64,000 nt of DNA, taken from contig KN832885.1 of the NCBI GenBank assembly GCA_000827325.1, forward strand, positions 930,001 through 994,000, read 5' to 3'. This stretch comes from Oidiodendron maius Zn. Its lineage: Eukaryota; Ascomycota; Leotiomycetes; Myxotrichaceae. The notes under the pieces are model-generated. The model searched no databases. It had not been told where the DNA came from and saw only the letters and a program-made list of their open reading frames with translations. The position numbers and the translations under genes are program-made. Positions 1 through 64,000 of the stretch are shown one piece after another. Within the stretch, counting starts at the first letter, position 1, and the number at the start of each line of letters is the position of its first letter.

Positions 1-1623
1 CCCTGACAGCTTGCTTGGCCGCATTATCACATTAGATCAAGCATCACAGCCTCTAGCTCTTTCCGGCAATTATTGCGACAAGGATAACGTTAATCCACTA
101 AGATATTCTACAGAGTTTAGCTTCGCCACGTACTGTTCTCTTTTAGACGATGCTTTGTTGGGTTCCAAGCATCGCGGAAAGTTTCCGCCGACACGGTCTA
201 AGGTAACCCAAAATGGACATCTCCAAAGTCTGACAGGTTAGGTAAGAGTATGATGTTGAGATATATCAGGCGTATCCTTCTTTGCCAGGTCAATGGCAAC
301 TGACTATCTTACTCTCGAAAACAACACTTGGAAGTCGAGCGTACTATCCTAAGCTCCTCCTCAACCAAGACAAGAATGATTGGACTTAGAACTTGGTTAT
401 CTAGAATCATCCCATCTGTTTGATTACAATCCCCGAAGCATACGTAAAGAAAGCCGAAATACAAGAATGAAGTGTAATATAGCCGTAGTTGATGTGCCGG
501 AAAGGTTGGTTCCTTGGAGGGAATAAATGTACTTCCGTCATTAATTTAAATAATATGGCATGGTACCTGTTACGGCCAAGGAAAATGCAGGCCTCCTATA
601 GGCTGTTAGGTCGTTTTGAGGTTCAATTTGAGTTTAATATTCTATCCTAGAAGCATCGAACTTTTGACCCCGCCTCTACATCGGATATACCTTGTCTGCA
701 ACCCTTTCCCCGCACTTCGACTCTTTCCTTTCCGAGCACCAACCCAAAAGCAGAAACAGTACTAGGAGCACGGGGAGGCACTACTATAGAAACCAATACG
801 GTATTTTGCTGAATTACAGTGTTTAAGCTCGCCACAATCAGCATGCTATTCACCCTCGCAGCAACAGTTCGGTAGTTTTTAAACATGACCACACAACTTC
901 CCGAAGCGACCGAGTGTCATTTTCTACTCATTAGGGCCGCATAACCATTCTTGATTGTCGAGCTTTTATGTAACTATCATGATTTCCCACATCTCACTAT
1001 CGCTCGTTTAAGTTATGACGATACAGCCTTGACATGTCTTAAATGGTATGGTAGAAACTACATTGTACAATATCCGAAACCCGTGGCCAACAGGGGGGAG
1101 AACCATATTCTCTGCTACGAGAAACATTTCCGCGCCCTTCCAAAGTAATTTAGAGAGTCAAATTAGCCTTGTAGTAAGGCTTGAGGTAAAGCCGAAAATA
1201 AAGCATCGGCATCTTAGGGCTAGCAATGCGACTGGCTCATAGGAGCTCGGAAATTTTCCGTCATATTGATTTGTAGAGTACAACTCTAGAGGCAGTATCA
1301 AATCTAGATTTTCAATGATATTTAAGTACTATAGCCTGGCGACAGCAAATATATTTCCAGCCCTTTCCACTGCATTTGCTTTGCTGGAAATGTGGCAGTC
1401 CCATTTCGCCATTAGTTTACGTTCAAAGTAAAGAATACGGCAAACAAGGAGTCCGACATGGACGCTCTGCAAGGCCACGATGATTTATCTAAGTCGGGCC
1501 ACACAGACTACCAGGAGGGGAGGAGAGATTCTATTAATGTTTGGCAGTTATATCTTGACGGAGATTCACGCGACTCGGCCATTCGGTACCTCAGCCCTTA
1601 GTATTCCTCTACCTTCCCAAATT
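1..1623. other. No supported gene (left edge)
   Basis: Only short open frames (up to about 100 codons) occur here on either strand. None shows a recognisable domain or joins to another frame through convincing splice sites. The stretch is treated as intergenic. Confidence 0.5.
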
Positions 1624-2434
1624 TTACCATGGAATCTCATATCCGTCCCTATGCCAAAATTTCCCTGTATCCTTTATTCCTTTCTTCATAAGCAGATCCC
1701 AACACTTGTCCGCCGCCTCCTGCGGCTCTATTACTTGCGGCTGGCCAATTGTCGCGCCAGAACCCAGCGTTGCAACCATACCAGGATGTAACATCGCGAC
1801 AAGCACACCTTTCTCCATAAGATCCACTGCCATGGATTTTCCAATCATATTCAGAGCGGCTTTGCTGCTACGATAGGCGTACAAGCTGCCGCTGGTGTTA
1901 TCAGCGATTGAGCCGGCACGGGAGGAGATATTCCCAATTCGGGAGTTGGGAACTGCGGTTAAGTTTGAAAGAAGCGCCTGAGTTAGTATAAGGGGGCCGA
2001 AGGCGTTGGTGCGAAAGACGGACTCCAGTACGGACATTGAGACTACTGTGAGTGCCTCCTGATCCTTTTCACTAATTGCTAAGAAGATATCAACCGAGTG
2101 CCCCTCAGTACTAAAGATAATTATACTTCTACATACCAGCATTATTTATCAATACGTCAATCGTCGTATTGCCAATCATTTTCTTAAATGCCTGAATAGA
2201 CTCTGCAGATGACACATCTAAGACCGAGATCTTAGCACCTTCCGACTCTAGCTGCTTGAGCTTAGGGCCATCGGTGCGAGATGTGGCGTATGTTGTATAT
2301 CCCTAGATCACTAAATATTAATATGATAGAGGTAGGCAAGGATAAGAAGATAGGAGTACCTGTTTCAGAGCTACGCGTGCAAACCAGAATCCTATTCCCT
2401 CATTACATCCCGTGATCACGGCTGTAGGCATCAT
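1624..2434 (-). CDS. Short-chain dehydrogenase/reductase (SDR), three exons
   Basis: NAD(P)-dependent oxidoreductase of the classical SDR family; the substrate cannot be inferred. The start is the first of two consecutive ATGs at 2434 (MMPTAVITG). Exon 1 is 2434..2360, then a 57-bp intron (2359..2303), and exon 2 begins GYTTYATSRT. The cofactor motif TGCNEGIG lies near residue 8. An NNA(G) motif sits at the end of exon 2 (donor 2136). The catalytic Ser (ISSRAGS) and the YRSSK active-site pair (YxxxK) are in the last exon. The second intron probably runs from 2136 to an AG about 58 bp downstream; reading through it is also open, so the sequence around NNAG is uncertain. Total about 230 residues, normal for a classical SDR. 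No co-oriented partner gene lies nearby. Confidence 0.85.
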
Positions 2435-2752
2435 GAGACAATCTCTTCCTGAGAAACTATAAATGTTAGACTAAAGAAAAGACTTCAATAGCAAAGTATG
2501 TCTTACAGTGTTGTACCAATTTAACCACTCTTATATTATCAATAGTCCTGAGAACGCTCTGAATATGGCCAAACAACACTGCGCAAAGACGGCGGGGTTA
2601 GTCACCTCAGGTGATTATCCTGCTCGGCTCGGAAAATCAATGGCCTTAGAAGTGAAGGTATACTGCTCTCCACAACTATGAAATGCAGGTGTGAGCGCGC
2701 CATGAATATATAAGACGTAAGTTTTACGTGAAGATCTGCGCCCGTATAAAAC
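2435..2752. other. Short intergenic stretch
   Basis: This is the 5' side of the SDR gene and the left flank of the inverted-repeat element. An ORF on the minus strand (2602..2793) runs into the element terminus and has no recognisable domain. Bases 2745-2752 (TATAAAAC) may be one copy of a target-site duplication. Confidence 0.4.
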
Positions 2753-2764
2753 GGCCCGCCGAAA

Positions 2765-2888
2765 CGGCGGGCGTTACACTCGCACCACCGCATCTCAATT
2801 ACCCTTTATAGGTGTATATGGGGCTTATATTACTAAGATTACCCTTTCTGGCCAGAGTGGTGCAAGTATAACTAGCGTGTCCCTTTAC
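2765..2888 (+). repeat. Left terminal inverted repeat (124 bp)
   Basis: It begins CGGCGGGCGTTACACTCGC and ends CCCTTTAC. It matches the reverse complement of 3419..3542 base for base, apart from two positions near GTGGTGCAAG. Confidence 0.92.
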
Positions 2889-3005
2889 GATACTGAGCTA
2901 GCCGAACATCCGGATGAGCTGAGCTTATTCACAAACGATATATAGCCGAGAAAGTGGCCTGGCTTACAGCTCATCCGGACGTTCGGCTAGCTCAGTATCG
3001 TAAAG
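2883..3005. repeat. Inner 38-bp inverted repeat with 47-bp loop
   Basis: Arms 2883..2920 and 2968..3005 are reverse complements with one mismatch (CATCC versus CGTCC). The right arm is part of the internal open frame. The left arm overlaps the inner end of the left TIR, so it looks like a partial inverted duplication of the start of that frame. Confidence 0.9.
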
Positions 3006-3310
3006 CACGAGGGCTAGAACAATATCCAAAGAGGTGGCTAAATAAGAATCGCAAGTATCTAGGGATTCAGAGACTAGACCTGGAGACAGAGATTCTTTTA
3101 GACTATAGAGAGCACCCTCCTAACTGGACTGATGAAGATGTTGAGGCTTGGCTAGATTGGGATGCACAAAAGACTATAAAGGTTGAAATGCAGGTGCAGG
3201 CTGAGTTCGATGTACGTGGAGGGCTTAGTGTAGAGCGTGGTGTTCGAGGTCTTAATATGCAGATTGAGAAGGATATTAGGGCTAGATGTAAGAGATACCG
3301 GCATGCTTAG
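2954..3310 (+). CDS. Open frame inside the TIR element, unknown
   Basis: An open frame of about 118 codons ending at the TAG before a GTAG microsatellite. It is rich in Arg, Lys, Glu and Trp and probably helical. The frame opens on GTG; its first ATG is codon 78 (MQVQ), so a complete start is missing or lies in an unseen upstream exon. Its 5' end coincides with one arm of the inner inverted repeat. No catalytic DDE pattern, zinc finger or other domain was recognised. It may be a relic of the element's original gene. Confidence 0.4.
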   Translation: MAWLTAHPDVRLAQYRKARGLEQYPKRWLNKNRKYLGIQRLDLETEILLDYREHPPNWTDEDVEAWLDWDAQKTIKVEMQVQAEFDVRGGLSVERGVRGLNMQIEKDIRARCKRYRHA

Positions 3311-3312
3311 TT

Positions 3313-3335
3313 AGTAGGTAGGTAGGTAGGTAGGC
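3313..3335 (+). repeat. GTAG tetranucleotide microsatellite
   Basis: About five tandem GTAG/GGTA units directly after the stop of the element's open frame. Confidence 0.85.
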
Positions 3336-3418
3336 AGGCGTTATAATCATTTGATTCAGGGCTATTAAGAGCCTGTATTCAGGAATAAGATATCAGGTAA
3401 AGGGCGTTAATACTAGCC

Positions 3419-3542
3419 GTAAAGGGACACGCTAGTTATACTCGCACCACCCTGGCCAGAAAGGGTAATCTTAGTAATATAAGCCCCATATACACCTATA
3501 AAGGGTAATTGAGATGCGGTGGTGCGAGTGTAACGCCCGCCG
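3419..3542 (-). repeat. Right terminal inverted repeat (124 bp)
   Basis: Reverse complement of 2765..2888 with two mismatches. The outer end reads TAACGCCCGCCG and is followed by TATGAAAC. Confidence 0.92.
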
Positions 3543-4632
3543 TATGAAACTCAACACTACGTAAAGTAATCCTTTGTGTCAGCGCTAAAACTCACTGCGG
3601 CCATTGCCTCAGCTTCGCGTGTGACAAGCAAAGCCAAGTGTCGTTGAAGTCTGCCGATAATAGCTCATCCTTAGGAGCGATTCATACATCCTTTACGTCT
3701 TCGAGGTCAACTTCGTACCTTGGGGAAGCCGACGCGTGATTGTAGGCATGCCATGAGACACGGCGTATTAATCGGGCATGTGGGGCTTTCAGTATTAGAC
3801 GCGCAGTGTCTAAGTCAATAATGATTTCGTTGGGACATCGCCCGGAAACGAAGTGACCGGTCCTAGTTACAGTTCTGAGCGAAATTGGCGTCCTACTCAT
3901 GAGACACTTAAGAAATAATCTAAGCGCATGCACCGGCGAAAGGGCGTGCATATTAATCCGCACGTCGTAATTCATGGTACCTCCAACGATACTGTCTCAC
4001 ATCATCGTCTTGTTCCAAGACCTTCGGTCCAAAATCTGCGCTCCGGTCCAACCAAAAGCTTGTACGAAGAGTGTGATAGCTGGAGGTTCAATCTCCTTGC
4101 ATATTGCCTAAAGGTGTCTTCGCGCATTAGATATATACTTATCTCCTCCAGGGCCCTTATGCAAAGAAAGGTATCTCCCGAAAAGACTCTTCACGGCAGT
4201 AAATAACGTGTAGGGCGGCTTGGGGGGAAGTCAGGTTCCAACTCCGGCGATGGTAGTTTTATCCTTTCGTCTTCTTATTCATACAATATTTTCCTGCGAT
4301 ATGCTTTTATTGCACAGTATCAAAGCATGCAGAGCATTAATGTATTAGAAAGAAGAGTTTTTTCTTTGACATCAAAGAGATAAATAGGTATACAAATGTT
4401 TATATTGCTTCTCTAATATAGTTATAAGTACGTAGACTCGATTAGAAGATACGGTTGAATTGGTGACAATACTAGACCATACAGAAGAAGAGAAGTGAAA
4501 AGCGATTTGATCAAAGATTCCGTGCGACTAAGTTTTGGCTGTTTAAAGGTTGGTCCCTGTTGCTCCAGGGTGCGACTTGCTCTGTGATAGTTGACCTGAC
4601 TGAATAGCGATCCTTATCCCACTTCAAAGACC
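3543..4632. other. No supported gene
   Basis: Short open frames on both strands (for example 3682..3975 minus, 97 codons) show no domain or splice partner. AT content rises after 4260. The stretch is treated as intergenic. Confidence 0.45.
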
Positions 4633-6245
<1,613 letters not shown>

Positions 6246-8091
6246 ATCTCATGATGTCCTGTACTACCCTAATTTTAGTACAGGCCTGACCTTTTAGCTT
6301 TGCTTGATATCTTCCGGATTTCTTTACTCCAATAGGAGAATATATTGCGATCCTGGGCTTCCGACATGATGACGAATCTTCCGAAAGAGGAAGAGTATAG
6401 GTTCAGGTTGGTTGTGTTCGTCGCCTACCTAATTTAGTTTAGGATCATCTTGACCCCCGGGTTATGATTTGAGAAGATAACCAATCAACATAGTTAAATA
6501 ATTTGTCATTGAGCTAATATATCATTCCTTCTCGCCAAAAGCATCTCCACTCAATTAACCTTGCTGCAGTTAAGTTTCTGTTAAATTAAGCTTAATGCTT
6601 ACTCCGTCTGCCACATGCTCTTTGGCATGGCTGTGGAGCCGAGGAGTGGATCTAGGCTCCTTTCAGTAGATATTGCGATTTAGTCATTCTATCGAGATAA
6701 ACCTAATCACTTAATGACTGTACCTAGCACTAACTTTATGTCAATTAAAGTCTGAGTTATCTCCGACGGGCATTGTGTGACGACTGCTCATCCTCGCATC
6801 GATATCACATGGTCAAGTTCGACATTAGTTTTCGAATAAGAATATTAAGCCTAGTCGCAGTGGACTCGGAATTTTAGTAGGCATTAAGCTGTAGCGTAGA
6901 GATTGCGCGTGCGTGGCTGAGTGTAATCAGACGCATGACCGCCGAGTGTCAGTTGGTGTTTTAATTACTGACATCTCAGCCATCCGGCCTCCACTTCCTG
7001 GACATCGGCATGGTGTGAGATCGGATAATCACGGTGATGATTGAATGCTGACTCCGAAAATCGGCAGGGATAGTAATGAAGTGCTAAGAACAGCCGACTA
7101 ACTTAGCAATATGCAAAGGGATTACATGAGCAACTTTTGAAGAGATGAATTAACTAATAGTGCTTTGTACTGGAAATTAATGGGAGGTCTGTTTTTATCT
7201 CGTGCGTTAAAAAAAAAAAAACTTGAGGTTCCTATCACAGCTAGTTTCATAAGTAGTCGAGGCTGAAACAATTACAACTTCATCGGGTGCAAGTGCCACG
7301 TAATATTGCGTCTAAGGCAGTGGGGACATATTTCCGGTCATAAGTTCTTGTAGACCGTTGAATATGACTGTGAGGGCCCGGGCATGTGCCCTGGTAAACT
7401 ATCGAATTGTCTTTCTCATGTATTTGGAACAACAACAACAAACAGTATATCGTTCGCAACCATCTACTCTAACTCTTACTAAAGGAATTATAACCACCTC
7501 ACAACCATCTAGCTGTTCAGGGTCGATCAACGGGACAACTCCTATCACCGCGCTCGGCGTGCTGTTGTTTTCGCAGCTGGCCTGGATCCAGTCTACTACG
7601 ATGTAGCATAGTAGGGCATAATGAAAGAATTTGGAATCAGGACAAGTTACTATGAGGCCCGCAGAGACGAGTTTCATCAGTGCGCGTAAGCACTGGACAA
7701 AGTATTTTTGACAAGCCTCTCGCGAAAACAATGCCATTGGAGGCGGGGATCAGGTGACAAATATATTTCATACCTTGTATCCTTACCCTTAGGACATAAC
7801 AAACTCTTCGTCCATCCATTGGCCGATACGCTGATCAGGAGGGAAACACTGGTCGCGGAATAAAGCCGACTATCCGGAGGCTGATTCGGCAATGTATTTG
7901 CGTACTCGTTGCTCTAATTCGACTAGCTTGGGTAAGTTACGGGAAGGTATCTCATGCTTACGTAGTGGCAAGTATCATCGGACCGGACCAACATCGGTCT
8001 CCAAGGCGCATGCAAAAGAATGCACTACGATGCCAGTTCAGCGTGCTGTCAAAATCTATATTTTATGCGACATTGACTCCCGAAGCGCGCG
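6246..8091. other. Long gene-free stretch
   Basis: No convincing coding sequence in about 1.8 kb. The largest frames (7399..7737 minus, 112 codons; 7892..8224 plus) have no recognisable domain, and the latter overlaps the first exon of the downstream regulator in another frame. An A12 tract occurs near 7210. The right end is the presumed promoter of the gene at 8092. Confidence 0.5.
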
Positions 8092-9906
8092 ATGGTCCGC
8101 CACAGCAGTCGCAGTCGGGGTTGCAAGACCTGTCGGCGGCGAAAAGTTAAGGTATCCTATATATCTGGTGATCTTTTGGCACCCGAGAAATAAAAGAGCT
8201 GATCCCCCGCATATAGTGCGATGAGAACTTCCCAGAATGCACACAGTGTTCTATACGTGGTCAAAAATGTCCGGGCCCTGTCGTCGGAACAATATTCGTC
8301 GACATGAGACCGAAGACTGAGACCCAAGCTGGGGTTCAACAAAATCAAGGTTCAACCTCGCAAGATCCAATCTCACGAAGAACCCCACGTACTACTATCA
8401 GACACAAACCTCCAGGTGAGACTCGGACAGCGCCTGGAGATGTATCGGGTGACCACGTGAATCAAATCCATATCGACCGGCCATCTTGTGTGTTGAAATT
8501 TCAACCCCCCCTGCGGCTTGGTCATTCGGGAAACGAGAGAAGCTGTGACAGCAGTAAGTAGACATGTCTTTTATGGCCATATCTCCTGCATTATAGTAAC
8601 ATGTTTCCCTAGCCGCGACTAACCTATTGACTGACCCTTCGCCCTTACAACTGCCTCCATCACCGCCTTCTCCTGCCGAGCCATTCGACCAGCTGTTTCT
8701 CGCACACTATATCGAGTCATTTAACAATCCCGGCAACCAACCGGCCTTCTGGTTTAATAGGCTCCCAGAGCTGCTTACTTGGAATGTATCGCCATCTGTC
8801 AAGCACGCAATCCGATCAGTTGGAATGGTGTTTTATGGCATCTTGACTGGCAGTGTTCCAATACAGACAGCTGCCTGTAGGTCGTATGCAAAGGCAGTGC
8901 GCTCTCTGCGCTCTCAACTACAGAGATCGGCTGTAATAAGCCTGGAGGATGGGGAGCTGTTAACTAACCATGTTGTTTGTGCTCCAATAATGATGTGCAT
9001 GTTCGAAATAATGGCCAGCACATCTCCAGTCGCCTGGATACAGCATATTGAGGCGGCAGCCACGATATTATTGAAACGAGGTCCTGAGAATTGCGTTGTT
9101 GGCTTAGATCATCAGATGTTTCTTACCGTAAGACTTTTCATGGTAAGTAACTGTCATTGCAGATAAGCCTGCTTTTTATTACTTACGAGACTGTTCAATG
9201 ATAGTTGTTTGTGTCCATGACCACGAATAAACCACATCCATTTACGTCCCAGTCATGGTTAACTACACCGTTTGAGACGCGTCTAAAAAATGCAAATGAC
9301 GAACTCGTGGACATTCTGATATCTTTGCCCAGCTGTTTATCTCTCGCCAACGAGCTTTCCAATCAAAACGGCTCGAAGTTAAACGATATGAAGACAAAGC
9401 TGCAAAGCTGTGTTCTAGACCTGATATTTCGGCTGGACGACTGGCATCAGCGATTTTGTGGCAAAGCCACTGGGCCCGATGTTCAAAGACATTATCGCAC
9501 TGCTCATATGGCGGTGTTCATGGCCATATACGATGCAGGCAATTTAATAGCTTTTCAACTATTGTCGCTCGTATTATTGTTAACGCACGAGCACAATGAG
9601 AGAATACACTTCCACTCTAAGTCAATACTCTGTGCCAACGCTTTTGTCGAATCGAACGGAGCGATAGCACCCGCAGGTGGATCTCTCCTAATGGTGTTTC
9701 CACTGAAGGTTCTTAGTGTGTGGGCCCCATTGGAGGAGCAAAGGAACTATGCTATTAAAAAACTACTAAACTGGGACCGAGAAGGTGAATCTCAAAGCAT
9801 CTGTCGGTTTGCGGCGCCGGTACTTCTCGGTAATCGCACAACGATATCCCCATCAAATGTATACTTCGCCGATGTGGCTGCTAAGATGCAGTCACTAGCC
9901 TTATAA
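8092..9906 (+). CDS. Zn2Cys6 transcription factor (Fungal_trans_2 type)
   Basis: Nuclear regulator with a binuclear zinc cluster. The cluster is split: exon 1 (8092..8151, 20 codons) encodes MVRHSSRSRGCKTCRRRKVK. After a 65-bp intron, exon 2 (8217..8553) opens with CDENFPECTQCSIRGQKC, giving C-x2-C-x6-C-x6-C-x2-C-x6-C. Exon 3 is 8613..9142 and exon 4 is 9205..9906. Donors are GTATCC, GTAAGT and GTAAGT, and the frame is kept throughout, giving 542 residues. A low-complexity Pro/Ser/Thr linker follows the zinc cluster. The helical C-terminal region resembles the fungal-specific regulator domain. A model built from long frames alone would miss the true start. It lies head-to-tail against the GH95 gene, so a role in glycan use is possible but only inferred. 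Confidence 0.9.
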
Positions 9907-10139
9907 AAATGATACATAGAAACGGTGTCTCAAGAAAGGGGGGTTTTAATGGCGTAATTGAGATTTGTATTTGGTTGATTCTATGAATAGGAATATATCA
10001 CAATATCTGTGGCGGGCCATCTCAGCGCATCAATAATGTACTGGACAAGATTTCCAGTTTCCTGCTGAATTACTTAAATTGAAGCTTCGTATTTAATTAG
10101 GGTGATTCATTTAGCACCTCTATGCTGTACGGTAACAAG

Positions 10140-13100
10140 CTATATATGGGCAAGGACTTTACCAGACATATTGACCACGTTGACGGCAGCAGAGCGGCCG
10201 TGTAAGGTCGCTTTTGTAACCAAGCCATTAGCATCCCAAGAGAAGTCCACTGACCCCCCACCTCTCAGTCGCAAGCCTTTAACTGAACCTCCTGCCCAAG
10301 CAGAAGGAATTGCTGGACCTAACAGGACGGTTGGAGTAGCATTAGATGCTGCCGGGACCGGCAGGTCAGTAACAAGCATTGCAAGAACTGCCCCGGTATA
10401 ACCGAAGTTCGCGTCGATCTGGAATGGGCCAGCGGGCTGGTATGGCCAACAGCAGGTTGTGTATACCGAGAAGCCATTCTCTGCGAAGTTGGTGTCGATA
10501 GTGTATTTCAGATAAAGGTATCTAAAGAGACATTAAGTTTCAACAATGTCGCTTTCATAAGGGATACTATCCAAAGCAGGTCGCTATTTAAACTCAAGAA
10601 AGAAAGAACTTACGCGATATCGGTGTTATTGAGCTGAGCCCAGCAAGCAACACGCCAAACTTTCTCCCACCCGGTGTTTGAATCTGTTGTTCCATTACCT
10701 CGAGCCGCAAGACTGGTGTTGACAGCATCTGTGATTGTTTTGTTCCAACCATACGTGCCGATGCTATATCCTGGGTACCAACCGGCCAACATGGAGAGAT
10801 GTCGATGCTCATCAGTTGGTTGATCCCAACCGATTTTCCATTCTGGTAATAGTTAGAGATACCGGATAAATGAAGTGAATTGGCAATAGACTGTGGTTGG
10901 TTGCGGATATATTCACCTTGGATTTGACCCCAACCTCCGATATGAATACCTTTGTCCATCTTCTCCTGGGTGGCCTGGACTGTCCGCAGAAATGTCGTGT
11001 TTGTATCCCCGGAAGCCTCCCAGCCTGTGATAATGTGGTCAAATACTTCCCAGACAACCTGTTGATAATGCGTGCAGCCAAATGTCTACAGAGTGTTAGG
11101 ACTTAGAGGTAGGGCAGACTATGGTTTGAATGTTAATTAGAACTTACAGTCCATCCATGCTCTGGCGAATTGCAGGGTGCAGCAACCAAGGTCCCGTCAT
11201 TGGTGTAGAGGTCTGGCACCAGCTCATGAATCCAGTATTCGGCAACACCCTTAATTAAGGGATATCCGACTGACCTATACCAGGTTGTATTTCGACCGTA
11301 GTCATAGCGGTCCCAAACATGCTTCACTTGACAGATTAAGTTAGATTAGCCAACGGAGGATGATACGATACTCGGGGGAGAACAATTTAACTTACTCATC
11401 CATGCAGCTGACGCCGGATAATCTGACCAAACTGCATCATTCATTTGCCTGGTATATTTTAGCACGTTTTAAATGGTCTGTGAATCAAATTCATACCCTG
11501 TAAAGCCAAATGTGTTTAGGTTGCAGAAGCCAACCCACCCAGGAGCATCGTAGAGCAGATATGCAGTTTCTGTACCTCGAGGTACCCACGTGTCAGTCAT
11601 AAAATCCCACAATGGCTCCGATATATCGCCGAGACCTGTCTGTTCTGTGTGCCAGTGGTTCCTATTTTGTGACTATGAGCTAAGAACAGTTTCGATGGTC
11701 ATGTTGAAATACGCGGGTAAGCAAGGTGATGGCTTACATCTGAAGATTTACGTCCACATGGTAGTCAGCGCTCCACGCAGGTGCCAAAGCCTCTGCCCAT
11801 ATACCTTGTAGATTGGGAGGCAGAGAGCCTGGTCGCGATGAGGCTATAAAAAGATACCTACCGTAGTCAAAGAGTAAACCTTCAACAAACGGATCGCCGG
11901 CATCTGTTGTGTACTCGGTCATAAGCTGTGGTGTCGGGACGTTTGCTGAATTCTTTGGATCCGGGAGATTAAGAGTAAACTGGCTAAACAAGTCGCCATG
12001 ATCCCTTACATGAGCATTGTAGAGATTTGTGTAGGACTTTTTACTGGCGGCAAGGATTGTCGACAGAACAGTGGCCTTAGGGTCAACGCCTTTGAACGAG
12101 TAGTTATTGGCAGCATTTCCCTTCTTTTGGTCATAATTGGTTCCGGCGGCAAATATGAGCGTGATTGCTTTTGTTCTGCCATCAGACGGAAGCAGCAGGC
12201 TACCAGAATACGTGCAGGATTCAACCTTGCGTTGAAGAGCTTGTACTCGAGCGTCAAATATCATGCCAATATCCTCTTGAGTCTGGCCTCTCAAATGGAC
12301 ACCATTCGCGTCGCAGGATACATTTGATGATGGACCTGTGCGCAGACTATCCTGAAGTCCAACTGTCACAGCTGGTAGTGGCGCAGTTGATTGCAGGTAA
12401 TAAACACATACTTGATCCGGAAAGGAGCAGAAGCTCGTTCTAGAACGCGTCAATTAATATATTCCATGAGGATATTTGGGGACATTACGTTGTGAAGATT
12501 TCATTATTGGCTTTGAATGTTGTTTGATGAATACCATTCTCAAGATTCAGCGTACGACGATAGGATGAGTACTGATTGATGCCCGCAATATTTACGGTCA
12601 AATTTCCTAAAGTCTCATAGTTTCCGTAGAAATAATCCGCTGGAGGACCGTACAAAGCACTAACATCTGAGAGCAGGAACATTCATATTAACATAGAACT
12701 TGCGTGTTGGATTAGGACGCCAACCTGTTATTTGAGTTTGCCAAATTGTCTCTCGAATTCCTGGCAGGGCTGAGTATACAGCAGATGTTGGGTTACCGCC
12801 GATATAGTCCTGCAGTAACGTATCAGCCAGCTCTCAGGGATCTTCCAAAAACACTATATAGCTTACCGGGCTCTGAAATGGACCACCAGACCACAAGCTA
12901 TGCTCATTCAGAACCACAATATCCTGTCCTACAGTGCCAAGAGGAAGTGCTAGGCAAATTTGTCAGCCGTCCGAATTGACACAATGATTGGAATATGCCG
13001 CCAATATGAGAACACTCACCACCCAGTTTCCCATTTCCGACGGGATAGGCTGTCATTATGATATTATCTTGATCCGCAGGTTCAGTGGCCCATAATTCCC

Positions 13101-13155
13101 TTGCCCCAATGCCAACGGCACAGGAGGCAAGTAGAATTAGATACGCGTGTAGCAT
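10140..13155 (-). CDS. Secreted GH95 alpha-L-fucosidase-type glycosidase
   Basis: The start at 13155 gives a signal peptide ([18 protein letters not shown]) followed by the GH95 N-terminal strand [10 protein letters not shown]...PVGNGKLGG. About eleven exons splice in frame, for example exon 1 to [20 protein letters not shown] and the [21 protein letters not shown] junction near 10914/10848. Family landmarks: [15 protein letters not shown], then VDVNLQMNHW, SPEHGW (position of the general acid Glu), [15 protein letters not shown], and [11 protein letters not shown] (position of the catalytic Asp). It ends at GKVLAHI* (10140). Length is close to the roughly 800 residues usual for the family. 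GH95 enzymes hydrolyse alpha-1,2-L-fucosides, some L-galactosides, by inversion. The first Asn of the usual NxN active-site pair is Asp here. No frameshift was found once introns are removed. Confidence 0.9.
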
Positions 13156-13982
13156 TGTCTAGAGCTGATCGTTATCCAATGTACTGTACAGCATAAAGAG
13201 TTTCTTGGCCCGGTCTATCCAAGTGGCCATAATCTGCCTTCTAGGCAAATATTGTTTCCTTAAAGACTTCAACTTCGGCACTCAAGAGACCGGGTAATTG
13301 TGGCATCTTTCGTAGGTGTGGGGATCCATGCTCGTCCATATCCGTTTGCGGGGAAAGAGGCGTATGTTCGCAAAGGTACGGCCAAACAAAGATGCCGGGC
13401 TGGCCAATAACACCTCATTCATTTACTCATTGCGCGTTCATAAATGCCGACGACCCTTAAGGGATCTGAGCTAGTGATATTTGTTTAGTAGAGCAGCAAG
13501 TAGGAACATTCCTCGGGTAATTTCATGTTTTTTTACTTACTGTAATAAGTTAGGGTAATAGACAATTCCCCCGATATTCTCACCGGTGACGGTGGCGGGC
13601 AACTTACTGTTGCATTTTACTATCGTGAGCATCTATTGAATGGAGTCATTAGAAGAAAGCTACCACAGTTTTCGGTATACATCCCACTTTTGGAAGACTT
13701 ATTAGATTTACGATGACATACCTAAAACTACTGCATTATAGAGTGTTGAACAGAATTGATGGGGTTATTTAAAACTAAGAAGCTGAATCGTTATAGAGTG
13801 CGCTAGCTATAGAAATATCAGGAGAACTACTGTAAAGATTATATATGAAAGACCGTAAGAATAGTCTATCTTTGGGCAATCTGCCATATCCGTGGCTATA
13901 ATATTAATTCTTGAGCAGAGGTTCGGTATTGCACAGGTCGTATTCAGGAATCAAGGTGAAACTCAGTTATATTGACTATAGG

Positions 13983-14009
13983 CTTTCGGCATAGCTGATA
14001 TGCTGAAAG
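13983..14009. repeat. Small hairpin in the copy-A insertion
   Basis: CTTTC-GGCATA and TATGC-GAAAG arms around a short loop, located in the segment that is missing from copy B. Confidence 0.7.
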
Positions 14010-14088
14010 CAGTAGATAACTTAAGTGATGCAGAGACAACTAAGGGGTTTAGACTACAGAGCGCAGCGCTTATTATAAGCCTGCTTAT

Positions 14089-14148
14089 GTGGCAACATGC
14101 GTAAGCCATTACGACTATACAGTCGTATGCTATTGCGTATATTGCCAC
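14089..14148. repeat. 60-nt conserved hairpin in repeat copy A
   Basis: The segment starts GTGGCAA and ends TTGCCAC, with inner arms ACGACT/AGTCGT around ATAC. The pairing is imperfect but runs the full 30 bases per side. The same hairpin is present at 60989..61048. Confidence 0.8.
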
Positions 14149-14698
14149 TGCTTTTGAGACATCGTGACATATGTGCTTGAAGCCCTAGTCAATATTAATC
14201 GCAAGAGCATTAATTGTTATTCATACAATAAGTCCCTAGCACCTAGAAATAGAGCTCACCTCTCAAATTGTACGGCCCTGGCTTGTAGACATCAAATATT
14301 GCTCGTAGGTATAAAGCGACATATTATGTCAAGAGTATGAATAATTTAACGAGCATAACCGCGTACGGGTTCACCTTATCCCTGACCTTTCTACAGGGCT
14401 ATTGTAATGCTGCGTAGATGAATATCGATTCTTCACGGTTGAATACGTTCATGCGGGATTTTAACGGGAGTGAATTCTAGAATAGACTAACTTGAGAAGT
14501 CTTAAATAGCCTTCTTAACTTATTACATGCGGGTTCAATCCGCAGATTTTAATGATACCTGTGAAAGTGGTATGAGTGAGTGGGCGTTGGTAGTAATTTC
14601 ATTGCAGTTTAATACATATTCTCTGCCTCCAGTTGTGGGAACTGAAAGTGAACATATGTAATGAGAGCTTCAATGTCCGAAGTGGCATGAGGCGAAGT

Positions 14699-16572
14699 TT
14701 AAGCTTCACTGCCCGGGTCTTTTGTGCCTTCCTTACCACGTGAGCCAATAGTGCTACTAACGTTCGTGCCGGTATCCTTCTTTTTGCTTTTTATGTTCTT
14801 CCATTCTATGAACAATGCAGGTATAAGTGTTATACAAGCCGCACCGGTAGCGAGGTACAGAGTTGCGGTGACTGCATTATTGTAGGCCGACAAAACCTGC
14901 GGGAGTACAAAAGCAGGCACATCGTTCTGGAGGTCGGCAGCACCAGCCTTGATGATTGCATCTGCATTGGCTCCAGGGATGTCTTGGAGACTATTAGCTA
15001 GCTTTTGGTCGAAAATCGTTTCGGCAATAGCAAGAAAAATTGCACCCCCTAATTGTTGACCAAAAAAGATGACTGAGATGCCGGTCGAGATGTCTGGACC
15101 GCGGAGAACAGCCTGTGCAGCTAGAGTCGCTTGTTGCAGGCCCAGACCCGCACCCAAACCAAAGAGAACTTGGAACCCAATCCACTTCGAGTGACCAGTA
15201 TCGACCTTAAGAGTAGTAAGCAAACCAGCGCCGACGGATGCCAGAATCGGGGACGCATTCATCGGTGGCCAGTAGTACCCGACCCTTTGAGTGAAAACAC
15301 CAGACAGGATGGATGCAACAACCAGAGACAAAATCGATGGGAGCACCGACACGCCTGATGTGGAAGGATTCTGTCCTTTTACTGCTTGGAACCAAAGGGG
15401 TAAATAATAGACGACAATCATCAGAGAAGCACTAATTGTTGTGTTGTATACAAAGCCGGCCACAATACTGCGTTGAAAAAAGATCCTGGGAGGTAGTGTA
15501 GCATCCTCCTGTTTCCAGGCTTGAATGGCAAGCCAAGCCAAAAACAGCACCCCGAAGATAATGAAAAGAAGGATAATGCGCCAGTTATTCCATGCATATG
15601 TATCGCCACCCCATTCCAATGCGAGAATGAGACATGTCATACATGGAACGAAGACGGTGGTTCCGGTCAAATCCAGCAAACTAAGCTTTTGCCTAAGCGG
15701 TAAGGAACCTTCCAGAGGCTTGAAGTTTTTCATAAGAACCATGACCGCGGTGACAGAAACAGCGCCAAAAGGTAGGTTGATATAGAAGCACCATCTCCAG
15801 GACAATCGCTCTGTAAAAACACCGCCAAGAAGTGGCCCAACAACGGCGGATATTCCCCCAACGGCGCCGAATAAACCTGCAAACAATGGCCGCTTTTCTA
15901 GCGGAACAACGTGTACTAGAATTTGCATAACGCCGGACATGATGCCGGCGGCGCCGGCGCCTGCAATTGCTCTGCCAACAATAAGGGCATTCGAACTAGG
16001 GGCAGCTCCGCAGACGGCAGACCCGATTTCGAAGACGGCAATAGCGACTATAAAAACGTATTTGACAGGGAACAGCTTATATATTCGGCCATATAAAAGT
16101 TGGACAGAGCACGTTGTAAGCATGAAAGCGCTTCCATACCAGCCGATATCATTAACGGAATCTGCAAACTATTAGCATTATTAAACTACGTATGAGTTCC
16201 GTGCCACAGAGGTAAGGAGTTTCACTTACGAAATTCTTTTGTGATTTGAGGAATGGCCGTGCCTATAATCGTCCTGTCCTATATATGAGGTCAGCAACCA
16301 TCCAGGCAAATATCGACGAGCCAGAGAGTAGTAATTAGTGGCATGGAACATACTAGAGAGATTAGAAACATGGAGAACAGACATGAAACCAGGATTGTCA
16401 GGGCAACGGCGGTGGAGGGATATTTGTGGTCTTCGTCCTGAGCTGTAATAGTTTTACTCTCTGTTGGTTTCGTATCGTCTCCATCGGGAGTCTCGAAGGA
16501 CATTGGTTTTTCCTCCGTCGGCATATCATTCTCATCGCTCCTTCCATCCATAGGAGTAAAAGGTTGCGCCAT
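14699..16572 (-). CDS. MFS drug exporter, DHA2 (14-TM) family
   Basis: Plasma-membrane proton antiporter of the DHA2 class, of the kind often paired with secondary-metabolite or drug resistance functions. The start at 16572 (MAQPFTPMDG) follows an in-frame TTG that should not be used. Exons 16572..16354, 16278..16230 and 16161..14699 join in frame to 576 residues. A cytoplasmic acidic N-terminus leads to TM1 (ALTILVSCLFSMFLISL) and DRTIIGTAIPQI, then FHSVNDIGWYGSAFMLTTC. An antiporter-type glycine-rich helix (VGRAIAGAGAAGIMSG; GAVGGISAVVGPLLGGVF) and WRWCFYINLPFG are typical of the family. It ends in a Lys/Ser-rich tail. The upstream region is dense in CGGA/TCCG triplets, and a Zn2Cys6 gene lies 4 kb away. 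Substrate unknown. Confidence 0.93.
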
Positions 16573-17765
16573 CGAGGATTGAGAAGCGATTATAATTGGA
16601 GACAAATATTTTTACAGGTTGAGAGTGCTCAAGGCGTCGTGTCCTGGTCATAGGAACTGAAATGAGAGTGGAGAGATAAGAGGAGGCTAAGTAGAAAATT
16701 ATAGGGGATGAGACGAAATATATGGTCATTATATAGGCACAGGTCCGGACGAACTAAATATCCGGTTTGGTCAATCAGATCCGTCGTCTTACGGTGGTGA
16801 CAGTCCCCATAAAAAGGGGTATCTCCCGAAGCGGACAGAAGGCAGCTGTATGGGATCTTCCTGGTTGCCGGGGAAAATAGTCCGACGCCGATGGATCCGA
16901 TAAATGTTATACTTCGACAGCCACCCTCCGCAGAGTCCGTGTTCTAATTTACAATCACGGTCGATATTTACAGGGTGTTCTAGCTTGACGTGTTATTATA
17001 TTTTATTTATCTGCACGAATAATGTATCGCTCCATCCTGATTAGTTTCTCTCCGTTCATTTTTAGGCAAGCAGCGCCTGGAATAATTTAAATATTTCTAG
17101 CTTCTTGCGCTTACCAGCTTAAAGAGAGACAATAATAAAGCGTTCCGCTGGTGTTAGAGTCTTCCAATGTCCTTAATAAATCCAATGGTTTTGTCACGAG
17201 CAGTAAGATCACGGGACTTGCAAGCAGTCGCTTTCAGGATCATAACAGCTCCAATTACGGCTGGTGATTAGAACGGGTAGGCAAGCCTCTAGTTTAGTAA
17301 TTCAACAAGTCTTCCTTAGAGTGAAAGGCCTTCATTGGTTTGTGTTTTGTGGTTTAGGATTTGTATATTTTGGCTTCTAGAAGGTATCATCCACTTCCGC
17401 TTTCTCTAGGTCCAATCTTAAGATGGTAAATGGCTCGCCTGATGAATTAACGCGAGTTTGAATATACCCTCTTGAATATCTTTTAAGTGACCGAATTATC
17501 AGACTATATATTTTATTCCAACCGGCTAGATCGTTCTCAATCTTTGAGTTTATTCAACCTATTACATTCGCACTGTATAAAAATACCTATCCCGCTTTTT
17601 CGTCGCACATATTCCTTTTTTTATATATTTTTAGCACTGTTTAGTATCGTGACTACGCCACTACGCCACATCGGGTCTTCGAGGGGGCATGTGAGCTGAA
17701 CAAGAAATGGACTTTCCAACTTTTACAACTTTTTTACGCATTGCCTAGACATTAGTTACTGTAAT
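16573..17765. promoter_or_regulatory. MFS upstream region with many CGG-type half-sites; no gene
   Basis: No coding region supported. Between about 16740 and 16960 there are at least eight TCCG/CGGA motifs, including the palindrome TCCGGA at 16745. Zn2Cys6 proteins bind CGG triplets, so this is a plausible regulatory region for the exporter; binding itself is inferred. The remainder up to 17765 is AT-rich and unremarkable. Confidence 0.45.
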
Positions 17766-19691
17766 ATGATGTCGCCATCTGGGTTAGAAAAGGGAGAAAG
17801 AGGATTAAAGACGGAGGTTAGCATGGACATAATGCCTCGCCAACCTTGCCAGCCTCACCAGCCTACGCAGTTGATCAACCCAAATCAACCTGCTATTACA
17901 AAGGTCAAAAAGCCGCTCCGAAATCAGGATGCAACTGAGCCAATCTCGAAGGCGACGGTTGTAGCGAAGAAAGGTAAAGCGAAGTCAGGGATACCCTTAG
18001 AGGTCCAAAAAGACCCTCAGCCTTGCCAGCTGACAACTAGAACTGACAAGCCTACTACAACAACAGGCGAAATATTGTTGTCAAACAGACAGGATGCAAC
18101 TGAACCAACCACAGCTATTGTCGGAAGGGGAAAGGGTAAGGCAAAATCTAGGACGTCGTCAGGTGCCCAACAATACCGCTCGCAAAGTGCTCCAGTCCGC
18201 AGCAGTCGCCATGAAAATCCCGAAGAGCTTTGTGGTGATGGATTTCACAGTTCAGATATTCAAGAAGGTCTTCCGCATGGCCTTGGAGCTTCCCAAGGAT
18301 CCACTAACGGGAGGGATGCCGAAGGAGATTCCATTCCCAAGCAGAGCACGAACGGATCTGGGAACTTTCCACAGCGGAAAAAATTTAAAGCGAAGCCAGA
18401 TGTGGCCTGGAGTGTACGTTGTACGCTGATGAATCTGTAAATCAAAGCTAAAGAGTTACAGTGCGTAAGGTCACGACCAGCAACTTCATTCCGTGGCATT
18501 GAAGAGTTAAGAGCAAGTTACTTACCCTTCGACGTTGAGTTTGCGCTAGATATAAAGAGAGCGACTTTTATAAATCGATATATTAGCTCCCGAGTCCTAG
18601 AAAAGAAGGGAGCCATTAAGCCACCATCTGCCCAGCTCCTTGAGTCCCATGGCCTGGAAGCTCCCCCTCCTCCTGAGGCACCAATTCAACTAGTCCCAAA
18701 CCCACACCCACACCAACAAACCACAACAGCATCATTCTCTTGGGAGATCTTAAGAAAATTTATCAAGATTGGAATGGCTATTAATGGCTATCCCGTTTAT
18801 TACTTGACTCCCAAGGTCTTTCGAGGGCTAATATTGCCACCAAAAGGACCCTATATTGTTCTTGGAATCTTCGATGAATCAGGGATTCTCATGGACGAAG
18901 TCATTGTGTATATGGAGGGCGAAGCTATGTCTAGACAACTCGTCAAAGAACGCCGTAGGCTTTTTAGTTTGCCCATTCTTAGAGACATCAAAGCTTTTAA
19001 GTTGTACAAGGTAGGTGTGCTCACTACATGCAAAGGCGTTATCAAAGGCTCAGTTATACTAGTGCGATAAGGGAAACAAGGTCCATGTTCAAGTCGAAGT
19101 CACATCAGAGGAAAGTGATTGTCTAGCTACTTTCTTTGAATGCGTAGATCGATGGGAGCGATATTATAGGCTGAAAACATTTTTGATACAATATGGAGCA
19201 CTTTTTTTTCTGGTAGGTGGCCTTGGAGCCCAAACAATGTTGGTAGCCACTGTTGCTATTCTTACCATATGGGGAATAACACGACTGTCTTGGTTTCAAG
19301 TCAGAGTAGTCAACGTGCCAAGTCCCGAGGAAGAACGGGAATGGAGAGACTGGATCCACGACAGCCTAAATGAAAAGACAGACAACCCATCCAAGTCGTA
19401 CTATTCCCTCATGTGCGTAATCGGTTGGTCGAGATTCAACATTGTGGTCTTTATTATCATTCCTTTCATGATGGCGGTTGTTGGAGCCATAATCTTTGGC
19501 ATCGTCTGGTCTCTGGACATAAAGAGCCATAAGGGGGATCTTGCTGGAGCCTGGGCGGTTTCCTCTTTCGTTATCACACTTGCTGCTGGTGAGCCACCAA
19601 TACAGAGACTTTTAAACAAAGCGAATACTAATTGTTCAAACCAGCTCTTTCGGCCTTGTTCAGTATACTTGGTGGGGTGGCTTACACCTGA
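17766..19691 (+). CDS. Unrecognised protein, disordered N-terminus and membrane tail
   Basis: Four exons join in frame: 17766..18413, 18462..19010, 19072..19588 and 19645..19691 (introns of 48, 61 and 56 bp; the last has the branch site TACTAAT). Product 586 residues. Residues 1-215 are low-complexity (Gln, Pro, Thr, Lys) with a roughly 55-residue repeat: QDATEP followed by GKAKS occurs at about 54 and 109. A more ordered middle region (for example SYLPFDVEFALDIKRATFIN) contains a Pro-rich spacer. The C-terminus has three hydrophobic segments at about 440-462, 515-541 and 558-586, the last ending at the stop. Function not recognised; it is probably anchored in a membrane. Without the introns, the frames look like several unrelated ORFs. 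Confidence 0.75.
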
Positions 19692-20489
19692 ACAACTCTT
19701 GGGAATGCTAGAGGAAGACTTTCAAAAAGTTACTATCGCACCACAATCTGCCCCCTTTTTTTCGATGTAGATGGGCTTCCTCTCAAGAAGATTCACTAGC
19801 CAAGCATATATGAGCTTAGACTATTCCTTATAGGCGGCTAAGATGACCTTTAGCTTCTGGGTTTTGGCGGGTATTAGAACTGCTACGGCCCCTCTATCGA
19901 ATGAGGCAATGGGTGGATCAGTCCAAATCATTGGAGTGACCTAGTCTCTGACTGAGACGACCAATTATGGCAATCGCATATCCTCAGATGGCATGTTCAA
20001 TTAATCTGAAGAATTTGTGACGTCCATCGACTTGATGTCATTCATGGCCATGTATGTCGAGCTCTGAGTTACCCCTGAAGTTTCCTTTAACCTTCACCCA
20101 CCTCCATTGCGGAAGACGTCATAGTAGGAGGAATAAAAGCTTTCCGCATCCTCTGTGCTGCAGAAGTGCAACGTTAAGACTGGCTTAGTATAATGAAGAC
20201 GGACTAGACCCCAGCATCGGGCTGTCGGAGCTTCGGAGGCGGACTATTTGTACCGAACGCGATATTACTCCGGATACCATCGGACTATTTCCCGTGCCTC
20301 ACGGACGACACCAGTTTTCCGACAACTTTACTCGGAATCTGCGCTTTTCCTTGAATACTGTTACCTTTCGCAAGTCATTTAGGTTAGTATTTAAACATGT
20401 CAAGTCACCGCTGTCAAAATAGCGTTCTGCCAATGCCAGGGCACAGCAATTAAAGGCCGCTCATCTCGCGAGATCACTTTAACCTGGTC
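19692..20489. other. Intergenic, upstream of a Zn2Cys6 gene
   Basis: No coding region supported. The right half contains the CGGA cluster listed separately. Confidence 0.6.
20214..20340 (+). promoter_or_regulatory. Cluster of CGGA/TCCG half-sites
   Basis: Within about 130 bp there are some eight CGGA or TCCG motifs (GTCGGAG, TTCGGAGGCGGAC, CTCCGGAT, ATCGGAC, CACGGAC, TTCCGAC, CTCGGAA), 150-275 bp before the ATG of the Zn2Cys6 gene. Autoregulation is a plausible inference. Confidence 0.45.
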
Positions 20490-22884
20490 ATGGAGCCGGC
20501 AACCAAATTGCAGGCGTCTCCGGCCTCGCAGTCGTACAGACAACAACACTCTTGCGCATTATGCCATCAGAGAAAGGTTAAATGCGACAAAAAGAATCCG
20601 TGCAGCTACTGCGCCTCGCGGGGCGTACCTTGTGCCCCGTTAACCCGATCAAGCCCAGGCCCCAGGAAGAAGCGATTTCCAGAAGCTGAACTTCTTGCTC
20701 GTCTGAGAGCATATGAGGCTGCACTGAAGAGCTATGGTGCGGATATAAACGTTATTACTAGTCGCTATAATAGCGATTCCGCAGCTGTGGAGGTCAAGAC
20801 CAGCACGAAACCAGTTTCAGCCGAATTAGGGCAGGACAGACACTCTTCTGATTCATGGCCAAGAAATGTAAATGATGTATGTTTTACATTTTTACTCTCC
20901 CCCTCCTTGGTCTTCGTATCACGATCTCTTCAAGTCATATCTAGTTGAAAGATGCCACAACAGTTAGCGTAAATAAGTCCATTAACTGACAACATAGGTC
21001 GAGGGAACGGAGAAGATGCTTAAGGGACCATCAGAAGACGAAGACGGGACAGCTGCAAGACCTATATTTTCGACATATGACAATGCATTTATGGGAGATG
21101 GTAGTCTATTGATGCTCAATTCAGGATTAAGTGGCACTACTGATCTTCCGAGTCTTCACCCATCCCCAGTGCAGATATTTCAGCTCTGGCAAATCTATTT
21201 GGACAATGTCCACCCACTGCTTAAAATTTTCCATGCACCAACCATCCAGCAAAAGATCTTAAGGAGCGTCAATGACCTTTCCTCGATCTCACCGCCAATG
21301 CATGCACTGCTCTTTGGAATATACTCGGCTGCTGTGATGTCGATGCGAGACACGACGTGCTTAGACAATCTGACTGATGATAGAGCCACTTTGGCATATC
21401 GATATCAAGCTGCAACACGATATGCGCTCCCAGCGTGCGAGTATCTGAGGTCTTCAGACACCACCGTGTTACAAGCAGCAGTCTTGACGTTTGTGCGTAT
21501 TTCTTTTTGCCTTGCTCTTCGTACCATGTATCTTAATTTACGTCATGCGACCCCTGATTCTCTATTTGGTCCCTTGATTGCATGCCGAGCGCTAACCATT
21601 AAATACAAACAGATTGCGATGACTAAAATCATGGATCCGCGAGCTATTCTTTGCATGTCCGCTACTTCTGAACGTAGTGCCCGAAGAAATGGCTTTCATC
21701 TCAATACGAAAGGCGGGCACATTTCACCATTTGAGACAGAGATGCGAAGACGCGTCTGGTGGCAGCTGATGGTGTTGCAAATTCAAGTTGCTGAGAAGGC
21801 CGCTGCTGGTCCCTCGGCGCTCTCTTGGGACTGGCACACAGCTCTGCCTCTCAATGTCAATGAAAGCGAACTTCATCCAGAGATGAAGACTGAGCCTTTG
21901 GAACACCAACTGCCAACAGACATGATTTTCTGTTTGGTCAGATTTGAGATAGCTTGCTTTGTGCGCCAAATATGGCGTGAAGTTCAGAACCAGGTACCAG
22001 ATTTCGGTGGCAGCGAATTCGGCAGTCCGTCTACCCCACTCGCCGAAAAGCTGAGGGCGATCGACGCCTTTGTGCAAAGCCTTCAAGCAAGATATCTTAA
22101 AAGTTGTGACCTCAGCACACCCCTACACATTATGACTCGATACTATGCTACCTACGCCATCTCCAAATGGAAGATATCGGCATATACCACTGCTTCGCAG
22201 ACTGATCAGTCGCCTGATCAGAAAGTGACAGAAGAGCGCCAAGAGTCGCTTATGAGAGTCTGCGTCGAAGCCATAGAGGCCTACACGGCATGTTTTACGA
22301 ACCCAGCACTTGAAAGATTTAACTGGTTCCTTACGTCTAGCGTACCTTTCCTCGCATACGTCCACTTGCTCTTCAACCTCCGACACAGACCAGCCGGGGA
22401 GTTGGCAGATCGCGCCTGGGCCGTCATCACCACAAAAACAGATGTGCATGGACGCCCGAAGTGGATATGGGGATTAAGTCCCAGTAGGGAAGAGCCTGAG
22501 GATAGTGCAATGCAGCTGGCATTTGCGAATCTGACAGTCAAAGCATGGGAAGCGCGTGAGGCGGCGCTAAGGGACAAACACCCGGCCCAAGTACCAGACC
22601 TTGTGATCAAGATGCGAGAAAAGCTGACGATTTACCGAAATCAACGCGCTGCTTCTAATGCGGCAACGGACATGCAGCCCGCGACTCCAGCATCCCAAGA
22701 GATGGCTACTCATCAGATACGACCGTTTACAATGGCCCCGGATGCCAGAGCCACACCATCCGCAAGCTACGGGACACTGCAAGAGCCTGCGGAAAACATG
22801 CTTATAGACAATGATCTTGCCATATTTGATGAGAATACGCTCCTTCCTGGCAGTTCTTTCTGGGATCATGTGGAGTGGAATTAA
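20490..22884 (+). CDS. Zn2Cys6 transcription factor (Fungal_trans type)
   Basis: The zinc cluster CALCHQRKVKCDKKNPCSYC...C lies at residues about 22-48 and is followed by a basic linker and a coiled-coil-like stretch (EAELLARLRAYEAALKSY). Exon 1 is 20490..20876, then a 122-bp intron, with exon 2 from 20998. A further in-frame intron of 120 bp (21493..21612, GTGCGT...CAG) is likely: the 40 residues it would encode interrupt the regulator domain, and removal gives VLTFIAMTKIMDPRAI. The product is then about 717 residues. The fungal-specific regulator domain is marked by SPFETEMRRRVWWQL. An AT-rich spacer separates it from the membrane-tailed gene upstream. It may control the nearby exporter, judging from shared CGGA-rich upstream regions. 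Confidence 0.93.
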
Positions 22885-23329
22885 TCGTACCATAGTTCGG
22901 ATTCACAGTCGGGTTCAGTAGGGGACTTCGCATACTCCTGGCGCCGGACAAATTAGCATAGGAAGAAGGGAGAGGAGAAGTTCCTTACATCTTGGCAGGA
23001 TGGCGAGGGGTGTTTAGATGATGCCATAATAAGTAACGATGTATCATACGTACATCCCATCTTGTCTTTCGTTCAGAATCTTCCGCTGTCTTCTCGTCCT
23101 GTAGTCCGAGCCCGATCCCAAGCGGAGCGGAGCTTTTGAGCCTTTCCCTAAGAGGCTAGCCTTATCGCTAGCTTTGAGCTTAACCCAAAATTTTCTCGAC
23201 TCTCCTCGACCCAAGACACCAAGACGGCCATAGACACTTACATCTATTTACCCATCCACCCAGCCCAATCTTCATCTTCATCTTCATCTTCATCTTCGTC
23301 CGGCACAAGCCAAGGACAGGCCAATCGAT
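22885..23329. other. Intergenic, promoter of NIP7
   Basis: No coding region. It contains pyrimidine-rich stretches and a CTTCAT hexamer repeat just before the NIP7 start, as is common in fungal housekeeping promoters. Confidence 0.6.
23270..23297 (+). repeat. CTTCAT hexanucleotide repeat
   Basis: About four and a half tandem CTTCAT units in the presumed 5' leader or promoter, 33 bp before the NIP7 ATG. Confidence 0.9.
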
Positions 23330-23956
23330 ATGCGCCCCCTCACAGAGACCGAGACGCAGACCCTGTTCAAGAAACTGGCGAACTTCGCGGGACCGTCTTT
23401 GAAGAATCTGATTGCGCCTCTCGATAACACTCCTCACTCCGACCGCTACGTCTTCCGGCTGCACCGCGACCGCATTTACTATGTGCGACTATCTCACGCA
23501 AATCTAGCGTCGTCGATTGCCCGCGATAAGCTGTTGTCGCTGGGGACTTGTCTCGGTACGTTGCCACGCTTATAACATAACATGTCGGACGTCGCGACTA
23601 ATCAGTTGTGATGCGTAGGGAGGTTCAGCAAGTCAGGCAGAGTACGTCTGCACATAACAGCTTTACCTATCCTTGCAGAACATGCACGACACAAGGTATG
23701 GATTCGTCCAAACGGGGTAATGCCTCTTCTTTACGGCGGACACATCGTGAAGGCACACGTTGGTCGTTGGTCGGAAGATTGTCTTGAACACCAAGAAGTT
23801 GTGTTTTGCAGTATGGATGATGTTCCCCTCGGTTTTGGAGTTACGGCAAGGAGTTCTGCACAGGCGAAACAACTAGACCCTACCGCCATTGTCTGCTTTC
23901 GACAGGCCGATGCCGGCGAATATCTGCGCGATGAAGATACCCTTTTTGCTTCATAG
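23330..23956 (+). CDS. nip7: 60S ribosome biogenesis factor NIP7
   Basis: Conserved nucleolar protein needed for pre-27S rRNA processing and 60S subunit assembly, with a C-terminal PUA domain that binds RNA. The start MRPLTETETQTLFKKL is characteristic of the family. Exon 1 is 23330..23555; a 63-bp intron (GTACGT...TAG) and exon 2 (23619..23956) complete a 187-residue protein, close to the usual 180. Landmarks: YVFRLHRDRIYYV, SRDKL-type ARDKLLSLGTCLG, KVWIRPNG, LYGGHIVKAHVGR, PLGFGVTARS and the DADAGEYLR-like end. It is the only obvious housekeeping gene in the window and looks intact. Confidence 0.97.
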
Positions 23957-25173
23957 GAAGTTGAGGAACAACTGTTCGAAAACTGGCTCAGAAAATGACA
24001 CCAAGCCATCTTGGCGTCTGGCCCATATGCAACGTCCCAACTCCCACACAGACCAGTTTCAAAATCGACTATTGGGTAGGACGGGCCTCTCGATGTGAAT
24101 AATCCCGGGTGTCCATTGACGCTCAATCCCGGTTAGGTTTACCTTCCCGGCTAGGTGGAATTCATCAGTCTGTTCAGAAATAGGGGCAATGGGGACGATA
24201 AGCATATAGTCTGTGGCCGTCAAGCTGCACAGGGAATGCATCGGGACAGATGTAGCCGGCTTGCTTGTGTTAGACTTTCAAAATTAGCTAGTAGCTAGCT
24301 CGCAGCGCTTATTACAAAATGAGAATTGCTATAGCTAATTGTGCAATGATGGAAAACCTCCTTACAATGGCCCTTTTCGCAATGGTGCTAAGTAATATCC
24401 TAAATTCCAAAAATATGCGTGCTCGAATCGCCAATGCCGATAGGTGATTAGGATATCAGGTACTCTGTATTCAACGTGTACGATATCGGCGGACGACTAC
24501 TTGAAAGATTCCGAGAAACCGCTACACTATACTGCTACTTTACCGTGGAGACTAAATCCTAACGGGTAGAAGATCAATATTAGCACCTGTGTTACCTCTC
24601 ATTCACGGTATCGTTTGTTGGGATATTCCACAAGTAGCTAGTTCATCGTTCCGGACTCTGTTCTAAGGAAATGCCCTGGATCAGAACATACAAATGCCAC
24701 CACATCTACTTTTCTTACTGGATCTGATCAACTTGATTCCGAAGAAGGGACTCTTCAATACTTACTGCGCTACCTGAAACTCAGCCCATTATGGTATAAT
24801 AAGATACCCAGTATAATAATAACCGTTGCTCAAAGTATTTAATTATGGATTGAACAGGGGTATTTCTCAGTTGCTTTTTTGCCTACATCTCCTTCCATTA
24901 GATGCTATTGAGAAATTCTAGATAGAACAATATTAAAAGGGATATCCTCTAAAAGTGTGTAGATATGTCCTGTCTTATTTCATACGCTTGGCTTTAACTT
25001 TTCACTTGTATTCATCATAGGATACTCTACTCAGACAAGCCCTTTAAATTCTTTCGGCCCAGTTACTGTACAAATAATAGGGACCTTCTGAGTCCTTAAC
25101 TGAGAATTGTGTAAGATGCGAAACCAGCTTCAGTCTGAAAGGCTCTAAATATTTGAGTAGTAGCCACCTTTTT
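23957..25173. other. AT-rich intergenic stretch
   Basis: No coding region supported. From about 24300 to 25100 the sequence is AT-rich with many TA dinucleotides, as seen in old RIP-affected or transposon-derived DNA. No terminal repeats were found. Confidence 0.55.
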
Positions 25174-25866
25174 CTACGCATAATCTAGATATGGTCGTAC
25201 TGTACTGGCAAGCTTCACAGCATCATCATTACTCCCATTGGCGCGATACATGCGCCCCAACGTTATGGCCGTCTTTAGAGTTGCCGGATCTCGTAGACTT
25301 AATATCGTGGACTTGCCCTGAAACACCTGCTCTAGCAGAGCAATTGCGTCATTTGGCCTACCTAGCTGTTCTAGGAGGCATGCTAGATTATGCTTTGTCA
25401 ATAGAGCCTGATGGTTATTAGCACTGAACTCCCTTGTGAGGCTTTCGGCAGTTGCTGTGAACAGGCCTAGCGCTTCGGCGTAGCGATTCTGGAGGACATA
25501 TACACTGGCAAGATTATTCTGTGCTAGAAGAGACGATCTGGGACCATCTAGTCGGATTTCTTCCTCAATAACCTGCTTAAAGATAGCTTCAGCCTCATCT
25601 AGTCGTCCAGAATCTCGCAATGATATCGCAATATTGTTCATTACATGAACGATGTCGATCCTGATTGTGGTCGATTTTTCCATGGACTGGAAGATAGAGA
25701 GACTCCGTTCCCACGCGGACATTCCTGCAGTCACAAGACCTTCATCCCAATTAATCATTCCCAGATTGACTAGAGCATCAGCAAGTGCTTTGTCAATCTT
25801 GAAGCTAGGCTCATTGGTTCTTTCTGATTCCAGGACGGCTACTGCTGCTTCAATCATGGCCCTTGC
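25174..25866 (-). pseudogene. TPR tail of the NLR, cut off by an in-frame TAG
   Basis: This stretch continues the reading frame of the NLR after the TAG at 25867-25869, without any frame change, for about 230 codons to VRPYLDYA*. It contains TPR-like helix pairs (for example ALADALVNLGMINWDEG, VMNNIAISLRDSGRLDEAEA, AQNNLASVYVLQNRYAEAL, KHNLACLLEQLGRPNDAI). It would be translated only by read-through, by a new start at MIEAAVAV, or in strains that lack the stop. Confidence 0.8.
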
Positions 25867-28800
25867 CTAGTCTCGTCTACCGATAATATATAAAAATCCG
25901 CCGGTCGATATCTGGAGCTCCGCGAGCTGTCTTTGTAATGAATCAAACGTATCAGACCACGCTTTAATCATTCGATCCACAATATCTATCATATCTTTGA
26001 TCTCAGACTCGTCCAGACTTCCAGGCTCTTCTGAAAGAAACAGAACCCAGTTACTATACCACTGAAGAGTGAGTGGATGTGCAAAGCCATACTTGGATTC
26101 AGCCAGCTCTGCAGCAGAAAGGAGAGTGGTCATTGCTTCTTTCCGCTGCCCTTTCGCATCAAGAATCTTTCCTATCCAGCCCATAATGTGGAACATATTG
26201 GTCAGGTCTTTAGAATTAGACATTAACTCACCATCCTTGGCGAGTTGAATGGCTTTCCATGCGTCGTCAAGCTCTTCCAAGTCTAGGTAAGAAACTGCAA
26301 GATTGATAAAATTGGGGATCGCTGATTCAAGGCCATACTTTTCTTTTCTTTGCCAAGCTACTTTTCTCAATATGTCATTCGCCTCTCTTTTCCTCTCTTG
26401 TCGGATGAGATTTGCACCAAGGTTTCCCATATAAGTCAGAGTATCAGAGTGACGAGACCCGAGATGCTTCTCGGCAGCCTCTATAATGCGTGTCCAGATA
26501 TCTTCGGCCTTGTTGCACATCCCCTCAATCTCCATAGCTGTTGCAATCTTTGCTTGCGTGGCTAGTACCATAGAATTATATGGTTTACATTTTGCAGAGA
26601 GACAGCGATAATTGTATTGGTGTAGCTCTAAGGATTCTTTGCCTTGGTACGTGTAAGACAAAAATTCTCCAATACGCTCCACGGCGTAAGGAAAGCTAAA
26701 GTCAGCCCGGTTCTTAAACACTGCTCCTAGGTCCTTTGAAACGCAAACTTTAGCAATGCTACAAACATGAGGGAATGTAAGGCGATGCAATGGCCACGAT
26801 TCAGGTTCTCCGAAGTCAACGTCTATAGTGCGACCAAGTGATAAGATAGCATCAAATCCGCGCTGGTAATATAGGGGATATTCGCGAAATTGACACCACG
26901 CTTGGACAAGAGCATGCATTGAAAAATTGGTCTGCGAGCTGTCTTCGACAACCAGCGAGTAGTCAAGTAGGACACTGATGGCCTTCCGGAATGTTACGTG
27001 GTCCTGCATGAGGTTATGCAGCCAAGTGATAGGCTCAGATGACCGTGCAGGGTCCTCCTGCTTGAACAACAAAGTTTTGCGGATAACACTATGAAACTTC
27101 GAAACCCTTTCAGGACCTAGGATAGCCCAGGTTCGAGCGCGGTCAGTATCATATTGCTTAGCGCTATCGAAGATGATATACGGAATGCCCTGAGGATCAT
27201 AAAAACTGCTCATGACCAGCAATGATGCGGCGGCAGGAAAGTCACGGCTTATCGCTGCGAAAGACATTTCCCAAGTCGTAAAAACCGTCTCTTCATACTG
27301 CCAAAGTGATTTTACTGGCTTTTGCCGTAGTACTTCCTTCTTTTGCTCATGATATAGTCTAATATAGTCTGATGGCAGGGTCTGCGTTGTGGCGATATAA
27401 GAGGCTGCTTGGCTCAGAGCCAGAGGCAGATTTCCAAGAAGCTTCGCAATCGTACCGCAGTCATCCATGTGTTCTGGTAAAACAAAATCAATTATGTGAC
27501 CTCCATTTAGAGTAAATATGTTTCACAGACTTCTTCAGCCCTCTTCCTAGTTCTAAGCCTGATAGGTAAATGCACTACTAACCTTGAGACTCTTGGAAAC
27601 CCCCAGCCTGATGGAGAATGGCACAAGCGTCCTGATCTCGCAGGCAGCCAACCAGTACGCTCAAGCCCAGCTGAGATGCTTGGCGGCGCCGAGAGGAAAT
27701 CAGTATGTCGCCATGATGTGATTGAGGCAAGAATTGGGTAAGATTGACCCCTTCTAGATCATCGACAGCGTCGAATACCAGAAGCCACCCGGCATTATCA
27801 GGCTGTTCTAGGAAATGCTTTATAGCATCAACAAGCATGTCTTCCTCGCCCTTTGGGACTACAACTTCCCCTGTGGTTGGTGACACGAATCGCGCTAATC
27901 CCAGATCGTATGAAATCCTGCTAAAGTTTGTAGTTGTTTGTCGGAGCTTTGCTGCCCAGTCCACAATATTCTGCGCCAAGCTGCGAAACTGGAACTTGAT
28001 GGTCTGTTCATCTTTTGCTGTAATCCAAAATACAGCGCGATAACGTGTGCGGTGGCGATGGGCAAACACAAGAGCCAGCTGGGTTTTACCTACTCCACCA
28101 AGACCGTGGAGGACAACTACTTTCTGATAATATGATGAGTCTTCCTGCTGTGCAAACAGCTCTTTGATCTGAGCGAGCTCATCTTCGCGACCTTTGAAGT
28201 TTCGCACTGGAAGTTGGGGCACGAGAAACAGAGACGAAAATGATGCCGCTTTTGAAAGCTAGGACGATGAGCCTAAAGTAGAAATTCAATACAAGCAGTC
28301 TGACGTACAGAGACACTTTGTGGGCCTACAAGTCCTCCCTCTTTTGCCTTTTTCAGAGCTGAGAGACAAAGATCGCTGTTATTACATTGTGATGTGTATA
28401 GAATGCCAATCAATACATACTATATTTATCGCTGCTAACGGGGCTTAGAAGCGCCGCCGGGGCTGCTAAAGAGGTTGATTTGCTTTTTGAGGCGCTCTTT
28501 GTCCATCTCCTAAGGACACTTGCCACAAGGTCATAGTCAGGATTGTCCTTGCTGGAGAAAGCACACATTCCCATATGATCGGCATGGATAGTAGCCTTGC
28601 CCTCAAAGGCATCACCAATGGATGACGAATAATCTTCTACAACTTTTCCAGCGAAAGATACTCCAGTCACGGGCAGCGCTTCCTGAAACGAATAAATATT
28701 CAGACCCTTTCCAGATTTTGGTAGCATGCGACTGAAAGAGTCTGCGATCCGCTCTAGTTCTGGAGAACCAACTTCTAGAGATTGTAACAAATGTTGTTTA

Positions 28801-29561
28801 GATGCTCCTATCCCTAGACCGGTAATTCGAGCAGCAATGAGACCCATAGAGGCTAGCTCACTCCCGCGGTGGGGAGTTCCAAAAAAGACCACACCATATG
28901 TAGCGGCGAAAATGGAGTGTAGATGGTCTTGAAAGCCAGCCTGATCTTGGGAAAATTTCAGCGCCTACAAAATGTAAATCAGAATGATGGGCAACGCGCT
29001 GTAGTCTTGCGGGATTCGTACATCCTTCACGACTATGCCACCTAACGAATGGGCAACGAAGATTATAGGCACCTCGCTCTAAACAACCTTAGTGACGCCA
29101 CAGCTTGGACTTCGATAGGTGACAAACCGTATCGGTGCGTTCTCTCCACGCCTCCAGTCGGACCACAAGGTTTCGTGCGATACTAAACACAGTATTATCT
29201 CCTGTTCGACTCAGAAATCGAGATACGTCTGCATTGTAGCCATAGGAGCAGATTCTGGCGTCTGGAATGTCCAATCCGAGTAGATCTTGGGGCCAAAATA
29301 CCGATGTGGTGTCAGTCGAGCTACCAGCTGCCGGCGCAGAGTTTGGGCTCTTGAAGATCTTCCATCGAGACTCCGTAGGCTCTGGGGACGAATCAGCCCG
29401 AGCTGTCCATGTGCGTCGCGAATGCCCGCGGATTCCATGGACGAAGACGAAGCTAGCACCATAGGTCAGACTTGAAAGGAGGAGCGTTTCAGATAATCAC
29501 TATACTCAACAATGGGCTGTGGGCAGTCTTGGACGACAGAGACTCCAAGCCCTTGATCCAT
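25867..29561 (-). CDS. NLR: SesB-like lipase, NB-ARC, TPR (truncated by nonsense codon)
   Basis: Fungal NOD-like receptor, a class tied to heterokaryon incompatibility and non-self response. Start at 29561 (MDQGLGVSVVQD). A 53-bp intron then gives IVDFVFVHGIRGHSRRTW, the first strand and oxyanion loop of a SesB-type alpha/beta hydrolase. Further introns give VPIIFVAHSLGGIVVKD (nucleophile Ser in HSLGG) and GVVFFGTPHRGSELAS. The NB-ARC part has P-loop GLGGVGKTQLAL, Walker B WLLVFDAVDD, ISSRRR and the NLPLALSQAASYIA segment. TPR helices follow from about 26600 down. All junctions checked keep the frame (27577..27469 is an intron). The frame meets TAG at 25867 in the middle of a TPR turn, so the C-terminal repeats are lost. 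This may be a strain-specific loss, a read-through gene, or a young pseudogene. Confidence 0.87.
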
Positions 29562-30192
29562 TGGCAGCGGTTCGTATTAAACCACAGCTAAAATATGTAT
29601 TCGGTATGTAGAAATAGCGACGTGTGATATCAACAGATCTTATCGAATCACAGGAACTGCGAAATCGCAAGAGATAGTGGGCTGGCGCTGCCTTGTACCT
29701 GTTGCGCCTTCGGGACCTTTATTAAATGTTGTTTTGAGGCATTCGGGCGTGCTGTCTGCCGCAAATCCCAGCCATACCCTAAGAGGTGGTCTAAACTGAG
29801 CAGCTGATGATAGAACCGCCACCAAAGAGCGGCAGAGGAAAGCGCATTGTTTCTAGTGGGCGCCGCCGTCTTGGCATCATTTTGCGTGATAACAAATGGC
29901 GAGATGGCATTGGGTATATTTTTAGAATTGCAGCAAAGACGACACTGTTCCTTTCCTGCCAGGTTTTCTCAGCGCAACTTTCTCATTTTGGTGCTTCTTC
30001 GCAGTGTCGTCGTGCTTGGCAACCGTAAGCTAGGATACCTACAATGCCGGAAGGGGGGACGTGGATAAGGAAATTCTCATTGACACATTGACAGAATAAA
30101 CCAATCATGCTAGCGAATGAGCTGACTTCGATTGATAGTGCTGATAGATCCTAAAATTTTATAAACTTGAAATGTTTCAGTATGTCAGATTC
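29562..30192. other. Intergenic, no supported gene
   Basis: Upstream of the NLR and downstream of the SDR gene. Small open frames on both strands show no domain. Confidence 0.5.
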
Positions 30193-31188
30193 CTATACAT
30201 CACTCTTCAGCCCCACCAACTCAAGAGACTTCAGCCACAGCTTCTTCTCCTTTTCTGGAGCATAGGCCCATACACCATACCCTGGAGCCCACTGTCCATC
30301 TTTCTCTACCCATGGTTCCGAAATGTGACATTGCTCTATGTATTTCCCGCCTAATCCATCCAGCTCCTTCGCAGTGGCAGCCCATACAGTTGTTGCAGCA
30401 CCTTGTTGAGGAGTCTGATACAATCTGATGAGCTCATCCGTGATTACCGCTGCCTTCATATCATCAGACAGGTGCCTCTGCAAATCTGAGTCAATCGCAC
30501 CAGGATGAACAGCAAATGCGTGAAGGCCTGCCGGTCCATAAAGGCGATCGATTTGATTTGCGGTCCAGAGGTTAGCAGTTTTGCTCGCTCCATAAGCTAA
30601 GATTTCATTATATGAACCCTCACAATTGAGGTTATCAAAATTCGGTTCAGCATAACGATGACCACTGGAGGATAGTAAGACAACGCGAGAATTGAATTCT
30701 GGCGAGGTAGATTTGAGCAGTGGCGACTTCAGCAGGTTGAAAAGCAGGAAGTGACCAAGGTGGTTGGTACCAAACTGGGTCTCGAATCCATCTTTCGTTC
30801 GGCCTTCGGGGCATGCCATGACGCCCGCATTACCGATGAATATGTTAAGTTTCTGCGATTTGGAGAGAAAGTTTTTAGCGCAAGCCCGCACACTTTCCAG
30901 AGATCCGAGGTCCAGTTCTAGAATGTGGACTCGTTCAGACCTAATGAGGTCAGGAATCGCAGCTTCTGCCTTGTCGAGATTGCGAGCAGTGAGGTAAAGT
31001 GTTGCGCCGGTGGTAAATAGGGTCCGGGCTGTTTCGATCCCAATGCCAGACGAGCAGCCGGTGATGAATATCACTTTATCTGCTAATTTACCTTCAAGGT
31101 TTTCGTCTTTGATGATCTGAAGTGCCGTTGGACGAGCGTCCCCAGCACCAGTGGGAGACTTGTATGCAGCTTGGTACTTAGCTGTCAT
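30193..31188 (-). CDS. SDR, retinol-dehydrogenase-like, single exon
   Basis: A 331-residue NAD(P)-dependent oxidoreductase without introns. The cofactor motif TGCSSGIG is at residues 43-50, GNAGVMA near 115, the catalytic Ser in VVLLSSSGHRY and the YxxxK pair in YGASK near 195. HPGAIDSDLQRH follows the active site. This layout matches the WW-domain-oxidoreductase/retinol-dehydrogenase-like branch of SDRs common in fungi. Length is typical. The ATG is a true start with no upstream in-frame ATG nearby. Substrate unknown; no obvious pathway partner sits beside it. Confidence 0.93.
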   Translation of the reverse strand: MTAKYQAAYKSPTGAGDARPTALQIIKDENLEGKLADKVIFITGCSSGIGIETARTLFTTGATLYLTARNLDKAEAAIPDLIRSERVHILELDLGSLESVRACAKNFLSKSQKLNIFIGNAGVMACPEGRTKDGFETQFGTNHLGHFLLFNLLKSPLLKSTSPEFNSRVVLLSSSGHRYAEPNFDNLNCEGSYNEILAYGASKTANLWTANQIDRLYGPAGLHAFAVHPGAIDSDLQRHLSDDMKAAVITDELIRLYQTPQQGAATTVWAATAKELDGLGGKYIEQCHISEPWVEKDGQWAPGYGVWAYAPEKEKKLWLKSLELVGLKSDV

Positions 31189-31459
31189 GGTGAATGATAG
31201 TTATGCTTAGATGTAGGAAGAATATCGAGGAGTAGTTTGAATCTAGCTGGAGATGGGAGGGAACTGGCCGAGACTTAAATACAAAAAGTATCAGAGGGGC
31301 AACGTCAGAACCCGTAAGCTGATAGGTCTATTCTAGAGAGGCCGGAGCTTCCGAGACAGGGGTGAGACAAGCCATTGATCACTGTGGCCATTTCTCTCCA
31401 AATCAGGGAAAGAGCCCCAAGTGGGAATTCACCTACTTCACCCAATAGCAAGTAAAGCA

Positions 31460-32547
31460 CTATTCCGTTTTCTCTCTCTCTCGTCCCTCAGGCTGTCTTG
31501 CACCTTCGCACAGAAGTCTTTCAAACCTTAAAGGTTTCTCTCCCCGCCGTGTTCGCCAATGGTTTGTGGACAGAAACAACTGTTCACATCCTCTAATTGT
31601 CCAGCCCCACTGTTTCGCAAATGATTCCGTAACCTCCCAACCAGCAGGATCCCACGGGTCTCCCGAAACAATCATACCGCTTCTGTCAGCTGACTCATTG
31701 TAAATACCCAAAAGATCAGCACAGATTTGAAGCTCATCGTATGAATCGCTTGCCAGCAATAGATTATCTCTCATGCCGGGTATTGGTAGAGTATCTATCC
31801 AGGGATGATGACATATTTGCCGTTGTAGTTGTGTGGGGTGAAGTGATGCAGGAGTGGTCCTAATAAATGTGGAGGGTGAGCAGGGATTGGAGGAGTATGG
31901 AGACAGAGAGTCGTCATCCATGCTTTCTTTGTCTGAAATACCGATGTCTCTCGCATTGCTTATAAGCGCCCTGAATACATTGAACTTAATCAAGACCAGG
32001 AGGTGGTCCGTCCTAGGAGAGCCTATCATCCGATGGCGCTCTACCCATTTTTCAAATTCCGAGATGATCCGCTCCGGCTTGGCCGAGTCAAGTTTGCATA
32101 TGGAGGCAACGTGATAAAGTTTCTGTTTATCAACCAATCCAGTCCATAGCGCAGAATAGAATAGCTCCCATATTGTGGCACCTGGGCTATGGGGTACTAT
32201 GCTAGCGTCTAGTTTCGCAGCGCTGCTTGTTCCCGCTTCGGGGGGGCCTGTCTTTGGCAGTGGCTGCAATAAGGTAGATGGGTTTCCTTGCAGCGGCTTT
32301 TGCCCCTTCGTCTTACGCTTTCCTGGAGAATCGGATTCGATTAGTCAAATACGCTTTAACGAAACTCCATCATTATATTGTACCCACTGTATGCTCGCTG
32401 ATTTATCCTATTCTGAAGTTTCCTTCTCTCAGTAGAGCTAGTAATCCCAGTCCAGTCTTCCTTTGTCCCAAGCAGCCTAGGCTGCTGAGGCATAGGCTCG
32501 AAAATCACCGGTTCAAGTTGCGCGCGTCCTATCTGGTCACTTGCCAT
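31460..32547 (-). CDS. bZIP-type transcription factor with DUF3425 domain
   Basis: Two exons: 32547..32388 and 32322..31460 (64-bp intron, GTGGGT...CAG) give 340 residues. The intron lies inside the basic region: exon 1 ends ERRKLQNRINQRAY and exon 2 opens RKRKTKGQK, which together form a bZIP basic region. No clear leucine zipper follows, as is usual for fungal bZIP proteins of the DUF3425 group. The C-terminal domain carries WELFYSALWTGLVDKQ, HLLVLIKFNVFRAL and SWDPAGWEVTE-like GDPWDPAGWEVTESFAKQWGW, the DUF3425 signature. The ATG at 32547 is preferred; the in-frame TTG upstream is not. Such factors often act in stress or secondary metabolism, but the targets here are unknown. Confidence 0.9.
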
Positions 32548-33423
32548 TATGGTAGCTTTCAAATCCCGATGCAGCTGTAGTTACTGAAGCAGGGGCCAAA
32601 AGAGAACAGGCTAAGAGATATTAGTGCAAGAATTCTGGGTACCTCCGTTTCACCCTCAGATGTAGCCTGCTGACAACTGCAGCCGGTAGAAGCAGGAGAT
32701 GAAAGACGTTGCTTTTAGATTGCAGTCGCCTAGATCATGATCATGTATGCGACGGAGTTAAGGGTGGCAGTGGAGACTAGCGTATGCAGTCTGCTTACAG
32801 TACTGACCTCATAGCTCTGAAGCTCGCCACGCTTAAAGTACACTTAACTGACTGGCCCACGTTCTGCTCCCGGGACTGCTGCGTCGGTCGGGTACTAGTT
32901 ATGTATCTTGCTTACAGGTGCATTAGTGCGGTGCTTTCGCACTACGTTTGAATCTTACAGATCGCTGTCTGCTGGCCGCCAGCTAATGTTATATAGCACA
33001 GAGGAAGAAATTCGGAATAGTAGTCATTAACGTGGTAGCTCTGTAGGATGTAATGCTTCTGAGTATACGTTTAGATATACAGCTATGCGCGAAATCGGTG
33101 TCCGGTGCTTCAAATTCTCAAGAAACAGACCTCGGGTAATAACGGATTGTCTTTTTGCACTGGGGGACCCAAGCGCATAAGTCACGTTATACTTAGGATC
33201 AAGATTCAGGATTCGGAGGATTCAACTGAATCAGTAAGAGGTCTAAAGGTACTTTTTTCTTATGTATCTAAGCTCCGTAGTTGCTCCCAATAGACTAAAT
33301 TTTCACTTGGATATTCGACTACGACCTGAGTTTTTAATTGTACGCATACAATCATGAGTGAAACCTGTGTCTTGCTCTTCAAACACTAACAAATAAAATT
33401 TTCGCTATGAAAGTGATATTAAC
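32548..33423. other. Intergenic, no supported gene
   Basis: Presumed promoter of the bZIP gene at the left. The rest holds only short frames without recognisable domains. Confidence 0.55.
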
Positions 33424-34896
33424 TCATTCGGCAGCTTGAGCAGGGTCTGCGGCATGAGAAGATCCAGGTCCCGGAGAAACATGATTGTCTCTCTTCCAGA
33501 AAACCCTGGAATACTTGAACAGGACTCGTAATTCAGCATCTTGTATCACGGCGAGCCGTATATTTTCTGGGACAATCCTGCTCAGGTGGATATACGTCTG
33601 TACCAGCTCCAAGACCTCTGAAAGCAGATATGCGATACATGCTCTGATTCCAGCAATAAATTTATCGTCCCTAACCAAACTATTGTCTTCGCACCGTGGG
33701 GTGAGAAAGCTCTTAATCTTACTCTCTACTGCACGAGTGTCATAGCCAGTAATCGGTTCCGAATGAGGGTTCATCATGCATGAATACATGCAAGTATCCA
33801 AAGCGTCGCTATAGGAACGATTGGGAAACAAAGAAGTGGCAAATGCAAGAACCGTATCGTAGGAGGAGGAGGCAGGTGCGATAAAGTGCTCCAAGTAGCT
33901 CATGATCATCTCATTTAGATAGGTATGACACAGTTCCTTCAATGGTTCGGCAAATTCATGGGCTTTAACCCCGGGCCTGGTTCGTATAGCATCAAAGTCC
34001 GTGCTTTTAAGGAGATGCTCATGACTGTCATATGGTCCCAGGTATTCGGATTCTGCAGCAAGCTGTGATGATAAGTTATACATTTTTATCTGCCGTTCCA
34101 ACATATCGAAGCCCTCAAACTTGCAACCTTCGCGCAAGCGGCGCTGAAACCATTCTTCATCGGTTTCGTCCGGGCGTAGCGTCTGGTCCAGTCCAACAAA
34201 GGTTGTGCGCGTGAAATAGGTGTGCGTCGTAAAGAATATGAATGATCTCGCAGCTGTACGGGCCTCGTCGAACCCAAAACGACCAAACATATATTCACCA
34301 CCAGGAATGAACATCCAGATTCCACTAGGCCGATTGTCTATTTCGTGTGGGATCTTCTTCTCTTTCCACCGTAGTACTTCCTTTTTCGCGGTTCCGAAAT
34401 CCACGAGCCCAAGGCCTGCACCAAACACCGCCGTAGTTGAAGTGTCAACATCGGCCTCATTACCGAAACCAATTTCTTCCTTTCCGCGTTTATCGTAATA
34501 CCCCCAATCGTATCGATTAATGACAAGCACAGCTTCCGCGGCCGTTGTCGTGTCGTTAAATTGACTTCCGTTATCACGTTCATAGGGAGAGCCAGACACG
34601 CGGAGAATCTTGCCGATTTCTACTTCTGGGTCGACATCAGAATGAGACACGAACCATGCGCAGTGGCGATTCGTGCCTTTCTCGACAAGCTGGAAAGTGT
34701 TCCATGTTCCATTCTGGGCGGGAACATTGTATTCAAGGATTTGAGCCACAACTGTTCCGCCGGCATGCCTGTCAACAGCGCTGGGAAATTCTTGGATTAG
34801 GCTTGAGGCGCCATGCCAGATGTTATGAAGATCGCCGTAGCAGAGACATCCAGATGTGACGGTGAATTGAGAATGAACTTGCGGTTTGGTCGTCAT
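33424..34896 (-). CDS. Unrecognised protein with a histone H2A-like C-terminus
   Basis: Single-exon frame; the first ATG (34896, MTTKPQVHSQ) gives 490 residues. Residues about 30-130 are beta-rich and could form an OB-like fold (TVVAQILEYNV, EIGKILRVSGSPYERDNG), but this is weak. A central region of about 250 residues is unrecognised (GIWMFIPGGEYMFGRFGFDEART, EFAEPLKELCHTYLNEMI). Residues about 416-468 match the histone-fold core of H2A: YLLSEVLELV then, after a shortened loop, RIVPENIRLAVIQDAELRVLF, compared with YL.AE.LEL...RI.PRH.QLAI.ND.EL..LL in H2A. A Pro/Ala/Ser tail ends the protein. No gene beside it suggests a role. The histone link rests on pattern reading and needs a profile search. 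Confidence 0.75.
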   Translation of the reverse strand: MTTKPQVHSQFTVTSGCLCYGDLHNIWHGASSLIQEFPSAVDRHAGGTVVAQILEYNVPAQNGTWNTFQLVEKGTNRHCAWFVSHSDVDPEVEIGKILRVSGSPYERDNGSQFNDTTTAAEAVLVINRYDWGYYDKRGKEEIGFGNEADVDTSTTAVFGAGLGLVDFGTAKKEVLRWKEKKIPHEIDNRPSGIWMFIPGGEYMFGRFGFDEARTAARSFIFFTTHTYFTRTTFVGLDQTLRPDETDEEWFQRRLREGCKFEGFDMLERQIKMYNLSSQLAAESEYLGPYDSHEHLLKSTDFDAIRTRPGVKAHEFAEPLKELCHTYLNEMIMSYLEHFIAPASSSYDTVLAFATSLFPNRSYSDALDTCMYSCMMNPHSEPITGYDTRAVESKIKSFLTPRCEDNSLVRDDKFIAGIRACIAYLLSEVLELVQTYIHLSRIVPENIRLAVIQDAELRVLFKYSRVFWKRDNHVSPGPGSSHAADPAQAAE

Positions 34897-35793
34897 TGCC
34901 AAAAGAGTATTGGAATAGTTGATGGAAGCCAAGGAATATTTACGTAGACTGTTTGTGTTGAGACATGAGGCGTGATGTGCGCAGGCGTTAAGGCGCGTTT
35001 TAAGATTCCATGTGCCTGCTATTCCGCTCCGGCGGGGAGGATTTTGTCGAGCGCTACCATGTTACAAATGTAAGGCAGCAGAGGGCAGCCTACTAGGCAC
35101 TACAGGTGCCTAGTATTATAGGGGCTTTACTACTTAGAGTGTGACTCTAAGGGCCGCCGATCAGCGCTGCCTAGAGGAGATTTAAGTTAACCTCGGTAAC
35201 CCTTAGCTATTTAGTCGAAATACTGTACTGCATCTATTGTATTGAACCCTTTATATTATGTTGCTGGCTGAACTCTGCAACAGCCAGCCACTTGATACGA
35301 TATATTCCCAAGCTTAACCTATTTTCAGCCGTCTAATAGTAAAATACCTAATTAAGAGCTTTCCGATTTTATTATCTCGTGGTTCTCGTATTCTCGGACT
35401 AAAGATGTCTGTGCGATAGTTTACTAATCCCTAGATAACCGCGCAACTTGTATAACACTCACGCTTTTCTTTTGCTGCAATATCTATTATATGGCAGATA
35501 ATGAAGGATACACGTACTCATTAGCCCGCTAGGTCTCAGATCTTATAATAAGCCATACAACCTCACTTTCAGAAGCTACAAGCTACTGAATTTTGGGCCT
35601 TAGGACATGCATACTCGGCACAACACTACACTCAACATCATACTAATACGCGACTGGTGGATGGTTCCAAATTCCGGGGTTTACATCCGCGAGAGTAGGT
35701 TTTCGGATATCAAGTAGGTGTACTAGATAATTGAACTCACCCAGAAGTGTATTCAAGCTAAATTCCTTCATCACCATCCTACTATATATAGTT
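34897..35793. other. Intergenic with a cluster of hairpins
   Basis: No coding region supported. AT-rich after 35150. Three perfect short inverted repeats lie within 200 bp (listed separately), which suggests a transposon or LTR remnant. Confidence 0.5.
35091..35288. repeat. Three clustered perfect inverted repeats
   Basis: TACTAGGCAC/GTGCCTAGTA at 35091-35115 (5-bp loop), CTTAGAGT/ACTCTAAG at 35133-35151 (3-bp loop), and GCTGGCTG/CAGCCAGC at 35263-35288 (10-bp loop). No gene overlaps them. Confidence 0.8.
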
Positions 35794-36753
35794 TCAAGTT
35801 GTCACTGTGTGTCTATCCCTCGTCTGCTCTTTGTTCCTTTGGCCAGTAAAGCACTTAACGATTTGGGGCCTGAAAAATACGCCGACAAGTATGACGACGA
35901 AAACAACCCCCCCTATTACTATACCCACGATTCCCCCTGGGGATAGCTTGCTCGACCCCTTTGAAGAAGGAGTATTATTTGAGCTCCCAGAAGTTGTAGG
36001 CGAAGACCCGGCAGGTGTAGTCCTCAAAATCGCCTCCGCTGGAGCGCAATATGCACTAAATATGCTGCTCGCGGTGGCTATATCAGATGTATCCCCTGTA
36101 CAGCGATTCGTGATGCAAGCTGACAATAGTTGAGACGCAATAGCATAGTTCTTGCACAAGCATGCATAGTTGGCGCAATCAACATACGCATCATTGTCGA
36201 CATTGAGCACGCAGTATTGAGCGCAGGTCGGCATTGCTCTATAGCCGGCTGCGGAAGTAATCTCATACGGTTTTGTTATTGGTGTTGTACTTGCAGCCAA
36301 TATCGCAGTCCCTGGAGAGCAATAGCCACTGAATATGCTACTTGCTGTCGCTAAGTCAGATGCGTCGCCAGGACAAGCGTTTGTTACACAAGCTTCCATT
36401 TGTAGGAGTGCCGTTGTGTAAAAGTGACTGCATATACAAGAATAGTCACCACAACCAGCATAGTTATTGTTCCCTGCATTAAGGACACAACCTCTAGCGC
36501 ATCCCAGCATGTCGGAGTAGCCAGCTGCATCGGTTATTATATAAGGGGCTTGACGTTTTGCGAGCTCATGTTGCAATGCAAAGGTGGAAATTTTGGGATT
36601 TGGCGTTGGGGGAGGACTACGAACAGATGATTTTGCCTTGAAACCTGTAGCGACAGGTGGGCCAGGAATTGCATGTGCTTGTTGTGAGAGGAAAGTCACT
36701 GTCGCAAGCAGATACGGTGCGACAGAGTATAAATGATTCAAAGGATTTTTCAT
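35794..36753 (-). CDS. Tandem-CFEM cysteine-rich membrane protein
   Basis: Start at 36753 (MKNPLNHLYSV) gives a signal peptide ending near AHA-IPGPP; the longer frame upstream has no signal peptide in place. About 319 residues. Two copies of an 8-cysteine CFEM-like domain follow each other: copy 1 CARGCVLN...GCGDYSCIC...CVTNAC...YC and copy 2 CAQYCVLN...DCANYACLC...CITNRC...YC, each ending TASSIFS(G/A)YC. A Ser/Thr/Pro-rich stalk, one transmembrane helix (GGIVGIVIGGVVFVVILVGVFF) and a basic tail complete it. CFEM proteins of ascomycetes act in heme-iron capture, adhesion or host interaction at the surface. The Asp that coordinates heme iron is present in copy 1 (GDYSC) but Asn in copy 2 (ANYAC). 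Confidence 0.88.
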   Translation of the reverse strand: MKNPLNHLYSVAPYLLATVTFLSQQAHAIPGPPVATGFKAKSSVRSPPPTPNPKISTFALQHELAKRQAPYIITDAAGYSDMLGCARGCVLNAGNNNYAGCGDYSCICSHFYTTALLQMEACVTNACPGDASDLATASSIFSGYCSPGTAILAASTTPITKPYEITSAAGYRAMPTCAQYCVLNVDNDAYVDCANYACLCKNYAIASQLLSACITNRCTGDTSDIATASSIFSAYCAPAEAILRTTPAGSSPTTSGSSNNTPSSKGSSKLSPGGIVGIVIGGVVFVVILVGVFFRPQIVKCFTGQRNKEQTRDRHTVTT

Positions 36754-37893
36754 CGCGTCTTGCCTCCGTTTGAAAACCGCCAGCAAGTGAAGTAATGCAC
36801 GAAACCATGGAGGCAGAAAATATGAAAATCTTAGGAACGAAGATACGCTATGACGGGGCAGAGAAGGCTCCATGAGGCTGCGGCTGAGCAATTACATTCA
36901 GCGCCATCTCTTTCACGAGCCGTGTTTGAGGCTTTTGGAGGCGCAACCACACCAATAGGACGCAGGATTTAGCGAGATAATATCGACCTGTAGTTCAGTC
37001 TATTGGGTCAGGCGCGCCAGAATTAGACTTAGCTATCAGTTATATAGGCAAGGCAACTTGGTTTATGTCCATCTCATCCAGGTTAAGGATTTTGCTTCCG
37101 CTTTAAACACATAGAACATTGTAAAGATATAGTATGTGTTTCCTTCCTGATTCTTAGATCCTGCCGGCCAATACTCCCCGCGCATAGGTATCTCTGCGTG
37201 CTCGAACAAAGTATATCCGAAAGATCCGAAGTCAGGCTCCCGAGCAGAAAATGTTGTCAAGTGATATCACGATGTTGTCGCAATAGCCTTGGCGCAAGCG
37301 TCGGGCATGGATAACACCGTATCAGGGGCTGGCTATACGACCCTTATGGCTTTGTGTGGCCAGAGAGATAGGTGTTTACCCCGCTGATTCCCTAAAAATA
37401 GTATATTCGCCAAATGTGGCAGAACTCCTTATATACAACCCACAGCCTCGCAACGAGTCCAACAATATATACAGCTATGTTCATGGGCTTTTGTGCGCGA
37501 AGAATGCTATCTACTCATCTCACTGTACTACATCGGTGTACGTTAGTACAAGAACTGTGGGGTTGTATCTTCACCTATTGCGGACACTGTGATGCTCAAT
37601 CAAAGCTCTTACCTCTCTGACCGTGACGGCAAAAGACAGATAATTTATTACAGGCGATACAATATCTACTTGTAACAGAAGATTAATGTGCGAGAAGGAT
37701 TTAATTTATAACTTTTGCTCCCTATTCGAAGCTGAGGCATGATACTCTTTTACGCCCATCAAGCTCCGCCAGAAAATAATACGGTGCCGAAAGTAATTAC
37801 GCAGTCGCAGCAAACTTCATATCCAGCACCTCGGCAGCGGCCAGCGTTGTGGCAGTCGTTTTGTGGTCTGTCATTCATCAGTATTCTCAATCT
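36754..37893. other. Intergenic, no supported gene
   Basis: Between the CFEM gene promoter and the 3' end of the sugar transporter. Short frames only, including 37063..37260 minus, with no recognisable domain. Confidence 0.5.
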
Positions 37894-39762
37894 CTACTGT
37901 ACATTTCTTAGGGGCAAACCTTTCCATTGTCTTTTTGGGATTCCTGACGCGTAAAGTTCATCAATCTCCGCTAATGTGCGATTTGTGGTCTCTGGTCTAG
38001 TTGAGGAATCAGTACAACTTGAACAATAATAGGTCTTCATAGCATTATCGAGGATCTCACAGGTAGAAATATGCCCAAATAATTGCTACGACCATGCAGC
38101 CGCCGAACACTAGAAAGGCCTTGGCGCCTAAATTTCCCCTGCCCAGCAGATCAGCGAATATCCCGAATTTGAGAGGAGTTGCAACCTACGCATCTGCACT
38201 CGTAATTTGAGGGACAGCAAATGTAGTAATAATCGCTGTGGTATAAGACCAGAAAACTGACCATGCCACGGTGGGTTCACGAAGTCGCGCCGTCGGGATT
38301 TCTGTTGGGAGAACATATGCCCTATTCACTCATATATCAATAGTGCTCTGAACCCTCAATTCGGGGGTGAAGGTACTTACAAAGATTGGAATGATAGGGA
38401 GTTGATGAAAGAAAATATTATACACAACGAGGCAAAACCTAGCCTTTCTGACGAGGTTTTTAATCCAGCGCATGCCAATGCACCGGCGATAACGTCGATA
38501 GCAAACAGTAAGACGAAGCCAACTAGTGCAACTGGTCGTCTCCCTATCTTATCAACCAAAAATGGGCCGATGACTGTTCCTAGGAATTGGAGAAGGAAAA
38601 TGATAATGGTGATCTTGAACGGATCCGCGACGCCGCTTTGAACAAGGATGACAGTCGAATATGTTCCAACAAGGATTTGCCCGCCTACTTGTCCCAAGCA
38701 AAGCAAGGCACCAGAAGATAAAGTTCTTTCCAGGTGCGGTTGCTTTAAAATATCTGCTGGGTTTATTTCTGCACCAGTGTCTTCGTGCGAGTGGAGAGAA
38801 ATAAGTGCGGAAGATATTTCTGCCTCGACAAGTCTCATATTTCCTGCTCGAATTGAGGAGAGATTAGATTTTGCTTCTTCCATTCGGCCCTTACTTAGTA
38901 GCCACATAGGAGATTCCGTGAGCCCCAGCGTGAGTGTAAAAAGAACTACAGGTATAGTGGCTTGGACAATGAGGGGAACCTTGTACTGGCGAGAGTCATT
39001 GATCTTTTCACTGGCCCAGACTACAACAGTCGCAATGACGGAGACAGCCCCTGAGCCAGCTATAGTGAATCCCACTGCACGCGCGCGATTCCGTACAGGG
39101 ACCAGCTCTGAGAGGTAGAGTGGAGCAATATTAGTGAGGATGCTCACGCCGAAATCTGCACGGAGTTAAATCGTGTCTCTTTTATCAGTTGCAGACTAGA
39201 CTCACAGTTCCAAAATCTTCCTACCACCAATGCTCCGAGATTCGGTGCAAAAAGCTGTAGAAGAGATCCAGGAATACAACTCGTTGAGTATGCCAGCAAG
39301 AAACTCATCTTTCGCCCAAGCCACTGTTGCAGAAAAATCGAGGCAACGGCACCGAGTGCCGCACCGACGAGAGGGACTGTGATAATAAGATCTAAATTTC
39401 GGGCCTATAGATAATCAGAGGGTATATCTATATAGTAGGTTGAATATATATTACTGAAAATACAAGAGTCCCGTCAACAAGAGCTGGCCCTTGATATTTT
39501 TCGACAAATAGTGGAAGAGAAACAAGAGGAGAGGCAAATGCATTGTCGTATCCAAAGAGACCTAGGGCAAGGCCAACGATGATAACTATAAGAGCTGTGT
39601 CAGAGACGTAACCAGAGACAAAAAGAATATCTTACGATTCATCAACACGCGCCAGTTCCACCACTTTTCTTTCCCATGGACTAAGTTATCCAAGTTATTG
39701 GTCTGCTCTTCGTGGCTGACATTAGGACTAGACCCATCTCTCTTATCGTTCTCCTCTGCCAT
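37894..39762 (-). CDS. MFS sugar porter (hexose/maltose-type)
   Basis: Twelve-TM sugar:proton symporter. Start at 39762 (MAEENDKRDG); an upstream TTG is in frame but not needed. About seven exons splice in frame. Segments recovered include IVIIVGLALGLFGYDNAFA, GRKMSFLLAYSTS, APLYLSELVPVRNRAR, LTESPMWLLSKGR, FLVDKIGRRPVALVG, YVLPTEIPTARLREPTVAWS, SADA|GNLGAKAFLVFGGC and WAYFYL|PETTNRTLAEIDELY, the last being the sugar-porter signature after TM12. The apparent stop near 38190 lies in an intron (GTAGGT...CAG). It ends RNVQ* at 37894. It diverges from the esterase gene at 40391, with a 628-bp shared promoter region. Substrate not predictable. Confidence 0.9.
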
Positions 39763-40390
39763 GGTAATAAACTCTCGCAGTGTACGGTATAAAGATGGCG
39801 AGGTCTCGAGGCAAATCTTTATTGTAATCCGGATCGCCAACTTTGCGTGCTAGATAACGATGATGACAATACAGCGACATAGTTTATATCCTGGGGCTTA
39901 ATGCTGCCCTTTTTTTATCAGTTTCTCCCCACCGCCGATCAAGTCACAAGTTTGAATTTTGCCGAGTTGCGGCTCGTAGAACTGCACACTGTTCCCCCAC
40001 AACTCGAAAATCCGGGGCTGTGGGGATTCTGACAGAGCAGTAGTTCAAATAACTAGTTTAGATCAGTTAATACCTCTCCAGTCATCTCACAAGAGTATCA
40101 ATACTTTCCCCGCAAACCAGTCCGAGGCGTCGAGTTCGGAGGTGAGCATGTGGAATTTTACCGAGCTTCCTTCCGAGCTTCTTTCCGAGCGGATCTGACT
40201 AGTGTCGTAGGCTAACTTCATGCGACTACGACATATACGAATGATGGAGATGGAAAATAGATATATTTTGAATCTGTTACGTTCGCAAAGTTGAATGCGA
40301 CCCGGATTTTAGTATGCATATCATATGACGCAGACGCGCTTCGAGTAATCCTAACTCCTTCACCTATTTGCTCCGCGACGTAAAGTAGAC
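39763..40390. promoter_or_regulatory. Divergent promoter between sugar porter and esterase
   Basis: A 628-bp region serving two outward genes. It has a pyrimidine tract near 39910 and CGG-type motifs (AAATCCGGGG at 40008, GTCCGAGGCGTCGAGTTCGGAGG at 40121-40143), plus the phased boxes listed next. Confidence 0.6.
40161..40190 (+). promoter_or_regulatory. Three CCGAGC boxes at exact 12-bp spacing
   Basis: CCGAGC starts at 40161, 40173 and 40185, separated by TTCCTT and TTCTTT. A 12-bp period of a CGG-like half-site within a divergent promoter resembles an operator for a Zn2Cys6 dimer or oligomer. The neighbouring Zn2Cys6 gene (41782..43669) is the natural candidate. Confidence 0.5.
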
Positions 40391-41684
40391 ATGTCTCCGT
40401 CAGCAGATACAACCCAGGCGAATGGTCCTAAGGACCTAGCCATGGCAAAGTCAGATGGCATAGAGGTCGATATCAAAAAAACAAAGGAAGGATTGGTGAA
40501 CAAGGACATTCCTAATATCATCGAGCATTATGATGCAACATACCTCGCCGTAAGCTGTCTCTGGAAATAACACTACTTGGATTAATCACTAAGGCCATAT
40601 GAAGGAAGTTTCAAAGATAGACCTAGGAAATATCAAGTCAATTGACCCCACCGATCATATTGCCATGCGGAAATGGCTGAAAGACGAATACATGCCACTA
40701 CAGAAGGCACCTCGAATCAAACGTTCTCGCACACCAGTTTCCATCGATATCAAAAATGTACCAATAACATATGGAGAAGATAATCACTTCTCGATTCGAG
40801 TCTATGACCCTGTCAATAAAGAGGCACCCTCAGATTGTCTACGGCCAGCTCTTATCATGCTGCATGGAGGTGGTTGGGTCCACGGCTATCCTGAAGTCGA
40901 TGAAGGTATATATTCACCAGCCGACACTTGTCATGAAGAATATAGTCTAATACGCGCAAAGATTTATCACAGTTCTTTGCATCTGAGCTTCGAGCGGTAG
41001 TAATAGGCGTTGATTATCGTCTAGCCCCGGAATATCAATTCCCTTTGCCTGGCAACGACTGCTTTGAAGTTTTGAATTGGGTCTCCAACAATGCAAGAGA
41101 TTATTCGATTGATACAGCGCGAGTTGGGCTATGGGGTTGCTCAGCTGGTGGGAATCTGGCTGCTAGTGTAGCCTTGCGAGACTCTGCAGAGAATGAGATC
41201 TCACGCATTCGACATGTTAGTCTTGTAGTTCCCGTTACTTGCCACCCAAATCTGCACCCTCCTGTTATACAATCGAGCAATGCTTCGATGCAGCTGTCCG
41301 AATCTGATGGCACCGTTGAGGAGGCAAGAGCAGGACTTATAAAACTTTGGGGTGAGCCATCTTAATCCCAAAAACATCCCTTGCTTACAAAAAACAGACA
41401 TGTACGCAGGAGACAAGTTTTCTGATCCATATGCATCAGTTCTTCTTGCCAAGCCCCGAAGCAATCACCCCCCGGCCCACATAACCGTTGCAGGTTGTGA
41501 TAGATTGCGAGATGAAGGTATCGCGTATGCTCTTTTGCTTCGGAATGCTGGCATTGATACGCAGCTGGAGATTGTCCCTGGCGTGCCTCATGGTGTGACC
41601 GTTTCACCTATAACACCCGTGGCAGAGCAGTTATTTCGCAATCAGATCCGCGTACTTAATTGTGCTCTAAATACTGACTTCTGA
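40391..41684 (+). CDS. Alpha/beta hydrolase, HSL-type esterase
   Basis: Four exons, 40391..40549, 40605..40905, 40962..41351 and 41398..41684, join in frame to 378 residues. Motifs of the hormone-sensitive-lipase family are in order: oxyanion-hole HGGGWVHG, DYRLAPE (in VIGVDYRLAPEYQFPLPGND), nucleophile GCSAGGN, then the acid Asp region GCDRLRDEG and the catalytic His in PGVPHGV. No signal peptide, so it is likely intracellular. Fungal enzymes of this group hydrolyse short-chain esters and lactones. It shares its promoter with a sugar porter and is followed tail-to-tail by a Zn2Cys6 gene, which suggests a co-regulated set. An ORF-only view breaks it into three pieces. Confidence 0.9.
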
Positions 41685-41781
41685 GGCACTTTAGCGGATA
41701 AAGGTTGTCTTTAAACACGATCATATTTAGGCTTATTTCAACCGGTCATTACAATATATCGATGTTAACTCTATACATAGA

Positions 41782-43669
41782 TTACAAGACCTCGCCATCA
41801 TTGTCGTAATATACAGTCTGGTCCTCGTACATGAGTGAGCGCGGAATATCCCCAATGCAAATCTCCGTAATACTGAGTTGAGGCGCAAAATATCTATCGT
41901 AGTCCGTCTCTGCCACCGTTTGAATGAGATGGCGGATGAGAGCGGTGCATCTCCCTACACTTCCCAGCCTCGACGAGATATTGAAGATAGAATCTGTCAA
42001 TCCGACCAATTTTCCAAGCCCTACAATCCTGAGATAGCCGGGCTTTAGAGTCTTGCTCCATGTTAGTGTTGTAGTAGCAATCATTTCGATGGTGCAATTA
42101 ATCGCCCCTTCGGACGAGGTCAGAGCAGGTTGACGAGACATTTCATTCCACCAAAGCTCGGCCAGCTTCCACTGGCGGGTTATGGCCACGTCAGCTATCT
42201 GCGTATCGGCACGTGTGTTGTGATGGCCGGCGCCATTTGCGAGTGATCTCGTAATAGAGTACAACAATTGGTCGTCGACAGTGATTTTTGCGACCTCGCT
42301 AACTTCTGTGGCAAGATGAAGGCGGGTCATGAGAAGCAGTAAATCCACGGCTTGTTTATCAGTCGTGACGATATCTGCTTCGGCAAATCCTTCCATCGTA
42401 CGTTGAAAACCTTCATTGTCATACCAAGAGAGCGAGCTGGCCGACTTCAGAGGAGTCAGGGGCCGATGCGAAATCATCCTCTTTCGTGGCGATCCGTATA
42501 TAGCAATGGTTGCTGACTCCGCGACGTAAAGAATATAACACAAGCGCTGTTGACGGATTGCACTGATTGCGTCTGGAGGCTCTCCCAGAAGATCAAAAAG
42601 ACCAATCGCCTCAGTGAGATAGAAGAACGCGCGGTTATGCTTGTCAGACACATTGTAAGCAATGAAAAGAAATAACGAGACAATTACAGTGTCTACCGAA
42701 GGGTCTTCTGCAAAATGATAATCTCCCGGACCAGTTCGCAGGTCCTCGATTGTCCGAATTAGGTATCTCATTGCGTGTTGATCATGTTGCGAAGAGAGTC
42801 GCACTTTGACTGCTTCGTTGAGCACGACGATGGAGAGAACAAGACTTCGAAACCCTTGATCGGACAAGTGCCTGTCCTCATTAATGCTTTCCATCATGGT
42901 TTCGTAATGAATAAATGGATAAGCCACATAGCCCTGATGAAAGAAGAGTGAAATCTCCATCATCAGCCTCTCTTTTGACAAGGGAAAGCCATCATGGGGT
43001 TCAATCCAAAGCCGTTGCTGCTGCTCATAGAAAAGAGCATGACTGCTTGGCAAGCTTCGCTCAGTCGGGGTCGAATCCACCTCTAAATTGAATTCCAGTC
43101 TTGAGTCCAAATCTTCGAAACGATCAATCACGAGGTTAGTTTGGGTAGGACTGTAGAACCCATTTCCTACAGAGCTGGATGTTGGCGGCGTTTCGGTGGT
43201 AGCAACTGGTGTGCACATAACAGAAGCTTCGCGAATGAAGTCGAAATTTGATAAGTAATCCTCGTCGCCATGTGATGATATTAGTCGTGGCATGATTTTA
43301 GGAGGGCATATTAAGGCTCCTCCTTCTCCAGACGCAGAGCCTGCGTCGGACGAATACTGGTACGCTCGTAGAGCTCGAAGTCGCCTATGATATAAGTAGA
43401 CTGACAAGGTAATGGGGTGAATAACTCACTTTCCTGTCTTTGGGCCTCTCTTTTGTTGTTCATCATTAAATGTGCACAGCAAATCCGTCTGAATGCATCG
43501 CTCACATCGAGTTTCGGAGGCTTCCCCATGCGATAGAGTATTCAGCGTTCTTGAACACTGTTGGGTAACTTGTGAGTAAAATGACCGGAACTAGGAGGTG
43601 TTCCATGACTACCTTCAACTTTCGCCGACGGCAAGCATCGCAGGCCTTCCCGGAAGTACTTCGGACCAT
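41782..43669 (-). CDS. Zn2Cys6 transcription factor with split zinc cluster
   Basis: The zinc cluster spans three exons. Exon 1 (43669..43613) encodes MVRSTSGKACDACRRRKLK. Exon 2 (43557..43430) starts with the third Cys, then a 16-residue loop, and RCERCIQTDLLCTFNDEQQ and KRGPK. Exon 3 (43384..41782) continues GKRLRALRAYQYSS. Introns are 55 and 45 bp and the sum is 595 residues in frame. The loop between the two half-clusters is longer than the usual 5-12 residues. The long C-terminal part is the fungal regulator domain (LFFHQGYVAYPFIHYETMM, LFLFIAYNVSDKHNRAFFYLTEA, RQQRLCYILYVAES), similar to regulators of sugar-use genes such as maltose activators. It probably regulates the neighbouring porter, esterase or mannosidase (inference). 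Confidence 0.9.
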
Positions 43670-44399
43670 ATCCTAACTATCAGGACAGCATCCGGGCTTT
43701 GATTTCCGGTACAAGCAACATGCGGCTGCTTCCGGTAGAGAGGATAGATGCAGTGACGTTGAGATTGAGCATACAGCTCTTACATTCGGTTATTTATTGC
43801 CCGGTTATGAGCGTAAGGTGCTTATGGTCGCTCTTGATATGCACCAACCTTGCAGTATGTGTTCTGTGAGACGAACCCAAGCTATCATTGAGAGGTACAG
43901 TCCTACAGCTCACACATCTTTGTGGAGAAAATCGGGTGAGACTGCGGGGTTTCATCTTTCCGGGGTCTTGGCAGAAATTTGACGCCTCGTTTTACAGGTA
44001 CCAAATTGACAAGGTCGGAAGGCTATAAACATCACTTAGCGGAAATAAAGATATGAATAAAGATCTAGCAAAGTATCATGCTGTATAGAATAGGCACTAG
44101 ATTTACATGTGCCCTGGCCCTATACTCTATAGTCGGGCTTTAGGTAGATGGCTGGAAGCGATTAAGTTTCTCCGTACGCTGGCGGCTTATAAGGGGGTAT
44201 GTTTTTTAGGGGGCCGATTCAGGGTAAATCCGCTTAACCTAAAATGGTTAAATCAGGAATCACGTGTCTATCGGATCAATAAGCGACTGTGTCATTAAAA
44301 AGCGCTGAACCTCCAACAGAAACACAATTACAACTAGCTTCGAGGCATGCTTCAGTGTGAACGGCTAACAATGCGAGTTTTGCAGAATAATTACTGATT
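43670..44399. other. Intergenic, no supported gene
   Basis: A divergent region between the Zn2Cys6 gene and the GH92 gene. CCGG-containing motifs lie near 43688, 43706 and 43731. No coding region. Confidence 0.55.
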
Positions 44400-47139
44400 A
44401 TGGAGCTTCTGCTCCCGGTCGCCATTTCCAAACATCTCTACCTCACACGATGGCTCGTGCGAAAGCATGTCTTTCGCGCTGCAGTCATCCTGGTCGTAGT
44501 ATGTCTGTATTTCACGAGCCTAAATCCCTGGCGATGGGCACCCGAAGTTGTCATCGGTCCATATGAGGGCGTGTCAAATGATTTCCCTTACGTGAACATG
44601 TTTATCGGAACTAAGAAGGGAGGAAAGCTGCCCTCGTTCATAAATCTCAAGAGACTTGCTAACGGATAGCCAATAGGCCATGCATTTCCGGGAGCATCCT
44701 TACCTTATGGTAGACATAATTTGCTTTTTTGGATAAAGAATCACTCTAACTGAAATAGGTATGGCAAAAGCCTCTGCAGACTGTATAGGCGAAGCGCATG
44801 GGGGGTTTTCATCTGATGGAAGTGATGTTTCCGGGTTCAGTCACATGGTATGTTTCTCGTCTGGATTCCGGTCTCTGGAAGCTTATCATCAATTCTACCA
44901 TTTAGCATGACTCTGGAACTGGTGGCGTAAGCTTCTCTCTTCATTTACATCACGGATATCCTATTGACTAAGGTAGACTATATCTCTTGGGAACTTTCCG
45001 CTATTTCCACAGTACTGTCCTAATAATAATATGACCGAGTGCAAATTCGACAAAACCCAGCGCCGTGTACCTAGAGGGGATTATGACGCATCCCCAGGCT
45101 ATTTCGACATTACTCTTGCCGATGGCATCAGAGGCGAAGCAACGGTAACGGCACACACAGCTATCTATCGATTTACCTTTCCCGAGAATATTACTTTCGG
45201 TGGTACTGCTGACAATCCTGTTGTAACTATTGACCTCAATGACCTGGGTGGCACACGCACTGGTGAATCTGGCTTAGTGGTAGATCCTCAAACTGGAAGA
45301 GTTTATGGCAACGGTACTTTTCGACCAAGTTTCGGCACCGGTACATACAACTTGCACTTCTGTACAGACTTTAGAGGTGGCCAGATCCAGGATACCGGTA
45401 TCTGGAATGCGTCAGGCCCCTTCAGCGGTGATGAAAATTTAAGTTTTAACGGTTATAACCCTGGCGGGGCATTCACACGATTTGAGCCATCCAACACCGA
45501 TACCACTATCCTGGTTCGCGTGGGCTTAAGTTTTATCAGCTCAAATCAGGCTTGCCGGAATGCTGAATCGGAGATACCTGAATTTGAATTTGACTGGGTC
45601 AGACGAGCCGCTGAGGCTGAGTGGCAAAAAAAGTTTAGCGTGGTGACCATTGACTCGGAGGGAGTAGATACGGATTTGACCACCATTTTTTGGAGTGGCT
45701 TCTACCGAACTATGTTGAGTCCGCAAGACTACACAAACGAAAATCCTTTATGGACGTCGAGGGAGCCGTACTTTGATAGTTTCTACTGCATCTGGGATTC
45801 ATTCAGGTCTCAGCACCCATTTCTGACATTGGTTGATCCTGTGGAGCAGGCGAGGATGGTGAGGGCTCTGATTGATATTTACAAGCATGAAGGCAAGCTG
45901 CCAGATTGTCGCATGAGTCTTTGCAAAGGACGAACACAAGGCGGATCAAATGCCGACGTGGTTCTTGCTGATGCTTATGTTAAGAATTTAGGCGGCGGTA
46001 TTAACTGGCATCTGGCATATGAGGCAGTTATCTCCGATGCAGAAGAGGAGCCAAAAATGTGGGACTTTACTGGTCGAGGTGGTCTAGACAGCTGGAAGAC
46101 CTTGAACTTCATCCCGGTCAATGACGTCGACACCAAAGGCTATGGCCTCCAAACACGAAGCATATCTAGAACCGTTGAGTTTGCATATAATGACTTCTGT
46201 ATTGCGGAGATGGCGGAGAGACTCGGTCACATGGATGATCGTGAAAAGTATCTCTCAAGGGCTGGAAACTGGCGAAATTTGTTTAAGGAAGATCAGAACT
46301 CTTCCATAAATGACGTGGACACTGGCTTCCGAGGATTTTTACAACCGCGGTATGCTGCTTCATAGCTTCTATTTCGATGGCACTAACTGCTTCTATACAG
46401 CAAGGCAGATTTAACCTGGGACTTTCAAGACCCTGCGCGATGCTCACCTCTGTACATGATGGATTCGTGCTATCTTGATGGAGGAGGTGGGGAGACTTAT
46501 GAAGGCTCATGTTGGCTTTACACATTTTTCGTGCCGCACGATATGGCGTCCTTAGTCGATGCCCTCGGCGGCCCATCGCGATTCACCGAGCGACTTGACT
46601 TCCTTCACCACAGCGGCCTTCTATATATGGGCGATGAGCAAGCCTTCTTGACCGTTTTCCTTTACCACTACGCTGGCCGTCCTGCAATTAGCGCAGAACG
46701 CGCACACTTCTACATTCCCAGCCAGTTTAACAACACTGACGCGGGAATCCCGGGTAATGATGACTCCGGTGCTATGGGTTCTTTCATCACGCTCACGATG
46801 ATGGGAATATTTCCTAATCCAGGGCAGGATGTCTATTTCATAACACCACCATTTTTTGAAAGCGTTAGCATTGTAAATGAGCAAACAGGGAAGACTGCCA
46901 CGATCAAAAACATCAATTTTGATCCAGAATATAAGAACGTGTATATACAGGAAGCCACAAGAGATGGGAAGCCATGGACGAAAAATTGGATTGATCATAG
47001 TTTTTTTGCGGAGGGTGGGATTTTAGAATTGACGCTTGGACTGTTGGAGAGCGATTGGGGGACGAGGGAAGAAGATCTTCCGCCAAGCATGAGTGCTATG
47101 TACAACAACGAGGCTGAGAATAGTACAGAACCTATCTAG
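44400..47139 (+). CDS. Membrane-anchored GH92 alpha-mannosidase
   Basis: Six exons, 44400..44622, 44677..44709, 44759..44847, 44906..44926, 44977..46349 and 46401..47139, give 825 residues in frame. A type II signal anchor (AAVILVVVCLYFTSL) near residue 30 suggests a secretory-pathway or surface enzyme. Family landmarks: YVNMFIGTKKGG|HAFPGASLPYG|MAKASAD, SGFSHM|HDSGTGG|TISLGNFPLFP, YPFD-like WDSFRSQHPFLTLVDP, and GIPGNDDSGAMGSF, which holds the catalytic acidic pair. GH92 enzymes are calcium-dependent inverting exo-alpha-mannosidases acting on N-glycans or mannan. The first intron starts with GA instead of GT (44623); if it is retained, a TAG at 44667 ends the protein after 89 residues. The other four introns are canonical. 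The gene may be impaired in this strain, or use a non-canonical site. Confidence 0.88.
44623..44676 (+). other. GH92 intron 1 with non-canonical GA donor
   Basis: The 5' end reads GAAAGCTG where GTAAGCTG would be canonical. The branch-like GCTAACGG and the acceptor ATAG are intact. Removal restores GGC-CAT (Gly-His), as expected from the family motif NGGHAFPGA. Confidence 0.75.
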
Positions 47140-49243
47140 TTAATGTATAAACACCTTCAGATCCGATTTGCATTAAATTACTGCCTACTTTGTATTTATT
47201 GAACCAGTCTGTCCTCGGGTAGCATCCTAATTTCCTCGGATCTTACCTCACAGGCTAACTAAATATAAGGACTGGATAATTCCTTCTCGCACAACAGCAT
47301 CCATGACGATCATTGATGTACATCATGATGAACAAATCTTCCCAGACCCACATTTGTTATTCCGAAACGGTAGTTGGGAAGCCGACGGAAGACGGTGTAA
47401 ATCTTAATTTGATAACGTGTCGGTTTTGAAAAAGTGATAAGATCGTGCCCTGGATTTAGTACGTGCCAAATATCTTACTCTAAAGGAGTGAGCCGAACTT
47501 CGCACACTATAGCCTGGCCCATGCAAAGCCCTATCTAGCACTTGCGGCGGTGATCAGGCGGCTCACAATTGAATTGTACAGTACAGATATCGCTGACACC
47601 GACTTGGTGCACGATTTCTTCCACCATCGCCAAATCTGAGTTCCCAGGCCTTGAGAATGAAAGCCGCATTGGTAGACTCTCGCATCGGTAGTCTCTAAAT
47701 AATGACTATGGCCTTATAAACTGCTGCAGTCATGGAGCAGAGGTGTATAGCTTACAGCAGGATGTAGGAAGTTTAACGTGGTGCTGCCTAGTATTTCGAT
47801 CTCGCCCAAAGAGCTTATGACTCTGGAAATGCAAAGTTATTGAATGAAAAGCTTCGGCAACGTCGCCTAGTAGACTACACTTTACGTGTTGGAGTGGTAG
47901 TTCTGCACAAGCAATGGCGAACAAAAGCGATTTTTCAGTGCCATATTCTCAGCGTGCTCTAGCAGCACCATCTGATAAATCACCGAGCCCTGGGGCATTG
48001 GTATAAGCTGTCAGACTCATCCTTTAGAATGTAGATCGGCGCAAGGAAATACCGGGAAGAGCATGCTGCAGTAAGCGCACGTTAATCTTTACAAACCAGA
48101 TTGGCGCCTAAGATAATAATACAATGCGAGCATAAATAAGCTCGTAGAATACTAAACCCGGAAGAGCGGATTTAAGTTTAATGACGAGTCGGGTTTTCGG
48201 CCGATGGCCGACAAATTGTGTCGCCAAGCTTATTCTCTCCCGCCCCTAAATAAATGTAACAGGTGGGTCTACAGAGCACAGACATTCTACCATACAAAAC
48301 TCCCCGGCCAAGAGGGCCCACTATTACATTTATTTAGGGGAGGGATAGTATTAGCATACTGGTGCCAAGAACTACGCGCTCCGTAGAGTCCAACCCGCTG
48401 TCCTTGATCGGAGATGATCTGTGCCCTCTACCCCTGAGTGGGTTTGCGGGCAGGGCAAACAAACACGGCCTGACTAACCCGTTTTATCGTGGAAAAGAAC
48501 TGTAGCTGTTACTTAGATTGACCGGAAAGTACTTCGAGATGCGTGACTTGGATTTTTGGTCCGATTAATTGGCTTCAAAGAGCAAACTGGTATAATATCA
48601 AATCCTGTAGGTGACAGGAAGGATTGTTTCGCACTCCTGCAGCTCCGGGGCAGCCAGTTCAGCTGTAGTATATCTAACGTCAAGAGTGCCGCCGAGAGTA
48701 AAATCCTCACGTCAACCTCAAACAAGGCTCCTCTCATCCTACATGTCCGTACGGAGTTGCGAGACAGCTTCAATTGGCCGTTATTACGGCTGGACAAAGT
48801 GAAGCTAAACACGTGGCTCCACCTGCGACTTATACGTGATATTGGCGAAACAATGTCCAAAATACGTCGTTAATGAGCCGCTTCGTTGGTAGGTTGCTCC
48901 TGCCTAAATCGATTTGATTGATTTTGTGGGTCCATTCTCTCATCTCAATTTGATGAACTCCTTAAGGCTGTGCAGGGTTAGCGATGATGAGCTGACAGCT
49001 TATGGTCTGACTGTGCTCCTTCAGGACCTGGAGGAACACCAATGCCTTACTACGGAACGGAGCCAATTGCTTTGTAATTATGACTAAAAAGCACGGTTGG
49101 ACTTTTGCGCTTTTGCGGACATGTTGCTTGTTGTTGTCTTCGGTGCCTCTCCTTATATTCCGCCTTGATTTCTACAGAGCGAGAGTTGGGGACGGCAGCC
49201 ATACAATTAACTGCTTGCAAATTATTTCTTAATCATCTTCGAT
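47140..49243. other. Long intergenic stretch
   Basis: No coding region supported in 2.1 kb. It contains a small inverted-repeat element at 48243-48340. The right end is the laccase promoter side. Confidence 0.55.
48243..48340. repeat. MITE-like inverted repeat, about 100 bp
   Basis: CCCCTAAATAAATGTAA (48243-48259) and its exact complement (48324-48340). The pairing extends imperfectly inward (CAGGTGGG versus CCCACTA) and outward (CTCCCG versus GAGGGA). It carries no ORF. A miniature transposon or a folded non-coding element is possible. Confidence 0.75.
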
Positions 49244-51432
49244 ATGTTTTCTTTATCGAGAGTTATTCTTCTCGGAACCATAGCGACGGCTTGGGCTAGA
49301 GCACCTCTTTTGTCTCGTGAATCCGACAACTCGTTACTAGTCAGAGGGTTGGGAGAGTACCTGGGTAATAACGGCAGTCCTCAATGGGGGGGTAATAAAC
49401 CATGGGGGTCTAGGACTTGCTCTGATGACCCAAAGGATGTTCCATACACTGGTAAATTTTTATCGGCCTCAAACGCGTGATGTCTTGCTGAAGGAACGGA
49501 AATTTATAGGTATCACTCGTTACTACCATTTCGACATCGGCTACATCACCATGGCTCCAGATGGTGTTACGAAGAATATGATTGTTGTTAATGGCCAATT
49601 TCCCGGGTAATAATTGTTTCCCAAATCTAGAGAACAATTTCTAATGATATCCTGTGCAGGCCAACCATCGAAGCCAATTGGGGCGACTGGATTGAGGTCG
49701 AAGTCCAGAATAACTTAGACGAAGGGACTGCTTTCCACTGGTAGGAATTGACTCCCAAAATTCTAACGCTTTGAGGTTTAAGATTTAATATAGGCACGGT
49801 CTATTCCAGCAACAAACCCCATGGGCGGACGGCGTGCCGGGGGTATCGCAGTGTCCAATTGCTCCAGGGCAGAAGCTAACGTACCGCTTTCAAGCAAACG
49901 GTTATGGCACTTCATGGTATCATAGCCATTATAGCGCTCAATATAGCATGGGTATGTTATACTATACTCTGAGTCAAGAGGCTTGCTAACTATGTAAGGT
50001 CCATTTGGCCCTATTGTTATTCACGGGCCGCAGAGCAGCAACAAATATGATACTGACCTTGGCCCGGTTTTGCTAGCTGATTGGTACCACAAGTGAGTAC
50101 CGGAGAATAAATAAGAGGACTAGATCTAACAGCTATCCAGAGACTACCATGATCTTGTTAAATCGGTCATTGGCACGGATCCAGCTACCGTAATTGGCAC
50201 CACTGTATCCGACAATATCCTCATCAATGGCAAGAATTCCTTCAACTGCTCTCTCGCACTCGTTGGTCAGAAATGCTCTCCAAATGCTCCACTGAGCGAG
50301 TTCAACTTTAATACTGGCAAGACACATCTTTTGCGAATTGTAAACGGCGGCTCAGACGGGTAATGCCCCACTTCGACCAGGAAATTGGTATCCTTCTAAC
50401 AATAATTACTAGGACCCTCTACTTTAGCATTGATGATCACGAGCTGGAAGTGATTGCCCTAGATTTCGTACCTCTAACACCATATACGACAACGGTCATA
50501 GCTCTGGGTGTTGGTCAGCGTATGGATGTTCTAGTGAAAGGTACTGGCAAGTCAACGGCATCATATTATATGAGAGCCCGTAATAGCCAGGGACCAGGCT
50601 GCGACCAATCATTCGCCCCACCGCCAGCTAATTTTGCTCTTGGTATTGTCCGCTACCAGAACGCGCATTCAGGACAACTACCTGACTCAACTGCGTCGTC
50701 ATTTATCGATACTTGTGCAGATGCACCCATTACCTTGGGGAGGCCATATCGATCTCAGCCTGTTGTGACCGAAGATGTACACACAGTTAATATCGATATC
50801 GTCGCTGCGGCGAACGCAAGCGGGACCCTCCTATGGTTTGAAAATAATAGCACGTTCTTCACTAATTTTAATGATCCCGTCCTCAGGGACGTAGCAGCGG
50901 GGCAAAAGAGTTTCCCAAGCAAGTATAATGTTTACGATACTGGAAATGCAAAGAATGTGAGATTCGTCATTGTTAACAATTCGCCGGCAATGCACCCAAT
51001 ACACATGCATGGTTAGTATACAGTTCAAGTTTTCCAGCCGCATATTTATATTGTCGGCAACTCAAATCTAACATAACTGCAGGACATACATACCAAGTCC
51101 TTGCCAACGTTCCTAATATTACTTGGGATGGACAAATCACTAATCCTTCAAACCCGCTACGCCGTGATACGCAAATTGTTGGCCCCAATTCAACCATCGT
51201 TCTCCAAATCGAATCCACAAATGCAGGCGTCTGGCCCATTCACTGTCACATTGCTTGGCACGTCTCTGCTGGATTATTCGTACAATTCATCGAGCAGCGG
51301 GATAGCATCAAGAATTTACACCCAGGGAACCAGATCGACGGCAACTGCCAGGCGTGGGATAACTGGTCGAAGACTCATACCGTTTTCCAAATTGACTCCG
51401 GATTGAGGAGGATGATGGTTAGAAGTGGATAG
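49244..51432 (+). CDS. Secreted asco-laccase (multicopper oxidase)
   Basis: Copper-dependent polyphenol oxidase. Start [20 protein letters not shown] is a signal peptide. About eight exons join in frame. All four copper motifs are present: HWHG (across an intron, near 49745/49797), WYHSH, HPIHMHG (ending at the intron at 51013) and [12 protein letters not shown]. The residue ten after the Cys is Leu, an axial position that in fungal laccases goes with middle to high redox potential. The C-terminus reads DSGL followed by RRMMVRSG, the ascomycete DSGL plug with a processable tail. About 590 residues, normal length. Roles in pigment, lignin or phenolic turnover are all possible. No pathway neighbour is evident. 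Confidence 0.93.
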
Positions 51433-53061
51433 GCATAGAAATCCGCCACCAGCCATCACTTCTATCTTTCTTGACGACTGCCTTTAATTCACTGTGGAGT
51501 GGTTTAGATTAATTGTACAGACTAATATGTTACTTGGTTCCGTCACCAATTAGTTTAAAATCCTCAATATTGACTCAGAAATAGTTCTGTTTAATACATT
51601 CCATGACAAGAAATTGACACATACTGGAACCAGCTAAATAACTTGGCCATTTGGTTGTACTAGCGATGTCTCCACATGCGGCTTGGAATATAGTCCTACT
51701 ACATGTTTACAAGAAGGTATCGAACTTCGCTCATCGTCCTGCTGTAGTAATGTCTCTCCCTGCATCGAGACGCACTGTGTCACGAGACAGACTTATAGTT
51801 TTGAACTCACAAATTTTTGGTTAGCAGGTGTATGAAATTTGTTATTAATATGTTACTTTCTTTAGCTATTTCTCCCTAAGATAGCCACTTAGTAATAAGA
51901 AAAAGACTTTTAACGTCTGTCCCTGTGTGCCGAAACGCACCCCGTAACGGAACAAAATGTAGGTACTTCAAGTTCAAGCGATTGAAAATCTGTGAATACA
52001 TTAAATTTTCTATTCATTTTCGTTTCAGTACATTATATACCTCCCCCAAACACTCCTAACCTACTAGTTCCGAAAAATATTATTGTGTCGTCGCTGCCCC
52101 CTTAAATTTATGGAGAGCCCCCTTTTACCCTATAATAGGACCCCTCGACTTATAACACTACTATCAAATTTTTTTCTCTATTTTAATATATAAAATAATT
52201 AAATATAGATATGTAGGTTCTATAATAACACAAAAATGCTATTACCACTTTTATAGCGGCCAAGGCATACCGTATTATATAACGTCGCCATATAGGCTGA
52301 TACCTCCTCCAATCAAGCAAGCAAGGACTAGTAATCTTGGTAAAAATAATTATACTTACTGCATTAATAACGTAATACCTGTAGCCGCTAATCTGTGAAA
52401 TACAATGCGTATAGCTGGGTTAGGGCGGATCTTACCGGAAATTCCGTTCCCGACATCCTCTAACAGGCAAAACGTGGCAGCCAGCCCACTTTCAGCTTCA
52501 CACTACCCACTGTTGGCTTTATACTACTGGCTTTTCATTTCCAGCTTTTCACTTCTGGCTTTTCCCTCAAACTGTTTATACTCTACTTGAAACGATAAAC
52601 AGCTTCAATGTATGATTTAGGCACGCCAATACCTGACTGGCTCTGTCCATGTTAGCCTACCGTGGTGATGGTGTCGTGAACGAGACGACTGAATGGCAGC
52701 GGGGTGGCAACGGCATGCCAGAGGGCACGTGTCTATGGAAGGTTCAAGAAACATGCTATTTATAGCCGATGTCCCTGCGGCGTTCAGCCGAAGGCATTCA
52801 CCAGATTTACTTGGGTGCTCGCCGGCGGCTCACACGAAGCCTTCGAAATCCATTTTCAATACAGTAACTTACAGCAAAAGGCGAAATAGGTGTCACTGGA
52901 TTTTTAGTTAACTTTTTTAAGAGCTGCGGGTTTGGCACGTGCTTATGTGGCTTTGCAGGCTACACTTTGTAACCGGGAGGTACATAAAGGACCAACGCCT
53001 GACAATTCACGTTCACCTGGTCTTTGCCCTCATCAGCATCTTTCCATCTTTGCCCGACCTA
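51433..53061. other. AT-rich gene-free stretch
   Basis: No coding region supported. From 51780 to 52400 the sequence is strongly AT-rich with runs such as TTTTAATATATAAAATAATT. Around 52500-52570 there are imperfect repeats of CTGGCTTTT. It may be old, mutated repeat DNA. Confidence 0.55.
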
Positions 53062-53748
53062 TCATCCCAACCAGTCATAATAAGACGGCTTAGCTGTACC
53101 AACACAGCTAAACTTGAACGCCGGCTGAAACCCGGGCCAGTCCATGCTGAAGCCGGAGATGACAATGAGGCCCGTGATAACCGCTGTCGGCCACACAAAC
53201 AAAATTTCCTTACGGCCACTTTCAAACCGCTGCAGCCATGTACGCGTGACAAAATGGGCCTGGGTCCTTCGAACGTCGTATAGCCAGGCAATACAATTTG
53301 CCATGAGGTACATTCCACAAAAGAACAGGATAGGAGCGATAGAAGCTATAAACAGGACGCAGAGGTTATACCATAGTGATCCAAGCTTCTCAAGAAAAAG
53401 GAAAATGTCGAATATTTCTGCTCCGATAACATGCCAAGCATAAAGGATGGAAAAGAAAAATACGATGCACATGTTGTAGAGAAGGGCGCTGCTGCTAGAA
53501 AGCGAAGTAATCTCCAATGACTCATCTTGTAATTCGCCGAAGCTGTTATAGTAAAAGCTCCGTCGCCACTGCTGGCTCAGCGTGAGCGACTGCAAGACAC
53601 GGCGGGGTGTTGAAGGGTGGCCGGCGGTGGCCAAGATGCTCATAGATTCAATAGTAAACCACGCCGGAAAGTAGATTGTTGCGATGAGCCTTGCGTGGAT
53701 GGCACCGGTTACAACGACGAGCTTGATAACCTGCAGAATCGACACCAT
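53062..53748 (-). CDS. Hypothetical multi-pass membrane protein
   Basis: A 228-residue single-exon frame from an ATG. At least four hydrophobic helices are visible: LQVIKLVVVTGAIHARLIATI, LYNMCIVFFFSILYAWHVI, LCVLFIASIAPILFFCGMYLMA and VWPTAVITGLIVISGF. Between them are short charged loops and a Ser-rich segment. I do not recognise the family. Its upstream neighbour on the other strand is a broken BCS1-like fragment. Codon use and length are consistent with a gene, but a missing 5' exon cannot be excluded. Confidence 0.5.
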   Translation of the reverse strand: MVSILQVIKLVVVTGAIHARLIATIYFPAWFTIESMSILATAGHPSTPRRVLQSLTLSQQWRRSFYYNSFGELQDESLEITSLSSSSALLYNMCIVFFFSILYAWHVIGAEIFDIFLFLEKLGSLWYNLCVLFIASIAPILFFCGMYLMANCIAWLYDVRRTQAHFVTRTWLQRFESGRKEILFVWPTAVITGLIVISGFSMDWPGFQPAFKFSCVGTAKPSYYDWLG

Positions 53749-53814
53749 CCAAGTTAGGGCGCGAAACGACGGCCCGCACTCGTAGCCAGTGCTGTACCGA
53801 GTATGCCAAGCTAG

Positions 53815-54420
53815 TTAAGGGTATAACTTGTGTCTATGAGCCGCACCATCAAGGCACCTGGATAAGGTCTGCAGTGTCTAAATTAAGACGCATCTTGACC
53901 GTTATTCTAGACGAGAGTAGAAAAGAGAGCTGCTAGACGACATCAAGGACTTCCTTGACCCAGTAACCCAACAGTGGTATTCCGATCGTGACAGTCCTTA
54001 CCGACGGGATTACCTGCTGTACGGACCTCCTGGAACTGGAAAATCGAGCTTGAGCTCGGCCATCGCTGGTCATTGTGGTTTGAATATCTATATCCTTAAC
54101 CTTTCTACCATCAGCGAAGCCATCCTGAAGCGCCTATTCGACAGCCTTCCAAGTCGCTGTATTCTTCTTTTGGAAGACATTGACGCCGTCAGCTCGAATC
54201 GAGACGCTGAAACCGAGGACTCTCACCGAATGAGCAAACTTGGCGGTGTAAAGGTGTCTTTATCCTCTATCTTGAACGTCATCGATGGTGTAGGGTCACA
54301 AGAAGGCCGAATCCTGATCATGACCACCAATCACATCACACGCCTCGACGAAGCAATCATACGACCAGGCCGTGTGGACATTCCTCCACAGCCCCTTATA
54401 TGTTATCATAGAAATCACCA
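53815..54420 (+). pseudogene. BCS1-like AAA ATPase fragment
   Basis: Similar to mitochondrial chaperone BCS1 and its many fungal paralogs. An upstream piece (RRILTVILDESRKE) and the AAA core (LLDDIKDFLDP...YRRDYLLYGPPGTGKSSLS) are in different frames, separated by an apparent one-base deletion near 53928. The core then reads on through Walker B (CILLLEDIDAV) and TTNHITRLDEAIIRPGRVD. After RVD the sequence no longer resembles the family, although the frame stays open to 54619. The N-terminal transmembrane/import region and the C-terminal end are absent. It is judged a remnant, not a working gene. Confidence 0.85.
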
Positions 54421-55642
54421 ATATAGGAGTATTCTTTCTGGCCCGTTTAGGATGAGCTTTGTCTTCGCCATGGACTCGCAGTCACGCGTAGTCAACACTC
54501 AACCAATGTCCCCTCTTTGCTCAAAATGCCAGTACTTGTCACACCACTGCGCCGAAGCCACGCAGAAGTTTTTGGACGGAAATCAAGAGGGTTTCTGTGA
54601 TCATCATTGTATGTTTTGAATTAGAGGCTTCCGCTAGAATTGGCTGCATTCGCTGCAGCGTTTCCTCGATTCGGCGAACGTGATGGATTTTGAAGGGTTA
54701 CACTTGAAGCTCAACGGCAGGCAAACCAGCAAAGTCTTAATGGTAGCATTTCGTTCGCTAGTAGGCTTAGAAGTAATTAAGAATATTAAATATATTATTA
54801 TTGTAAAAATACAATTATTAAAAATGATTCTTTCGTCCCTTTATATAAAAAGGGCCCGTCTTCTCTGGCCTTCAGAGCTCCCCTCTCTATCTCCTCTCCT
54901 ATCTTCTCTCGCTCTTACCCAAATTTTCTTACGTGTTGCACCCTTAATATCACAACAGAGAATTTCAAGGGCTCGCCCAAAGGAAGTCGGGATTAAGTCG
55001 CGGGTTTCAATTTCAGGTGCCAAGCTCAAGGTATCTTAGTAATCCATCCTATCTCCAATGTGCTTCCTTTAAATATTAAAGCTCTTTTCATCAGAGCGGG
55101 ACCTAAGCCAAGTCCTCCATCACTGCATCCAGTTATAAATACTCTCTTTCTTCGCGTCATTGTGGGTATGCACGTTCACTTGGATATGGCCTTGGGTTGG
55201 AAGTAATAGAGATGATGGTGAGCCTTGAAGAAACTCTCCAGTTAATTTCTGGTCGTGGGTGAAATCAACACAGTCTGCATGAAAGTATGTTTATTTACTG
55301 CAGCTCTGGGGCATTGTGACTTAGTAAGTGCAGTCAGTGAGTAAGCGGGAGACTCTGTGAGATGATAGACAAATCTATTGGATGACAAGGCGCCGAGTCC
55401 CATAAGGAGTTGCCACCGTCAGGTGAGATATGGGCCAATTAAAACGTTACGCATGACGCCTTGTACTACATAGAATATGCAGCCTTAGCGAATAACGATA
55501 ACCATGCGCATCTGCATTTTCTTGGGCCCCATGAGGTGTAAGATAACGCCAACTCACTTTTTCGACAAATTTCCCATCTCCAATCTGTATCCGACCAAAG
55601 GTTGCGCGCAACCCGACCGCTTCGACTCAGATAATCTGCACC
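54421..55642. other. Intergenic with an LTR-like segment
   Basis: At 54780-54960 an AT-rich block leads to TTATATAAAAAGGGC (TATA-like), a CT-rich run and a terminus like ATATCACAACA. This order resembles the promoter-bearing end of a fungal LTR, but no second copy, internal domain or target duplication was seen. Nothing else coding is supported. Confidence 0.35.
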
Positions 55643-58093
55643 ATGGATATCAGAAACGCTCAACCCTTTGAGTACGAACCTCTCAAATCTAGTGAATCTA
55701 TTCGCCTCCTTATCCTCCATCCTGGAATTGCGGAGTCTCCTATCCACATCAGCTTGATAGAAACTACCCTTTCAGAATGTAGAGCAGATATATACGAGCA
55801 GTATACTGCACTATCATATGTTTGGGGGTCCCGTGCTCCCACAACGACAATCTTTGTCAACGGGCAGAGCCTTGAAATCGCACTCAATTTGTCAGCTGCT
55901 TTGCGCCACCTTCGAGATGGGAAGTATTCTCTCCGGCTCTGGGCTGATGCCATTTGTATCGATCAAAATAATGTTATAGAACGCAGTGAACAAGTCACCT
56001 TGATGGAGGAGATCTACAGTCTCGCTATGCAGACTATTGTTTATCTTGGAGAATCGAACGAGGAGATCGAGAGGATATTCAATGACATGCAAAACTCTCC
56101 ACGAAGGTTCCGGAGAGTGGAGAGTCAGGGGAGGGCTGCTTTTATTAACAAAGTTGATGTAAACGAAATGGAGAGCGATGGCGAAGAATGGATTGGTTGG
56201 GAGCTATCAAGTTCGTCCGATGATACCGACTACCATGCCATGAGTGAAGGAAGAGTTACGCGTGATATGGTGGAGTCAGCGTTTGGCGATTGGAACCCGC
56301 CATTTCTGTCTGAAGCTGCCAACGAATCTGCTACAAGTGAGGGAGAAAGCGAGAGCAGTATAGAAGAGTCGACTAGCGGGGTCCTGCCAGCTATTGGTAT
56401 TCCTAAAAGAGTTCTTGATCTCGACGATACAAGATTTATAGACACTGCTAGTAGCAAGTCATCGAGCATTTCGAATGAAGATGCGGAACGCGATTTGTCG
56501 CAACTTTTGCAGCGAACAAAGGATATACAGCAAGTTATAACTACACAACTTCTCACACGTCCTTGGTTCCTACGTGTATGGGTCTTTCAGGAGCTGGTCT
56601 TGTCAAAATCGGTGTGGATTCAATGTGGCCGGTCTCGTGTCAAGTGGGAAGACTTTTGCGAACTGATGCTTTCTGCTGAAGTGGAAGCAGACGCCACTAC
56701 ATCGGACCCGAGAACTATGATTTATGATTTGAAAAGTGCCCAAGAAGGGAATTCAGGGTTGCTACTATTGTCTCGAATGGACAGGCCCAGAAAGATTTGG
56801 CAAGAAAGGCTTCTATTTCCTAAGCACCCTCAACCGTTGGTTGATATTCTGTTAGCTAGACGCGGTTCTAAGGCGACTGATCCTCGAGATATGATCTACG
56901 GCCATCTCGGTATCGCTGGAATATACAACTCCAAGAATGGCCCATGGAAGTCGGCTGACCTCCCAAGTGTTGATTATCGGAAGTCTATCAATGAAGTCTT
57001 CGAGGATGCTACCCGTTTCATTATAACGTCATCTCAAAGCCTTGATGTCCTACTTCATGTTGAGACCCGCATCCCATCCTCTCAACAACGGCGTCTTCCA
57101 TCTTGGGTACCAGATTGGTATTTGGATTCTTCCCACTACCTTGCTCCACTCCCAACGCCTCATGTCGAGCTGCCACAGAGCCGAGGACCTCCGAACCGCA
57201 GTGCAGGCGCCGCTCCCCGCTTCAATAGCGGTATGGATACTCCTGAAATGCCTCTTATGGAAATAGAAAGCAAGGTTTTATTCTATTCGCACCCATCAAC
57301 AATTGCCTTCAAAGCCTTACGAAGGGCGAAAGTTGAAACCGTCAGCCCCATTATTGCATCCTATTATCCCGAGTTAGATTTTGAGGATGAATTTCTGGGC
57401 TTAGCGGATGAGAAATTTGATGATTATTCTTCTTATGGCCATCGCCCAGAACTCATTTTCTCCAGTCGTTCGCGGGAAGTATCGTACCAAAAGCTCTACC
57501 GCTGGTGGCAGGCGGAACTTGGGCACGTAAATTTACCTTCTTATTCTTCTGAGCGTTCAGATTGGAAAGAATACTGGCATTTTTGGGACGACTTTCACCG
57601 AATTTATTACCATATAAATAAGGCCGGCACATGTAATCGCGATGCTTGCAAACCAGATCATCGGTGGTCCCGACCCTACCCATCGAGTCAGGAATTTCAC
57701 AGCATTGAGGAAGCCTTGATGCGCCATCCCTTCAAGCATTATGCTACTAAGCCTCTTAGTGGCCGGAGGGTCGCTAAATTTCAAGAGGGCTATTATGGAA
57801 TTGTCCCTGCAACGACCACGAAGGGAGATTTTATTTATTGTACCTCTAAGGCTGGCTATGGCCCAACAATTGTGCTATCGCCTCTGTCAAGCCAAAGTTC
57901 TCTTGTAATAAGTGAGTTCCTAGAACTACCGGAAAATCCTAATCGCCGTTACTTTAAGCTCAAAGGACACGCCTGGATAGAGAGTCCAAAGAGCCCAAAG
58001 CCCAGTAGGGGGGTTAGGGCTAGAGACAAATACCACACCACAAGGATTTGGCCACGGGCCAACCCTGATTTTCACCCTGTTTTTATATTATAA
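55643..58093 (+). CDS. HET-domain protein with acidic insert
   Basis: An intronless 816-residue protein with a heterokaryon-incompatibility (HET) domain. Conserved blocks: YTALSYVWGS (about 54), LRLWADAICIDQNN (about 98) followed by QVTLMEEIYSLAMQTIVYLGE, and RPWFLRVWVFQELVL (about 308). Between the second and third blocks lies a Ser/Glu/Asp-rich insertion of about 150 residues, unusual in size. The C-terminal half has ATDPRDMIYGHLGIAG and LPSWVPDW, as in large HET proteins, and ends in a basic tail. HET domains trigger cell death when partners mismatch in fused hyphae. A second HET gene lies 1.4 kb downstream in the same orientation. Confidence 0.95.
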   Translation: MDIRNAQPFEYEPLKSSESIRLLILHPGIAESPIHISLIETTLSECRADIYEQYTALSYVWGSRAPTTTIFVNGQSLEIALNLSAALRHLRDGKYSLRLWADAICIDQNNVIERSEQVTLMEEIYSLAMQTIVYLGESNEEIERIFNDMQNSPRRFRRVESQGRAAFINKVDVNEMESDGEEWIGWELSSSSDDTDYHAMSEGRVTRDMVESAFGDWNPPFLSEAANESATSEGESESSIEESTSGVLPAIGIPKRVLDLDDTRFIDTASSKSSSISNEDAERDLSQLLQRTKDIQQVITTQLLTRPWFLRVWVFQELVLSKSVWIQCGRSRVKWEDFCELMLSAEVEADATTSDPRTMIYDLKSAQEGNSGLLLLSRMDRPRKIWQERLLFPKHPQPLVDILLARRGSKATDPRDMIYGHLGIAGIYNSKNGPWKSADLPSVDYRKSINEVFEDATRFIITSSQSLDVLLHVETRIPSSQQRRLPSWVPDWYLDSSHYLAPLPTPHVELPQSRGPPNRSAGAAPRFNSGMDTPEMPLMEIESKVLFYSHPSTIAFKALRRAKVETVSPIIASYYPELDFEDEFLGLADEKFDDYSSYGHRPELIFSSRSREVSYQKLYRWWQAELGHVNLPSYSSERSDWKEYWHFWDDFHRIYYHINKAGTCNRDACKPDHRWSRPYPSSQEFHSIEEALMRHPFKHYATKPLSGRRVAKFQEGYYGIVPATTTKGDFIYCTSKAGYGPTIVLSPLSSQSSLVISEFLELPENPNRRYFKLKGHAWIESPKSPKPSRGVRARDKYHTTRIWPRANPDFHPVFIL

Positions 58094-59494
58094 TTTGCTG
58101 CTGTGGGTAGCAACACCTTGCATCGATCATTTGAGTGGAAGCTGGTAGCCTGTCAAGTCCATGAGTCCCTTGGTCGCTTACACCTTACTGGGTTTATAGA
58201 ACGTCCTCTATACACCTAAATGTTAAGGACCGTAGAAAACTAGGGTCCCCTCTGCCTAGGCAACTCGTCTGGCCCGTAATTAAACCCCACACTTAACCGT
58301 CACCATCGAATCTCTTGTCACGGGATCGATACCTCCACTGAAGTTATTCAACACCAAGTCATCTCACTTTCCCGTGCAATGTGTTCGTGAAAGAAAAAAA
58401 GACGTAGAGCAGTAAAACCCTGCAGATCTTGCGATGCGCAACAAAAAAGAAAGAAAGTCGTAATCTCAGCCTTAATCGAAGTCACATCCAAGCCACAGGC
58501 GTCGCGTGCCAGATGCTCGGGATACGGATACGCAACAGAATCGATAAATTTCTCACGTAATAATGTATTAAGTCGGAAGAACTTCCAATTTCCTGCGTAT
58601 CGTGGTCGGTGACGGATTGATTTTTGTAAAGGGGATAAATACAGGTTCTCGAGAATAAATGATCTACCTGATATTACCGGAAGAACTCTGTAGTATAGTG
58701 TACAATACCGAACCCAATATTGTAATTGTTTATATCTCACCAACATATCACCTGACATCCTCACTCGATGCCAGCCTCCACTTGCGAGCTGATTCAGATA
58801 ACAGTCGAGAGACATCAACTCCCTGCGCTGACACCTTATGCGGCTTGGAAGCTGTTTTTTCGGTGTAGGGGGTATGGTGAGCGTGAGGGTCTTGTTTGTT
58901 GTATAAGTTGTTGCGGTGTTGGGGGTGCGAGCAATGGAAGGTGGTTGTAGAAGTCGGCCTTCACTTCGGGCCACAAGCAGTCGTCCTCATGGTCTAACAT
59001 CAACTGTTCGACAGTGAGGTCCTTGTCGACCCAGGTATGAAACTGTGCATCACAGAAGGCGCATGGATTTAGTGCTTACTAGCGTCCATTGATATACCTT
59101 ATCCCTATCAAATTATACCGTATAATTAAAGCCTCAGGCGTCACGAATTCTATCTTAAGGCTGTCAGGCATAAGTTTTTGGGGTCAGTTCTCGGACCTAT
59201 GATTCCGTCGTCGCGGATAAGGGTATAACGAAATCTAGCTTATGGGAAGAAGCTGAAGATCACTTCAGGAACCTCCATGGTCTAGCTTATGGTTATTCTA
59301 AATCAGCAGAATCCGCTCAGGTTATGAAAGAGCTTTTAGTTAACCCAAATCAGCAGAATCCACTCAGATTATGAAAGACGCGGCAGGCAGCTAAAAATAA
59401 TCAGGCTGTGACAAAATATTTCGACAAAATTCTTCACGCACTAAACAGTGTAAATTGTCGGCTTGATTTGAACCGTGCATATATCAACTGAAAA
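58094..59494. other. Intergenic; possible relic frame on minus strand
   Basis: No gene is firmly supported. On the minus strand between about 59075 and 58840 a frame reads CAFCDAQFHTW...LMLDHEDDCLWPEV, a C-x2-C...H-x3-C pattern that could be a small zinc-binding module or the relic of one; no start was found. A 208-codon minus-strand frame at 58348..58974 shows no recognisable domain. Confidence 0.4.
59300..59378 (+). repeat. Two direct 32-bp repeats
   Basis: 59300-59331 and 59347-59378 are identical except for two G-to-A differences (CCGCTCAGGTT versus CCACTCAGATT). They lie 117 bp before the ATG of the second HET gene. Confidence 0.9.
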
Positions 59495-60721
59495 ATGTCT
59501 TCTAACGAACCTATCTACCAACCTCTGTCGTTTGAAGCGGAAGAGATTCGCCGGCTCCAACTCGACCGAGACCATGCTGGCAGCTCTATTATATGCAGCC
59601 TCAAGACTTTCAAGTTGGCCGAGACGCCTCCATACCAAGCTCTATCCTACTATTGGGGCGATTCCAAAATTCGACGACCAATCAAATTGAATGGACAACC
59701 TTTTCAGGTCACAGTCAACCTATTCTTGTGTCTCGAGAGACTGAACCTTCGGGACGATTATGAATGGTTATGGATCGACGCTCTTTGTATCGACCAACAG
59801 AATATAAAAGAGAAGGAATATCAAGTTCCGCTGATGGAGAAAATCTACCGTTTGACTCAAAGAGTTATCATATGGCTGGGGAGTGCTGCCGACAACAGCG
59901 GTCTCGCTATAGAGTTAATCCATCGCTGGGGTTATGGTATTAAAAGGGGAATAGCAAACGATCCCAATTTCGTTAATAGCCAACTTAAATCCGCTTTGCT
60001 ATATTTTAAAGATCCGTTTGATGAAGCTAGCTGGAAGGCGTTTTGGAGATTTCTGGGCAGGGAATACTGGGCAAGAGTTTGGACGCTTCAGGAAGTGGTT
60101 CTTGCGAATTCCTGGATCGTTATCTGCGGCGACAGCGAAGTCGACTTCCAACACTTCCACGCTCTGTTCATGATTGAAACACAATTCAACGGACTCAACA
60201 CAGATGGGTTTGTTCTTGCCCAAGTCCTGGCTCGCTCAGTCTATGTTTGGCTTACTGCTGGTACCTATGATAATTTATTCGATCCTTATTGGATCGAAAA
60301 TATCACTGCCCGCGTATCATTACTAACTGGGAAAATATCCGCCCAAAGAGAAGGGCTCATTTACCAGCCGGATTTGCTTCATGTCATTAACCTATGCCGA
60401 ACACTGAAGGCGAGCAACCCAAGGGACCATATTTACGGTGTCCTTGGCCTCTTGAACTCTCAGCAGTTTCCTATCAAGCCTGATTATAACCTTGGCGTTG
60501 CCGAGATCTATGCCAACTTTACAATTGAGCTTGCCCAAAAACTGAAAAGTCTGGCTGTTCTTCAGTTATCGGGTATAGGTATGGACTTGCAACAGACCGT
60601 ATCAATGTCCGGACCGTCATGGGTCCCCGACTACAGCAAGAGAGCTGGAGTTCACAACCTGGAATACAATCCACTCACCAAGTTTAAGCTAAACATCTCC
60701 TTAGTCACAATGACATTGTGA
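59495..60721 (+). CDS. HET-domain protein, short
   Basis: An intronless 408-residue protein. HET blocks: YQALSYYWGD (about 47), WLWIDALCIDQQNIKEKEYQ (about 89), QRVIIWLG, and REYWARVWTLQEVVLANSW (about 186). NPRDHIYGVLGL and GPSWVPDYS follow. It ends soon after the WVPDY block, so it lacks the variable C-terminal region of longer HET proteins such as its neighbour at 55643. Either the gene is naturally compact or a stop has shortened it; about 30 weakly conserved residues precede the end. It is probably part of the same incompatibility-type cluster. Confidence 0.92.
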   Translation: MSSNEPIYQPLSFEAEEIRRLQLDRDHAGSSIICSLKTFKLAETPPYQALSYYWGDSKIRRPIKLNGQPFQVTVNLFLCLERLNLRDDYEWLWIDALCIDQQNIKEKEYQVPLMEKIYRLTQRVIIWLGSAADNSGLAIELIHRWGYGIKRGIANDPNFVNSQLKSALLYFKDPFDEASWKAFWRFLGREYWARVWTLQEVVLANSWIVICGDSEVDFQHFHALFMIETQFNGLNTDGFVLAQVLARSVYVWLTAGTYDNLFDPYWIENITARVSLLTGKISAQREGLIYQPDLLHVINLCRTLKASNPRDHIYGVLGLLNSQQFPIKPDYNLGVAEIYANFTIELAQKLKSLAVLQLSGIGMDLQQTVSMSGPSWVPDYSKRAGVHNLEYNPLTKFKLNISLVTMTL

Positions 60722-61383
60722 TCCTAACGAATTACACACGTGTATGGTTCAGATCAATAGATGTAAAATGTTTGGTAAATCTATGTAAAATACTGTGTAA
60801 AATAGATAGATATAGGGCTTGCGGCTTATGGAGTGTACTAATTAGTTCTTCTTAATCAGAGGCAATATAGGTGCACAGGTCGTAGTCAGGAATCAAGGTG
60901 AAACTCAGTTATATTGGCTATTGAGTGATGCAGAGACAACTAAGGGGATTAGACTACAGAACACAACACTTATTATATACCTGCTTAGGTGGCAATATGC
61001 GTAAGCCCTTACGACTATACAGTCGTATGCCATTGCGTATGTTGCCACTAACCCTGAGACATCGTGATGTATGTGCTTGAAGCCCTGACACAGTCAACAG
61101 TTCTGATAAAGTATTAAATGGCCAGAGCCAAAGTCTGATCTTATAATGGATAAATGTGCCTTTCCCTCACACAGAGAGGACCACGCGGATAAGTTATAAA
61201 GCTTATATTGCAACTTATGATTTGCACTGCGGATAGAGGGAAGAAGGGAGAGAGAGGGGCGTGATAATGAAGTATCTATAATTAAGTAAGAATGCTGAGG
61301 AGTAGAAGAAAAGCACAGGGCTGCTGGCTATTCACTATTATAAAATTTATTATCGAGATCCAGTCCAAAGCTACGATAGCCAC
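60722..61383. other. Intergenic, carries a dispersed repeat
   Basis: It holds copy B of the repeat. No coding region is supported. Purine-rich sequence (GAGGGAAGAAGGGAGAGAG) lies near 61237. Confidence 0.6.
60848..61086. repeat. Dispersed repeat, copy B
   Basis: About 240 bp in the same orientation as 13908..14186 and alignable throughout; it lacks the 42-bp insertion of copy A. The 60-nt hairpin is kept at 60989..61048. Most differences are transitions. After AGCCCT the two copies diverge. Confidence 0.88.
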
Positions 61384-64000
61384 CTAGATACGACAAGAAG
61401 GCGCAATAATGTCCTGAAACTCTGAGTCGTTTTTCTCAAAGTCTTCGCCAATAGCTGTCACCTCATCCTCCGTCATCGCCCGCCTTGTTGCCGCCATAGA
61501 GGCAAAATCCTCCTCGGTGCGAACTCCTGGACCCGTGAGCAGGCCCAAGATATCCATCGGTGCTGATGCTGGATCGGTAACGATGCCCTGAATTGTCAAC
61601 GCCGCATTGCCCACCTGGCTAAGAGTATCAAAGACACCGTCTAGAAATTCTAATTCGGGCGCGATGTCGTCGAGAAAAGGGAGAAAGATGAAGGCAATTC
61701 CAAGGATCTCGAGGATCAAATCGATCTTGGCCTGTCTCGCTTCCTCTTCCCCAATTGATTTAACTGTCGCCATAGCGTTGACGGCCTGGTTGATCATAAA
61801 CACTGGCATGGACAGGACTTGAAGAAGGTCGTCGGAAGACCCATTCCACTGGCCGAGGTTTAGGTCCATTTGCCTAGCCAGTATTGTGTTTTGCAGAGTC
61901 CCGATTGTTGGTAGAGCGCTGGTGACTAGGTCCTTCGGATTAGGGATAGTAATTTCACTGCTTGGAACTGACACCGGAATGTTTACGTATCTCTTGTCGG
62001 TAACGACGCAAGATCCTCCCTTGTGGCAGCCAAATGACTGCGAGCCTCCCGTATTACCAAATGTCACCCAGCTACTATTGATAGCATAGTTAGTTTGTAG
62101 GTCATTATAAAATCCAGTTGAGTTGATCAACTTGTACGTCATAACAAAGGAAGTTGCTCCCTCTAGCTGTGTATATGTAAAAGGACACGGTTGAGTTGAT
62201 GGTGCGCCGTAGCCTGTGATAGAGCATTCAAAGTACTTGTTCCCGGGTCCGCCGTCGATAGCGTTAGGCGTCGAATCTGCCATAAATACATTGAGTAGCG
62301 CTGGAATCATTTCCTTCGTATAAGTGACATAATCACCAAATACCGAATCGTAGCCGGCATTTGCGGCAGTGTAGTTGACCATAGTATCATTGAGCATGGT
62401 ATAGAGGGTATTGAGAGCATAGTAGTCTGTGCATTGATCGAGGAAACTGCCTCGAGCCCCTTGGAGGTCGTTCAGAGTATCAAATGTGAGAGTTAAATCG
62501 CATAAAGATTCTGCTAAACAAGCAGGGTCTGTGGAGTCCCAATCGCATGAGAGGATCTTAGGCTCGTAATCGTCAAGGTATCCTGCCAGTGCGCTCCAGA
62601 ATGGATGACCAATAGCCTGTGTATTGTTCTTGGCTAAGATGACTTCGTTGCTATAGGTATTGCTGATCATCTCAACAGAGCCAATGGTAACTAGATTCCA
62701 TAGATAAAGGCCGCTGTTCCCACCAGCGTCGTTTACGAGCCTCTGCTGACAGTTCTGCGTATCTACGCAGGTCTCGAGGTAATTGTCGTACCACGAATAG
62801 AGACCTGCGCCTGCAATTGTAAGGTTTGTGTTATCCTCCATCACCACGGCCCATGCGAAATTGCAAAGAAGTTCGGCAGCGTTGCAGGTCTCATCTGGGA
62901 AGGTGGGATCGTTGTTGAATAGTCCGACTGACGAATTGAAAGGGCCTGGAGACTCGCCAGTCGTCGTGAATTGGAAATAAGGAGATTCTGTCTGAATCAT
63001 TCCTGCGAATGTGTTCGTAGAATTGGCAAAGTTATACTGGTACAATATGGAGTGCTCAGAGGCTGTGCCATAGAGCCAAGTTGGCCCTGCGTCAGACTCG
63101 ATTAGAATACCTCTAGCTGCAGCCACAGTGATTTGTGTATTTGCAGCATCATCTATGTCATGATCGGCAACCCACGCCCACATATTTTCGAAGTAGCCGT
63201 TTGAAGATGGTGTGATATGTAGCATCATGGAGGCTGCTATGCAGCCAGTCTGAATTGGCTCAGTCATAGGGCACTGGGCAACTTGAAGCTCAGTGCCATA
63301 GGCTCCCCCAACACGGAAATGAGAATCCCAGATGCCAACGGATCCTTGTGATTCAGCTTCAACATTCCACTCTACCATAATCAAGCCGGGCAAAGCCCCG
63401 ATAGATGTGAAAAGCATGTCGGAAATTTCCACAGTTCCTATGTCTCCTACTGATCCTACTTGGATCATAGGCTTGGGATCTGTCATATCCGCGAAATATG
63501 GTCCAGATGCAACAATTTGCGACCATACTTCGCCTGTCATAAGCGTGTTCGGCGGAATAACAATTGTTGAGGTAACAATATAAGATCCAGCAGGGAAATA
63601 GATCAGATTGCTTGTTGTGGCTAAAGCCAATGCTGAGACGATTGCGGCCGTATCGTCATTAACACCATTTCCCAACGCGCCGTGGTCTTTGACACTGATA
63701 ATCGAGCTAACATCCATATCTGCGTACTGAGGCCGGCTCTTGACAAAATAGTTATCTCTGTAATTAGATAATGCATCGCTGGTCAGGCTCGGTGGGGGTA
63801 GCTGAACTCCAACAGTATACAGGCCTAAATTAGAACCGTCATACTCTAGATTTCCAATGACGACGAAATCAATGTCAGCAGCAGGAAGGTCGAGGACCTC
63901 GCCATTGGTAAATGCGAACATTGTATCCACATTTAATATTCCGATATTATCTAGAGTAACGATGCTCGTTTCCAGAATTGTCGACTTCTCGAAATTTGCA
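61384..64000 (-). CDS. GH55-like beta-helix protein with helical C-terminal domain (5' end outside window)
   Basis: Open frame to the window edge (ANFEKSTILETS...), so the N-terminus, signal peptide and possibly the first helix repeat are missing. SIISVKDHGALGNGVNDDTAAI and LIYFPAGSYIV are the start of a pectate-lyase-3 type beta-helix, as in GH55 exo-1,3-glucanases; YFENMWAWVADHD and ILIESDAGPTWLYGTASEHS follow. After the helix (about residue 620 of the visible part) comes a Cys-containing linker and a helical domain (SIGEEEARQAKIDLILEILG, FLPFLDDIAPELEFLDGVF, MTEDEVTAIGEDFEKND). This tail is seen in a subset of large fungal GH55-like proteins. It is likely secreted; glucanase activity is not certain, since the usual catalytic Glu cannot be placed by eye. 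Confidence 0.88.
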   Translation of the reverse strand, partial: ANFEKSTILETSIVTLDNIGILNVDTMFAFTNGEVLDLPAADIDFVVIGNLEYDGSNLGLYTVGVQLPPPSLTSDALSNYRDNYFVKSRPQYADMDVSSIISVKDHGALGNGVNDDTAAIVSALALATTSNLIYFPAGSYIVTSTIVIPPNTLMTGEVWSQIVASGPYFADMTDPKPMIQVGSVGDIGTVEISDMLFTSIGALPGLIMVEWNVEAESQGSVGIWDSHFRVGGAYGTELQVAQCPMTEPIQTGCIAASMMLHITPSSNGYFENMWAWVADHDIDDAANTQITVAAARGILIESDAGPTWLYGTASEHSILYQYNFANSTNTFAGMIQTESPYFQFTTTGESPGPFNSSVGLFNNDPTFPDETCNAAELLCNFAWAVVMEDNTNLTIAGAGLYSWYDNYLETCVDTQNCQQRLVNDAGGNSGLYLWNLVTIGSVEMISNTYSNEVILAKNNTQAIGHPFWSALAGYLDDYEPKILSCDWDSTDPACLAESLCDLTLTFDTLNDLQGARGSFLDQCTDYYALNTLYTMLNDTMVNYTAANAGYDSVFGDYVTYTKEMIPALLNVFMADSTPNAIDGGPGNKYFECSITGYGAPSTQPCPFTYTQLEGATSFVMTYKLINSTGFYNDLQTNYAINSSWVTFGNTGGSQSFGCHKGGSCVVTDKRYVNIPVSVPSSEITIPNPKDLVTSALPTIGTLQNTILARQMDLNLGQWNGSSDDLLQVLSMPVFMINQAVNAMATVKSIGEEEARQAKIDLILEILGIAFIFLPFLDDIAPELEFLDGVFDTLSQVGNAALTIQGIVTDPASAPMDILGLLTGPGVRTEEDFASMAATRRAMTEDEVTAIGEDFEKNDSEFQDIIAPSCRI

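Follow-up and report, generated by a model that had tools for sequence, protein, structure and literature searches.

A fungal gene family that very probably carries an H2A-type histone fold at the C-terminus of a larger protein

The gene and its surroundings

The window, by which is meant the whole 64,000-nucleotide stretch of Oidiodendron maius DNA that was analysed, carries on its reverse strand a gene, P0001, whose product can be divided into a large N-terminal region, a middle region, a domain that very likely has an H2A-type histone fold, and a short variable tail (Table 1). With 490 aa and a net charge of -18 the protein is neither small nor basic, and it has no basic N-terminal tail, in line with an earlier note on this DNA. 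Ten other ORFs of the window were scanned and 9 of them match Pfam, including SDR, DUF3425, CFEM, sugar transporter, fungal transcription-factor, GH92 and, twice, heterokaryon-incompatibility (HET) domains, a set of families that suggests a filamentous ascomycete. The two HET ORFs lie close together, at window 55643-58093 and 59495-60721.

Table 1 Features of the P0001 gene and copies of a short element found near the family (window positions unless another contig is named)
Feature	Position	Strand	Basis or remark
P0001, family member, 490-aa single-exon coding sequence	33424..34896	-	ATG at 34896, stop at 33424; homologous ORFs in genome; codon conservation
N-terminal region, residues 1-305	33982..34896	-	Best-conserved part; libraries searched give no believable relative
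Middle region, residues 306-385; possible (unestablished) H2B-like partner fold	33742..33981	-	Profile and hhalign not significant; template scans suggestive in 2 of 3 members; gapped alignment mixed
Very likely H2A-type histone-fold domain, residues 386-468	33493..33741	-	PDB searches, hhalign, block alignment
Putative alpha-1 equivalent, residues 392-401	33694..33723	-	H2A.Z-type rows from profile position 14; block alignment
Putative equivalent of part of the central alpha-2 helix, residues 417-434, IRACIAYLLSEVLELVQT	33595..33648	-	PDB searches, block alignment
Putative loop 2 end and alpha-3 equivalent, residues 439-460, SRIVPENIRLAVIQDAELRVLF	33517..33582	-	PDB searches, block alignment, template shuffles
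Variable C-terminal tail, residues 469-490	33427..33492	-	Unconserved across three members
RAAGAGCARGACNNNNNTTTCNCNCATNNNTGT copy	33348-33380	-	Just after the P0001 gene
RAAGAGCARGACNNNNNTTTCNCNCATNNNTGT copy	C4:158699-158731		Just after the C4 family copy
RAAGAGCARGACNNNNNTTTCNCNCATNNNTGT copy	C1:600794-600826		Upstream of the C1 family copy
RAAGAGCARGACNNNNNTTTCNCNCATNNNTGT copy	C24:337430-337462		tblastn: weak family matches only, best E 0.007

A search of the genome (45.9 Mb in 58 contigs) places P0001 in a small family. An intact paralogue of 480 aa, referred to below as C1, lies at C1:601319-602758 and is about 48% identical to P0001, and a further copy, C4, at C4:158795-160362, is 40% identical over the aligned part and has an early change of reading frame. 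A short family fragment with stops is found on C10. The same genome also carries genes for H2A, H2A.Z and H2B. Among viral contigs and prokaryote genome contigs, pattern searches for relatives gave 3, 76 and 151 matches, none of which was confirmed. Comparison of P0001 with C1 gives identities at codon positions 1, 2 and 3 of 0.69, 0.70 and 0.36 over residues 1-300, of 0.51, 0.63 and 0.41 over residues 306-385, and of 0.60, 0.60 and 0.47 over residues 386-468. Positions 1 and 2 exceed position 3 in 9/9 comparisons, the histone part included, and since this holds in every segment all three parts of the protein are under constraint at the protein level.

The N-terminal region (residues 1-305) has the highest identity of all parts to the two paralogues, 54% and 47%, and nothing believable was found for it in Pfam, NCBIfam, PADLOC, PHROGs or the PDB. 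Its sole PDB match, mL46 (E 0.53), was taken as chance, as were TcdB_toxin_midN for P0001 (E 0.0067; 16.2 bits, below the cut-off of 24.8, and not listed for the two paralogues), DUF4614 for C4 (E 0.26) and PHROG 4524 (E 0.25, in 1 of 3 members).

Various repeats are found around the family genes. The short element RAAGAGCARGACNNNNNTTTCNCNCATNNNTGT has four copies in the genome, with a control reading of 0, and near window 33078-33125 the element recurs in a more diverged form. The idea that this conserved 3' element marks a second exon was rejected: no consistent splice sites could be found by eye, and one copy of the element sits where tblastn shows no clear family gene. Upstream of P0001, at about window 35060-35282, there is a dispersed repeat with at least 33 other matches in the genome, one of them upstream of the C1 paralogue (C1:600843-600955). 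The C4 copy is flanked by inverted copies, 93% identical, of an abundant repeat some 260 bp long (L010:1533-1788 and 5017-5271, on C4) that has at least 45 genome matches, itself included; as a guess, these flanking copies might be solo LTRs. Carriage of the gene by a dedicated transposon was also considered and set aside, since the repeats beside C4 and upstream of P0001 are dispersed genome-wide and so are no mark of a dedicated element. A stretch upstream of the intact C1 gene (L009:1709-1828) aligns over 122 bases with the end of the C4 copy and its 3' flank, at 73% identity; it may be what is left of a further copy, or a repeat common to both places. Finally, at C14:1151586-1153019 there are AT-rich, partly stop-bearing stretches resembling histone H3, which recall the histone H3 transduplication described in Pyrenophora (PMC3538342).

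Relationship to histone H2A

The earlier note had proposed an H2A-like C-terminus in this 490-aa ORF. The coordinates are right, the stretch at residues 417-460 is present, and searches with phmmer of 177,635 distinct PDB sequences (E<=10) bear the proposal out. The last 78 aa of P0001 match 210 PDB sequences, the best 60 of which, from E 0.043 upwards, are without exception H2A, H2A.Z or fusions of H2B to H2A(.Z), and the same residues reversed, used as a control, match 0. Full-length P0001 matches 110 sequences, the best 60 being all H2A-type (best E 0.53), and with full-length C1 it is again H2A that ranks first (E 0.095; best 60 of 184 matches). The C-terminal part of C4, used alone, finds no H2A in the PDB, its one match being BirA at E 1. 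A profile built from the three family sequences, all of which come from one genome, gives a best E of 3.5e-6 over the full length and of 1.2e-6 for the C-terminal part, with H2A-type chains making up the best 60 of 210 and of 211 matches, respectively. Three H2A.Z-type rows of the C-terminal profile search start at profile position 14, such that the match spans alpha-1 and extends further back than the earlier note had described. An H2A-specific sequence covering alpha-1, alpha-2 and alpha-3 is thus found at the level of the profile, one of the three members failing on its own.

Alignment of profiles with hhalign gives the same picture. The C-terminal alignment of the family matches H2A with a probability of 95 and an E of 2.2e-8, and the second histone fold of Son of Sevenless (SOS) with an E of 1.3e-6, with 0/60 column shuffles as high in either case; the values for the other histones are 0.018 (H3), 0.22 (H2B) and 0.4 (H4). 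When H2A templates were shuffled, 0/3000 scored as high anywhere in P0001. The Pfam Histone model (PF00125) is not listed for P0001, C1 or C4 at E<=10, and the 18 PF00125 matches listed across the genome include no family member. On these sequence comparisons the C-terminus of P0001 is very likely an H2A-type histone fold.

Residues kept and lost

What has been kept of H2A, and what has been given up? The question was addressed with a block alignment of 50 H2A positions, hand-set from the earlier alignments, against P0001, C1 and C4. The hydrophobic core is conserved, being kept at 22/24, 19/24 and 20/24 positions, respectively, with 0, 0 and 3 of 20,000 shuffles as good, and so the H2A-like residues pointed out previously are indeed maintained in the homologues, of which two paralogues were checked. 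Polar identities to H2A are found at 5/25, 6/25 and 3/25 positions, and the total matches amount to 17/50, 17/50 and 14/50 aligned positions. Within alpha-3, I78, A86, D90, L93 and L96 are identical in all three members.

Most of the positions that we take to contact DNA in H2A (R29, R32, R35, K36 and R77) have been lost. Only R29 is basic throughout (K/R/R); no member has a basic residue at R32 or R35, and one is kept at K36 in C1 only and at R77 in P0001 only. The acidic patch, presumed here to comprise positions 56/61/64/90/91/92, is identical at 4/6 in P0001, at 3/6 in C1 and at 1/6 in C4, the latter having one conservative change in addition. Between the alpha-2 and alpha-3 blocks there are 4 residues in P0001, 7 in C1 and 16 in C4, compared with 7 in H2A. 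The domain has a net charge of +2, -1 and +1 in the three members, against +5 for the H2A core of the same genome and -1 for SOS fold 2, and the members as aligned carry -18, -25 and -24 (C4 without its N-terminal part). Because most of these DNA-contact positions are not basic, the chromatin contact suggested by the earlier note looks less likely than was implied. Since most DNA-contact residues have gone while the H2A core is kept, the fold probably now serves protein contacts and no longer the packing of DNA.

The region before the H2A-type fold

If the fold is used for protein contacts, its partner could lie in the same chain. An ungapped scan of P0001 with a 39-mer from the first histone fold of SOS finds its best of 452 places at residues 320-358, with a score of 18 against 6 for the next, and in C4 the place equivalent to residue 320 ties for best of 412; the register is not seen in the ungapped scan of C1. 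As C1 has a one-residue gap there and no register, it was left out, and joint tests were made on P0001 and C4 only, against shuffled templates and natural ones (overlapping 39-mers from ten window ORFs). The SOS template, which was picked after the resemblance had been noticed, is matched by 6/3000 shuffled and 2/4314 natural templates, the alpha-2 of the genome's own H2B by 21/3000 and 29/4454, and human H2B by 99/3000 and 176/4454. When P0001 is taken by itself, the best score is at least equalled by 161/3000 (SOS), 1050/3000 (own H2B) and 2133/3000 (human H2B) shuffled templates. With templates from H2B alpha-3, the expected place is not the peak in P0001, C1 or C4.

Searched against the PDB, the profile for residues 306-385 brings up no H2B, and its match to CCM1 (E 0.56) was taken as chance. 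With hhalign the region gives an E of 0.18 with H2B and of 0.13 with SOS fold 1, both inside the range of the shuffles (10/60 and 8/60). These values are worse than that of the positive control, in which SOS fold 1 against H2B gives an E of 0.0045; SOS fold 2 against H2A gives 3.1e-9. Gapped alignments with the upstream part shuffled are as good in 17/300, 163/300 and 79/300 cases for SOS and in 135/300, 161/300 and 130/300 for an H2B-H2A template. The proline anchor of SOS falls on the family proline in P0001, is one residue off in C1 and is unaligned in C4, and that of H2B falls on the family proline in C1 and C4 and not in P0001. An H2B-like half at residues about 320-358, in two of the three members, is no more than hinted at by a weak register that several of these tests fail to support, and is to be regarded as a lead.

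Interpretation and alternatives

A reading to which we give roughly even weight is that this fungal gene family has turned the H2A fold into an interaction module, which may be part of an intramolecular pseudodimer like that of SOS. The comparisons show the kinship with H2A at profile level, the retained core, the loss of most presumed DNA contacts and the constraint on the protein; the fold in three dimensions, its partner and a role in regulation are inferred. In the intact members some 300 conserved N-terminal residues would be combined with a C-terminal H2A-type fold, retained for the packing of its hydrophobic helices rather than for wrapping DNA. The domain would most likely pair with a histone-fold-like partner, and the contact surface so formed would anchor the N-terminal part or regulate it; this partner may well be the region just upstream in the same chain, as in the SOS H domain. 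More tentatively, and with the balance somewhat against it, an H2B-like and an H2A-like fold together could form a double histone fold of non-nucleosomal type at the C-terminus, joined to a conserved N-terminal domain that would be new. The family would then be a fungal equivalent of the SOS H domain that arose independently, with the H2A-H2B dimer put to use for regulation or as a scaffold.

The partner could instead be supplied from outside. The H2A-type domain might pair with free cellular H2B or another histone-fold protein and so bring the N-terminal part to chromatin or a histone chaperone, in broadly the way that macroH2A does with its macrodomain. The retained hydrophobic positions of H2A are consistent with this, as are the four of six presumed acidic-patch positions and R77 in P0001, the presence of H2A, H2A.Z and H2B genes in the genome, and an upstream region that is not recognisably H2B-like by profile. 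It is nevertheless considered unlikely, given that no member is basic at R32 or R35 and one of three at K36, that loop 2 differs in length between members, and that the domain is near neutral in proteins that are acidic. A chance agreement is much harder to sustain. An amphipathic helical region could match the letters of H2A without common descent, and the weak E-values of single sequences (0.043 and 0.53, with 0.095 for C1) and the failure of C4 alone to find H2A would fit such convergence, but the best-listed matches are specific to H2A-type chains, the reversed sequence gives none, and the profile reaches 1.2e-6 with 0/60 shuffles as high, making it highly improbable. The least probable explanation is that of a decaying, functionless gene with an H2A fragment captured by duplication, in the manner of the transduplicated histone pieces of fungi. 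The frame change in C4, the stop-bearing fragment on C10 and the dispersed repeats adjoining three of the loci point in that direction; against it, two ORFs are intact (490 and 480 aa, about 48% identical), codon positions 1 and 2 are conserved over 3 in every segment, the histone part among them, and the 17, 17 and 14 of 50 positions that match H2A are fewer than a recent capture would leave.

Few histone folds are known to be used outside chromatin. If the reuse of the H2A fold as an interaction module is correct, a fungal family that keeps the H2A core without most of its DNA contacts would add another case, and one illustrating that a domain of this sort can escape the Pfam Histone model. 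Among the open-licence papers listed, no title or opening of an abstract names a fungal H2A-fold fusion of comparable kind, and Table 1 of PMC13088155 gives SPT3 as the only double histone fold for fungi. According to the same source, the double histone fold of SOS lacks the electrostatics for binding nucleic acids, and its roles are in autoinhibition and in contacts between proteins.

Comparison with known systems

The family shares with H2A and H2A.Z the order of alpha-1, alpha-2, loop 2 and alpha-3 and the hydrophobic core. It differs from them in the roughly 385 residues that precede the domain in P0001, in the missing basic tail, in the replacement of most presumed DNA contacts, in an incomplete acidic patch and in a loop 2 that is shorter in P0001 and longer in C4. 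Like macroH2A (PMC6189284), the family has an H2A fold fused to a large second domain, but the order of the domains is reversed and no macrodomain is matched in the family. With SPT3 the likeness would be that of two histone folds in one chain, the state proposed for the family; unlike SPT3, there is no Pfam SPT3 match and the best-listed PDB matches are H2A-type only. ABTB2/Cca3 double-histone-fold proteins, compared by description only, likewise have histone folds fused to other domains (PMC13088155), whereas the family has no ankyrin or BTB match.

Finally, SOS1 differs in that its H domain is N-terminal, whereas the H2A-like fold of P0001 is at the C-terminus; no DH, PH or RasGEF domain is matched in P0001 or the two paralogues at E<=10 in Pfam; and the family is fungal, while SOS is given for animals and Capsaspora (PMC13088155). 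What is common to P0001 and the SOS1 H domain (PDB 1q9c/3ksy) is a near-neutral H2A-like fold within a multidomain protein; an H2B-like half before it is possible in P0001 but not established.
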